A stretch of 44,364 bases of DNA from Opitutales bacterium (GTDB lineage Bacteria; Verrucomicrobiota; Verrucomicrobiia; Opitutales; UBA2995), in contig JAJDZZ010000030.1 of assembly GCA_022824405.1 (NCBI GenBank), positions 1 through 44,364 on the forward strand, written 5' to 3'. Shown one piece after another: positions 1 to 44,364 of this stretch. The position numbers were made by a program, and so were the translations under genes. The notes under the pieces were generated by a model. The model worked only from the letters and a program-made list of their open reading frames with translations. It searched no databases and was not told the DNA's origin. Position 1 is the first letter of the stretch. The number at the start of each line of letters is the position of its first letter.

Positions 1-25
1 CTACCAAATATACCCGGCTGCATGC

Positions 26-53
26 GGTAGGGCAGCGGCATCCTTGCCGCGCC
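26..53 (+). repeat. REP-like palindrome, family A, stem variant GCGGC/GCCGC
   Basis: The element begins GGTAGGGCA and ends GCC, with a central hairpin whose arms are GCGGC and GCCGC around ATCCTT. Other copies at 24022-24049 and 44301-44328 keep the outer bases and loop but have AGAGC/GCTCT arms, so the stem changes in a compensatory way. The first 16 bases also recur at the extreme right end of the window. Confidence 0.75.
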
Positions 54-88
54 GATCAGGTTCAACGAAAGATATGGCATTCCAGAGC

Positions 89-159
89 AATCGCGGGATA
101 AACCCGCTCCTACAAACCTCCAACTGTTAAAATCGTAGGAGCGGCTTTACGCCGCGATT
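89..159. repeat. Inverted pair of REP-like palindromes, family B (BIME-like)
   Basis: Two copies face each other at 89-114 (minus) and 135-159 (plus), separated by about 20 bases. Each starts GTAGGAGCGG and ends CCGCGATT. The left copy has stem GCGGG/CCCGC around TTTAT; the right copy has GCGGC/GCCGC around TTTAC, so the stem is conserved by paired changes. The pair lies about 35 bases beyond the stop of the minus-strand Y1 transposase, the arrangement known for RAYT genes and their REP/BIME elements. The link to this transposase is inferred from position and known family behaviour. Confidence 0.75.
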
Positions 160-193
160 CTTTATTCCTGTTGTCCAAGTAACTGAACTCAAC

Positions 194-1162
194 TCAGCTG
201 AAAATACCTTTTCTCAAGTCTCGCATCACCATCATCCCGGAATCCTTCAGACCCAGCATCGGTCGGGCTCCCGATTTTCTGGATTTCCCAAATAGGCTGC
301 GATTCATTTCAAATATCTCGTTCACGAAGTCTTTTGAGCCCAGAACCAGGCCATCGCTGAAATACCGCACCCTCAATCTCAGCACCTGGGCAACAGGCAA
401 TTTCCCACCGGCTTCCACCACTTTCCTGATCCCCTCACGGTCAAGGTCTTCCGTTCCTTCCTGCGAGGGGTAGGAACCCGTCGGAAACAATATCTTTTGG
501 TAGGCGGACAAAGCAGCCTTGGCGGACCTGACCCCGAACGCCTGGGCCAGACCGACTCGAGCCTCCATCCTCCCCCCCACCGCTTCGGCATAACCGCAAT
601 AACCATAGTCTTCGGGATCCTCCACCAAACCTGCTCGCACCGGATTCAAATCGAGGTAAGCCGCCACGGTGCTCAAGCAAACCACACTGTCCTCAATGAG
701 CACACTCTTAAAACGCTCCGCCCACAAAGTCCCGTAACGGTGGTAAGTCCGGTTATACCAATTGGAGAAGCGTTGCTTTAACTCCTTTATGAACACGGAT
801 ACGTCTCCCATTCGGGCCAAGAGCTTTTCCCGTGCCGCTTGAGCTTCCTTTCCGCCCTTTTTCAGAACGGCTTCAAAAGCTTTTACTCGCCCTTTTTGCC
901 GCCCATATAATTTGGAATACCGTAACAACAATTCCTCATCGTTGACCTGCTGCCTCCTCGGCACGCGCACCAGGACGTGGAAGTGATTGGTCATGATGCA
1001 GTAGGTGAGAATTTCCACCCCACAGAACTTGGCCACGTACCAGAGTTGCTCCCTCAACTCTTCCTTGGCTTGATTATCCAATAGCATGGCCCCACCCACA
1101 ACGCGGGTCACGCAGTGATACACCGCACTGTTCCCTCTCACCTTCAACCTGGACATTCTCAT
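194..1162 (-). CDS. REP-associated tyrosine transposase (RAYT, Y1_Tnp/HUH family)
   Basis: This is a single-strand DNA transposase of the IS200-like Y1 superfamily, about 322 aa. The HUH metal-binding motif is visible as NHFHVLVR (His60 and His62 from the chosen start). A tyrosine-rich helix with WYNRTYHRYG near residues 135-143 is the likely place of the nucleophile. The C-terminal signature YLDLNPVRAGLV near residues 180-190 is a variant of the usual YxxLNPVRAGLV. The reading frame extends upstream to a GTG at 1207, but ATG at 1162 (or 1156), preceded by TTGGAAG, is better placed. RAYTs are normally single-copy genes that mobilise neighbouring REP palindromes and lack the terminal hairpins of IS200. 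The palindromes just past the 3' end fit this. Family assignment is firm; activity is unknown. Confidence 0.88.
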   Translation of the reverse strand: MRMSRLKVRGNSAVYHCVTRVVGGAMLLDNQAKEELREQLWYVAKFCGVEILTYCIMTNHFHVLVRVPRRQQVNDEELLLRYSKLYGRQKGRVKAFEAVLKKGGKEAQAAREKLLARMGDVSVFIKELKQRFSNWYNRTYHRYGTLWAERFKSVLIEDSVVCLSTVAAYLDLNPVRAGLVEDPEDYGYCGYAEAVGGRMEARVGLAQAFGVRSAKAALSAYQKILFPTGSYPSQEGTEDLDREGIRKVVEAGGKLPVAQVLRLRVRYFSDGLVLGSKDFVNEIFEMNRSLFGKSRKSGARPMLGLKDSGMMVMRDLRKGIFS

Positions 1163-1216
1163 TGCTTCCAAACCGCTGACCGTTTCGGCGCAACACGGAA
1201 AAACCACTGCCCAAGA

Positions 1217-1396
1217 TCAACCCATCAGGAAGCCTTTGCGGTGGGATACGCCCAGTACCTTTCTACACTCTCCGCAGTAGTAAATAAAGCGAACTCCCAA
1301 CAGAGTTCTGATTTTCTGCGCATGTATGGTGGTGACCTCTTTTTCGCAATGGGGGCATACCGGAGGTTCCAGGGAATTTTCTTTTATTTCAATCAT
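1217..1396 (-). CDS. Small zinc-ribbon protein
   Basis: A 59-aa protein with two metal-binding knuckles, CPHC and CGEC, about 30 residues apart, followed by a basic C-terminus KVLGVSHRKGF. The pattern is that of a conserved short zinc-ribbon family found in many bacteria, function unknown to me. An upstream TTG at 1459 would add 21 residues (80 aa in all), but they look unstructured, so ATG at 1396 is preferred. Neither start has a convincing ribosome-binding site. It sits 54 bases upstream of the transposase on the same strand and could be cotranscribed with it, though there is no evidence for a shared role. Confidence 0.6.
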   Translation of the reverse strand: MIEIKENSLEPPVCPHCEKEVTTIHAQKIRTLLGVRFIYYCGECRKVLGVSHRKGFLMG

Positions 1397-1610
1397 TTCG
1401 ATGGGTAGGCATAGTTGATGAAAGCGAAACTGAGTGAGAAATCTAAAGAAATCAACCAACCTCTTGTCTGTTGCAATATCAGGCCTCCCGATACTTGCTG
1501 CTTTAAGCCTAATATGACACAGTCAATGATCGTTTCATGGCCCCCTTACTCGACGAAGTTCAGCAAACCTCCTTTTGGAGGATGGAAATCCCCGGAGAAT
1601 GGTGGAGAAT

Positions 1611-1637
1611 GCGACGAGGGCGCCAATTAGGAATTAA
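1611..1637 (-). repeat. Half copy of the AATTCCT / GGCGCC intergenic repeat
   Basis: Read on the minus strand this gives AATTCCTAATTGGCGCCC, the same junction seen at 18231-18257 and 41040-41073, but the second GGCGCC arm is missing. It lies a few bases before the sulfatase start codon. Confidence 0.5.
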
Positions 1638-1648
1638 GTAACATCCAG

Positions 1649-3013
1649 ATGAAAATTATGAAAATACTTATCGGGAACCTTACCCAAATCCTGACCATGG
1701 TCGGGATGCTGACCATTGCTCCGGCATTCCTTTTTGCGGCCTCGGCCGACCGACCCAATATCGTGGTGATACTCACGGACGACCAGGGATACGCCGATAT
1801 CAGCTTCAATCCGCATCACCCCGAAGAGGTGTCGACACCCAACATGGACAAATTGGCGAGGGAAGGGGTGTTTTTCTCTCAGGCCTATACCAGCGGCCAC
1901 GTCTGTTCACCCACCAGAGCCGGTCTGATGCTGGGACGCTACCAACAACGGGTCGGAGTCTATACGGCCGGTGACGGAGGCAGAGGATTCGATCCGAAGC
2001 TGCCCATCTTTCCCGGCTTCCTGCCCCGCCAATACACCAGCATGGCAATTGGCAAATGGCACCTGGGATTGGACAATGATTATCCAAAGCTCAAGTGGCA
2101 CGCCTTGAGCCGCGGTTTCGACGAATGTTATAAATTCATGGGAAGAGGCGGACACGATTACTTCAAATTACAAGGGGTTAATAACACCGACTATGCCCCG
2201 ATCTACCGCGACAAAACCCGATTGAAGCCCGAGGAGTATCGGGGTTACCTGACCACCCGTTTAACCGAAGAAGCGGTCGATTTCATCGATCGACAGAAGG
2301 ACAATCCTTTCTTTCTCTACCTGGCCTACAACGCGGTGCATGCGCCGGCCCAAGCCCCCCAGGAGGATATCGAACGCTACCGAAAGAAATTTCCCAACCT
2401 CACCGAGAAGAGGACCATCCTCATGGCCATGCTCTATCACCTCGATTTGGGGGTCGGCTCGGTCGTCGATAAGCTGAAGGACGAGGGGTTATGGGAAAAC
2501 ACCCTCCTGTTCTTCCTCACCGACAATGGAGGCGCCAGGGCCATGGAAGCCGACAATGGCATACTTCGAGGATTCAAAGGCAGTCTCTACGAAGGGGGAG
2601 TTCGCACACCCTGGGTAGTGAGCTGGCCCGCCAGATTCAAAGGAGGACGCACCCTGCATACCCCCGTCATCTCGCTGGACATTCTTCCCACCGTGCTGGA
2701 CGCCATCGGGATAAAAGCGCCTGAGAAAACCCCCTTCGACGGCAAGAGCCTCCTGCCATTGCTGGACGGCCAATCCTCCGAGCATCATTCCGAACTTTAC
2801 TTCAACAGTGGCGAACCCAAAGGGGAATGGGCCGTCCGTCAGGGCGATTGGAAAGCTCACGGTTTCAAGAAAACCTTCAAACTCTACAATCTGGCCGACG
2901 ACCCCTCCGAAAAAAAGGACCTGGCCTCAAAAAACCCCGCCAAGGCAAAGGAACTGTTCCAACTCCACGCAGCCTGGTTAAAGGAAATGGTAAGGTCCGA
3001 GAAGGCGAAATAG
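1649..3013 (+). CDS. Secreted arylsulfatase (type I, formylglycine-dependent)
   Basis: A 454-aa sulfatase with an N-terminal signal peptide of about 30 residues (hydrophobic segment MVGMLTIAPAFLFAAS). The catalytic signature CSPTR at residues 86-90 is the CxPxR motif in which Cys is converted to formylglycine; the serine after Cys fits maturation by an anaerobic-type or FGE-type enzyme not seen here. Asp44-Asp45 (LTDDQG), Lys136 and His138 (GKWHLG), His231 and Asp292-Asn293 (TDNGG) match the metal and sulfate site. The length is usual for the family. It probably removes sulfate esters from a polysaccharide in the periplasm or outside the cell. It converges with the dehydrogenase gene, whose stop lies one base away. 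Confidence 0.93.
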   Translation: MKIMKILIGNLTQILTMVGMLTIAPAFLFAASADRPNIVVILTDDQGYADISFNPHHPEEVSTPNMDKLAREGVFFSQAYTSGHVCSPTRAGLMLGRYQQRVGVYTAGDGGRGFDPKLPIFPGFLPRQYTSMAIGKWHLGLDNDYPKLKWHALSRGFDECYKFMGRGGHDYFKLQGVNNTDYAPIYRDKTRLKPEEYRGYLTTRLTEEAVDFIDRQKDNPFFLYLAYNAVHAPAQAPQEDIERYRKKFPNLTEKRTILMAMLYHLDLGVGSVVDKLKDEGLWENTLLFFLTDNGGARAMEADNGILRGFKGSLYEGGVRTPWVVSWPARFKGGRTLHTPVISLDILPTVLDAIGIKAPEKTPFDGKSLLPLLDGQSSEHHSELYFNSGEPKGEWAVRQGDWKAHGFKKTFKLYNLADDPSEKKDLASKNPAKAKELFQLHAAWLKEMVRSEKAK

Positions 3014-3014
3014 A

Positions 3015-4112
3015 TCACACTCGGTGTAATTGACCCGGCACCAAAGGACTTCTTATGGCGTCAACAACGGCATCGGTGACCGAGGAGGTCGTTGCCGTGC
3101 CGCCCAGATCGGGCGTATGAAAGGAAGGATTTGCGGTGACCTTTTCAATTGCTTGCATCAGAGAGGCTGCCGCTTCCGGTTCGCCGAGATGTTCGAGCAT
3201 CATCACAGCGCTCCAAAACGTGCCAATCGGGTTGGCCACTCCCTTGCCGGCGATATCGAAAGCCGAGCCATGGATGGGTTCGAACATGGACGGAAACCTA
3301 CGTTCCGGGTTGATGTTGGCAGTGGGAGCGATACCGATCGATCCCGCCAGCGCGGCGGCCAGGTCGGACAGAATGTCGGCATGCAAATTGGTCGCCACAA
3401 CCGTATCGATGGTCTCGGGCTGCATGGTCATGCGTACCGTCATCGCATCGACCAACAATTTGTCCCAGGTAACATCCGGAAAACCGGCAGCAACCTGTGC
3501 CGCGATTTCGTCCCACAGCACCATGGCGTGGCGCTGGGCGTTGGATTTCGTTACCACGGTAAGCAACTTCCGGGGGCGCGAACGCGCCAATGCAAAGGCG
3601 AAGCGCATGATGCGCTCTACTCCGTTGCGGGTAAACACGGAAACTTCAGTGCCAACTTCTTCAGGTAATCCTCGGTGGGAGCGTCCGCCTTGGCCGGAAT
3701 ATTCGCCTTCCGTGTTTTCTCGCACGATGACCCAGTCGAGGTTCTTGGCCGTAGCATTTCGCAGGGGGCTGGTAATGCCCGGGAGGATGCGGGCCGGTCT
3801 GACATTGGCGTATTGATCCAGGGGCTGGCAGATGGCCAATCGTAGCCCCCACAAGGACAGGTGGTCCGGAACATCCGGAGCGCCCACCGCCCCGAATAAA
3901 ATTGCATCGAATGACTCGAGTTGTTCCGTTCCGTTCGCGGGCATGAAAGCCCCTCGGCTTTTGTACCGTTCCGACCCCCAATCTAAATGCTCAAAATCGA
4001 GCTGGAATTCACCGCTGCTTTCAGCCAGAACAGCTAAGGCCTCCAAGCCGGCAGAGATGACTTCCTTGCCAATACCGTCCCCGGGAATAGCCGCAATTTT
4101 GTAGGTGCGCAT
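3015..4112 (-). CDS. Tartrate / D-malate dehydrogenase-type enzyme (IMDH-IDH superfamily)
   Basis: A 365-aa NAD-dependent beta-decarboxylating dehydrogenase. It has the N-terminal GDGIGKEV motif (residues 11-18), substrate-binding arginines in LRLAICQPLDQYANVRP (residues 90-106) and RENTEGEYSGQGG (residues 131-143), the catalytic lysine in VTKSNAQRH (Lys189), metal-binding aspartates near 222, 246 and 250, and the NAD site EPIHGSAFDIAGKGVANP (residues 278-295). SLWGLRLAICQPLDQ is characteristic of the tartrate dehydrogenase/decarboxylase and D-malate dehydrogenase branch rather than of 3-isopropylmalate dehydrogenase. A role in breakdown of tartrate- or malate-like acids from sugar oxidation fits the neighbourhood, but substrate choice among tartrate, D-malate and isopropylmalate cannot be settled from sequence. 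It has its own ATG, with a 132-base gap to the next minus-strand gene upstream. Confidence 0.85.
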   Translation of the reverse strand: MRTYKIAAIPGDGIGKEVISAGLEALAVLAESSGEFQLDFEHLDWGSERYKSRGAFMPANGTEQLESFDAILFGAVGAPDVPDHLSLWGLRLAICQPLDQYANVRPARILPGITSPLRNATAKNLDWVIVRENTEGEYSGQGGRSHRGLPEEVGTEVSVFTRNGVERIMRFAFALARSRPRKLLTVVTKSNAQRHAMVLWDEIAAQVAAGFPDVTWDKLLVDAMTVRMTMQPETIDTVVATNLHADILSDLAAALAGSIGIAPTANINPERRFPSMFEPIHGSAFDIAGKGVANPIGTFWSAVMMLEHLGEPEAAASLMQAIEKVTANPSFHTPDLGGTATTSSVTDAVVDAIRSPLVPGQLHRV

Positions 4113-4244
4113 AATGGTCCTTAATGTCTGAAAGGGGTTGGAAATTCAAGTGGCATCTTATCAATGGCAAATTTGAGTCACACTTGCTAACAACCTTGTC
4201 CAATGCGATTCAACGGGAGGATTTGGCAGTCATTTAAAATACCT

Positions 4245-5876
4245 TCACTCGAATTCGATTCCGAATATCGATGCTCGATCCAGGCGGAATTTTATGACGA
4301 GTGTTTCATCGACGGGAACATTGAGATCAGATTCACCGTTCCAGGTAATTTCCTTCCAAAAAGCGTCGCCTTGAATGGGGTCGCAATCATCGAAACTGCG
4401 CCCCTTAACCGGTTTGTCGTCTGCAGTAGACAATTCAACGCGGACACCGCCGGCTCGTTTGGTCACTGCGTTTATCTTGAGGGTTTGACCAGGCGGGAGA
4501 ATTCCCACGGTGGCAAATTCTCCGATTTCCTCGGCTTCGACGGCGATGATCCGCCCTTTGGGCCAGATGGCATAGCCTGCGTAAAGCTCCATGTCCCCTC
4601 TAGGATACTTATGCGGTAGGTTGTAACCTTTATAGGGCAGAGCGAAGTCTCCGTTCGGCAATTCAAACAAACTGGGGAAAGAGAAGATACAGCCGCCATC
4701 CCATTCTCCAAAGGAAGCGGTTTCCAAAACAGCTCCCCCTGGCAGCCGGTTCCAAAAAATGCCGTCATGGCTAGACCATAGCCCGAGCGAACTCGTATCG
4801 TCTCGCGTATCCCAGACCGTTGGAAACATCAAATGGAGATCGGGAGCCCCGGGCATTGTCGTACGAATGCTCGTGTAAAAGCACTCAGAGGGAAGCGTTT
4901 CTCCCGGAACGGGCACAATCACAGGTTGAGATACATCGAAATCGCCGAAGGTGTCGCTTTCCGTCCGGCCGATTACGCGGCGACCGGGCCCGTGAAACTC
5001 CCCCGTCCAGGTCTTCCTGCGGTGGTCGCCAGCCCAGCGCGGCGAGCGAGGCCCAACCATCCAGGTGCGCGTATAGATAACATACTTTTTCAGGCGAGGA
5101 TCCCAGTATCCGGTCTCCATGCCATCGGTATGTTCAATCGTGAACGGTTCCGGCAAAGTCGTCCAATGGATACCGTCCGGTGAAACCGCGCCGCGAAGGC
5201 TGTAGAATTTTTCCGGATCCTCCCAGTCACCACGCAGTACCCGTGTTTCCCAGCGATCCGGATGCTTTTCGACGAATTTTTTGAAAACTTCAAGGGTCTG
5301 CCGGGTTCCCCCAACCGCCTTGTATCGTTCTTCCGGAGGACCATGTGGGTCGATAAAGACCGTGCCATTGGGTCCGCCTGCGAGCAAATTGTTCTCCATG
5401 CTGCCTTCAAACTCGCGCTGCCGCAATAGGGGTCGCTTCCAATTGTAGCCATCCTCCGATTCAAAATAGCAATCTCCGCCCGGGAGGCTTTTCCCCCAGG
5501 CTCTGTAGATATCCCCATCCTTCATCACGGTTTTGAAAATGATGTAATCTCTTTCCCACGGTTTTTCGCGTTTGATAACAGGCCCCTTCCGCTCCGCCGG
5601 CTGAGCTACTATCTTGATACCGAACGGCGAGGAAGGGCGACTCAACTGAGCGTCCCATGCCCCATAAACCGGATTGTCCAGCCCTTCCTCCACTTCGTTA
5701 ATTCGCTCGCCCTCATCATTGAGCCAATTCAGCGCCCCCGGTCGAATGTAGAAGAAGTCAGTGAAGAACAAGCGTTTGCCTGTTAACTCATAGGGCTCTC
5801 CCCAAAATGTCTTTTCCTTGGAGATCTTTTCCAAGTACTGAGCCGTTGATTCATCTGCCCGAAGAAGATTACCCAT
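4245..5876 (-). CDS. Secreted beta-propeller (GH32/GH43-like) protein, 5' end disturbed by a repeat
   Basis: About 543 aa from ATG at 5876. Repeating motifs such as SPDGIHW, SEDGYNW, SSHDGIFW, YKAVGG and GYWDPRLKKYVIYTR are typical of five-bladed propeller proteins related to GH32/43 glycosidases in Planctomycetes and Verrucomicrobia. Residues past about 430 form a beta-sandwich-like tail. A catalytic acid triad is not clear enough to assign an activity. The frame stays open upstream to an ATG at 6200 (651 aa). The residues just before the chosen start, CGLTLILGTLF, look like a signal-peptide core, yet their upstream part is encoded by a dispersed repeat (5901-5954, copy at 21160-21213). The native start may have been lost, or a start inside the repeat may be used. 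The region from 5955 to 6200 is repeat-derived and almost certainly not native coding sequence. Confidence 0.7.
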   Translation of the reverse strand: MGNLLRADESTAQYLEKISKEKTFWGEPYELTGKRLFFTDFFYIRPGALNWLNDEGERINEVEEGLDNPVYGAWDAQLSRPSSPFGIKIVAQPAERKGPVIKREKPWERDYIIFKTVMKDGDIYRAWGKSLPGGDCYFESEDGYNWKRPLLRQREFEGSMENNLLAGGPNGTVFIDPHGPPEERYKAVGGTRQTLEVFKKFVEKHPDRWETRVLRGDWEDPEKFYSLRGAVSPDGIHWTTLPEPFTIEHTDGMETGYWDPRLKKYVIYTRTWMVGPRSPRWAGDHRRKTWTGEFHGPGRRVIGRTESDTFGDFDVSQPVIVPVPGETLPSECFYTSIRTTMPGAPDLHLMFPTVWDTRDDTSSLGLWSSHDGIFWNRLPGGAVLETASFGEWDGGCIFSFPSLFELPNGDFALPYKGYNLPHKYPRGDMELYAGYAIWPKGRIIAVEAEEIGEFATVGILPPGQTLKINAVTKRAGGVRVELSTADDKPVKGRSFDDCDPIQGDAFWKEITWNGESDLNVPVDETLVIKFRLDRASIFGIEFE

Positions 5877-5900
5877 GAACAAGGTTCCAAGAATAAGCGT

Positions 5901-5954
5901 TAGCCCGCATTTCCCACAAATTTCGTGGCGAGCGAACGGAGATCGAGCGCTGGC
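5901..5954. repeat. Dispersed intergenic repeat (CCCGCAT...CGAGCGCTGG)
   Basis: This about 54-base stretch closely matches 21160-21213: both run TAGCCCGCAT, then a CACAAA/CACCAAAA variant, then TTCGTGGCGAGCGAACGGA, then TCGAG(C/T)GCTGG. A partial third copy is at 21128-21157. Here it overlaps the upstream-extended frame of the propeller protein and abuts its signal-peptide-like segment. Confidence 0.75.
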
Positions 5955-5994
5955 CTCGGGTGACCCCTTCCTCCGCTTCCGGACTAGTGTGACG

Positions 5995-6155
5995 TCCCTC
6001 AAATAAACCACCACAGAGAGGGAGAAACCACGGATTACACGGATGGGCACGGATAGAAATTTTAACGCCAACGGCGTTGAACTCCAAAGCCCAGTGTCGC
6101 GTAGCGCACGCTGGGTAGGAACAGGAACAAAATTACGAACCCCAACGGGGTTCCA
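5995..6155. repeat. Mosaic intergenic repeat block with three hairpins
   Basis: The block contains CACAGAGAGGG and ACCACGGATTACACGGATG (the minus-strand form of the CCGTGTAATCCGTGGT repeat also at 40963-40990 and 41097-41125). Three hairpins follow: AACGCCAACGGCGTT (6064-6078), CCCAG...CTGGG around a GTCGCGTAGCGCAC core (6089-6114), and GAACCCCAACGGGGTTC (6137-6153). The first and third share the loop AACG/CAACG context with swapped stem pairs. Together with 6156-6372, where nothing coding is seen, this fills the gap between the propeller and beta-helix genes. Confidence 0.6.
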
Positions 6156-6372
6156 CAAACATGGTGATCGTGATGGGGGATATCCTGAAGGCAAATTCAT
6201 ACGAAAAAGTCCGTCCTTGGTGTGAACAAATTAACGGGACATGACACTAGCGACCGGAATCCTCGAGATGGACGGTTCAAGATAGGGTTCGCGCATGATA
6301 TCATGTTTTTTTACTATTCGAATGCGATTCTATCACCGCCAACTGGCATGATCGGGAGCGACAGGAAAGAAT

Positions 6373-8019
6373 CTATCTAACTGATGCATAGTCAGGCAAT
6401 ACGATGAGGGGAAATTGGGTCAGAGACTGGCCAAGCGACTCGAAATCACCCCAAACGGTTATGGACTTGGATCCAGTCGAAACCACGACACTCCACTTCG
6501 TTCCAAGTCGAACCGTGCGACCCACTAAATCCTCAGCGCCTGAATAACGCATGAATGTCAGCTTCGTTTGCACTGAACCCGGATCAAAAGACGCCTCACG
6601 AATCGACAGTTCCAGACCAGGGGCAAGGTCCAGGTCCGTGGGGCGCACTTCCTGATTGTCTTCGATAATGGGAGATTCGCCTTCATCCCGATCGACAACG
6701 ATTTCGCCTTTTTCATTACCGTAAACCACATTGTCCCGAATAACGGATGGCTGGTAATGGGTGAACACCTGCGAATAGGAAATTCCAGGTCCTCCAAGAT
6801 TTTCCGTGACCAGGTTGCCTTCCATAACGGAATAGCCATCGACCAGGCGAACCGCTCCGCCCGTTTGATTCCGAACGATGACGTTGCCAATGATCCGGGC
6901 GCGACCTTCCTTACTGACCCGAATAGCCCCTACCCCGCCACCGGTCGTCCAATTGCCAGCGAAGAAATTTTCCTTAATCAACGGCTCGCCATCGCGCATG
7001 GTGTAAATGCCTCCGCCATCGTCGTCTCCCTCATTCCCGACAATCCAATTGTTAAGAATCTCAGGACTGGAGAAATATTCGCAATAGATGCCTCCCGCAT
7101 CGCTGCGTCCCATCGCTCGATTGTGCGCGATCACGTTATTTCTGATCAACGGAGACGCTTCGTGGCTGCAAGCAATGGCGCCGCCACTGCTGCTGCGCGT
7201 GCGATAAATGTCTTTTGTGCCGGATACGTTTCCTATGAAAACATTATTCTCCACCTCAGCTCGCGGACGGCCTTCAAGTCGAACCCAGCCGTAAATGGAG
7301 AGTCCGCCGCCATCCCCGAACTCCGTCCAATTGTCTTTGAAAATATTGTTCTTTATCTTCGGTACAGCATCGAACAAACAGGCGATCCCGCCTCCACGAT
7401 TGCCTGCCTGATGGAACGTGCCGGGCCTCACCTCGGGAGGAGAGACCGTGTAGCTGTCCAGTATCCGATTATTGGTTATGACCGGCGATACACCATCGCA
7501 AAGAATCGCTCCGCCATGGCCGAAAGCCCGCCCGCGTCGAATCACGAAACCATCGATGCGACAGTTATCCGACCCAACCAGAACGCGCCGTTCATGCAGT
7601 CCGTCCAAAATCGTCTCAAATTTGAAAATGTCGCGTTTCCAGGAGTTGGCGGAATATCCGCCTAAGAGATCTACAAAGGGTCGGCATTCCAACGTGCTGC
7701 GATCATAAGTCCCTTCCGCAACCTTTATCGCTACTTTATTGTTCTCAGTTGGCTCATCGACAGCCACAAGAGCCTTCTCAATCGAGGCCCAAGGGCGCTT
7801 GCTGCTACCATTGCCAGTCTCATCATTTCCTGAAGCGACGGATACATGTAGAATATGGGCATAACCGGCCGCATCCACCGACTCGGTTGACGGACCGATC
7901 TTCGCCATTTCGCCAACCGCCCTGGCATGCGGCGCCGAATAAGTGGCTAAAGCAAGGAGTAAAACGACAGCAAAAAACGCATACACGGATTTCAGAATTT
8001 TTTGCGCGGAAATTTTCAT
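6373..8019 (-). CDS. Secreted right-handed parallel beta-helix protein
   Basis: 548 aa with a clear signal peptide (hydrophobic residues 12-27, AFFAVVLLLALATYSA). The N-terminal part, LHVSVASGNDETGNGSSKRPWASIEKAL, is the usual entry to pectate-lyase-like beta-helices (DUF1565 type). Residues about 140-450 carry many ladder motifs such as PVITNNRI, PKIKNNIF, AEVENNVFIGN, PLIRNNVIAHN and ARIIGNVIVRN with GGGI turns. This fold is common in polysaccharide lyases, hydrolases and carbohydrate-binding proteins; no catalytic residues can be assigned. It lies 47 bases downstream of the 8067-10925 FG-GAP gene on the same strand, so the two are probably one transcript. A glycan-binding or degrading role is inferred from fold and context. 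Confidence 0.85.
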   Translation of the reverse strand: MKISAQKILKSVYAFFAVVLLLALATYSAPHARAVGEMAKIGPSTESVDAAGYAHILHVSVASGNDETGNGSSKRPWASIEKALVAVDEPTENNKVAIKVAEGTYDRSTLECRPFVDLLGGYSANSWKRDIFKFETILDGLHERRVLVGSDNCRIDGFVIRRGRAFGHGGAILCDGVSPVITNNRILDSYTVSPPEVRPGTFHQAGNRGGGIACLFDAVPKIKNNIFKDNWTEFGDGGGLSIYGWVRLEGRPRAEVENNVFIGNVSGTKDIYRTRSSSGGAIACSHEASPLIRNNVIAHNRAMGRSDAGGIYCEYFSSPEILNNWIVGNEGDDDGGGIYTMRDGEPLIKENFFAGNWTTGGGVGAIRVSKEGRARIIGNVIVRNQTGGAVRLVDGYSVMEGNLVTENLGGPGISYSQVFTHYQPSVIRDNVVYGNEKGEIVVDRDEGESPIIEDNQEVRPTDLDLAPGLELSIREASFDPGSVQTKLTFMRYSGAEDLVGRTVRLGTKWSVVVSTGSKSITVWGDFESLGQSLTQFPLIVLPDYASVR

Positions 8020-8066
8020 TGTGCGAAACGCGGCATTTTCTGAAAGCGCGAAGGCAAGGATTTTGC

Positions 8067-10925
8067 TTATTTTTTGAAATCGATTTGGACCGAGGTCAGC
8101 ACGGGCGAGGTCGCCCCATTGCCGGTATCCAAGACCGCCTTGTATTGCATCCAGGGTCCCAGATTGGGATGGATCAGAGCCTCGCCGGATGAGAGGTAAT
8201 AGGAATTCGGACCGTCACCGCCTTGCCAGGTGGCTTCCTCAAGCGCCTCCCGCGTTTGGCCGGAACGCACTTGAAATCGGATTGCCGTATTACCTGGCGT
8301 TTCAGCTTCCCAACTCAGCCGGGCCCACCGGGCTCCCTTCGCATCATAGGCCGAGGAGAGGTATTCCCATTGAGTACTGCGATTCGCGATATCCCCCAAA
8401 TCCAACCCCATGTCGTAGTGGACCCCTACCGTCGGAATGCGGTGGAATTTTGAAGCGTCGAAGCCGTTGGCGCTGCCCCAATACAAACGGGAATCCGTCC
8501 TGTGGTCAGCATACTGCCCAATGGCCTCGGAATCTCCATCCGTACGATGGCAGAAAAAGAAAACGTCCTTATGACCGTCGAAATTGAAATCGCTGACCAA
8601 GCTTCCTGTCGCGCCGTCAGTATGCAGTAAAATGCGGCGATCGAGACTGAAGCCTTCTTTCCCGCCGAGCAGAATGCTGGAGTCGAGGCTACGGCGGCCT
8701 CCGATCTTATAAATGGGGCAAACCAAATCCAACCAACCATCGGAATTCACATCCGCTACCGTCATGGTCTTGGCGCCTATATCAATTTCCACGCTGCTTT
8801 CGGCCGCGTAAGCATTCTCGGCGTCTCCGTAGTAAATCCGAATATTCGCTCCCTTTGCTCCAGCGAATACGATATCCAAATACCCATCCTTATTCAGATC
8901 GGCCACTTCGGTCTGATGATTATCGACACCTACTGTTCCCCGAATAAGCTGCCGACGCTCGTTTCCATAGGACCTGGTACCATCTCCCCAGAAAATAGAG
9001 GCGCCTTCGCCTGCGAATACCAAGTCGAGAAAACCATCGCCATTCAGGTCGGCAATCGAGGGGGAGCGGCACTTCCAAATCGGTAATTCCGTCCGTTGCG
9101 CCACCACATAACCATCCTTTGCGCCCCAATAAATATAGGAGCCCAGGGATTGCATTTCGCCGTCCTCGTTCGGCGCCGCATCGGCATTGGCATAGGCCTT
9201 GTTATTTGCCACAATCATGTCCGGATACCCGTCCCGGTCCAAATCGGCAATCTCGACGCCCACTCCCGCGTGTGCCGGAACACCGGATACGCGCCACGGA
9301 TCGAACTCGTTGTTCCGGTTCCAGAAAATCATTGCTTCGTTTTCCCAGCGAGTCACCTCGCCCTGATTAAGGAGGATAACATCCGTCTGCCCATCGTCGT
9401 CTATATCCGCCATCGCTTGTTCGTAGGCTTCTCGCGATGGAAGCGAAATTCGCTCTTCAACCGAATACTCGCCCGTCTTATTACCGAGATAAAGATAACT
9501 GGGATCATGGTCTCCGCGGGAACGCCCCATCATTGAGGTCATGAGAATATCCAAATGACCATCCCCATTGAAGTCCGCGATCGCATTGCCCTGGGCGCCG
9601 TGTTCAAAAAGTGGGGACCGGCGCGTCGTTTCAAACCCGTCGGGACCGTTCCAATAGATAAACGAAGGCACCTCGTAGGAATAATGCTCCTGAAAATTGC
9701 ATACGAGAAGATCGATCCATCCATCCTCATTTAAATCGGCGGCGTTTGCTCCCCACGCTCCAATCGTCTGAAACTCCTGTCGGCGAGTTGTATCGAATCC
9801 AGCCGCTCCTCCAAAGTAGAGATACGAGGTGGTCAATCGCGTTCCGAATCGCTCCATGCCTGCCTCGGCAAACATGTGATTGGTAAAAAACACATCTGGA
9901 GCGCCATCCCGGTTAAAATCTTCCACCACGACATCCTTCGCGTAGTGGGTTGGGAATGACACGCGATTATCCGGATCGAATCGTCCATCGCTATTTAAAA
10001 ATGCGGTAGAAGAGGGACCGCCTTCGTTGGCGAACAAGACATCGATCGCTCCGTCTGCGTCGACATCCGCAAAACGCGTGGCATGGGCTTTCCTGGTTGG
10101 TAAACCGATACGGTTTTTTTCATCGTATCCACCGGCGCTACCGAGGTAGATAAAAGAATCGTCACCCAGCCCATTTGAAAACGCCAGGTCCAGCCAGCCG
10201 TCACCATTGATATCGGCCGCATCGACATCCGTTGCCCCCTGCGTTTCGAGTGGCGTAAAATCCGTCGGGGAAAATTCCCCATTCCGATTCCAATAGATAC
10301 GCGATCCCGGAACCGGCCCGGCTCCGCGATACTCCCAAAAACCGGCTGACATTGCGAATACCACTTCCGGATACCCATCCCGGTTCAAATCGGCAATGAT
10401 TACGCCTTGAGCATTTTGCGATGGAAGCATTGTTTTGCCGCCAAAGGGAGGAGCCGACCAGTCAGACTTAGGTAAATTCTCATCCGCGCCCCAATAAATC
10501 GCGGAATCCATGCTTGTCCAAGTCCCATTGGAATAGTTGGCGACAGCCAAGTCCATCTTGCCGTCCCGATTGAGATCTCCGGGCGCCACCCACATCGGCC
10601 CGTTTGCCGGAACGTAACTGTGACGCCTGATACTGAAATCTTTCCCATTTCCCCAATAGATGGACATGTCGAGCATCTCTAGAAGCGGATGGGAATTCGG
10701 ACAGAGCAAATCTATGTAACCATCTCCATTGTAGTCGAAGCGATTCACTACCTGCACTCGACCGCCTGCGGAGACATACGCGTTGGCCCCGGCATCCGAG
10801 AATGTCCCGTCGGCAAAGGCTTCGTACCCAGCCTCATGCCATGAGGGCGCCGCGTTGACTGAACTTGCCGCCACCGCGGCAAAGTGTAGGAAAATCAAAA
10901 AATGGAAATGACTATCGGATTTCAT
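8067..10925 (-). CDS. Large secreted FG-GAP/VCBS repeat protein
   Basis: 952 aa from ATG at 10925; the frame opens six codons earlier at a TTG. The signal peptide is MKSDSHFHFLIFLHFAAVAASSVNA. About 13-14 tandem repeats follow, each with a calcium-binding loop such as DLNRDGYPE, DFNGDGHLD, DINGDGWLD or DLDRDGYPD, usually followed by SYIYWG or SxLYLG. This makes integrin-like beta-propellers. The last ~120 residues, from WEYLSSAYDAKGARWARLSW, form a separate beta-sandwich-like domain also present in the 15223-18093 protein. These proteins probably act outside the cell in binding glycans or surfaces. No enzyme motif was seen. It is divergently oriented from the sialidase-like gene. Confidence 0.9.
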   Translation of the reverse strand: MKSDSHFHFLIFLHFAAVAASSVNAAPSWHEAGYEAFADGTFSDAGANAYVSAGGRVQVVNRFDYNGDGYIDLLCPNSHPLLEMLDMSIYWGNGKDFSIRRHSYVPANGPMWVAPGDLNRDGKMDLAVANYSNGTWTSMDSAIYWGADENLPKSDWSAPPFGGKTMLPSQNAQGVIIADLNRDGYPEVVFAMSAGFWEYRGAGPVPGSRIYWNRNGEFSPTDFTPLETQGATDVDAADINGDGWLDLAFSNGLGDDSFIYLGSAGGYDEKNRIGLPTRKAHATRFADVDADGAIDVLFANEGGPSSTAFLNSDGRFDPDNRVSFPTHYAKDVVVEDFNRDGAPDVFFTNHMFAEAGMERFGTRLTTSYLYFGGAAGFDTTRRQEFQTIGAWGANAADLNEDGWIDLLVCNFQEHYSYEVPSFIYWNGPDGFETTRRSPLFEHGAQGNAIADFNGDGHLDILMTSMMGRSRGDHDPSYLYLGNKTGEYSVEERISLPSREAYEQAMADIDDDGQTDVILLNQGEVTRWENEAMIFWNRNNEFDPWRVSGVPAHAGVGVEIADLDRDGYPDMIVANNKAYANADAAPNEDGEMQSLGSYIYWGAKDGYVVAQRTELPIWKCRSPSIADLNGDGFLDLVFAGEGASIFWGDGTRSYGNERRQLIRGTVGVDNHQTEVADLNKDGYLDIVFAGAKGANIRIYYGDAENAYAAESSVEIDIGAKTMTVADVNSDGWLDLVCPIYKIGGRRSLDSSILLGGKEGFSLDRRILLHTDGATGSLVSDFNFDGHKDVFFFCHRTDGDSEAIGQYADHRTDSRLYWGSANGFDASKFHRIPTVGVHYDMGLDLGDIANRSTQWEYLSSAYDAKGARWARLSWEAETPGNTAIRFQVRSGQTREALEEATWQGGDGPNSYYLSSGEALIHPNLGPWMQYKAVLDTGNGATSPVLTSVQIDFKK

Positions 10926-11080
10926 ATTATTCTGTTCGATCAAATCTGACAGTAAATGCTACACTCATGCTACTCATATGTTGTTTTACATGTGAAGAAT
11001 GCCCCGGTTTTTGCAGTCCAGCGAAATCACGGCACGCGTATCGAATTATTGCAGCTCATCCGTTCCCCTCTGCTTTAAAC

Positions 11081-12247
11081 ATGAAAAGTCTTCTTTCCAC
11101 AATCCTATTTATCATCGGTGGCGCCGCTATTCCAGGGACTCTAAAAGCAATTACCATCGAAACCGAGGAAATCGCAGTCGTTCGCGGCGAAACGGTTTTG
11201 GTCCCTGGAGCCGTTAGCTCGATCGCATTCAAATTTTCGGATGGACGCATCGTAGTCGGGAAAGACGATCCCTCCAGTTGGTCCACCGACGGTGGCAGAA
11301 CCTGGAAGCGGGGCCCGGCTGGACCCAGCCAAAAGGTCGCGATAGATCTTGGCGGCGGCGAAATATTGTCAGTAAACCGCGATACCCATCGCCTCGACAC
11401 CGGTTTGCACGAAGGGCAATTGAACCGCTCTTTCGACAACTGGAAGACTTATAAACGGGAAACCCCGGTCCTCAATATTCCGCTCGCGGCCTCCACCGTC
11501 CTCGGCGGCGGAAAGATTGTCGACGGCTTTCTGTTCCATCACGGAATTGTTCTTCTCCGGGACGGGCGCCTTCTCGCTTCCATGTACGGAAACTACCGCG
11601 GCGACACCATTCTATGCGATGGTTATCCAGCCGAGCTCGGCCAGCTCAAGTACCGCACCATCGTCGTTTCCTCCAACGACCGCGGACGCACTTGGGGCAA
11701 CCCGGTGATGGTGGCCTATGATCGGATGCTGGGCCGAGGCATTCCCAGCGACCACCCGCGAGCGGAGCTAGGCTACGAGTCCGAAGCCACTCGTCCCACC
11801 CGTGTCGTTCCCGCCATCACGCAGGAGGGCTTTCGAGAGGCCGATTTGCTTATCGCTCCCAACGGGAATCTCCTCTGCATGATGCGCTCCGGCGGGCGCA
11901 ATGGAAGGGCAGCCGTCCTTTTCCCCACCCCTCTCTATTGCTCCCGATCCGAAGACATGGGACGAAGTTGGTCCCCACCCGCTCAAGTCGCCGATCGAGG
12001 GGTCGGTCCGGACATGATCCTATTGGGAAACGGAGTCATCGTATGCGCATACAGCCGTCCTGGAAATTGGCTGATCTACTCCATAGACAATGGACTCACC
12101 TGGCAGGGGTCGCACCAGTTCGCACCATACAATGCCTACAGTTACCTTGTCGAATCGGGACAGGATTCATTTCAAGTGTTTTACGAAGCCTCCAAAGATA
12201 AGGAAACCGAGGTCTATGGTACCTTCTTCACCGTAAGTAAAAAATGA
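11081..12247 (+). CDS. Secreted BNR-repeat sialidase-fold protein
   Basis: 388 aa from ATG at 11081; the frame opens earlier at 10865, but that part is antisense to the FG-GAP gene and MKSLLSTILFIIGGAAIPGTLKA is an obvious signal peptide. BNR/Asp-box motifs are visible: SSWSTDGGRTWKRG, VSSNDRGRTWGNP, SRSEDMGRSWSPP and YSIDNGLTWQGS, as in six-bladed sialidase-like propellers. Arginines that could bind a carboxylate occur in MMRSGGRNGR and CSRSEDMGR, but a full sialidase triad plus Tyr/Glu pair is not certain. A role as an exo-glycosidase on an acidic glycan is inferred from the fold. It shares a divergent intergenic region of about 155 bases (10926-11080) with the FG-GAP gene, probably holding both promoters. 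Confidence 0.85.
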   Translation: MKSLLSTILFIIGGAAIPGTLKAITIETEEIAVVRGETVLVPGAVSSIAFKFSDGRIVVGKDDPSSWSTDGGRTWKRGPAGPSQKVAIDLGGGEILSVNRDTHRLDTGLHEGQLNRSFDNWKTYKRETPVLNIPLAASTVLGGGKIVDGFLFHHGIVLLRDGRLLASMYGNYRGDTILCDGYPAELGQLKYRTIVVSSNDRGRTWGNPVMVAYDRMLGRGIPSDHPRAELGYESEATRPTRVVPAITQEGFREADLLIAPNGNLLCMMRSGGRNGRAAVLFPTPLYCSRSEDMGRSWSPPAQVADRGVGPDMILLGNGVIVCAYSRPGNWLIYSIDNGLTWQGSHQFAPYNAYSYLVESGQDSFQVFYEASKDKETEVYGTFFTVSKK

Positions 12248-12346
12248 CGACGACCATAACCTCCCACAACTTCCATTAAAGCCCACGCCCACTAAAAAGA
12301 ACCCTCGTGGTCTTCGGGCAAGTGCCACTCGTTGGCAGAAATCAGT

Positions 12347-13591
12347 CTATTCGAAAAAACCTCGGTCGTCGGCCAAGTGGGCTTTGCAAACATCTTCGTT
12401 CAATTCAACCCCGATACCAGGCTTGTTGGGCACCATCATGTAGCCGTCCTCAAAGAGCGGCCCATCGTGAAGGATGAGGTCGGCCCAATGTGCTTTTTCC
12501 CCTTCCGCAGTATCCACTTCGAGCGCCACAAAGGATTTGATAGCCGCACAGGCATGGGCCGAGCCCATGGTGCCTACCGGGGTCGCCCCATTGTGGCACA
12601 CCATGGGAATCGAATACAGGTCCGCCCAATCGGCGATTTTCTTCATTTCGAGCAACCCGCCTGACTTCTGCGCATCGACATGCACCATATCGCAGGCTCG
12701 TTTTTCGATTAACTCGCGGAAGCCTTGGCGATGGTAGAGATTCTCGCCGGTAAGGATGGGAACAACGCTCTCTTCCTTGATACGCAGGTGACCCTCGATG
12801 TCTTCCGGCTGTACGGGATCCTCCAGGAACCAAATATCCAAATCGCGAACCGCATGGGTGAAACGCAGCACATCCACCGCCTGATACTTCCAATGCAAAT
12901 CCATTCCCACCAACGTATCCTGCTTCAAGGCGCTACGTGTCTCCTCCATTATCTTCACCCAAAAACGAAGGGTCTCCGGATTAATCGTGCCGGAAACCGG
13001 ACTATCGCCTTTGGGCAGGCTATGCTTGGTCGCCTTGAATCCACGCGCTTCAGACTCCACTGCCATGGCGGCCCAGGCTTTGGGATCGTCCCGGTGCTCC
13101 CTCGGTGAATCCGCATCGTTATAGAGCATCACTTTATTGCGATAGGCGCCGCCCATGAGGATATAAACCGGCGCCCCGAGCAATTTTCCCACGAGGTCGT
13201 ACAAGGCCGATTCAATTCCTCCGATGGCTCCGGCAAGCGAACCGGTACGCGAGCCGCGGGACCAAAAACTCTCCGTCAATCGCCAGATCAAGGCCTCCAC
13301 ATTCAGCGGATCCCGGCCGATCAGCTTCTGACTGATCTCCGCAATGTCGTCCGCCACTTCCGCCTTGGGATACGCTTCTCCGATTCCGTAGACTCCGGAG
13401 TCGGTCATGATCTTCACCAAGTGGGTCTTGTACTTTATATCGATCGCAGCTGTTTTAATCGAAGTGATTTTGCATGAACCCGGAAGTGGGGAAGCGCCGC
13501 CTTGCATAGCGCTGGCGGCTTGCAATGGCTGACTTATTGCAGCAGCTGCAAACATGCCGGATCCTCTGAGAAAATTTCTGCGATCGATCAT
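12347..13591 (-). CDS. Enolase-superfamily (mandelate racemase/MLE type) dehydratase with Tat signal
   Basis: 414 aa from ATG at 13591. The N-terminus MIDRRNFLRGSGMFAAAAIS is a twin-arginine signal, so export of a folded enzyme is predicted. The barrel carries the KxK motif KATK (Lys186 and Lys189), metal ligands Asp231 (GMDLHW), Glu257 (FLEDP) and Glu283 (TGENL), and an Asp306/His333 pair (HVDAQKSGG, VCHNG). This is the mandelate racemase subgroup, whose members often dehydrate sugar acids. The substrate is unknown. It follows the PhoD-like gene by 19 bases on the same strand, suggesting one operon. An exported member is less usual, since most work in the cytoplasm. Confidence 0.87.
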   Translation of the reverse strand: MIDRRNFLRGSGMFAAAAISQPLQAASAMQGGASPLPGSCKITSIKTAAIDIKYKTHLVKIMTDSGVYGIGEAYPKAEVADDIAEISQKLIGRDPLNVEALIWRLTESFWSRGSRTGSLAGAIGGIESALYDLVGKLLGAPVYILMGGAYRNKVMLYNDADSPREHRDDPKAWAAMAVESEARGFKATKHSLPKGDSPVSGTINPETLRFWVKIMEETRSALKQDTLVGMDLHWKYQAVDVLRFTHAVRDLDIWFLEDPVQPEDIEGHLRIKEESVVPILTGENLYHRQGFRELIEKRACDMVHVDAQKSGGLLEMKKIADWADLYSIPMVCHNGATPVGTMGSAHACAAIKSFVALEVDTAEGEKAHWADLILHDGPLFEDGYMMVPNKPGIGVELNEDVCKAHLADDRGFFE

Positions 13592-13610
13592 TTTCCTGTC
13601 AGGTTTGATA

Positions 13611-15149
13611 TTATGGTTTGGCCACGTCTCGGAACTCATGCACAATATTTCCATCCACATCATGGATGCGAATGGCGAGGATCGGCGCGCCATCTTCGAA
13701 GACTACGCGTTGCGGGTTTGCCAGGACTTTTTTCGAGCCCTTGCGAAAACTCACCGTGATGAAGCCGCCGCCAGGTCGATAGAATGAATGGTAGTTGAAA
13801 TCGTATCCGGGACCATTGAGCACCATCTTGTCGGAGGCAGGACCGCAGGCGAATTCCTGCAAACCGGTCTTGGGGTCAGTCGAAGCATATTGCCAGTGAC
13901 GGTCGCCCGCGATGACGTAGAGGTTGTCGATTCCGTTTTGGTAGATCCATTGACGGAATTCGTCACCTTCGCGTTTGAAAGCTTGATTTGCATGATTGTC
14001 CGATTGGTCCCTGTTGTCCGGCCCGACGAGCGCCGTTGGGCTTACGATGATTTTAAATGCCGCATCGCTCTCCAATAGCGTGCGCTTAAGCCAGGCTTTC
14101 TGCTCTTTCCCCCATATGGTCTTCTCCGGTCCGTCCGGGATCGTATCCGGAGTCCGGAAGTCGCGATTTTCAGTTAACCAGATCTGAACGCCTTTTCCCC
14201 AGCGAACGGTCCGATAGAGTTTCTCGCCCACGGGTGTCTGCTCGCGAAAGAGCTTCGCACCCTCTTCGTAGGTCAATGGCTCGATCCAGGGAGCTTCAAG
14301 TCCCGGATAGGAATCATCGAAAAATGCATCGTGGTCGTCCTTTTGCCAGTAGCTGGGCACCTGCCGTAGAAACGATTGCAACAATGGAAGGGAATACATG
14401 CGCTGCCAGTGCAATCGGCATAGATCGAACGTACTTCCCCGAGGATTGTCACGATCGTAGTAGACGTTATCCCCGGTGCGTACCATGAAGTCCGGGTAGC
14501 CTTGGAAAACCGGGCTCAGATTCGGAATCGATTTGTAAATGCGGTAGCCTTCGCGCTCGTCGCGTTGATGATAGAGCTGGCAGGTTATGACTGAAAACCA
14601 AACTTCTTCCCACTCATCGGGATCCGGAGCCGTGCTAAAGGTGCCCACCGCACTCTGTGTTATATCACCTGAATTGCTTAAACGGCCCTCCTGGACATAA
14701 TAATAGCGCGTGGCTGAATCCAAATTTTCAATCGCGAACTTGTGCGAATAATCTGTCGATCCATCAACCGATACCCATGGCGTGCGCCATGCATCCTTCC
14801 CGAATTCCGGCGTCAACGACCAGGCGAATCGAATCTGCCCTTCGACTCCGGGAACGGCTCCCTCCCAGTCAGTAGCAGGAATATCAGGCGACTCGGAGAT
14901 GACGCGGGTCGGACTCATCAAAGGCATGGGAACCACGCCATCCCAACGACGGTCGGCTTCCAGGGTCAATCGAGTCCAGGCAATGGCGGACGATTGTGAC
15001 ACCTCACCGATCATTGCGCCCGAAGCAAAATGGGGTCCCGGATCCGCGTCCGCCGATGTCAGAGAATAAGCCGTTAAGGAGCCGATGACAACCAGTATTG
15101 CCGCCATTGCCTCGATTGAATTTTTGAAGGGTTTGTTTTCCGGACGCAT
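13611..15149 (-). CDS. PhoD-like metallophosphatase, exported
   Basis: 512 aa from ATG at 15149 (start at 15188 adds 13 unlikely residues). A hydrophobic N-terminal segment AAILVVIGSLTAYSL is a signal peptide or anchor. The N-terminal fibronectin-like domain contains HFASGAMIGEVSQSSAIAWTRL, usual for PhoD proteins. Metal-binding motifs include FMVRTGDNVYYD, WQKDDHDAFFDD and YVIAGDRHWQY. Family members are Ca/Fe-dependent phosphodiesterases or phosphatases of the periplasm; in glycan loci of this phylum they may remove phosphate or other esters. It is first in a two-gene unit with the enolase-superfamily gene and diverges from the second FG-GAP gene. Confidence 0.87.
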   Translation of the reverse strand: MRPENKPFKNSIEAMAAILVVIGSLTAYSLTSADADPGPHFASGAMIGEVSQSSAIAWTRLTLEADRRWDGVVPMPLMSPTRVISESPDIPATDWEGAVPGVEGQIRFAWSLTPEFGKDAWRTPWVSVDGSTDYSHKFAIENLDSATRYYYVQEGRLSNSGDITQSAVGTFSTAPDPDEWEEVWFSVITCQLYHQRDEREGYRIYKSIPNLSPVFQGYPDFMVRTGDNVYYDRDNPRGSTFDLCRLHWQRMYSLPLLQSFLRQVPSYWQKDDHDAFFDDSYPGLEAPWIEPLTYEEGAKLFREQTPVGEKLYRTVRWGKGVQIWLTENRDFRTPDTIPDGPEKTIWGKEQKAWLKRTLLESDAAFKIIVSPTALVGPDNRDQSDNHANQAFKREGDEFRQWIYQNGIDNLYVIAGDRHWQYASTDPKTGLQEFACGPASDKMVLNGPGYDFNYHSFYRPGGGFITVSFRKGSKKVLANPQRVVFEDGAPILAIRIHDVDGNIVHEFRDVAKP

Positions 15150-15222
15150 TGAGTTAAAACAAGTCGATCCAGCGTTGCCTGGATCCATGATATGCCCAAT
15201 AATAGTTACTTTTCAGCCACCA

Positions 15223-18093
15223 ATGAATAGTTTCACTTCGCGGCCCTTTCAACACCTTTATCCGGGTTTCATCCGTCAATTGGGATTGGCCCGGCTTTTG
15301 GTTATCCTATTGAATATCACGCTCGGACTTCAAATCACAGCGATTCAGTCCATGGCAAGGTCCACCTGGACAGAAAGTTCATTCGAGGACTTCAATGATG
15401 GCACCTTTCCGGACGCCCGAAGCAATCTCTACGTTTCCGCCAAGGGCCGCCTGCAAATAATAAGCCGGTGGGATCTGAATCACGACGGTTTTGTCGATTT
15501 GGTTGTCCCCTCGGGGCACACTCATACCGAAAAAGAGAACACTTATATCTACCTTAATCACAAAGGAAACATCGATGCCCGTACCCGTATCGATCTTCCG
15601 GGGGGCGGATCTTCTGCCGGATTTATTGCCGATCTGAATCGGGATGGCCTGAATGATCTCGTAGTAGCCAATCGCTCCGACAGTCACGTATTCAGGGTAA
15701 GCTCCTGGGTCTACTGGGGTGGGCGAAGTGGGTTTTCCGGTCGGAACCGGGCCGAGCTTCCCGCTTTCTCAGCAAAGGACATCGTTTCCGGTGATTACAA
15801 TGGGGATGGCTGGCAAGACTTGGCCATCGCCTGCCAATGGAAGAATCACGATCCTTCGGCCATCACAAGTCAGGAGGTCAGCCTCATTTATTGGAACTCA
15901 CCCGAGGGGTTCGATCCCGAGCGTCGCCTTGAACTTCCCTTGGATGGCGAAAGCGGACTTTCCCTGCTTACGGCAGATCTCGACGGCGACGGACGGGACG
16001 ATCTCATGGTGCAAACGAGCGGGAAAATTCACCTTTTCAAATCGAGTGAAGCGGCCTTTGACACGGGTGTCGCAGCAACTCACCTGGCGCTTCCCGGAAG
16101 CGTTATGGTACTCGGCGATTTCAATGGCGATGGCAACGACGACCTGGCTACCGCCAATGGAGAGATCATCCAGGTAATCACTTCCAAAGGAGGCCGGTTC
16201 GATCCGGATCAATCGGAAACTTTGAATGTCTCTGCGCCGCGCGACCTTTGTGCGGCTGATGTGGACAATGACGGCGACGATGACCTGATCATTGCCAATT
16301 ACAGCACCCCGGGAGGAGCCACTTGGACGGATTCCCTGGTATTTATTTCGCATGATGGCGGTTTCGGAAAGGACGATCCCGTGCGCTTGCCTACCTTGGG
16401 AGCGACTTCGGTCAGCGCACGTGACCTGAACGACGACGGTTATCCCGAACTCGTGTTCAGCAACGCGAATGTCACCAATCAGAGGAGTCTTTTTTCCTAC
16501 GTATACTGGAATGAGAAAGGGACCTTTCGCTTTGGCAATCACACTCAATTGCCAACCGCCGGAACCCTTTCCAATGCTATCGGGGACGTGAACAACGACG
16601 GTGAACCGGATGTCGTTTTCTTCAATGATGAAGGCGGATTCCGCGATGGCGCTTCACAAACGGATATCTATTGGGGAGATGGCACGAAGAACTTTTCTCC
16701 GGATCGCTCCATATCTTTCCCCACGCATCAGATTTTCGGTATCGGTAACGCGGACCTCGATGACGATGGCTACGTGGACCTGCTCCTGACCCGCGAAAAC
16801 TTCATAAACGGCGTCGATCACGAGCAGACCGGCATCACCATAAAATGGGGCGGAGAAAAAGGCTTCAAAACCACGAGCGAAATCACCGTTGGATCCTCCT
16901 ATGGAGGCGTTCGCATCGCCGATATCAATAAGGACGGTTACCTCGATATTCTATCGGGAGGTATCGACATGGATCCGGCGGATCCCAGTCGTGTCGGATT
17001 CCCTATTCACTGGGGATCGGCCGATGGGTTCCTCAGGAAGAATCGCTCCGTAGTTCCAAGCACACGGGACAAGACGCGAGGGCCGTTATTGGCCGACCTC
17101 GATCAAGATGGCTGGCTCGACGTCGCGGCGCAAGAAGTGGACGGCACCATCACGATCTGGTCCGGCTCCGCTAAAGGCTATGGCTCCGATAGGCGCCAGG
17201 TCATCGATTTGGAACGGCCCGATCTGCTGATGTATATCCAGGCCGCGGACCTCAACCGCGATGGCTGGCTTGATCTTTTACTCCCGCAACGCGGGTCGCC
17301 TGATGGAACTGAAGGCACATCACTGATTTATTTCGGATCGCCAAAAGGATTCAGTAATGACCGTCGCGACCAGATACCTTCCTATGTCGGCTATCAGAAC
17401 AGCATCGCGGATCTCGATCGCGACGGATGGCTCGATATTGTCTTGATGGCCTACGGCGGCGAAGTGAGCGGGAATCGATCCTCGCTCATCTATTGGGGCG
17501 GCGAACTCGGGTTTATGGATCGTCCTCGATCGGAACTCCCCACTTACGGCTCGTCCGGTTCTCTGACCCTGGACTTCGACGGTGACGGATGGCTCGACAT
17601 CTTTATCACCAATCACAGGCAGTCAGGTTCGACTCTCGAACCCTTTCCTCACCGTCATAACACGGTATCCATGCTCTATTGGGGAGGTCCCCAGGGCTTT
17701 GCTCCGGAACGCCGTTTGGACATTCCCGCTCGTGGACCTTCCGGGCTCAACCTGCGCGATCCGGGAAATATATACGACCGCAGTCATTACGAATATTACC
17801 AGTCCAACGCCCAACGGATACCGCCCGGTGAAAAACCAGTCGCGATTGATTGGACCGCAGAAACCCCTTTCGATACCTCGGTCCGTTTCCAAATACGAGC
17901 GGCTGCCTCTGAGTCCAAGCTGGAAGATACTGCCTGGGTCGGTGGCGCCGGACCCGGATCCTGGTGGACCGCGCCTGGAATTATCGACCTGAAAAACGAC
18001 AAGGCTTCCTGGATTCAATACCGTGTTCGCCTCCAGTCCCCGAACAGCGCCGGATCTCCCATCGTAAGCCGCGTTGCCTTATATTTCGATTAA
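15223..18093 (+). CDS. Large secreted FG-GAP/VCBS repeat protein (paralogue of 8067-10925)
   Basis: 956 aa from ATG at 15223; an earlier in-frame ATG at 15085 overlaps the divergent phosphatase gene and is rejected. The signal segment is ARLLVILLNITLGLQITAI. The repeats carry calcium loops such as DLNRDGLND, DYNGDGWQD, DLDGDGRDD, DVDNDGDDD, DINKDGYLD and DLDRDGWLD, followed by SLIYWG or similar. The start of the mature protein (WTESSFEDFNDGTFPDA) and the C-terminal domain match the 952-aa protein in layout, so the two are paralogues in opposite orientation. A structural or glycan-binding function is inferred. Confidence 0.9.
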   Translation: MNSFTSRPFQHLYPGFIRQLGLARLLVILLNITLGLQITAIQSMARSTWTESSFEDFNDGTFPDARSNLYVSAKGRLQIISRWDLNHDGFVDLVVPSGHTHTEKENTYIYLNHKGNIDARTRIDLPGGGSSAGFIADLNRDGLNDLVVANRSDSHVFRVSSWVYWGGRSGFSGRNRAELPAFSAKDIVSGDYNGDGWQDLAIACQWKNHDPSAITSQEVSLIYWNSPEGFDPERRLELPLDGESGLSLLTADLDGDGRDDLMVQTSGKIHLFKSSEAAFDTGVAATHLALPGSVMVLGDFNGDGNDDLATANGEIIQVITSKGGRFDPDQSETLNVSAPRDLCAADVDNDGDDDLIIANYSTPGGATWTDSLVFISHDGGFGKDDPVRLPTLGATSVSARDLNDDGYPELVFSNANVTNQRSLFSYVYWNEKGTFRFGNHTQLPTAGTLSNAIGDVNNDGEPDVVFFNDEGGFRDGASQTDIYWGDGTKNFSPDRSISFPTHQIFGIGNADLDDDGYVDLLLTRENFINGVDHEQTGITIKWGGEKGFKTTSEITVGSSYGGVRIADINKDGYLDILSGGIDMDPADPSRVGFPIHWGSADGFLRKNRSVVPSTRDKTRGPLLADLDQDGWLDVAAQEVDGTITIWSGSAKGYGSDRRQVIDLERPDLLMYIQAADLNRDGWLDLLLPQRGSPDGTEGTSLIYFGSPKGFSNDRRDQIPSYVGYQNSIADLDRDGWLDIVLMAYGGEVSGNRSSLIYWGGELGFMDRPRSELPTYGSSGSLTLDFDGDGWLDIFITNHRQSGSTLEPFPHRHNTVSMLYWGGPQGFAPERRLDIPARGPSGLNLRDPGNIYDRSHYEYYQSNAQRIPPGEKPVAIDWTAETPFDTSVRFQIRAAASESKLEDTAWVGGAGPGSWWTAPGIIDLKNDKASWIQYRVRLQSPNSAGSPIVSRVALYFD

Positions 18094-18135
18094 TCGCCGA
18101 GGACCATGCAAGCGCTTCGGGATCATGCCTTGCAA

Positions 18136-18181
18136 TCTTGACGCAGCCTGCGGAGTCAACCGATTCAAGGCTTGACCCCTT
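18136..18181. repeat. 46-bp dispersed repeat (copy 1)
   Basis: The stretch from TCTTGACGCAGCCTGCGG to AAGGCTTGACCCCTT matches 21315-21360 with a single visible difference (GCCT versus GCTT). It contains an internal inverted repeat in which CTTGACGCAG... and CCTTGAATC-like segments can pair. Confidence 0.8.
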
Positions 18182-18230
18182 CCTCAGCGAGCTATCACCA
18201 AACCCAAAGGTTAATCCCTTCCTTCTCCTC

Positions 18231-18257
18231 AATTCCTAATTGGCGCCCTTGGGCGCC
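18231..18257. repeat. AATTCCT + GGCGCC hairpin repeat, adjoining the TonB receptor stop
   Basis: AATTCCTAATT is followed by GGCGCCCTTGGGCGCC at 18242-18257, a perfect hairpin. The stop codon of the TonB receptor is immediately next to it at 18258-18260. It might help end that transcript, but no T-tract follows on the minus strand. Confidence 0.75.
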
Positions 18258-21032
18258 TTAGAATTCCCAGCGTCCGCCGAACCGGTATCTCCTACCGTTG
18301 CGATCGTAGGTTTGGTAAAAGTCCTGAATATTAGCGTAACGCGCATCTTCGGGTTCGCCGGTCAAGTTACTGCCCTCAACAAAAAGCCTGAATCCGTTTT
18401 TCCATTCATAGGATATCTTTGCGTCAACTGCGGAGAGTTCGGAACGAACGTAATGAACGTCAGGAGCAAATCTACCGAACTCAGCGATCTGACTTCCATT
18501 CTGGTAATAACCCAAGCGAGCGCTGAACCCTTTCCGCTCCCAATAAATAGTGGCGCGATAAAGTTCTCTGGCTTGATCCTCGAGTCGATCGTATTCAACG
18601 AAACCGGTCGCCTGGAGAGGATTGGCAGGATCATCAAATAACGGCGCATTGTAATCGCCGGTGATAAAAGTGGCGTTTGCAGTAAAACCTAAACCATCGA
18701 GCAGTCCGGGAAGGTTACTGAATCGATGATTCCACAAGAACTCCCATCCATTAACACTCTGAGTGACTCCATTCTCCGGTCGTCCGATACGGTAGAAAAC
18801 CGGTTCGCCATCATCAGTAAAGAGCAGCTCGCCAGTGACGCTATTCACTGCCTGTTCATCGGTCAGCCGGCGAATCGGCGCTCCGACATAATTGTCCATC
18901 TCCTTATAAAAATAGCCGATGGAAACAAGACTGCTGTAGGAATAGTAGTGCTCGTATGATAAATCAATGTTGTTGGACCGTTGGGCATTCAAACCTGGAT
19001 TGTTGATTTCAACATCGACGACGGTATCTCCAATCAACTCATCCGGATCGATTACAGCCAGCGTGATAGACTGATCGATTGGAATCAGGTGTTCCCAGTC
19101 GGGACGAGCGAGGGTACGGCTCCAGCCCATCCGTAAAATATCATTCTCATTAAAACGGTAGACGCCAAGCAAACTCGGAATCCAAGTGCCGTAGCTGATA
19201 TCGTTGGAGACGTCCGGAAACCCTAGATCACCCCGATCAGCAGTGGAAGCCGGCCAACCATAAGAGGCGTCCGTATCCTCGTGACGAGCGCCGCCGATTA
19301 AACGCAGCTTATCGAAATCGACAGTGCCCATGAAGTACACGGCCGTGATGTCTTCCTTGATAGTGTTTACCAATTCTTGCAATTGCTCTTCTGCTCCGTC
19401 CTCGAGTTCTTCCTCAAAATAAGCCTCATTGTCCTGATTGGCCTCAATGAAATTGGAGTAGGAGCGCGCATCGAGAGTGAAGCCGAAGTCTTCAAATTGA
19501 CCGTAAGTGCTGAATGGCTCATCACGGATTCCAAGAACCTCGGGGGTCACGTCATCCGTTCCGCTAAATGCGCGGAAAATTCCATTACTTCCAGCATCCT
19601 TATAAGTTCCCTTGAAACCGGTCTTCAAGGAAATCGGCAATTCAGTTTCGAGCTCAGTGGTCAGGTCCGCATAGAGAATGGTCGTTTCGTCGGAATTCTC
19701 CACAAAGGAACGGCTAAACTCGGACCGCCCATATTGAGAGGGATCGTTGAACAAGTCGACGCCCGAAGCAGCGCTGAAACTATACGCCGGGATAATGGGA
19801 TCGTTGGTGCGGTCGACAACCCAATCAACCTCATTATCCCTTCTGAATCTGGCTTCAAACCGGTACTCGTATTGGTGTGCGGAAAAGTCGGATTGCCCGA
19901 ACAGGGCCCCGGTTTCCAAGACGCTGTTTCCAAAAGTGGTCTCGTTTTCAATGCTGAACCGCAACTGCTCATAGTCGCGATCAGGGCGATAACGACCGCG
20001 CTTGCGAACGCGAACCTCTCCAGTCCCCGAAGAGATGAGACCGGTCGAATCCATGAATTCCTCATCGGCATCCCTGAGAATCACCTGCACCCGTGGACGA
20101 CCATCCGATCTCATTCGGTTGTTGTACCAACCCTTGAAACTGAACATCGAGTTATCACTCACACGCCAATCCAACGAGCCCGATGTAGTGAATTGCTCCG
20201 ATTCCTCCAATTGTTGGTTCGGATTTATCTGTTCAATGACATTGGGCACGCCAGGAGCGGCTTCATCCGCGTTGGCCGAATCAATGTTTGTCTGACCGAA
20301 TTCGCGTGAAAAATCTTTCCAATTGGCGGTGATGAAGAGACCAACCGTCCCCTCTTCATCCAGCCGATCGCCATAGGTGAAATTCGTCGAGTAACCGCTG
20401 CCGCCAAATTCAAAGTTCTCAAACTCGACCCCGGCGTTCAGAATCCGGTATTCGTAATCAAAGGCGCTTTTCGTCTTCAGGTCGACCCGCCCGCCGATTG
20501 AATCGCCGTCCATATCGGCAGTCGGAGTCTTGATCACTTCGAGACCTTGAATCGCTTCCGCCGGAATTTTCATGAGGTCGACACCGCGGTCATCACCGCC
20601 GCTGCCATATCCGCTGAGGTTAATCGCGGCCGACGGCAAGGCATTGCCGTCCAAGGTAACGGCATTGAGCTTGCCCTGCATACCACGAATCGAGACTTGG
20701 CCCGCGTCGCCGCCCGCTACATTGACACCTGGCAAGCGATTCAAGGCCATCCTCAAATCTGTGTCCGGCAACGCGCCAATCGAGTCGGCGGCAAGAACAT
20801 TGGACAGGATATCAGCGGCCCGTTGTTGGCTTAGCGCCTCAGCCTGCTGGCTTGCATAGCTGTTTACCTCAAAGATTTCCAATTCAACGATTTCCTCCTC
20901 ATTTGCGACTTCGGAAAAAATATCGGTGTCTTGAGCCGAGGTGGAAGTTGCCGCGAAGGCAACGGAAAGCAACGTGAGGAACGCCTGACTCCAAAATTGC
21001 CCGAACAGATTTATTGAGTATTTTATTTTCAT
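18258..21032 (-). CDS. TonB-dependent outer-membrane receptor
   Basis: 924 aa with signal peptide (FWSQAFLTLLSVAFAATSTSAQ). An acidic stretch and EIVELEIFEVNSYASQQ precede the plug, as in a short TonB-box-like lead. The plug (about residues 60-200) includes NVLAADSIGALPDTDLRMALNRLPGV, VSIRGMQGKLNAVTLDG and IQGLEVIKTPTADMDGDSIGG. The remaining ~700 residues are a beta-barrel ending in the usual aromatic C-terminus (GGRWEF). The plug wording is typical of Opitutae and related oligosaccharide/siderophore receptors of the OMF-TonB Caulobacter-type family. Given the sulfatase and propeller neighbours, uptake of an oligosaccharide is the best inference. No SusD partner, anti-sigma or sigma factor is adjacent. 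Confidence 0.93.
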   Translation of the reverse strand: MKIKYSINLFGQFWSQAFLTLLSVAFAATSTSAQDTDIFSEVANEEEIVELEIFEVNSYASQQAEALSQQRAADILSNVLAADSIGALPDTDLRMALNRLPGVNVAGGDAGQVSIRGMQGKLNAVTLDGNALPSAAINLSGYGSGGDDRGVDLMKIPAEAIQGLEVIKTPTADMDGDSIGGRVDLKTKSAFDYEYRILNAGVEFENFEFGGSGYSTNFTYGDRLDEEGTVGLFITANWKDFSREFGQTNIDSANADEAAPGVPNVIEQINPNQQLEESEQFTTSGSLDWRVSDNSMFSFKGWYNNRMRSDGRPRVQVILRDADEEFMDSTGLISSGTGEVRVRKRGRYRPDRDYEQLRFSIENETTFGNSVLETGALFGQSDFSAHQYEYRFEARFRRDNEVDWVVDRTNDPIIPAYSFSAASGVDLFNDPSQYGRSEFSRSFVENSDETTILYADLTTELETELPISLKTGFKGTYKDAGSNGIFRAFSGTDDVTPEVLGIRDEPFSTYGQFEDFGFTLDARSYSNFIEANQDNEAYFEEELEDGAEEQLQELVNTIKEDITAVYFMGTVDFDKLRLIGGARHEDTDASYGWPASTADRGDLGFPDVSNDISYGTWIPSLLGVYRFNENDILRMGWSRTLARPDWEHLIPIDQSITLAVIDPDELIGDTVVDVEINNPGLNAQRSNNIDLSYEHYYSYSSLVSIGYFYKEMDNYVGAPIRRLTDEQAVNSVTGELLFTDDGEPVFYRIGRPENGVTQSVNGWEFLWNHRFSNLPGLLDGLGFTANATFITGDYNAPLFDDPANPLQATGFVEYDRLEDQARELYRATIYWERKGFSARLGYYQNGSQIAEFGRFAPDVHYVRSELSAVDAKISYEWKNGFRLFVEGSNLTGEPEDARYANIQDFYQTYDRNGRRYRFGGRWEF

Positions 21033-21119
21033 AGCTACACATTTTCTCGGTTAGTATTAGGCAAAGCAGGCGGATTAGTACAAAAATAAGGGATTTAACA
21101 CTATTGTTCAAGTCCTAAC

Positions 21120-21642
21120 CCGGATATCTCACAAAATTCTTCGCGATCGAGCGCTGGCCTAGCCCGCATGTCTCACCAAAATTCGTGGCGAGCGAACGGA
21201 GGTCGAGTGCTGGTGCGGGTTTCGAGCAGATGAGGGGGTGAAGCTGGGTCGACACCCTGCAAAGTCCCGAATCCAACGAAGTCCGCACCAGTGCCGACAT
21301 ACCGGAACGCAGTATCTTGACGCAGCTTGCGGAGTCAACCGATTCAAGGCTTGACCCCTTTTTCCGTAACCATCCGCCAAGGGGTCAGCTCCTTGATTTT
21401 TGACATGTCCCCATGTTGAAAATCCAGGACTGAACCCTTGGTGGTCGGTACAGGGTCGGACATCGCGCCATTCAAATCGGTAACCTATTCCAGCATCCAG
21501 CACCCAATTCCTAATTCCTAATTCCTAATTCCTAATTCGCGCCCTTGGGCGCTTGACCCCTTGGGGTGGTCTTTCCCTCGTTTACCTTCCCCGAGATTCC
21601 TTGTAGTTCACCTTGGGCCGATTCACACTGCCGGGCAGAAAA
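21120..21642. repeat. Intergenic repeat mosaic between the TonB receptor and rtcB
   Basis: No gene is seen in this stretch. In order it holds a partial and a full copy of the CGAGCGCTGG repeat (21128-21157, 21160-21213), the 46-bp repeat (21315-21360), an inverted AAGGGGTCAGCTCCTTG element (21379-21433, related to 44178-44228), a CCAGCATCCAGCACCC fragment, four tandem copies of the 7-mer AATTCCT (21506-21533) and the hairpin GCGCCCTTGGGCGC (21539-21552). CAAGGCTTGACCCCTT and AAGGGGTCAGCTCCTTG face each other and can form a long imperfect hairpin. Confidence 0.7.
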
Positions 21643-23034
21643 ATGACCCGTAAACAATTGATCCGCCTGGGGGTGCCTCCAGGCAACCCTGTAAGGCGGG
21701 CCGCCGACTTCATTGCCGGGTACATGAAAGGCGGCGGCGAATCATCGCGTCTTGAGGAGGAAATTCGAGCGGTGCTGGCCCGTCCCGGAGCGTTTCTGGG
21801 GGACCCCTTGCGCGCCAGTTTGGCCAAATCCCTCATGGAAGCGCCCCGTCCCCGGTCCAAACCAGTCCGCTACCGCCAATGGGGGAAGGACCTCGAGCCG
21901 ACGGCTGTCAATCAAATGGAGAATGCCTGCAGGTTGCCGGTCTCGGTTGCCGGAGCCCTCATGCCCGATGCTCATCCCGGTTACGGCCTTCCCATCGGAG
22001 GGGTTCTGGCCACGGAAAATGCCGTCATTCCCTATGCCGTCGGGGTCGATATCGCCTGCCGCGTGAAAATGACCGTAACGGATATTCCCGTGGACGATTT
22101 GAAAAGCAAAAGGCAACGCCTGACCAAAGCAATCAAGGCGGAAACCCGATTCGGTATCGGCGCGAAATTCCGGAATCGGCGCCATCACGACGTCCTGGAC
22201 CGGGACTGGTCGGTCAGCCCGATTACCAAATCCTGCAAAGACCGGGCCTGGGCACAGTTGGGAACCAGTGGAAGCGGCAATCATTTCGTGGAATTCGGCG
22301 TCTTCAGCGTCACCCATGAGCTGGAAGGATTGCCTCCGGGCCGCTACGTCGCCTTGTTGAGTCACAGCGGCAGCCGCGGCCCGGGCGCGGCCGTCTGCAA
22401 ACATTACAGTCGGCTGGCCGCTTCCCAACACCGGAATTTAACGGGGAAGCTGAAGCAACTGGCCTGGCTTTCCCTCGATGAAGCAGACGGCCAGGAGTAT
22501 TGGGCCGCCATGGAGTTGATGGGGCGCTATGCCTCGGCCAATCATGCCGTGATCCATCGGCACATGGCGGATCATCTTGGGTACGAGGTGCTGCTGGATT
22601 TGGAAAACCATCACAATTTTGCCTGGAAGGAACGACACTTCATCGAGGGCAGGGAGCGGGAAGTCATCGTCCACCGCAAAGGAGCCACCCCTGCGGGCAA
22701 GGGAGTCCTGGGCATCATTCCCGGCTCCATGGCTACCCCCGCATTTGTGGTAAGGGGAAAGGGCAAGACCCAATCCCTCGACTCGGCCGCGCACGGAGCG
22801 GGCCGGGTCATGAGCCGCAGACAGGCCAAACGAACCTTGAGTTGGAAGCATACGAAACGGGTTCTGGCCGACGGCGGGGTTTCCCTGATCTCGGCCGGCC
22901 TCGATGAAGTCCCCATGGTTTACAAGGATATCCACGGGGTCATGGCGGCCCAAAAGGATCTGGTCGAAGTAAAGGGACGATTCGATCCGCAACTGGTGAA
23001 AATGGCTCCCGCCGGCGAACGTCCGGAGGATTGA
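21643..23034 (+). CDS. rtcB: RNA-splicing ligase RtcB family protein
   Basis: 463 aa from ATG at 21643; a TTG ten codons earlier is less likely. RtcB joins 2',3'-cyclic-phosphate RNA ends to 5'-OH ends using Mn and GTP. Signatures seen: MPDAHPGYGLPIGG, GVDIACRV (metal Asp136 and Cys139; most members read GVDIGCG), LGTSGSGNHF (usually LGTLGGGNHF), LLSHSGSRG, NHAVIHR, ENHHNFAW, VHRKGATPAG (usually KGATRA) and SAAHGAGRVMSR with the guanylylated histidine. All key residues appear present, but several loops differ from canonical RtcB, placing it in a divergent branch. There is no rtcA, rtcR or archease beside it. A house-keeping tRNA/RNA repair role is possible. Confidence 0.9.
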   Translation: MTRKQLIRLGVPPGNPVRRAADFIAGYMKGGGESSRLEEEIRAVLARPGAFLGDPLRASLAKSLMEAPRPRSKPVRYRQWGKDLEPTAVNQMENACRLPVSVAGALMPDAHPGYGLPIGGVLATENAVIPYAVGVDIACRVKMTVTDIPVDDLKSKRQRLTKAIKAETRFGIGAKFRNRRHHDVLDRDWSVSPITKSCKDRAWAQLGTSGSGNHFVEFGVFSVTHELEGLPPGRYVALLSHSGSRGPGAAVCKHYSRLAASQHRNLTGKLKQLAWLSLDEADGQEYWAAMELMGRYASANHAVIHRHMADHLGYEVLLDLENHHNFAWKERHFIEGREREVIVHRKGATPAGKGVLGIIPGSMATPAFVVRGKGKTQSLDSAAHGAGRVMSRRQAKRTLSWKHTKRVLADGGVSLISAGLDEVPMVYKDIHGVMAAQKDLVEVKGRFDPQLVKMAPAGERPED

Positions 23035-23048
23035 GGTGATGTCAGCTA

Positions 23049-23318
23049 CTATTCTCCATAGTGGGTCCACATTCTGATTACCTTCACTGTTTTCTCCTCC
23101 TCAAAGACTTGGTAAATCAATCGGTGCTGGATATTGATTCGTCGCGAATAGGTGCCAACCAGATTACCCACAAGCGGTTCAAACCTGGGAGGGTTTTGAA
23201 AAGGATCATTCTGCAGGATTTCAAGTAAAGCCGAGGCCTTTTCCTTTAAATTACTTCTGCTGATCTTCTTTGCATCTTTTTGGGCCTGCTTGGTGTAGAC
23301 CAGCTTGTAGTTTACCAT
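23049..23318 (-). CDS. YoeB/Txe-type toxin (RelE superfamily)
   Basis: 89 aa. It starts YKLVYTKQAQKDAKKI and ends VIRMWTHYGE. Glu47, Arg66, His86 and Tyr87 line up by position with the known YoeB catalytic set (Glu46, Arg65, His83, Tyr84). Such proteins cleave mRNA at the ribosome. The gene overlaps the preceding antitoxin gene by seven bases, so translation is probably coupled. Confidence 0.88.
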   Translation of the reverse strand: MVNYKLVYTKQAQKDAKKISRSNLKEKASALLEILQNDPFQNPPRFEPLVGNLVGTYSRRINIQHRLIYQVFEEEKTVKVIRMWTHYGE

Positions 23319-23554
23319 TCGAGTTTATCGCTGCACTCCTCAATGCCTTCATTCATTCCTTCTTTGATGGAATCGATCATTCCCGGAATCATACTGAGGT
23401 GAATCGTTTCAGAAATAGCTCTCCAATCGTCCTCAGATATCAGAACTGCATTTCCGCGTTTTCCAGTAATCTGGATAGGAATATGCGACTCATTGGCTTG
23501 ATCAATGAGTGAATACAGCTTGTTTCTGGCCTGGGTTGCACTAATGGTCGTCAT
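23312..23554 (-). CDS. YefM/Phd-type antitoxin
   Basis: 80 aa. MTTISATQARNKLYSLIDQA is the DNA-binding N-terminus of the Phd/YefM family; GKRGNAVLISEDDWRAISET is the conserved centre. The acidic C-terminus would bind the toxin encoded by the overlapping downstream gene. Members usually repress their own operon. No operator palindrome is obvious directly upstream. Confidence 0.88.
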   Translation of the reverse strand: MTTISATQARNKLYSLIDQANESHIPIQITGKRGNAVLISEDDWRAISETIHLSMIPGMIDSIKEGMNEGIEECSDKLEW

Positions 23555-23732
23555 GAGGAAAAGCGTGCGTTATTGCGTGCGTTTTGTCAACTTCCCTATT
23601 CCATCACTCCCTCCTTCTTTGCGCCCTTGGCGAGCTTTGCGAGAGTCATTTCCTGTAGATATATTCACACAAACGGCGGACTTTTCGAGGATTGAATTGG
23701 CCTTGGGGATATTTGAATTCTTGGAGGAATAA

Positions 23733-23790
23733 CCACAGAGGACTCAGAGGTTATTCCTAATTCGCGCCTTTGGCGCTCTCCCTCTGTGGT
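23733..23790. repeat. Intergenic inverted repeat with GCGCC hairpin core
   Basis: CCACAGAGGACTCAGAGG on the left faces CCCTCTGTGG on the right, enclosing ATTCCTAATTC and GCGCCTTTGGCGC (23764-23776). This is a complete outer-plus-inner palindrome of the GGCGCC family. The whole 23555-24139 gap contains no gene that I can support. Confidence 0.65.
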
Positions 23791-23978
23791 AAATCAATTT
23801 AAGGAAAAAAGTAACTACTCAGGACCTCATTGAGGATTCGTATCCGGCGTCTACCTGCGCCGAGCTGGTTGCGATGACTTTTGAATACCCACGGTCGGCG
23901 GGTATTTTTTCGGAACGCTGTTCTTAAGTCCTCAAAAAATGGGAGTTCTTACCTATTGAATGATAAAGATTCAAAACC

Positions 23979-24049
23979 GGCGCTGCGAAGACGCAGTCCC
24001 CCTACCAATAAATTCAAGCGTGGTAGGGCAAGAGCATCCCTGCTCTGCC
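23979..24049. repeat. Inverted pair of family A REP-like palindromes
   Basis: The right copy (24022-24049, plus) begins GGTAGGGCA with arms AGAGC/GCTCT. The left copy (23979-24006, minus) begins GGTAGGGGG with arms CTGCG/CGCAG around TCTT. The two face each other over 15 bases. The 44301-44328 copy has the same arms as the right copy. Confidence 0.7.
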
Positions 24050-24139
24050 GTTCGCCGTGGTCAGCCAAAAAACCATCTGAGTAGTTAAGGAAAAAATTCA
24101 GTTTTTGAACTTGTTTTCGAGGAAAACGCGGCTAGGTTC

Positions 24140-24166
24140 AAACGATCGTTTCAAACAAACGTTTGT
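24140..24166. promoter_or_regulatory. Two palindromic operators at the tetR start
   Basis: AAACGATCGTTT (24140-24151) and ACAAACGTTTGT (24155-24166) are both perfect 12-bp palindromes with AAACG/CGTTT-type half-sites. The second touches the tetR ATG. This is the usual form of a TetR-family operator, so autorepression of the whole efflux operon is likely. Confidence 0.75.
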
Positions 24167-24823
24167 ATGACTGAGACCAAGATCAAGATCCTGGAAGCGG
24201 CCGAGGTGGAATTTGCCGACAATGGATTCAACGGCGCATCCATACGCAACATCACCCAACGCGCCGGGGTCAACATAGCCTCGATCAATTATCATTTCGG
24301 GTCCAAGGAATCGCTCTTCCGGGAGATGTTTCACTTCAGGTTCGACCCGATCAACGAGGTCCGCCTATCCCGTCTGCGGGAAGAACAGGAGCTGAGGGGA
24401 GGCGCCCCGGTCCCGCTCGAGTTGGTCATTCGCATACTGGTGGTTCCGGTATTTGAGCTATTGCTGAGCGAAGCCGATCAACCGCCCCCGCGCTTCGTCC
24501 TGGCCGTTGCCCGTTGCCTGTCCGAGCCGCTGGAGTTGTTCACGCGTTTGGGCCGCGAAGTTTTCCAGGAGGTCTACGAAACCTTCTTTTCCGCCATTCG
24601 GGATGCGCAGCCCCAGGCCGATGTCAAACAGGTGAGGCTTCAACTGAATTTCGCGGTATCCTCCATGGTGGGGATGCTGACCCACTTCTCGCGCATCGAA
24701 CAGTTCGCCGGCGACCCTCTGTTCCACCGGCAAAAGGACGAAATTCTGCAACAATTCATTACCTTTATCACCAGTGGGATAAGCGGTTGTGTGGCGGTTA
24801 ATTCCCAACATGAAGTGCGTTAA
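24167..24823 (+). CDS. TetR-family repressor of the efflux operon
   Basis: 218 aa. Residues 5-55 hold the TetR helix-turn-helix: KIKILEAAEVEFADNGFNGASIRNI and AGVNIASINYHFGSKESLF. The C-terminal ligand domain resembles the CecR-like group. The gene opens a four-gene unit: its stop overlaps the outer-membrane gene by 14 bases, which indicates cotranscription and coupled translation. Two palindromic operators abut its start codon. The inducer is unknown but probably a substrate of the pump. Confidence 0.92.
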   Translation: MTETKIKILEAAEVEFADNGFNGASIRNITQRAGVNIASINYHFGSKESLFREMFHFRFDPINEVRLSRLREEQELRGGAPVPLELVIRILVVPVFELLLSEADQPPPRFVLAVARCLSEPLELFTRLGREVFQEVYETFFSAIRDAQPQADVKQVRLQLNFAVSSMVGMLTHFSRIEQFAGDPLFHRQKDEILQQFITFITSGISGCVAVNSQHEVR

Positions 24824-26213
24824 ACACATTCTATTGTCCGTCCTGGTATTTGCCTTGGCCACCGGCTGCCAGACGACCCCTCCATCCTCCCAGAATGAAT
24901 TGCCGGAGGTCCGGGACTTGATTCCGGACAACTGGAGTCAGCCGGTCCTTTCCGGGACGTTCTCCACCGATTGGCTGGAAGACCTGGGGGACGAACGCGT
25001 GCTGGAACTGATCGAGACCGCATTTGAGAAGAACCCCTCCCTGCAGGCGGCGGTATATCGCCTGCAGCAGGCGGAAGCCAACGCCCAGATCGTCGGAGCT
25101 GTGCGCTACCCTACCCTTCAACTGGCGCTCGCCGGCAACAAGCAGAAATTTCTCTTCAGTGGAATCGGCCGCTTCGAAGCGTCCAATTACAATCTGGGGC
25201 TCAGTTCGCGGTGGGAAATCGACCTGTGGGGAAAAATCAGGGACCGTCATCGCGTTGCCCTGGGCAACCTGGAAGCCGCCGGATACGATTTGGAGGCAGT
25301 TCGCCTATCCCTCGTTTCCCAGGTTTGCAAAGCTTGGTTCAACGCAAAGGAAGCGTTGAACCAGTATCGGTTGGCGGTGGATACGGCGGAAAGTTTTACC
25401 GCCAATTTGAAAACCCTTGAAAAACGCTACGAGCGCGGTTTGACCGATGCCTTCGACCTCCGGCTTTCCCGGGCCCAGGCGGCCAGCGCCCGCGCCGTGG
25501 TCCAAACCCGCAAAACCGCATTCGACGGCACGGTCCGGCTTCTGGAAACATTGCTGGGAGAATATCCCGGGGCCGCAATTGAAATTTCGGACTCCCTCGC
25601 TTTGACCATGAAGCCGATTCCCGCCCATCTCCCGGCCTCATTGCTGGAACAACGTCCCGACCTCAAGGCGGTGGAGCGGCGATTGGCCGCTTTGAACTCG
25701 AATGCGGACGCGGCTCGAAAAAACCGACTGCCCGCCATTTCCCTGACCGGCACCTTAGGCAGTGCCTCGGAAGACCTGAAGGACCTTTTAAGCGAAGACT
25801 TTACCGTCTGGTCTCTGGCCGGAAACCTGGCCGCGTCCATCTTTCAAGGGGGAAGCCTGGAAGGGGAGCGGAATCTGGCCGAGGCCCAATTCCAGGAACA
25901 GTTGGCCCATTACGAATCGGCTATCCTCAACGCCTTCCGGGAAGTGGAGTCGGCCCTGGCCAACCACGAGTTCTTCAGCGAACTGGAATCGGAGGTTGGG
26001 GCGGCGGCGGAACAGAATGCAAAAGCCCTGGACCAGGCCTGGGACCTCTACGAGCGCGGACTGGTCGACATCATCGCGGTGCTCGAGGCCGAGAGGCGCT
26101 CATTTACCACGCGTAGCGACCACATACTGGCCATAAACCGGATCGTGCAAAACCGCATCGATCTCTACGTCGCTCTTGGAGGCGGATTCAACGGGGAGGG
26201 AATCAATTTATGA
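24810..26213 (+). CDS. RND efflux outer-membrane lipoprotein (NodT/OprM family)
   Basis: 467 aa from ATG at 24810. The N-terminus MKCVKHILLSVLVFALATGC ends in a lipobox, with Cys20 the lipidated residue. Two OEP repeats follow; typical motifs are LGLSSRWEIDLWGK, YERGLTDAFDLRLSRAQ, LLEQRPDLKAVERRL, ISLTGTLGSAS, and ESALANHEF plus YERGLVDIIAVLEAER near the end. It forms the outer-membrane exit duct of the tripartite pump. It overlaps tetR by 14 bases and the adaptor gene by four (ATGA). Confidence 0.93.
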   Translation: MKCVKHILLSVLVFALATGCQTTPPSSQNELPEVRDLIPDNWSQPVLSGTFSTDWLEDLGDERVLELIETAFEKNPSLQAAVYRLQQAEANAQIVGAVRYPTLQLALAGNKQKFLFSGIGRFEASNYNLGLSSRWEIDLWGKIRDRHRVALGNLEAAGYDLEAVRLSLVSQVCKAWFNAKEALNQYRLAVDTAESFTANLKTLEKRYERGLTDAFDLRLSRAQAASARAVVQTRKTAFDGTVRLLETLLGEYPGAAIEISDSLALTMKPIPAHLPASLLEQRPDLKAVERRLAALNSNADAARKNRLPAISLTGTLGSASEDLKDLLSEDFTVWSLAGNLAASIFQGGSLEGERNLAEAQFQEQLAHYESAILNAFREVESALANHEFFSELESEVGAAAEQNAKALDQAWDLYERGLVDIIAVLEAERRSFTTRSDHILAINRIVQNRIDLYVALGGGFNGEGINL

Positions 26214-27421
26214 AAGTGAAATTCGGAAAAACGGCGTTGAAAATTCTGTTGCCCCTGATGTTCGTCGCCGTCGCGGCTTGTCTCATTGCGGTGTTGATCC
26301 TGTTGGGCAAGGACCCCGACACCAAGGAAAGGGTCAAGGTTCTTCCCCGGGTGGAAGTCCTTCGGGTCGAATCCCAGCCCATCTCACTTTCGGTCAACTC
26401 CCAGGGAACCGTGCAACCCAGGACCCGCACGCTCCTGACGGCGGAAGTTTCGGGGGTAGTCGAATACGTCTCGCCCAAGTTGTTTCCCGGCAATTTTTTC
26501 GATGAAGGGGACGTATTGCTGAAAATCGATCCGACCCAGTACGAGGCGGATCTGGCAAACGCCCGCGGCCAGTTGGCCAACGCGCGTCTGGCCTATGCCC
26601 AGGAAACCGCTCTCGGGGAACAGGCCCTGCTCGATTGGGAGGAAATGGGAAAGGGACCGGCCGGCGATCTGGTTCTGCGCATTCCCCAACTGGAAAAAGC
26701 CGCCGCCGACCTGGAATCGGCCAAGGCCGCCATCAAACTGGCCGAGCGCAATTTGTCCAAGACTTCCGTGCGGGCCCCCTACGCGGGAGGGGTTCAGGAA
26801 AAGTCCGTCGACGTAGGGCAAACCGTCAGCGCCCGCATGACGGAATTGGCCCGGATTTTTTCGGTCGATCTGGTGGAGGTCCGACTGCCCGTTTCAGCCA
26901 AACAAGCCGGTTACCTGATCCTGCCCGAGACCTACCGGAACGGATCCGTTGCGGACGCCAAACCCAAAGTGGTCCTGTCCTCCCGCGCGGGCCATCGCAA
27001 TTGGACCTGGGAGGGCTACATCGACCGGACCGAAGGGGTGATCGATCCGACCACCCGCCAGATATTTCTGGTGGCGACGGTGGAGGACCCCTACGGCCGC
27101 ATGATGGAAACGGACCGGCCTCCCCTCAAAATCGGACAGTTTGTCGAAGCCGCCATTTCGGGCCGGCACCTCGGGAAGGGCTTTATCATTCCCCGGGCCG
27201 CCCTGAAACCGGGGGAGGTGGTTTACGTCGTCTCGCAGGAGAACCGGCTCCTCATTACCCCGGTAACCGTGGCCCAGGCGGGGGTGGAAAAGGTGTATGC
27301 CACGGAAGGCTTGAAAGATGGCGACAGGATTTGCCTGACCCCGCTCAGCATCGTGGTCGACGGAATGGAAGTGATGGTGGAAAGCGAACGCCAAGGCGAG
27401 AAGGAAAATAGCAGCATATGA
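26210..27421 (+). CDS. RND efflux periplasmic adaptor (membrane fusion protein)
   Basis: 403 aa. One N-terminal membrane helix (LLPLMFVAVAACLIAVLILLG) is followed by the lipoyl half-motif SQGTVQPRTRTLLTAEVSGVV, an alpha-hairpin (YEADLANARGQLANARLAY...), the second lipoyl half SVRAPYAGGVQEKSVDVGQTV, and beta-barrel plus membrane-proximal domains. It links the pump and the outer-membrane duct. Overlaps of four bases on both sides show tight coupling within the operon. Confidence 0.93.
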   Translation: MKVKFGKTALKILLPLMFVAVAACLIAVLILLGKDPDTKERVKVLPRVEVLRVESQPISLSVNSQGTVQPRTRTLLTAEVSGVVEYVSPKLFPGNFFDEGDVLLKIDPTQYEADLANARGQLANARLAYAQETALGEQALLDWEEMGKGPAGDLVLRIPQLEKAAADLESAKAAIKLAERNLSKTSVRAPYAGGVQEKSVDVGQTVSARMTELARIFSVDLVEVRLPVSAKQAGYLILPETYRNGSVADAKPKVVLSSRAGHRNWTWEGYIDRTEGVIDPTTRQIFLVATVEDPYGRMMETDRPPLKIGQFVEAAISGRHLGKGFIIPRAALKPGEVVYVVSQENRLLITPVTVAQAGVEKVYATEGLKDGDRICLTPLSIVVDGMEVMVESERQGEKENSSI

Positions 27422-30400
27422 TTGCCTGGTTTACCAGAAACGGGGTCGCGGCCAACCTCCTCATGCTTTTGCTGATAGTGGGAGGGCTGGGCTCACTGGT
27501 CGGCATCAAGAAGGAACTGTTCCCCATGTTCTCTCTCGATACCATAACCGTCCGCGTTCCCTACCTGGGCGCATCTCCGGAAGAGGTCGAAGAGGGGGTT
27601 ATTTTCCGCATCGAAGAAGCCCTGCAGGGGTTGGACGGCATCGAGGAGCTGCGATCCCAGGCCCAGGAAAATTCCGGCTCGGTATCCATACTGGTGAGCC
27701 GGGGATACGATATCGGCGAGGTAAAGGATGAGGTCAAAACCCGCATCGACGCCATCACCACCTTTCCCGAGGAAACGGAAAGACCCATCATCGAGGAGTT
27801 TCTCATCCAGCGCGACATCGTCTGGATAGGAATCTACGGGGATGCCGATGAATTGGCCATGAAAGGGTTGGCCCAGAAAATCCGGGACGACCTGGTTCAA
27901 CTCCCGGAAATCAGTCAGGCCTTTGTCCGGGGGGTTCGGAATTATGAAATCTCCATAGAGGTATCCGAAAACGCCTTGCGGCAATACGGGCTCACCTTTG
28001 ACGACGTGATGGAGGCGGTGAGGGACAATTCCCTCGACCTCCCCGCCGGTCAGATCAGGGCCCGCGGCGGCGAGATCCTGCTGCGAACCAATGAGCAGGC
28101 CTACCGGGGGGAAGAGTTCTCCGATCTCATGCTGATCGGCCGGGTTGACGGCACCCAGATTCGACTGGGGGACGTGGCCGAAATCGTGGACGGTTTCGAA
28201 GACGTGTCCGTAACCTCGGAATTCAACGGAAAACCGGCCTCCCTGGTACTGGTCCGGGAAGTGGGCCGCGAAAATCCCCTCAGGATTTCCTCCGCCGTTT
28301 CCCGCTACCTGGAGGAGGCCAGGAAGACCTGGATTCCCGAGGGAATACAGGTGGAAAACTGGGCCGATTCTTCCTATTACCTGGAGGGCCGTCTGAACCT
28401 GCTCCTGGAAAACGGCGCCATCGGTTTCGGGCTGGTCCTGCTCTCCCTGTCCCTCTTTCTGCGGCCCACCCTGGCCGTTTTCGTGGCCGTGGGCATCCCG
28501 GTCAGTTTTCTCGGCACCTTCCTCGTCGGTCCGTTTTTCGGCCTCACCATCAACCTGATCTCCATGTTCGCCTTCATCCTCGTTCTGGGGATCGTGGTGG
28601 ACGACGCCATCGTGGTGGGGGAAAGCGTATTTTCCGAATACCAGGAAAACGGCCCGGGCGTGGAAAGCGCCATACGGGGGACCCACAAGGTGGCCACCCC
28701 GGTCACTTTCGCCGTCCTCACCACCATGGTGGCGTTCTGCCCGGTGTTCTTCTTCCCGGGGCTCATGGGCAAGTTCCTCGTCACCATTCCCCTCGTGGTC
28801 ATACCCACCCTGGCCTTCTCCCTGGTGCAGAGCAAACTGGTCCTGCCTTACCACCTGTCCCTCTGTAAGGTGGGGGCCAAGAGGAACCGTTCCGAACTCA
28901 ATCCCTTTTCCCGGCTGCAACGGAAGATTTCCGACGGCCTGGAATGGTTCGTCATCCATGTCTACCGACCAAATCTGAAAATTGCCCTGGAATACCGCTA
29001 CGCCACCTGGGCCGCCTTCCTCTCCATCCTGGCCATCTCCATCGGCCTGGTCGTCGGTGGATGGATTCGGTTCGTGCAATTTCCCGACGTGCCCAGCGAC
29101 TTCATTCAGTTGGAACTGCAAATGCCGGAGGGAACCCCGGCCGAGGAAACGGCCCGGGCCATGCGAAGGATCGACCGGGCCCTGGATGAAATTTCCCGGG
29201 AAGCCCTGGACCGCGGGGAGATCGACCCGGTGGCCCACAAGGGTTTGTTCGTGGGGTTTTTCACCATTACCGGCGGGCCCAATCCGGAGAGTACTTCCTT
29301 CGGCAGCAATATCGGTTCCATGATCGTGGAACTGGCCAAGAGCGAGATTCGGGACTCCAATTCCTTCGAGGTGGCCGAGGCCTGGCGCGAAAAAGTGGGG
29401 GAACTGCCCGGCGCCCGCCGTTTGACTTTTACCGCCAGCGCCGGTGGACCGGTCGGCCTGCCCGTCGACGTCCGCCTGACCGGTCCCGACTTCGTCCAGC
29501 TCCAGGCCGCCGCCTTGGAAATCCAGGAACGTCTGGCCGAATTCGAGGGCATTTACGATATCCGCAACACCTATTCCGAGGGCAAACACGAAATAAAGAT
29601 CAAGTTGAAGGACAACGCCCACACCCTGGGACTTAACGCCTCCGATCTGGCCCGTCAGGTTCGCCGGGCCTTCTACGGGGGCGAGGCCCAGCGCATCCAA
29701 CGGGGCCAGGACGACGTGCGCGTCATGGTGCGCTATCCCAAGGCGGAACGGGAATCCATCGGCAACCTGGAAAACATGTACATCCGCACCAAATCCGGTC
29801 GCGCCGTTCCCATCTCGGAGGTCGCCGACATCGCCTTCGGAATCGGTCACGCCGGCATCTCCCGCATCGACCGCCAGAGGTCCGTCAACGTCCAGGCCAC
29901 AGCGGATAAGGACGTCGCCAGTCCCACCGAGATCAATGAGGCCATTTATCCGATGAATCCCTACCAGAAAAGGATTTTTCAACTGATGGGCCGGGAGGTC
30001 GAACCTTCCATTACGGAGGAGGTACTGGCCAAATACCCGGGGGTCGTCCCGGTCAAGAGCGGGGAAGCCAAGGACTGGGAGGAACTCCAGCCGGTCCTCT
30101 ACGCCGGGATGCTTTTCGTCATAATCGCCATCTACACTTTGCTCGCCATTCCTTTCAAGAGCTACGTCCAGCCCCTCGTGGTCATTTCCGTGATCCCGTT
30201 CGGAATCGCCGGAGCCATTCTGGGCCACATGGTCGATTTCCAGAACCTGGGCTCGTTCCAGGATCTCAGCACCCTCTCTTTCCTGGGTATCATCGCACTT
30301 TCCGGGGTCGTGGTTAACGACTCCCTCGTCCTCGTGCACTACATCAACAATCTGCGTGTGCAGGGGGTCCCCCTCAGGGATGCCGTCATTCGGGGAGGAA

Positions 30401-30684
30401 TGGTCCGGTTCCGGCCCATTCTGCTCACTTCCGTCACTACCTTCGTCGGGGTGTTCCCCATCCTGCTGGAGAAGAGCCTCCAGGCCAGGTTCCTCATCCC
30501 CATGGCCACTTCCCTCTCCTTCGGCGTCCTCTTCGCCACTTTCATCACCCTCCTCCTGGTCCCTTCCCTTTACCTCATTCTGGAAGATCTGGTCGGGGTC
30601 ACAAAACGCTTCGCCAAGTGGGTCTGCCGTCTCTACGCCGCAGACCCAGCCATGGCGGTCGATAAGCGAACGGAAACAGGGTGA
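27418..30684 (+). CDS. RND efflux pump, inner-membrane permease (AcrB/MexB superfamily)
   Basis: 1088 aa, a normal length for the family. It begins with a membrane anchor (ANLLMLLLIVGGLGSLVGI), followed by the PN/PC porter region (VPYLGASPEEVEEGV). Helix 4 carries the proton-relay aspartate pair in GIVVDDAIVVGESVFSE near residue 395. The second half repeats the plan, with FLGIIALSGVVVNDSLVLVHYINNLR before the last helices. The sequence is nearer to the less studied heavy-metal/multidrug intermediate branch than to E. coli AcrB, so the substrate is open. It is the last gene of the operon; a likely terminator follows. Confidence 0.95.
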   Translation: MIAWFTRNGVAANLLMLLLIVGGLGSLVGIKKELFPMFSLDTITVRVPYLGASPEEVEEGVIFRIEEALQGLDGIEELRSQAQENSGSVSILVSRGYDIGEVKDEVKTRIDAITTFPEETERPIIEEFLIQRDIVWIGIYGDADELAMKGLAQKIRDDLVQLPEISQAFVRGVRNYEISIEVSENALRQYGLTFDDVMEAVRDNSLDLPAGQIRARGGEILLRTNEQAYRGEEFSDLMLIGRVDGTQIRLGDVAEIVDGFEDVSVTSEFNGKPASLVLVREVGRENPLRISSAVSRYLEEARKTWIPEGIQVENWADSSYYLEGRLNLLLENGAIGFGLVLLSLSLFLRPTLAVFVAVGIPVSFLGTFLVGPFFGLTINLISMFAFILVLGIVVDDAIVVGESVFSEYQENGPGVESAIRGTHKVATPVTFAVLTTMVAFCPVFFFPGLMGKFLVTIPLVVIPTLAFSLVQSKLVLPYHLSLCKVGAKRNRSELNPFSRLQRKISDGLEWFVIHVYRPNLKIALEYRYATWAAFLSILAISIGLVVGGWIRFVQFPDVPSDFIQLELQMPEGTPAEETARAMRRIDRALDEISREALDRGEIDPVAHKGLFVGFFTITGGPNPESTSFGSNIGSMIVELAKSEIRDSNSFEVAEAWREKVGELPGARRLTFTASAGGPVGLPVDVRLTGPDFVQLQAAALEIQERLAEFEGIYDIRNTYSEGKHEIKIKLKDNAHTLGLNASDLARQVRRAFYGGEAQRIQRGQDDVRVMVRYPKAERESIGNLENMYIRTKSGRAVPISEVADIAFGIGHAGISRIDRQRSVNVQATADKDVASPTEINEAIYPMNPYQKRIFQLMGREVEPSITEEVLAKYPGVVPVKSGEAKDWEELQPVLYAGMLFVIIAIYTLLAIPFKSYVQPLVVISVIPFGIAGAILGHMVDFQNLGSFQDLSTLSFLGIIALSGVVVNDSLVLVHYINNLRVQGVPLRDAVIRGGMVRFRPILLTSVTTFVGVFPILLEKSLQARFLIPMATSLSFGVLFATFITLLLVPSLYLILEDLVGVTKRFAKWVCRLYAADPAMAVDKRTETG

Positions 30685-30703
30685 CGGCATGTCCGTGCCG
30701 ACT

Positions 30704-30734
30704 TCCCCGTTTGCCAAAAAAATCGGGGTTTTTA
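30704..30734 (+). terminator. Probable intrinsic terminator of the efflux operon
   Basis: CCCCG (30705-30709) pairs with CGGGG (30724-30728) over a 14-base loop, followed by TTTTTA. It starts 20 bases past the permease stop codon. Confidence 0.5.
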
Positions 30735-30887
30735 TGAAGGTCCCGGAGGCAGGGGGTTAATCCGAAAAACTCACCGTCCGGTGTGGCGGGGGACAGGAAT
30801 GTCCCCCCTCCGTTAACGCTTGTTCCGGCGCAGCCGGATCCCTTGGCGATCTTGGCCAGAATGCGGAATTTTGTGTTTTTTGTGGCT

Positions 30888-30953
30888 ATTTATCCCGTTC
30901 ATCCATGTTCCATTCCTCATTGGCGCCATCGGCGCCTCTCCTCTGTGGTTGGT
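30888..30953. repeat. Intergenic repeat module with GGCGCC hairpin, overlapping the HNH gene end
   Basis: It contains GGCTATTTATCCCGTTCATC (also at 33530-33549), ATTCCTCATT, the hairpin GGCGCCATCGGCGCC (30922-30936) and CTCTGTGGTT. The stop codon (30917-30919) and last residues of the minus-strand HNH protein are inside it. Confidence 0.65.
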
Positions 30954-31720
30954 TTCCCTTCCCGGCTGGATGCTCGGTTGCAATCCGGCTTTATCATCCC
31001 GAACGACTCGCAGGATTCGTAGACCTTTTGAATAGCCGAGGCTTCGGCCGGATCCATGGTCAGTCCGTACTTCTTTTTGATCTCGATGTATTTGGCGACG
31101 TACCAACAGCGGTTTTTATCGGGCAGCCACTCGGCCGGATCTTTTGCGCCTTTCCTGTAACGGTTCAGGCGCGGCGCGGCCAGCGTCAGGTTGTCGAGGT
31201 CGTTCCCGAATGCCCTTCGCTCAGCATCGGTGCGCCTACTCATTCCGCTTTCATGGGCCTCGGATACCGCAACGATATGTTCTATGTCGGTCTCGCCCCT
31301 GTTGTCGAAGCAACGAAGCGTATAGGGTGAGAAAATGCCGCCCTGGCGCGCGATGATCGATATCTCGATACTTTGGGGATATGCGTAATCGTCGCGGTCG
31401 TAGGGAGTAATCCTGACTTCCGGAGCAATGCGTATTCCAAGAAGGCTCGGTCCATCGAGAGCGGTCCCGGCCTTTGGGCCAAACCGCGTTGAAGGCGCAG
31501 GCTCGGATTCCTTTTTCCTTATGCGGTTCAGGGCCCGTATTGCTTCTGCCTTCGAATCGAAAGCGCGCCCGGCTAACGGCCCTTTATGGAAATGGTAGTT
31601 GCCTGCTTTGCGGTTGTTGTGGCCGCCATACCCATCCATTCCACCGCCGTGGGCGCTTGCCGTATAGGTCGAGGTACACGAAAAGGTTAGAACCGTTAGC
31701 AGCCCGTAAACCATTTTCAT
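30917..31720 (-). CDS. Secreted YHYH + HNH (DUF1524-like) nuclease-type protein
   Basis: 267 aa from ATG at 31720, chosen because MKMVYGLLTVLTFSCTSTYTASA is a signal peptide. The mature N-terminus AHGGGMDGYGGHNNRKAGNYHFHKG is a YHYH-type zinc-like motif. Further on, DIEHIVAVSEAHESGMSRR and FGNDLDNLTLAAPRLNRYRKG, followed by DPAEWLPDKNRCWYVAKYI, match the HNH/DUF1524 layout of secreted bacterial nucleases. It may degrade extracellular DNA for nutrients. Its last 13 or so residues (GKPTTEERRRWRQ) are encoded by the intergenic repeat at 30917-30953, so the native C-terminus may have been replaced. Confidence 0.78.
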   Translation of the reverse strand: MKMVYGLLTVLTFSCTSTYTASAHGGGMDGYGGHNNRKAGNYHFHKGPLAGRAFDSKAEAIRALNRIRKKESEPAPSTRFGPKAGTALDGPSLLGIRIAPEVRITPYDRDDYAYPQSIEISIIARQGGIFSPYTLRCFDNRGETDIEHIVAVSEAHESGMSRRTDAERRAFGNDLDNLTLAAPRLNRYRKGAKDPAEWLPDKNRCWYVAKYIEIKKKYGLTMDPAEASAIQKVYESCESFGMIKPDCNRASSREGKPTTEERRRWRQ

Positions 31721-31769
31721 AGCCAAACGCCCTCCTACATGGACTCTGCGATCTAACCCCAATCAATTG

Positions 31770-32028
31770 AGAGATATGGCTGCGGTTGAGTCTCCTCTTT
31801 AGTAGTTAATGACTAGGTTTGGGCCACGGCGGGAGCCGGGCTGTCGTCAAGTTCGCTACCAGGAAACTCCCGCCTGTTTACCTGCGGGGAAAGCTAACCC
31901 CCGTTAAACGGCTCTTGTATTTGGTGGGAAGCCCGACTTACGGGCCATCCCGGATCTAAACCTGACGGACCGACGGTATGAGTCCCGGACCATGTCGTCA
32001 ACCGGGAAATTGGCGCTTCCAGGCGCCT
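31770..32028. other. Non-coding, hairpin-rich region; possible structured RNA
   Basis: No gene is supported between the HNH gene and the transporter. The stretch has several nested stems: GGCGGGAG with CTCCCGCC, GCGGGG with CCCCCGT around AAAGCTAA, GCCCG with CGGGC around ACTTA, and a GGCGC...GGCGCC palindrome at 32012-32027. I could not match it to any riboswitch, 6S, tmRNA, SRP or RNase P signature. It could be a mobile-element remnant or an unknown RNA. Confidence 0.3.
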
Positions 32029-32126
32029 CCGTCCCCCTCCGTTTTATCGGTGTTCAGTAGTCAGTCGTTAGTGAAATTTGTCTTTCGGTTAACGCCGGAT
32101 GCTCGATGCTGGATGCCAAGGAGACG

Positions 32127-33479
32127 ATGCATAAACCAAAGGAGTCGGGAGCGCAGTGGAAGGGTTCGTATTTGCAACTGCTTCGCATGCGCAATTTCCG
32201 GCTGCTCTGGGGAGCCGGGGGGCTTTCGGCAATTGGGGACCAGTTCGACCTGATTGCGTTCCCCTGGCTTGTCTTGTCGATCACGGGCGACCCGTTCGCG
32301 GTCGGCGCCGTTATGGCGGCAGGCGGGATCCCCACCGTCGTCTTCATGCTGCTGGGCGGTTCGCTGGTGGATAAGTTCTCCCCGCGCGCCATTATGCAGT
32401 TGAGCAATACCCTGCGCATCGGGCTGAGCGCGGCGCTGGCCGCGCTTATTTTGACGGGGTTGTCCGAGTTGTGGCTGATTTACCTCTTCGCCCTGCTCAA
32501 GGGGCTCTCAGACGCTTTCTTCTACCCCGCTCAATTGGCGATAGTGCCGCGCGTCGTTCCGACGCAACAGCTTCGCCAGTCCAACGCGTTGATTCAGACC
32601 ACCACCGAGCTGGGCGGTCTGATCGGCCCGATTCTCGCGGGCGGGTTAATTGCCTTCTTCGGGACCGGCGACGGTGCAGCCACTTTGGCAATGACACATA
32701 TCCCGAACCATCGGGAGACGGCCGGCGCGGACCTGACCGGGATTGGTTTGACCTTTGCAGTGGTGAGCCTGGTTATCCTGGTTTCGTCGCTGCTTCTGGG
32801 TCGGGTCCGTTTGGAGGAGCAGAGCCCCGAACCGGCAGACCGGCAACCGAAGGATGGCGGCATCCTGAAATCGATAGTCGAGGGCATCCGGTTTGTTCGG
32901 GCCGACGCGGCCATGTTCACCATGTTTCTATTGATCGTCGGAATGGAACTGCTGGTGGAGGGTCCCTTTATCGTGGGGCTGCCCATTCTGGCGAATACGA
33001 ACCTTGGGGAGGGCGCTCTCGCCTTGGGGATCATCATGTCCGCATATGCCGGCGGTTCCCTGTTCGGCTCAATTTTTGCGGGTACCCTGCCGACGCCCAA
33101 ACGCCGGTTCGGGCCAATCCTCGTTCTCGCATTTGCCTTGTCAGGCCTCCTCTTGACGCCCTTCGGGTTCCTGGGTTCGATGTGGATCGCCGCCGCCTTG
33201 GCCCTCGTAATCGGCGGAGCGGACGGATATGCGGGCATCCTGTTCATGTCATGGCTGCAAGGGCGCACGCCTCAGAGAATGATGGGACGCGTGATGAGCC
33301 TTCTGATGATATCTGCGGTCGGCCTGTCCCCGCTTTCGCACACGGTCTCGGGCGCGCTCCTGAGGCTGAGCCTCGAGTGGGTCTTCCTGGGCGCGGGCGC
33401 TTTGCTTGCCCTACTCTGCCTGGCTGTCACCTTCAGGCGCGAGGTCAGAACCATGCGAATGCCGGGGAAAAGGGATTAA
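32127..33479 (+). CDS. MFS exporter (DUF894/EntS-like)
   Basis: 450 aa with about 10-12 membrane helices. LLRMRNFRLLWGAGGLSAIGDQF is the usual start of the EntS/DUF894 branch, and LIQTTTELGGLIGPILAGGLIAF is the conserved helix 4-5 region. Start chosen at ATG 32127 because AAGGAG lies three bases upstream; an ATG at 32106 falls in a GATGCTCGATGCTGGATGC repeat-like run. Members export siderophores or drugs. No siderophore genes are present, so the substrate is unknown. It stands alone. Confidence 0.88.
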   Translation: MHKPKESGAQWKGSYLQLLRMRNFRLLWGAGGLSAIGDQFDLIAFPWLVLSITGDPFAVGAVMAAGGIPTVVFMLLGGSLVDKFSPRAIMQLSNTLRIGLSAALAALILTGLSELWLIYLFALLKGLSDAFFYPAQLAIVPRVVPTQQLRQSNALIQTTTELGGLIGPILAGGLIAFFGTGDGAATLAMTHIPNHRETAGADLTGIGLTFAVVSLVILVSSLLLGRVRLEEQSPEPADRQPKDGGILKSIVEGIRFVRADAAMFTMFLLIVGMELLVEGPFIVGLPILANTNLGEGALALGIIMSAYAGGSLFGSIFAGTLPTPKRRFGPILVLAFALSGLLLTPFGFLGSMWIAAALALVIGGADGYAGILFMSWLQGRTPQRMMGRVMSLLMISAVGLSPLSHTVSGALLRLSLEWVFLGAGALLALLCLAVTFRREVRTMRMPGKRD

Positions 33480-33489
33480 CCGCAGAAAA

Positions 33490-33752
33490 CTGAGAGGGAT
33501 CAGAGAGGGGGGGGAGAGGCCCCGATTTGTGGCTATTTATCCCGTTCATCCTGTTTATCCATGTTCCATTTCCTGATTGGCCCCCTGAGCAATCGGGGGA
33601 CAATCCCCTCCCGCCGTTTATTTTCTCTTTCCATTCCTGATTCGCGCGCCGCAGCGCGCTTGTGCTATCTTGCCTTGGCGAGAGCCGTTCCCGGGAATGG
33701 GCCGCCGGTGCGGAGAAGGTTTCGGGAAGGATTTCCTCGAAATAATCGGGCC
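33490..33752. repeat. Intergenic repeat mosaic, no gene
   Basis: Contains ACTGAGAGGGATCAGAGAG, a copy of GGCTATTTATCCCGTTCATC (33530-33549), a CCCCC...GGGGG hairpin (33580-33600), ATTCCTGATT and the hairpin GCGCGCCGCAGCGCGC (33644-33659), the last a stem variant of the GGCGCC family. Confidence 0.55.
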
Positions 33753-34910
33753 TTACCCGGCGGAAGTGTGGTGAATGCAGAAGCGGTTGAGAGCCGATTC
33801 ATCGATCTCCACCCCCAATCCCGGTCCCTGGGGAACATCGACAAAACCGCCTTCCTGCTCGAATGCGACCGAGGCCAACTCGTTTCGAATCGGATTGGGA
33901 GTCCGATCGAATTCGACGACGGGTTCCTGTTCGTAAGGACGGGGATTCACGCTGTAAGGACAAGGCGGCAAGGTTGAGGCCAGACTGAGGGTCGCCGAAA
34001 TCATGATGGGCGAACCCCAGAGGTGAGGATTGACCTGAATTCCCAAGGTATTGGCCAGCATGGCCGTATTTCTGAACTCGGTGATTCCCCCGGCCAGCAT
34101 TACATCGGGCTGAAGGATATCCAAGGCGCGGTCGATCAGTATATCGCGGTTCTCAAACCGGTTGCGAAGCACCTCGCCGCCCGCGACGGGAATCGGTTGT
34201 CCGGCTTTGACCTGAAGGTATGCCGCTACATCGGTAGCCATGACCGGTTCTTCGAACCAGTGGATATTCCGATCGGCCAAGCGGTTTCCGAGATCGATTG
34301 CAGTAGATGCATTGTAGGCCTTGTTGGCGTCGATCATCAAATAAACATCGTCTCCGATGGCTCGGCGAATGGCCGATACACGCCTTACGTCCTCCGCAAC
34401 ACTGAGGCCGCCAACCTTGGTCTTCATGCCTTGGTAGCCGGCCTCCACGTAAGACAGGGCCTCATCGATGAGCTTGGTCGGGAATTCATCTTTCCGGTAG
34501 TAGAGCCCGGTGGCATACACCGCTACTTTCTCTCTCACGGCCCCGCCCAGCATTTCGGAAATGCTTTTTCCCGAGGCTTTGCCCGCAATATCCCAAAGGG
34601 CTATGTCGATACCGCTTATGGCGTCGCCGCCAAAACCTCCCGTGGCATAGCCGTTGTGCAGGCTGTAAAACATCCTGTGCCATTGCCTGTTGATGTTCCG
34701 CGGATCTTCCCCAATCAGAAAATCGGAAAAACAGTCATGTATGACCGAGGCCGAGGGGCCTCCCCCACTCTCTCCCCAACCGACCATGCCGTCATCCGTG
34801 GTGATCTTGCAAATAAGTGACTGACGCCGGTCCGTCCATCCCATGCCCCAGCCAAAGGGCTCGTCAATGGGGCTTTCCAGCAGGAAAGTTTCTATTTTCT
34901 CTATCTTCAT
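33753..34910 (-). CDS. Enolase-superfamily (mandelate racemase subgroup) enzyme, cytoplasmic
   Basis: 385 aa from ATG at 34910; 21 upstream codons in frame look non-native. No signal peptide. KTK (Lys163 and Lys165 in GMKTKVGG) is the KxK base motif; Asp194 (MIDANKAY), Glu220/221 (WFEEPV) and Glu246 (GGEVLRNR) are metal ligands; Asp269 and His296 (QPDVMLAGG, NPHLWGS) form the Asp-His dyad, placed as in mandelate racemase. The enzyme probably dehydrates or epimerises a sugar acid. With the PQQ-type dehydrogenase divergently next door, oxidation of a sugar to its acid followed by dehydration is plausible but not proven. Confidence 0.9.
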   Translation of the reverse strand: MKIEKIETFLLESPIDEPFGWGMGWTDRRQSLICKITTDDGMVGWGESGGGPSASVIHDCFSDFLIGEDPRNINRQWHRMFYSLHNGYATGGFGGDAISGIDIALWDIAGKASGKSISEMLGGAVREKVAVYATGLYYRKDEFPTKLIDEALSYVEAGYQGMKTKVGGLSVAEDVRRVSAIRRAIGDDVYLMIDANKAYNASTAIDLGNRLADRNIHWFEEPVMATDVAAYLQVKAGQPIPVAGGEVLRNRFENRDILIDRALDILQPDVMLAGGITEFRNTAMLANTLGIQVNPHLWGSPIMISATLSLASTLPPCPYSVNPRPYEQEPVVEFDRTPNPIRNELASVAFEQEGGFVDVPQGPGLGVEIDESALNRFCIHHTSAG

Positions 34911-35251
34911 ACTTTGTCTTTCGCGGTTTTTCCTCCCAGCATTCGACCATCGCACAGATCGCCGGAAATGCAAAGAACCTGAGGTAAAAACATGGATCGT
35001 CAGGATGCCCAGGATTGGAGGGTAAAGGGACTGGCGAATTTATGGAATGAGGAATTTTGCCATTCTTGCGCCTCTTCCGGCTCTTTATCCAGGTTCCATT
35101 CCTTGGCCCCCCCGAGCTATCGGGAGACAAACCCCCTCCTGCAGTTTGTCATGCCTGCTCTCCCTCATTCCTCATCCCGGTTCGCGCGCCTGGGCGCGCC
35201 CGATTGATTATTTTATGGACGCCGCGCCGGTTCCTCGAAGTAAATTAAAGA
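34911..35251. repeat. Intergenic gap with repeat modules
   Basis: No gene is supported. It contains TTTATCCAGGTTCCATTCC, a CCCCCCCGAGCTATCGGGAG stretch related to 33580-33600, CATTCCTCATCCCGG and the hairpin GCGCGCCTGGGCGCGC (35184-35199). Promoters of the two divergent genes must be in the remainder, but none is clear. Confidence 0.5.
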
Positions 35252-36715
35252 ATGAATGTATTGAAACGGCTCCCTATTGCTTCACTTCCGTTCTTCATCG
35301 CCTCATTTTCCGCCTTTCCAGGCTTGGCCTTCGGGGCTCAGGATGAACTCCCGCCGCCCCTTACCGATCCGATCCCTCAAAAAATAAGGAAGGGCGAGAT
35401 AGTCGTCGGGGTTATCGATCGGTTTCAAATGCCCCGCACCAAGGACGTCCGCCACGGCGGCAGCGCGACCGATGCCTTTGCCCGCATCCAATACCTCAAA
35501 CCGGTCGGCGATGGCTCGGGCCGGGTCGCCGTCTGTGACCTCAGGGGCCAGTTTTACCTGGCAAATCCGGAGGATGGGTCGGTGCAATTATACCTGGATC
35601 ACAATGCCTTTCCCATTGCCTTTGACGCAACCATGATGCCAAACGAAACGGGCTTCCTCGGCTTTGCCTTTCACCCGGAATTTTCCAGGATGGGAAAACC
35701 GGGTTACGGCAAATTCTATACCGCCATCAGCGCGACTTCGGGCTCCGGCGAAGCCGATTACCTGAAGGACGACGCCGCCAGCCATGAAAGCGTTGTCGTC
35801 GAATGGACCGCGGACAACCCGGCGACGAATACGTTCGCGGGCTCTCACCGGGAAGTGTTTCGCATCGGGCAATTTGCTCCGAACCACAGCATCGGCACCC
35901 TCGCCTTCAACCCGGCCGCAAAACCGGGAACGGCGGATTATGGAAAATTGTACTTCTGCCTGGGTGACGGCGGTTCGGCCTTCGACCCCAAAGACTACGG
36001 CCAATCCCTGCAAAGCCCCCACGGCGCCATTCTCAGGATCGATCCCCTTCAGAGATCGGCAGGTCGCGCTTACGGAATCCCCGTGGACAACCCTTTCATC
36101 GGACGGTCGGGCGCCGCGCCGGAAATTTGGGCCTATGGCTTGAGGCATCCCCAACACTTTTCCTGGGACGGGTCCGGGCGCATGTTCATTGCCGATATCG
36201 GACAAAACCAGGTTGAAGAAGTAAACCTTGGGGTTCCCGGGGCCAATTATGGCTGGCGCCTGCGGGAAGGCACATTTTCCACCGGTTCAGGCGTCCCCGG
36301 TCTAACCGTTGGTCCGGTCTACCACCTGCCAATTCAGGATTCCCAAATCTTCACCGATCCGGTCGCGCAATACGACCATGACGAGGCCAGAGCCATCGGC
36401 AGCGGTTACGTTTACGAAGGATCCCGAATCGAGGCCTTGATTGGAAAATACATCTTCGCCGATATCGTGCTGGGGCGCCTGTTTTATATCGATACGGATA
36501 ACCTGAAGCCCGGAAAACCAACAGAAATTCGGGAGTTGAGGGTGGCCATCAATGGCAAGGAACAAGACCTGATAGACGTAGTCGGTTACCCGAATACCTA
36601 CCGGCCGGGCCCGCGGGCCGACCTGCGCCTGGGCGTGGATGAGTCCGGCGAGTTATACCTGTTAAGCAAAGGCGACGGCCGCGTGCGCCAAATCGTTCCC
36701 TTAGACTCTATTTGA
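35252..36715 (+). CDS. Secreted PQQ-type sugar dehydrogenase (GSDH family)
   Basis: 487 aa with signal peptide (IASLPFFIASFSAFPGLAFGAQ). The six-bladed propeller of soluble glucose/sorbosone dehydrogenases shows ETGFLGFAFHPEFS, NHSIGTLAFNP, YFCLGDGGSAFDP, LQSPHGAILRIDP, EIWAYGLRHPQHFSWD and ADIGQNQVEEVNLGVPGANYGW. These enzymes oxidise sugars in the periplasm and depend on PQQ, and none of the PQQ biosynthesis genes is in the window; some family members have other quinone cofactors or roles. It diverges from the enolase-superfamily gene. Confidence 0.88.
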   Translation: MNVLKRLPIASLPFFIASFSAFPGLAFGAQDELPPPLTDPIPQKIRKGEIVVGVIDRFQMPRTKDVRHGGSATDAFARIQYLKPVGDGSGRVAVCDLRGQFYLANPEDGSVQLYLDHNAFPIAFDATMMPNETGFLGFAFHPEFSRMGKPGYGKFYTAISATSGSGEADYLKDDAASHESVVVEWTADNPATNTFAGSHREVFRIGQFAPNHSIGTLAFNPAAKPGTADYGKLYFCLGDGGSAFDPKDYGQSLQSPHGAILRIDPLQRSAGRAYGIPVDNPFIGRSGAAPEIWAYGLRHPQHFSWDGSGRMFIADIGQNQVEEVNLGVPGANYGWRLREGTFSTGSGVPGLTVGPVYHLPIQDSQIFTDPVAQYDHDEARAIGSGYVYEGSRIEALIGKYIFADIVLGRLFYIDTDNLKPGKPTEIRELRVAINGKEQDLIDVVGYPNTYRPGPRADLRLGVDESGELYLLSKGDGRVRQIVPLDSI

Positions 36716-36836
36716 ATGGACCCTCGCAGAGTTCCCCAAGGAGAGAAATAGAAAAAACCATAGAGGACTCAAACGTAATGCCTCTGGTTGTCGATAATGT
36801 TAAATTATTGTTTGACAAATACTTGAGTAAATAAAG

Positions 36837-37073
36837 ACGACAACGCGCCCCAGGCCGGAGGTTTTTCAATTTCAAGGCCTGAAGAACCGGAAAGTAACGG
36901 CGGATTTCAAAGGCGGTTACCTCAGTAGCGAGGGCGAAGCGCTCTTCCTGCGCGAAGTCGAACGACGCTACTGCATCATCGCGAAATTGGTCCGGTGTCC
37001 CGCTGATGGACCGCCTCAGAACAGAAGCTCAGAAATTTGTGAGCTATCGGGGCTAAAGGAATACGATCCATAA
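36837..37073 (+). pseudogene. IS1380-family transposase N-terminal remnant
   Basis: In one frame the DNA reads RPEVFQFQGLKNRKVTADFK then GGYLSSEGEALFLREVERRY, the N-terminal signature of IS1380-family transposases (usually ...ARFDGGxxSSDGGxLLLREVxRR). It has no start codon, loses similarity after about 60 residues and stops at TAA 37071. Nothing of the catalytic DDE domain is left. The relic lies directly upstream of the bacteriocin-like cluster and points to past insertion-sequence activity at this spot. Confidence 0.75.
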
Positions 37074-37136
37074 TTTTTTGTAAGAATGGCAAATATGTTG
37101 TTGACCTAAAGAATCCTGTGTATGTGTTGACGATGA

Positions 37137-39212
37137 ATGGCCGAGTTCGGCCTTCTCTCTTACATGCTACTTACTCTGGGAATTCAGTCCCGTTACCTTG
37201 CTGATGCTGAAACATTAGCCGATCGATTGCTTAATCGAGCAATTATTACTTCGAAAGGCTTGTGTTGGCCCAGCATTGCTTCTGCGTATTCGAAAGACCG
37301 CATCGTCCGTCACCCGAACATGACGCTTGCTTCGGGTAATTCCGGTATCTGTCTCTTTCTAAGTGAAACCTATCGGCGGACGGGGAACGAGGATTTCCTC
37401 GAAGCCGCGATTAAAGCGACCGATTGGATTGATTCGGAGTGCCACAAAGGGAACGAAGGAGCCAGGTCCCTCTGGTTTGGGCAGTTGGGAGGGGTCGAGG
37501 CGCAGTTGGCTCTCTTTGAAGCAACTGGAGACAGAGTCTTTCTTGAGAAAGCACGGTTACTCGCAATCAAGTGTGGAGAAGCCTATTTTAATGAAGATCA
37601 ATCGTTGGGGCCCATTTTTTCCAACATAGGCAGCGGCGCAGCCGGCGCGCTTCTAACCCTACTTCGTGTTTTCGAAAAAACCCAAGATGAACATTCTCTT
37701 GAGCTTTCAGGCAAGCTCATGCGACTTCTCGGGTGGAGAGTTCGTCTCGCCCCTGAAGGCATTTATTGGGACCGTTTAGGAGCCACGATTCGACCTCCTA
37801 TCGGCTTTATTACCGGGACATCGGGAGTGCTCTTCGCCCTTGCCGAAGCCAACAAAGTCCTCCCCTTCGAGGCCTGTAGTTGGCTGTTAAGCCAAGGGAT
37901 CCTTTACGAGAACTCATTCTTGAAAAACGACCCGGCCAACTGGCCCGATTTGTCACACTCTACCTGGAGTCTTGAGGACCTTTCGAACCTGCCCAAGAAA
38001 ATCCGCAACGCATTGAAAAAGGGGGATGAGGCATTCTTCAAGGAATTCGGCGACAGCGCTTCGTGGTCTAACGGATGCTCCGGCATTGCGCTGGCACGAT
38101 CCGCATGCTCCTCTTTCTTGGACGACGATTCCTGTCCGGAGGATATCGCTAGGGCCAAGAGGCGGATCGAGCAGGAGGTCGATTTGATTCCGCCATCGAG
38201 CGAAGAATCGGATTTCTCGCTGGCTAGCGGTCTTGGAGGTGTCGGCTTAGCTTGCCTGGGGCTATATTCCAAAACGGGCGATGTCACGTTTCGGGACCTT
38301 GCGGAAAGGATTGGCGCCGCTGCCCTGAAGCAACGCCAAAATCTCGGCTTCTACCGCTCCAGTTTGAAGGCGATTGAGGATGGTGAAGACATGGGCTTCC
38401 TCACGGGAAGCGCTGGAATCGGCTATTTCCTCCTCAAGTTGTCGGATGACAATATTGAACCTTCCCCTCTGGCTCCTTCTCTCGCCAAATTGGAACCTTC
38501 CCTCAAGGAGCCGCCGGAAAATGGGCCTTTAACAAAACAGCAAACAGTCTATCGGGCCCTTGCCTCCGTATTCCCCAGGACTTTAAGGCTTCTTAAGACG
38601 AACTACCCCAGTGTGTTGGAAGCATTGGCGGCGGAACTTGGCAACAACAGCTCGATTTTTGAGAAATTTGGAATCCTTTGCCAGGCTTATGAAGAATCCG
38701 AATTGACCACCGATGAGAAAGCCGTCTTCGACGATACCTACCGCGTCGAGAAAGCGAGGAAGGAACTGGATTTTGGCATTCGAGGGGACCGATACCTCAG
38801 TCTCAAGCTTGAATACGACTGTTCGAACAATCGACAATCCCTCGAGATCCTAAGTGAAAAGAAGCTTCTGTCTAAGAAGTTAGTCCTCGTTCCGGAGGCC
38901 CGGGTTTTGGAAAGCGCCTACCGATGGAGACGAAACGACGCTCGCAGGCTTGTGTTCGAAAAAATAACTACCTACTGCCTTCACCATCAGCGGCCATTTG
39001 GAGTCTTCGAAGCCGCCCTGCCAGAATTCAACTACCTCGTTCTTTCGGGTTTCCGCAAACCGACAAAGGTCAAAGTCGTCCTCAAGAAGCTCCTGAATCA
39101 GCTTTCTCCCAAGAGTGAAGAGGAACGTCAAAAAGTAATTCGAACGTCCCTCGATCAAGTGAAGGAAGCAATGCGCAACGGTTTGCTGTGCAGCACTGGT
39201 ATTTTGCGATAA
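37137..39212 (+). CDS. LanC-fold protein lacking zinc ligands, with unknown C-terminal domain
   Basis: 691 aa. Residues about 20-437 hold seven GxxG helical repeats of the LanC alpha/alpha toroid: SGNSGICL (66), GQLGGVEA (115), GSGAAGAL (165), TGTSGVLF (226), NGCSGIAL (312), GLGGVGL (365) and TGSAGIGY (423). In true cyclases the zinc ligands are a His before the third GxxG, WCxG and LCHG; here these read IGSG, WSNG (310-313) and LASG (362-365), so all three are gone. Residues about 480-691 form a second domain that I do not recognise, mostly helical and charged. No dehydratase domain is present, so it is not a LanM or LanKC. It has no clear Shine-Dalgarno site; an alternative ATG at 37133 is out of frame. 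The peptide gene begins 58 bases past its stop. A scaffold or maturation role for that peptide is inferred. Confidence 0.8.
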   Translation: MAEFGLLSYMLLTLGIQSRYLADAETLADRLLNRAIITSKGLCWPSIASAYSKDRIVRHPNMTLASGNSGICLFLSETYRRTGNEDFLEAAIKATDWIDSECHKGNEGARSLWFGQLGGVEAQLALFEATGDRVFLEKARLLAIKCGEAYFNEDQSLGPIFSNIGSGAAGALLTLLRVFEKTQDEHSLELSGKLMRLLGWRVRLAPEGIYWDRLGATIRPPIGFITGTSGVLFALAEANKVLPFEACSWLLSQGILYENSFLKNDPANWPDLSHSTWSLEDLSNLPKKIRNALKKGDEAFFKEFGDSASWSNGCSGIALARSACSSFLDDDSCPEDIARAKRRIEQEVDLIPPSSEESDFSLASGLGGVGLACLGLYSKTGDVTFRDLAERIGAAALKQRQNLGFYRSSLKAIEDGEDMGFLTGSAGIGYFLLKLSDDNIEPSPLAPSLAKLEPSLKEPPENGPLTKQQTVYRALASVFPRTLRLLKTNYPSVLEALAAELGNNSSIFEKFGILCQAYEESELTTDEKAVFDDTYRVEKARKELDFGIRGDRYLSLKLEYDCSNNRQSLEILSEKKLLSKKLVLVPEARVLESAYRWRRNDARRLVFEKITTYCLHHQRPFGVFEAALPEFNYLVLSGFRKPTKVKVVLKKLLNQLSPKSEEERQKVIRTSLDQVKEAMRNGLLCSTGILR

Positions 39213-39270
39213 TTTAGAAAATTTTGTTCAATAAATAAACTAACATAAAAAGAAAGGAATAAACATAAAT

Positions 39271-39519
39271 ATGAATGGAATAAACATTAGTGAAATCGGA
39301 GTAGTAGCCCTATCCCAATCAGAAGAATATGATATCGCTGGCGGTTGGTCTTGGGAGGAATGCTTGGGAGCGGCCGTTGTAACAGGTGTTACTTCAGGCT
39401 TTGTCGCTGCAGCTACGTCAGGAGGAGTTTTATCCCCCATTGCATTTGCTGCAGGTGCCTTTGGAGGTGTCCTTGGATATACTGGTTATGAGATCTGGAA
39501 ATATTACTTCGTAGAATAA
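39271..39519 (+). CDS. Double-glycine-leader, Gly/Ala-rich bacteriocin-like precursor
   Basis: 82 aa. The first 25 residues, MNGINISEIGVVALSQSEEY then DIAGG, are a typical double-glycine leader cut by C39 peptidase transporters. The predicted mature part is 57 aa, begins WSWEECLGAAVV, is rich in Gly and Ala with small-residue GxxxG patterns (GVTSG, GGVLG), has a single Cys and ends aromatic and charged (IWKYYFVE). This is the pattern of class II, often two-peptide, membrane-active bacteriocins. One Cys does not suit several lanthionine rings. GAAAGGA lies about 12 bases before the ATG. The gene is AT-rich relative to its neighbours, suggesting transfer. The matching C39 transporter is not in the window. 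Confidence 0.75.
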   Translation: MNGINISEIGVVALSQSEEYDIAGGWSWEECLGAAVVTGVTSGFVAAATSGGVLSPIAFAAGAFGGVLGYTGYEIWKYYFVE

Positions 39520-39553
39520 CATTAAAAAAACATAATTCCTAACATTATATATA

Positions 39554-39730
39554 ATGAATCAGTTGACAAAAATATTTTTGGGAACAGGTCTAATTGGAGC
39601 GGCTATTGGAGTTTTTGGTGGCGCTTTGAATTCTCTATTCCCACAAAGTGCATATATTATTTTATTAGGAGTTCTTGGTGGAACATTTATGGGAATTTAC
39701 ATTTCATATATAAAAAATAAAAAGGCATAA
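39554..39730 (+). CDS. 58-aa two-helix membrane protein, candidate immunity protein
   Basis: Translated directly: it begins MNQLTKIFLGTGLIGAAIG and ends YISYIKNKKA. Two hydrophobic Gly-rich segments (about residues 7-27 and 33-52) flank a short turn with NSLFPQSA; the C-terminal tail is basic (KNKK), so both ends probably face the cytoplasm. It follows the bacteriocin-like gene by 34 bases on the same strand and shares its high AT content. Small membrane proteins just downstream of class II bacteriocin genes are commonly immunity proteins. It could alternatively be the second peptide of a pair, but it has no double-glycine leader. No obvious ribosome-binding site. Confidence 0.62.
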   Translation: MNQLTKIFLGTGLIGAAIGVFGGALNSLFPQSAYIILLGVLGGTFMGIYISYIKNKKA

Positions 39731-39782
39731 ATTTCCACACTCTTTGGTAAAGCCTCAGCCAATTGTAATTTTGGGGGTTAAG

Positions 39783-39810
39783 GGCTCCGGGACTATTTCC
39801 TCCCGGAGCC
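39783..39810 (+). terminator. Strong hairpin closing the bacteriocin-like cluster
   Basis: GGCTCCGGGA and TCCCGGAGCC form a perfect 10-bp stem around CTATTTCC. There is no T-tract (TTCCCC follows), so it is a possible rho-independent-like end or a transcript-stabilising 3' structure, 52 bases past the 58-aa gene. Confidence 0.5.
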
Positions 39811-39956
39811 TTCCCCAATCTATACGAAAGAAAGAGGTCGGATTTAAAAACTGTATGGAGTACAACGGATTACAGACGCAATAGGGGCCGGTGAGGGCGC
39901 CGCACCATGGAGACCCGCGTATTCCCTCTCGCTGGCAATGGAATTAATGACAAGAT

Positions 39957-40616
39957 ATGAGTGAACCGTCTTACAAATGCCCCAAGTGCGGCGGCTCAAA
40001 CTTCAAACACTGGGAACTGCCGCATCCGGTTATCCTGCACTGGATTCTCAATCCGGGGGCGGTATTCAATGAACTCGTTCTCGGTCAGCGAATGCCGAAG
40101 ATCAGTCTGATCTGCCAGGACTGCGAAGGGCCTCTAATGGACCGGAGCTATACTCCATGCCCAAGTTGTGGCGCCATGCACCTCGGTCGCCTTTCCTCGG
40201 GAAAAGAAGCTTTTTTCAAATGGAGAGGGGCATCCTGTCCGTCCTGCGGGGAGGCCATTCCGTGTCTTTGGAACGTGTTTTCCCTGCTCGTCCTGTTGGT
40301 GACGTTTCCCATCTGGAGCCTTCCCTACTTCCTTTATTTTCGGAAAAAGCCGTTGAAACCGCTTTATCCCATGGTGGAGGGAAAACCGCCCACTCCGAAG
40401 GCGGTGACGAAAAAGACCTGGATCTACATGGGCGCAGGTTTTGGGGCCGTCATGTTTATATTCCTCTCTCTATTGCCTTTTCTGATCGGTTATGGTGATG
40501 GAGACATATGGGCTTCAGCGATTTCCGGGCTGACTGGCGGGATTATTGGAGGGATCGGATTTGGATTTTTCATGTGGTTTTTTCTTGGTAGAAGGAAGAA
40601 AGGTATAGCGTCATAG
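39957..40616 (+). CDS. Zinc-ribbon membrane protein of unknown function
   Basis: 219 aa. The N-terminal ~100 residues carry four CxxC knuckles (CPKC, CQDC, CPSC and CPSC), enough for two zinc ribbons. Then come membrane helices at about residues 105-127, 158-178 and 187-210, the last very Gly-rich (GLTGGIIGGIGFGFFMWFFLG). A 17-codon ORF at 39907-39960 ends in TGA overlapping this ATG (ATGA), which might couple translation. It lies downstream of the bacteriocin-like cluster in the same orientation, but the hairpin between argues for a separate unit. Confidence 0.72.
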   Translation: MSEPSYKCPKCGGSNFKHWELPHPVILHWILNPGAVFNELVLGQRMPKISLICQDCEGPLMDRSYTPCPSCGAMHLGRLSSGKEAFFKWRGASCPSCGEAIPCLWNVFSLLVLLVTFPIWSLPYFLYFRKKPLKPLYPMVEGKPPTPKAVTKKTWIYMGAGFGAVMFIFLSLLPFLIGYGDGDIWASAISGLTGGIIGGIGFGFFMWFFLGRRKKGIAS

Positions 40617-40653
40617 CGCTGAATCGATCATCCGCATCCTCCGGGAACATCCA

Positions 40654-40821
40654 ATGAAGGAAGTGAAATCAGGCTTTAAGCAAGGTTCGACCTTGGAACA
40701 GGCCAAGGCCTACCGGAGGACCATCCAGGTTAAGAAAGTTTGGAAATGGGCCGGCATTGCCACAGCGGTGGTTTCGGCAGTCCTCCTCGCCAGATACCTT
40801 TATCTCCTTTTCCTGGTTTAG
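40654..40821 (+). CDS. 55-aa single-helix membrane peptide
   Basis: Translated directly: a basic, soluble first half (MKEVKSGFKQGSTLEQ, then AKAYRRTIQVKKVWK) and one hydrophobic helix WAGIATAVVSAVLLARYLYL at the C-terminus. It starts 37 bases after the zinc-ribbon membrane protein and is in the same orientation. The composition suggests a tail-anchored or small membrane protein, not random sequence, though the evidence is moderate. No family recognised. Confidence 0.45.
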   Translation: MKEVKSGFKQGSTLEQAKAYRRTIQVKKVWKWAGIATAVVSAVLLARYLYLLFLV

Positions 40822-41173
40822 CCACCAGCCAGCTATCCCCAACCTGCCCTACATGTCACGCCGTAGTTCTAACCGGCGAAGGCGGATGCGCTCTTAGCGT
40901 GCTCTGCGAGAGTCATCTTATTTGCCTTCAGGCGGCATCGCACCCTTCAGCCGAAACGATATCCGTGTACATCCGTGAAATCCGTGGTTCCTCTTCTCCC
41001 TTCTCCCCCATTCCATCACTCCCTCATTCCCTTCTCCCCAATTCCTAATTCCTAATTGGCGCCCTTGGGCGCCTCCCTCTCTGTGGTTAATTCACCATCC
41101 GTGAACATCCGTGTAATCCGTGGTCTTTTACACCTCCATCGATACACCCCGAAGGGTCTCGCATCGGCAGAAC
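40822..41173. repeat. Intergenic repeat mosaic with GGCGCC hairpin and ATCCGTG repeats
   Basis: No gene is supported. It holds two copies of the ATCCGTG...ATCCGTGGT module (40963-40990 and 41097-41125), a pyrimidine-rich CCATTCC/CTCATTCC run, two AATTCCT units (41040-41053), the hairpin GGCGCCCTTGGGCGCC (41058-41073) and CTCTCTGTGGTTAATTC. The 6026-6055 block is the reverse-oriented relative of the ATCCGTG module. Confidence 0.65.
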
Positions 41174-41683
41174 TCAGTCAATCCGGTGCAGGAAAGGGGA
41201 CGGTTTTTTGGGAAATATCCTGTTCCAGAGATCACACCACGCGCAAAACACGCCACTGACAGGGATAGCGAAAAAAACACCAAAAAATACGGCCATCCCT
41301 ACCCCTACCGACTCGAAGAAAAAACCGGTGAGTAGACCGGAGGCAATACAGGCAACAGTGGTAAGGCCCATCAGCCCGAATAACCGTTTAGTGAAGGAAA
41401 TTTCTTTCAATGGCTTCCCCCCGAAAATGGCCTGATCGCTTTTCAAATAAGAATGATAGGCCGAAATTACGGTTCCGCCAACCCCTGCCACGACCGAGGT
41501 AAATACCAAACGGGAAATTTTTGGATCGGATTCTGAATAATATCCGAAAATAATACCCGACCCGATGCAAAGCAGTCCGGCCAGGCACATTCTATATAAT
41601 TTTATTTCCGGTTGTTTGGTATCATACCCGCTCTTCCTGACGGGAGTGTCCCGAAAATTTTTGAATTTGGTCTTGTCCTTCAT
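41174..41683 (-). CDS. Four-helix membrane protein, unknown
   Basis: 169 aa. Hydrophobic segments at about residues 32-48, 58-75, 103-123 and 126-147 suggest four membrane helices, the second half Gly-rich. The N-terminus is basic and soluble (MKDKTKFKNFRDTPVRKSGY). No family recognised. It is transcribed towards the 55-aa peptide gene. Codon use looks like neighbouring genes. Its last residues read into a repeat-like flank. Confidence 0.55.
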   Translation of the reverse strand: MKDKTKFKNFRDTPVRKSGYDTKQPEIKLYRMCLAGLLCIGSGIIFGYYSESDPKISRLVFTSVVAGVGGTVISAYHSYLKSDQAIFGGKPLKEISFTKRLFGLMGLTTVACIASGLLTGFFFESVGVGMAVFFGVFFAIPVSGVFCAWCDLWNRIFPKKPSPFLHRID

Positions 41684-42018
41684 TTGTTCTGAGCTTGGTC
41701 AGGCAAGGGAAAATGAGACGGCAGGGCAAACTTAAAGGGAGTCACCCACAAAACTCCCGCTCGGCGCCAGGCTGGAGCTACGCTCAGACAGGGACCCTTT
41801 TTCTCCGCTCAGACAGGAAAAACCGGGAAAAATCCTGTTCGCGAAGCGATCCTGTTCCGGCGCAGCCGGATCGAGTGACCGGAGGAAACGTTGTTAGAAA
41901 CAAGGGTTTGGGGTAATTCGTCCACCTGGAATATAGGGTGGTGTCAGGTTCGGGCCAGTCGGGATTCCCGGGACGGAGTAAAACAAGTTTCCACACACTA
42001 GCTTGACTGTAGTAGCAT
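41684..42018. repeat. Intergenic gap with short repeats
   Basis: No gene is supported. It has CGCTCAGACAGG twice (41781-41792, 41806-41817) around GGGACCCTTTTTCTCC, and GTTCCGGCGCAGCCGGATC (41853-41871), a palindromic module also at 30824-30842. Confidence 0.5.
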
Positions 42019-42037
42019 TGTTTAACTATTGTAAACA
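42019..42037. promoter_or_regulatory. Inverted-repeat candidate operator of the Phd/PIN pair
   Basis: TGTTTA (42019-42024) and TAAACA (42032-42037) are inverted over seven bases and end one base before the antitoxin ATG at 42039. Autoregulation by the antitoxin is the usual pattern. Confidence 0.45.
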
Positions 42038-42038
42038 C

Positions 42039-42329
42039 ATGAAAACAATTCCATCCAGGCAACTTGCCACTCAGGCAGCAAAGGTTTGGAAACAGCTTGA
42101 CCGGGAAGGGCCGCTGGTGATCACCCGGAATGGTTATCCCAAGGGTATCCTGATACCCACCAGTGACTTAACGCTGTTAAACGACCTTCAGGAACAGTTA
42201 CGTGCCCGGGCACGTAGCGCCGTTTCCAATATGCGCAGGAAGGCGCAAGAAACCGGAGTATCCGCCTTATCGGCGAAAGCCATTGAATCTGAAATACATG
42301 GTACGCGGAAGAAGCGCCGCCGGAAATGA
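42039..42329 (+). CDS. Phd/YefM-family antitoxin of a PIN toxin
   Basis: 96 aa from ATG at 42039 (a TTG 12 codons earlier is rejected because the candidate operator would lie inside the gene). MKTIPSRQLATQAAKVWKQL is the prevent-host-death DNA-binding N-terminus; ITRNGYPKGILIPTSD matches the conserved centre. The C-terminal half is basic (HGTRKKRRRK), unlike most antitoxin tails. It overlaps the PIN gene by four bases (ATGA). Confidence 0.82.
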   Translation: MKTIPSRQLATQAAKVWKQLDREGPLVITRNGYPKGILIPTSDLTLLNDLQEQLRARARSAVSNMRRKAQETGVSALSAKAIESEIHGTRKKRRRK

Positions 42330-42748
42330 GCATCCCGGTCTGGGTTTTGGATACCAATGTGCTGGTATCCGGTTTGTTGAATCCCTCAGGCCACCCAGGG
42401 CGCTTATTGGATGCGGTGCTGAGTGGTCATTTGGTTCTGGCCCTGGATGACAGGATCTATGCCGAGTATTCAGAAGTGCTCATAAGGCCCAATTTCAAGT
42501 TTGATAAGTCGGATGTCCGGGACCTGTTGAGCTTTTTGCGGATGCAATACCGGATCAATGCTCATCCTGTAAAATTAAAAAATCTACCGGATGCATCGGA
42601 TTTGCCCTTCGCAGAAACGGCGCTCTCCTTGGAAGAAGCCGTGCTCGTCACAGGTAATCCCCGGCACTTTCCCAAGGCAATGCTCAAGGGACTCCTGGTC
42701 CTGAATCCAAAGCAAGCCTGGGATCGGCTGGCCAACTATCCTACCTGA
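42326..42748 (+). CDS. PIN-domain toxin (COG1569-type)
   Basis: 140 aa. VLDTNVLVSGLL carries the first acid (Asp9); Glu50 in YAEYSEVL, Asp89/Asp92 in DASDLPFAETAL and the VTGNPRHF segment complete a PIN fold, with Asn in place of the last Asp. PIN toxins are Mg-dependent ribonucleases. Overlap with the antitoxin indicates coupled translation. A likely terminator follows. Confidence 0.85.
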   Translation: MSIPVWVLDTNVLVSGLLNPSGHPGRLLDAVLSGHLVLALDDRIYAEYSEVLIRPNFKFDKSDVRDLLSFLRMQYRINAHPVKLKNLPDASDLPFAETALSLEEAVLVTGNPRHFPKAMLKGLLVLNPKQAWDRLANYPT

Positions 42749-42792
42749 ATCCCACGTCAGTCGGGGTCAAGACGTAAAAAGTTATGCCTTTC

Positions 42793-42810
42793 AGGGTCGG
42801 ACCCTTTTTC
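42793..42810 (+). terminator. Possible intrinsic terminator after the PIN toxin
   Basis: AGGGTC and GACCCT pair with a very short loop, followed by TTTTTC. A related GGGACCCTTTTTC run is at 41790-41803. Confidence 0.4.
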
Positions 42811-42885
42811 TCCAAAAAGCATCACTTTTTGCGTGATGAGGCGATTTTCCATCGGATGCGGAAATATGGCGGAGTCCGTGCAACC

Positions 42886-43671
42886 TCAGAACCGGCGGAT
42901 CAGGGCCAAACGGGCGGTGGCAAGCCTGTTTTCAACCCGGTAGGTGACGGGCCTTCGGGGAGTTGCGGGTCCGCAGCAGAGATTATTCCCGGAGCGATTG
43001 ACCATATGGGCGCTCTCGCCGAAATCCAGGTAGGAGCCCTCCAGCCGCACGGCCCAGTCCTGGGACAACGCCGTTTCAAACCCGGTTCCGATTACCCAGC
43101 CCCCTTCGGTCGAATCCTTGCTGAAAGAATCGTCGGGGTCCCAAATCGTATCGGAATCGATATCGGTCACCGAGTTGCCCATACCGGCCGCAGCCAGTCC
43201 GGCAGTGGCAAAAACGGTGACGCGGCCAACCGCCCGTTCAATTCCGCCGCGCAAGGAAACGATCCAGGGAAAATCCGATCGGGCGGTTTCATCCAAACCC
43301 TCGGGATCGAGCTTGTCGGTGGAGGCCGACGCGTGGGTTATGGCGGCGTCGAGTTCCGTTCTCAGGACCAGGCCGCCGAGGCGGAATTTTCTCCCCAGGA
43401 GGAAGCCGCCGGCAAGGCCGGTATCGTCATACCTGGAAACCGTTCCGGGATTACCCCAGGCGGCAAAGCCGTCCACGTCCAATATTCGGTTCTTCATAAT
43501 ACCGGGACCGATCAGGATCCCGACGTAGTTGTCGAAGCGTTCCGGCGCCGATTTGTACCGTACCAGGTTATCCGGAGCGTCGGCGGCAAAAGCGGCATGG
43601 GCAAGGATCGAAAAAGCCACCAGATAAACGGCTGAAGGGCCGGCCGGGGGGTTTGTTCTGTAAAATTTCAT
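42886..43671 (-). CDS. Outer-membrane beta-barrel protein
   Basis: 261 aa with a signal peptide (VYLVAFSILAHAAFAAD). Alternating strands such as LRTELDAAITHA, SLRGGIERAVGRVTVFATAGLAAAG and VIGTGFETALSQDWAVRLEGSYLDFG end with the usual C-terminal Phe (LALIRRF). This resembles the 8-stranded OmpA/OmpW-like Omp_b-brl barrel proteins. Role unknown; it stands alone. Confidence 0.78.
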   Translation of the reverse strand: MKFYRTNPPAGPSAVYLVAFSILAHAAFAADAPDNLVRYKSAPERFDNYVGILIGPGIMKNRILDVDGFAAWGNPGTVSRYDDTGLAGGFLLGRKFRLGGLVLRTELDAAITHASASTDKLDPEGLDETARSDFPWIVSLRGGIERAVGRVTVFATAGLAAAGMGNSVTDIDSDTIWDPDDSFSKDSTEGGWVIGTGFETALSQDWAVRLEGSYLDFGESAHMVNRSGNNLCCGPATPRRPVTYRVENRLATARLALIRRF

Positions 43672-43840
43672 CGCAACAAGATCGGAGAGGACTTGCTTAT
43701 CCCATTCCCATGAGAGGTCAAATGCGGATTATCCCGGAAGACGAAGATGCCCCGATCCCCCCTCGGTCGATCAATCCTTGGATTTGGAGAGATTATTCAG
43801 TTGGTTTACTCCTTTCCCGGAATTTGCTAACCAAGAAGAC

Positions 43841-44083
43841 ATGACAACCGATACATCAGAATCACCGGAATCCGGATTCAGAATGCTGGTCCTGGCCAAG
43901 ATCCAGGCGCTGGAAATCCTCATGGAAAGGGCATGTGCCGAAATCCCTTCCTTCGACCCCAGGACCTTGAAGGTGGAAGTCAGCGAATTTGCCTTGTTCG
44001 ATGCGGAGGATCCGCTCCAACAAGCCATCATGGAAGAACTCATCCAACGCCTCGACGGGATAATTTCACGCAGGTCGCGATAG
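43841..44083 (+). CDS. Small unknown acidic helical protein
   Basis: 80 aa from ATG at 43841 (frame opens at a TTG at 43778, which adds residues with no support). The middle, MLVLAKIQALEILMERACAE and DPLQQAIMEELIQRLDGII, looks amphipathic-helical, with acidic loops between. No family recognised. AAGAAG lies four bases before the ATG. An overlapping antisense frame (43771-44148) is less plausible. Confidence 0.5.
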   Translation: MTTDTSESPESGFRMLVLAKIQALEILMERACAEIPSFDPRTLKVEVSEFALFDAEDPLQQAIMEELIQRLDGIISRRSR

Positions 44084-44177
44084 GGTTCCGGGGCGAACCA
44101 ATCAGGTAGCTTGAACTTTCGTCCGCATGAAAGCGTTATCGACGGCATTTTTCCAAACTGTAGGAGGGGGTTCCAGC

Positions 44178-44228
44178 CGGGGTCAGCTCCTTGAATTTTG
44201 ACAGGTTCCCATGTTGAAATTCCAGGGG
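44178..44228. repeat. GGGGTCAGCTCCTTG dispersed repeat (second copy)
   Basis: GGGGTCAGCTCCTTGAATTTT, GACA, CCCATGTTGAAATTCCAGG closely matches 21380-21433. Such GGGGTCAG modules are, to my knowledge, often found beside Y1/RAYT transposase genes. Confidence 0.65.
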
Positions 44229-44300
44229 TTGTTGCCCAAAACCACCTTTATCGAAATACTGGGTGTCCTTTTCCCGTCTTGCTTTACCAAGAATACACGC

Positions 44301-44364
44301 GGCAGAGCAAGGATGCTCTTGCCCTACCAAATATACCCGGCTGCATGCGGTAGGGCAGCGGCAT
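44301..44364. repeat. Family A REP-like palindromes at the right edge; 41-bp identity with the left edge
   Basis: A minus-oriented copy (44301-44328; arms AGAGC/GCTCT) and the first 16 bases of a plus-oriented copy (44349-44364). Bases 44324-44364 are identical to 1-41, so joining the ends would restore a complete inverted pair 44301-44364/42-53. Confidence 0.8.

Follow-up and report, generated by a model that had tools for sequence, protein, structure and literature searches.

In the window analysed here, a stretch of 44,364 nucleotides that spans contig C63 from end to end in an assembly of 3.39 Mb and 96% completeness, a relative of the LanM cyclase half lies immediately before a precursor with a double-glycine (GG) leader and a small membrane protein (Table 1). 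The feature is real and likely a bacteriocin-like operon. With a confidence somewhat short of even, we interpret it as a bacteriocin-type operon in which the LanC derivative serves as a "non-ring-forming" maturation or delivery factor, export is provided by an unlinked C39 transporter, and the 58-aa protein confers self-protection.

Table 1. Features of the cluster (positions in the window).
Feature	Position	Strand	Evidence
IS1380-family transposase relic, N-terminal fragment	~36837-37073	+	reading frame from 36837: PF13701 and tblastn
691-aa LanM-cyclase-derived protein without the dehydratase half	37137-39212	+	PF05147, TIGR03897, alignment
C-terminal extension of the 691-aa protein, ~240 residues	38481-39209	+	sub-cut-off winged-helix signal, residues 547-613
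82-aa double-glycine (GG) leader precursor	39271-39519	+	ORF list, leader pattern scans, GC3
58-aa two-helix membrane protein, candidate immunity protein	39554-39730	+	Kyte-Doolittle stretches, position, GC 0.32
Strong 3' hairpin, end of the cluster	39771-39818	+	fold of 39730-39830

An earlier note on this DNA had described three open reading frames in order on one strand, closed by a strong hairpin and directly following an IS1380 relic. The coordinates agree with this description, as does the fold of the 101-base stretch 39730-39830 (-38.7 kcal/mol, z -4.1); the main stem has no T run downstream, so the hairpin is not a textbook intrinsic terminator. The relic matches PF13701 below the family cut-off (E 1.4e-5), its tblastn matches are transposases, one of which is annotated as IS1380, and a 64-base piece of it is repeated, with 88% identity, at another place in the genome. 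The intergenic gaps, all on the plus strand, comprise 58 bases between the 691-aa and 82-aa ORFs and 34 bases between the 82-aa and 58-aa ORFs.

Both short-ORF lengths are reached on the plus strand in 1.8% of Markov-shuffled copies, and judged by length alone a chance occurrence of these ORFs is only moderately unlikely; the case for them comes from the leader motif, the gene order and the low GC content. The GC content of the cluster genes is 0.32-0.53, against 0.54-0.60 in most other genes sampled. GC and GC3 equal 0.46 and 0.32 in the 82-aa gene and 0.32 and 0.19 in the 58-aa gene; for the LanC gene GC3 is 0.57, and most of the sampled genes that belong neither to the cluster nor to the C38 operon described below have a GC3 of 0.63-0.70. 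The AT-rich small genes are consistent with acquisition from outside, and the cluster was probably acquired horizontally. Directly behind it, the window encodes a 219-aa protein (39957-40616) that has several membrane helices and, at its N-terminus, a Cys-rich part resembling a zinc ribbon, and further on a gene pair for a Phd/YefM-type antitoxin (PF02604, just under the cut-off) and a PIN-domain toxin (PF13470) at 42003-42748. The PADLOC, PHROGs and Rfam searches returned nothing useful.

The 82-aa precursor consists of a 25-residue leader ending in LSQSEEYDIAGG and a 57-residue hydrophobic core that is rich in GxxxG, contains a single Cys, as had been noticed before, and has the Tyr-rich end GYTGYEIWKYYFVE. 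The leader fits six of the seven positions of LSxxELxxIxGG and reads as a near-perfect GG leader; the pattern LSxxExxxIxGG occurs only once in the six frames of the window, in this very ORF. A genome-wide scan with one moderately degenerate form of the leader gave 8 matches against 9 in the reversed control, which is the background level, and only the match in the window belongs to a convincing short ORF. Relatives of the 82-aa peptide were found neither in its own genome nor in plasmids or viral contigs. The 58-aa protein possesses two hydrophobic stretches (Kyte-Doolittle), gave no significant match in the family libraries and no relative in viral contigs, and is a candidate immunity protein.

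The LanC fold claimed for the 691-aa protein is borne out by PF05147 (E 1.9e-29, residues 61-441). The best specific model is LanM TIGR03897, matched at positions 547-931, which represent the cyclase half (E 2.6e-42); the score is below the whole-protein cut-off because the dehydratase half is absent, and the family searches revealed no DUF4135 dehydratase domain. The LanKC model matches are significant yet under the cut-off (E 3.5e-22), and the kinase expected of a class III/IV synthetase gave no match in the family search. GH127 appears as a secondary Pfam match (E 1.4e-9), LicM2 alone was clearly found in a PDB sequence search, and the NWPD motif of several LanMs is kept. Judging by its sequence, the 691-aa protein is a relative of LanM cyclases. 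Not mentioned in the earlier note are the ~240 residues after the LanC part (~450-691), which have no clear family match; the nearest signal is PF24409 wHTH-PRTase_assc at residues 547-613 (19.1 bits against a cut-off of 27; E 0.0014 when searched alone), and a leader-binding winged helix in this extension would be a guess. Structure prediction without an alignment gave a pLDDT of 37 for the whole protein and 42 for the C-terminal part, and was left unused for fold searches.

Alignment with 12 other LanM, LanC and LanC-like proteins confirmed that the zinc positions are substituted (S311, A363 and S364, none of the three ligands being kept) and indicated that the acid/base positions have changed as well: N163 corresponds to Asp141 of NisC and T226 to His212. 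The protein thus possesses neither the Cys-Cys-His (or Cys-Cys-Cys) zinc triad nor the Asp/His pair of LanM enzymes. The earlier note assumed that LanC cyclases depend on zinc, which does not hold throughout: the cyclases of class III LanKC have none of the zinc ligands and still form rings, without metal (PMC10604976). This is why zinc loss alone is indecisive, and the missing dehydratase becomes the main argument against lanthionine. Searches of the 96%-complete genome found no LanM dehydratase PF13575 and no LanB PF04738 (at E up to 1), the dehydratase of the class I combination of LanB and LanC; the 691-aa protein is the only PF05147 protein encoded. Because neither a LanM or LanB dehydratase nor a second LanC protein was found in the genome, lanthionine formation here is very unlikely.

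The window holds the precursor without an exporter; looking for a C39 transporter elsewhere in the genome, as had been proposed, yielded two, on contigs C10 and C38, as befits a GG-leader peptide. The C38 transporter belongs to the bacteriocin type; its match to TIGR01193 (E 3.6e-153) falls slightly short of the model cut-off. Its operon (L008:3572-7919, G000:C38) has a GC content of 0.44-0.49, also under that of most other genes sampled, and carries genes for a sulfotransferase-like protein (PF13469, 26.9 bits against a cut-off of 27), HlyD and C39 in the order of raxST-raxA-raxB; no precursor gene was seen beside it. The second set is an NHLM-like transporter pair on C10, next to a 451-aa protein (L007:1972-3327, G000:C10) in which an NHLP-type leader region is followed by a weak squalene-hopene-cyclase-like match. 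The bacteriocin-type C39 of C38 is the likelier exporter of the 82-aa peptide than the NHLM pair, and this peptide would then be its substrate.

The recurrence of the gene pairing in related genomes, suggested by the earlier note as a check, was not observed. Orthologues of the 691-aa protein were found in none of the overlapping sets of 36 (relatives), 388 (phylum), 373 (order), 388 (phylum) and 384 (class) genomes. Two scans of genome contigs, which used few exact peptide patterns and had little reach, gave no orthologue, nor did viral contigs and phages, and a plasmid search with the C-terminal part returned no relative. With no orthologue found in related genomes, there is no sequence against which conservation of the short ORFs, or selection, could be judged.

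Beyond the related genomes the pairing does recur. The closest relative found is a 505-aa LanC-family protein of Flammeovirga pectinis (WP_170178623.1), encoded on a plasmid and 25% identical to the 691-aa protein over residues 35-465 (blastp E 3e-27; z 39 against shuffles). It, too, is without a dehydratase half; Asn and Lys occupy its acid/base positions, and of the three zinc ligands no more than one is left, possibly a Cys at the CH position. It begins near the same domain boundary as the 691-aa protein and is degenerate at the same positions. GIYWD, N268-W269 and D271 are kept in both proteins; most former active-site positions differ between them (T/K, S/I). Near its gene, a 51-aa peptide with the GG leader MKKLTFNQMGKINGGG is encoded, and the locus (NZ_CP034564.1, 43934-51369) also includes genes for a C39 transporter, a redoxin, GLPGLI and a glycosyltransferase. 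No dehydratase is annotated on the listed stretches of this plasmid, for which the gene table is incomplete. The pairing of a LanC protein with a GG peptide therefore has a second example, in another phylum, and this is the only other locus that shows it. A C-terminal domain shared by the two relatives was considered and dropped, the extensions being not detectably related (z -1).

In the tree, the two relatives form a group (95/94) that adjoins the sampled LanM cyclases without falling among them; it unites long branches, which drew a program warning. Modest support (83/76) places the 691-aa protein nearer to LanM cyclases than to the stand-alone LanC-like proteins encoded by related genomes. 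Two other loci were recorded on the way. A full LanM with a Cys-Cys-Cys triad occurs in another genome of the same order (L009, G034:C26, 6905-10162 and 11131-11846), together with two small Cys-containing, precursor-like ORFs whose leaders end in VAGG. A plasmid of Staphylococcus aureus (NZ_CP094774.1, L030:3037-4342) encodes a 336-aa stand-alone LanC-family protein with intact zinc ligands; it is close kin of a LanM and probably a LanM remnant.

The earlier suggestion that a LanC-derived non-cyclase serves a bacteriocin fits the lost residues, the GG precursor and the absence of a dehydratase from the searches, and its mechanism is plausible. We suppose that the 82-aa precursor combines a class II GG leader with a hydrophobic, probably membrane-active core of antimicrobial action. 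The 691-aa protein most likely no longer forms thioether rings; it would keep the peptide-binding toroid, bind the leader or core, hold the precursor soluble and perhaps pass it to the exporter. Cleavage of the leader behind GG and export of the peptide would be the work of the unlinked C39 transporter of C38 with its HlyD partner, and the 58-aa membrane protein would protect the producer. The lack of linkage between exporter and precursor speaks against this explanation, as do the failure to find orthologues, the single other locus with the pairing, the C-terminal extensions without detectable kinship and the long branches at which the two relatives join.

For the LanC derivative we prefer the role of a peptide-handling "pseudoenzyme" to that of a metal-free modifying enzyme. 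That it still modifies the precursor, be it with metal-free chemistry as in class III LanKC or with the LanC toroid as the site of a novel reaction, is in our opinion unlikely. Ring formation by class III cyclases without zinc ligands, the Ser of ThurKC at the Cys284 position, as here (PMC10604976), the significant, though sub-cut-off, LanKC match and the residues common to both relatives all speak for such an enzyme. However, the differences between the relatives at most active-site positions leave no new catalytic set apparent, the core offers one Cys only, and with no dehydratase found in the genome there would be no dehydroamino acids for thioether chemistry. A decaying remnant, i.e., a LanM gene cut short by the IS1380 element and accompanied by chance or leftover short ORFs, seems improbable to us. 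It would agree with the relic immediately upstream, the loss of every known catalytic residue, the lack of orthologues found and the 1.8% chance for the short ORFs by length alone, but 691 codons are open, long extension included, the GG leader is canonical, no recognisable remains of a LanM dehydratase were seen upstream (three forward frames, by eye), and the Flammeovirga relative shares both the approximate domain boundary at its start and the degenerate positions.

There are two further explanations. The peptide may represent a RaxX-like sulfated signal or effector, its core tyrosines being modified by the C38 sulfotransferase before C39 cleavage and the LanC-like protein being an accessory binder. 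The rax-like order of the C38 operon, the lack of a precursor seen beside it and the Tyr-rich core end are in line with this, as is RaxX itself, whose GG leader is cleaved off by RaxB (PMC6637879). We judge it scarcely as probable as decay, since the sulfotransferase is at the Pfam cut-off only, the likeness to rax consists in gene order, and precursor and operon are unlinked. A complete raxX-raxSTAB cluster has been reported only from Xanthomonas (PMC6637879). Very improbable is a carbohydrate-active alpha/alpha-toroid protein (GH127/GH88-like) outside peptide maturation. Such a role was suggested for some zinc-less LanC proteins of Bacteroidales (PMC10352776) and agrees with the GH127 match, but the LanM model is far stronger, the tree, with its modest support, favours LanM cyclases, and each of the two relatives has a GG peptide encoded nearby.

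What is known of bacterial LanC proteins chiefly concerns their formation of rings. The similar pairing on the Flammeovirga plasmid suggests that LanC enzymes which look dead may have a further function, in the maturation of antimicrobial-type peptides. A broader reading, less likely than not, is that LanM cyclases which stand alone and are catalytically "emptied" constitute, in more than one phylum, a family of dedicated chaperones for GG peptides or of enzymes acting on them by new chemistry, and thereby a dehydratase-free RiPP-like or chaperone-assisted bacteriocin class. Among the LanC-like proteins treated by Walker et al. (2020), 1,392 were left without a class, some of which are encoded close to ABC transporters and proteases (PMC7268733). 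If the pairing recurs, it would offer a concrete and testable case of this kind, in which the LanC fold has been put to new use, either for handling peptides as a pseudoenzyme or for chemistry not yet known.

Among the known systems, the cyclase half of LanM (class II, TIGR03897) shares its fold and the NWPD motif with the 691-aa protein, which differs by lacking the dehydratase domain and zinc ligands and by its added C-terminal region. LanM synthetases work with GG-leader precursors and C39 exporters. The cluster also resembles those of unmodified class II GG bacteriocins of the class IIb type, with a GG leader, a hydrophobic GxxxG core and a small membrane protein behind; its peptide differs in having no family match, and we know of no LanC-type partner in such clusters. 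Class III ThurKC likewise lacks zinc ligands and shares the Ser at the Cys284 position (PMC10604976), but has Phe-Asp where the 691-aa protein has Ala-Ser, and a kinase/lyase half that is missing here. Cyclases whose triad is undefined have been reported next to a dehydratase (PMC11251773). The earlier note did not recognise the combination as described, and this is correct in part: the Bacteroidales RiPP clusters BGC3-5, likened here by their description, have LanC genes without the zinc motif near GG-type precursors, but radical SAM enzymes are present there (PMC10352776), while for a dehydratase-free, zinc-less LanM derivative as the sole partner of a GG peptide we found no description in the limited open-access literature. 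The Flammeovirga locus shares the stand-alone LanM-related protein with degenerate zinc and acid/base positions, a GG peptide close by and no dehydratase annotated nearby; it differs by the C39, redoxin, GLPGLI and glycosyltransferase genes, a different peptide, and a LanC-family protein with a shorter, unrelated-looking C-terminal extension and possibly one remaining Cys.
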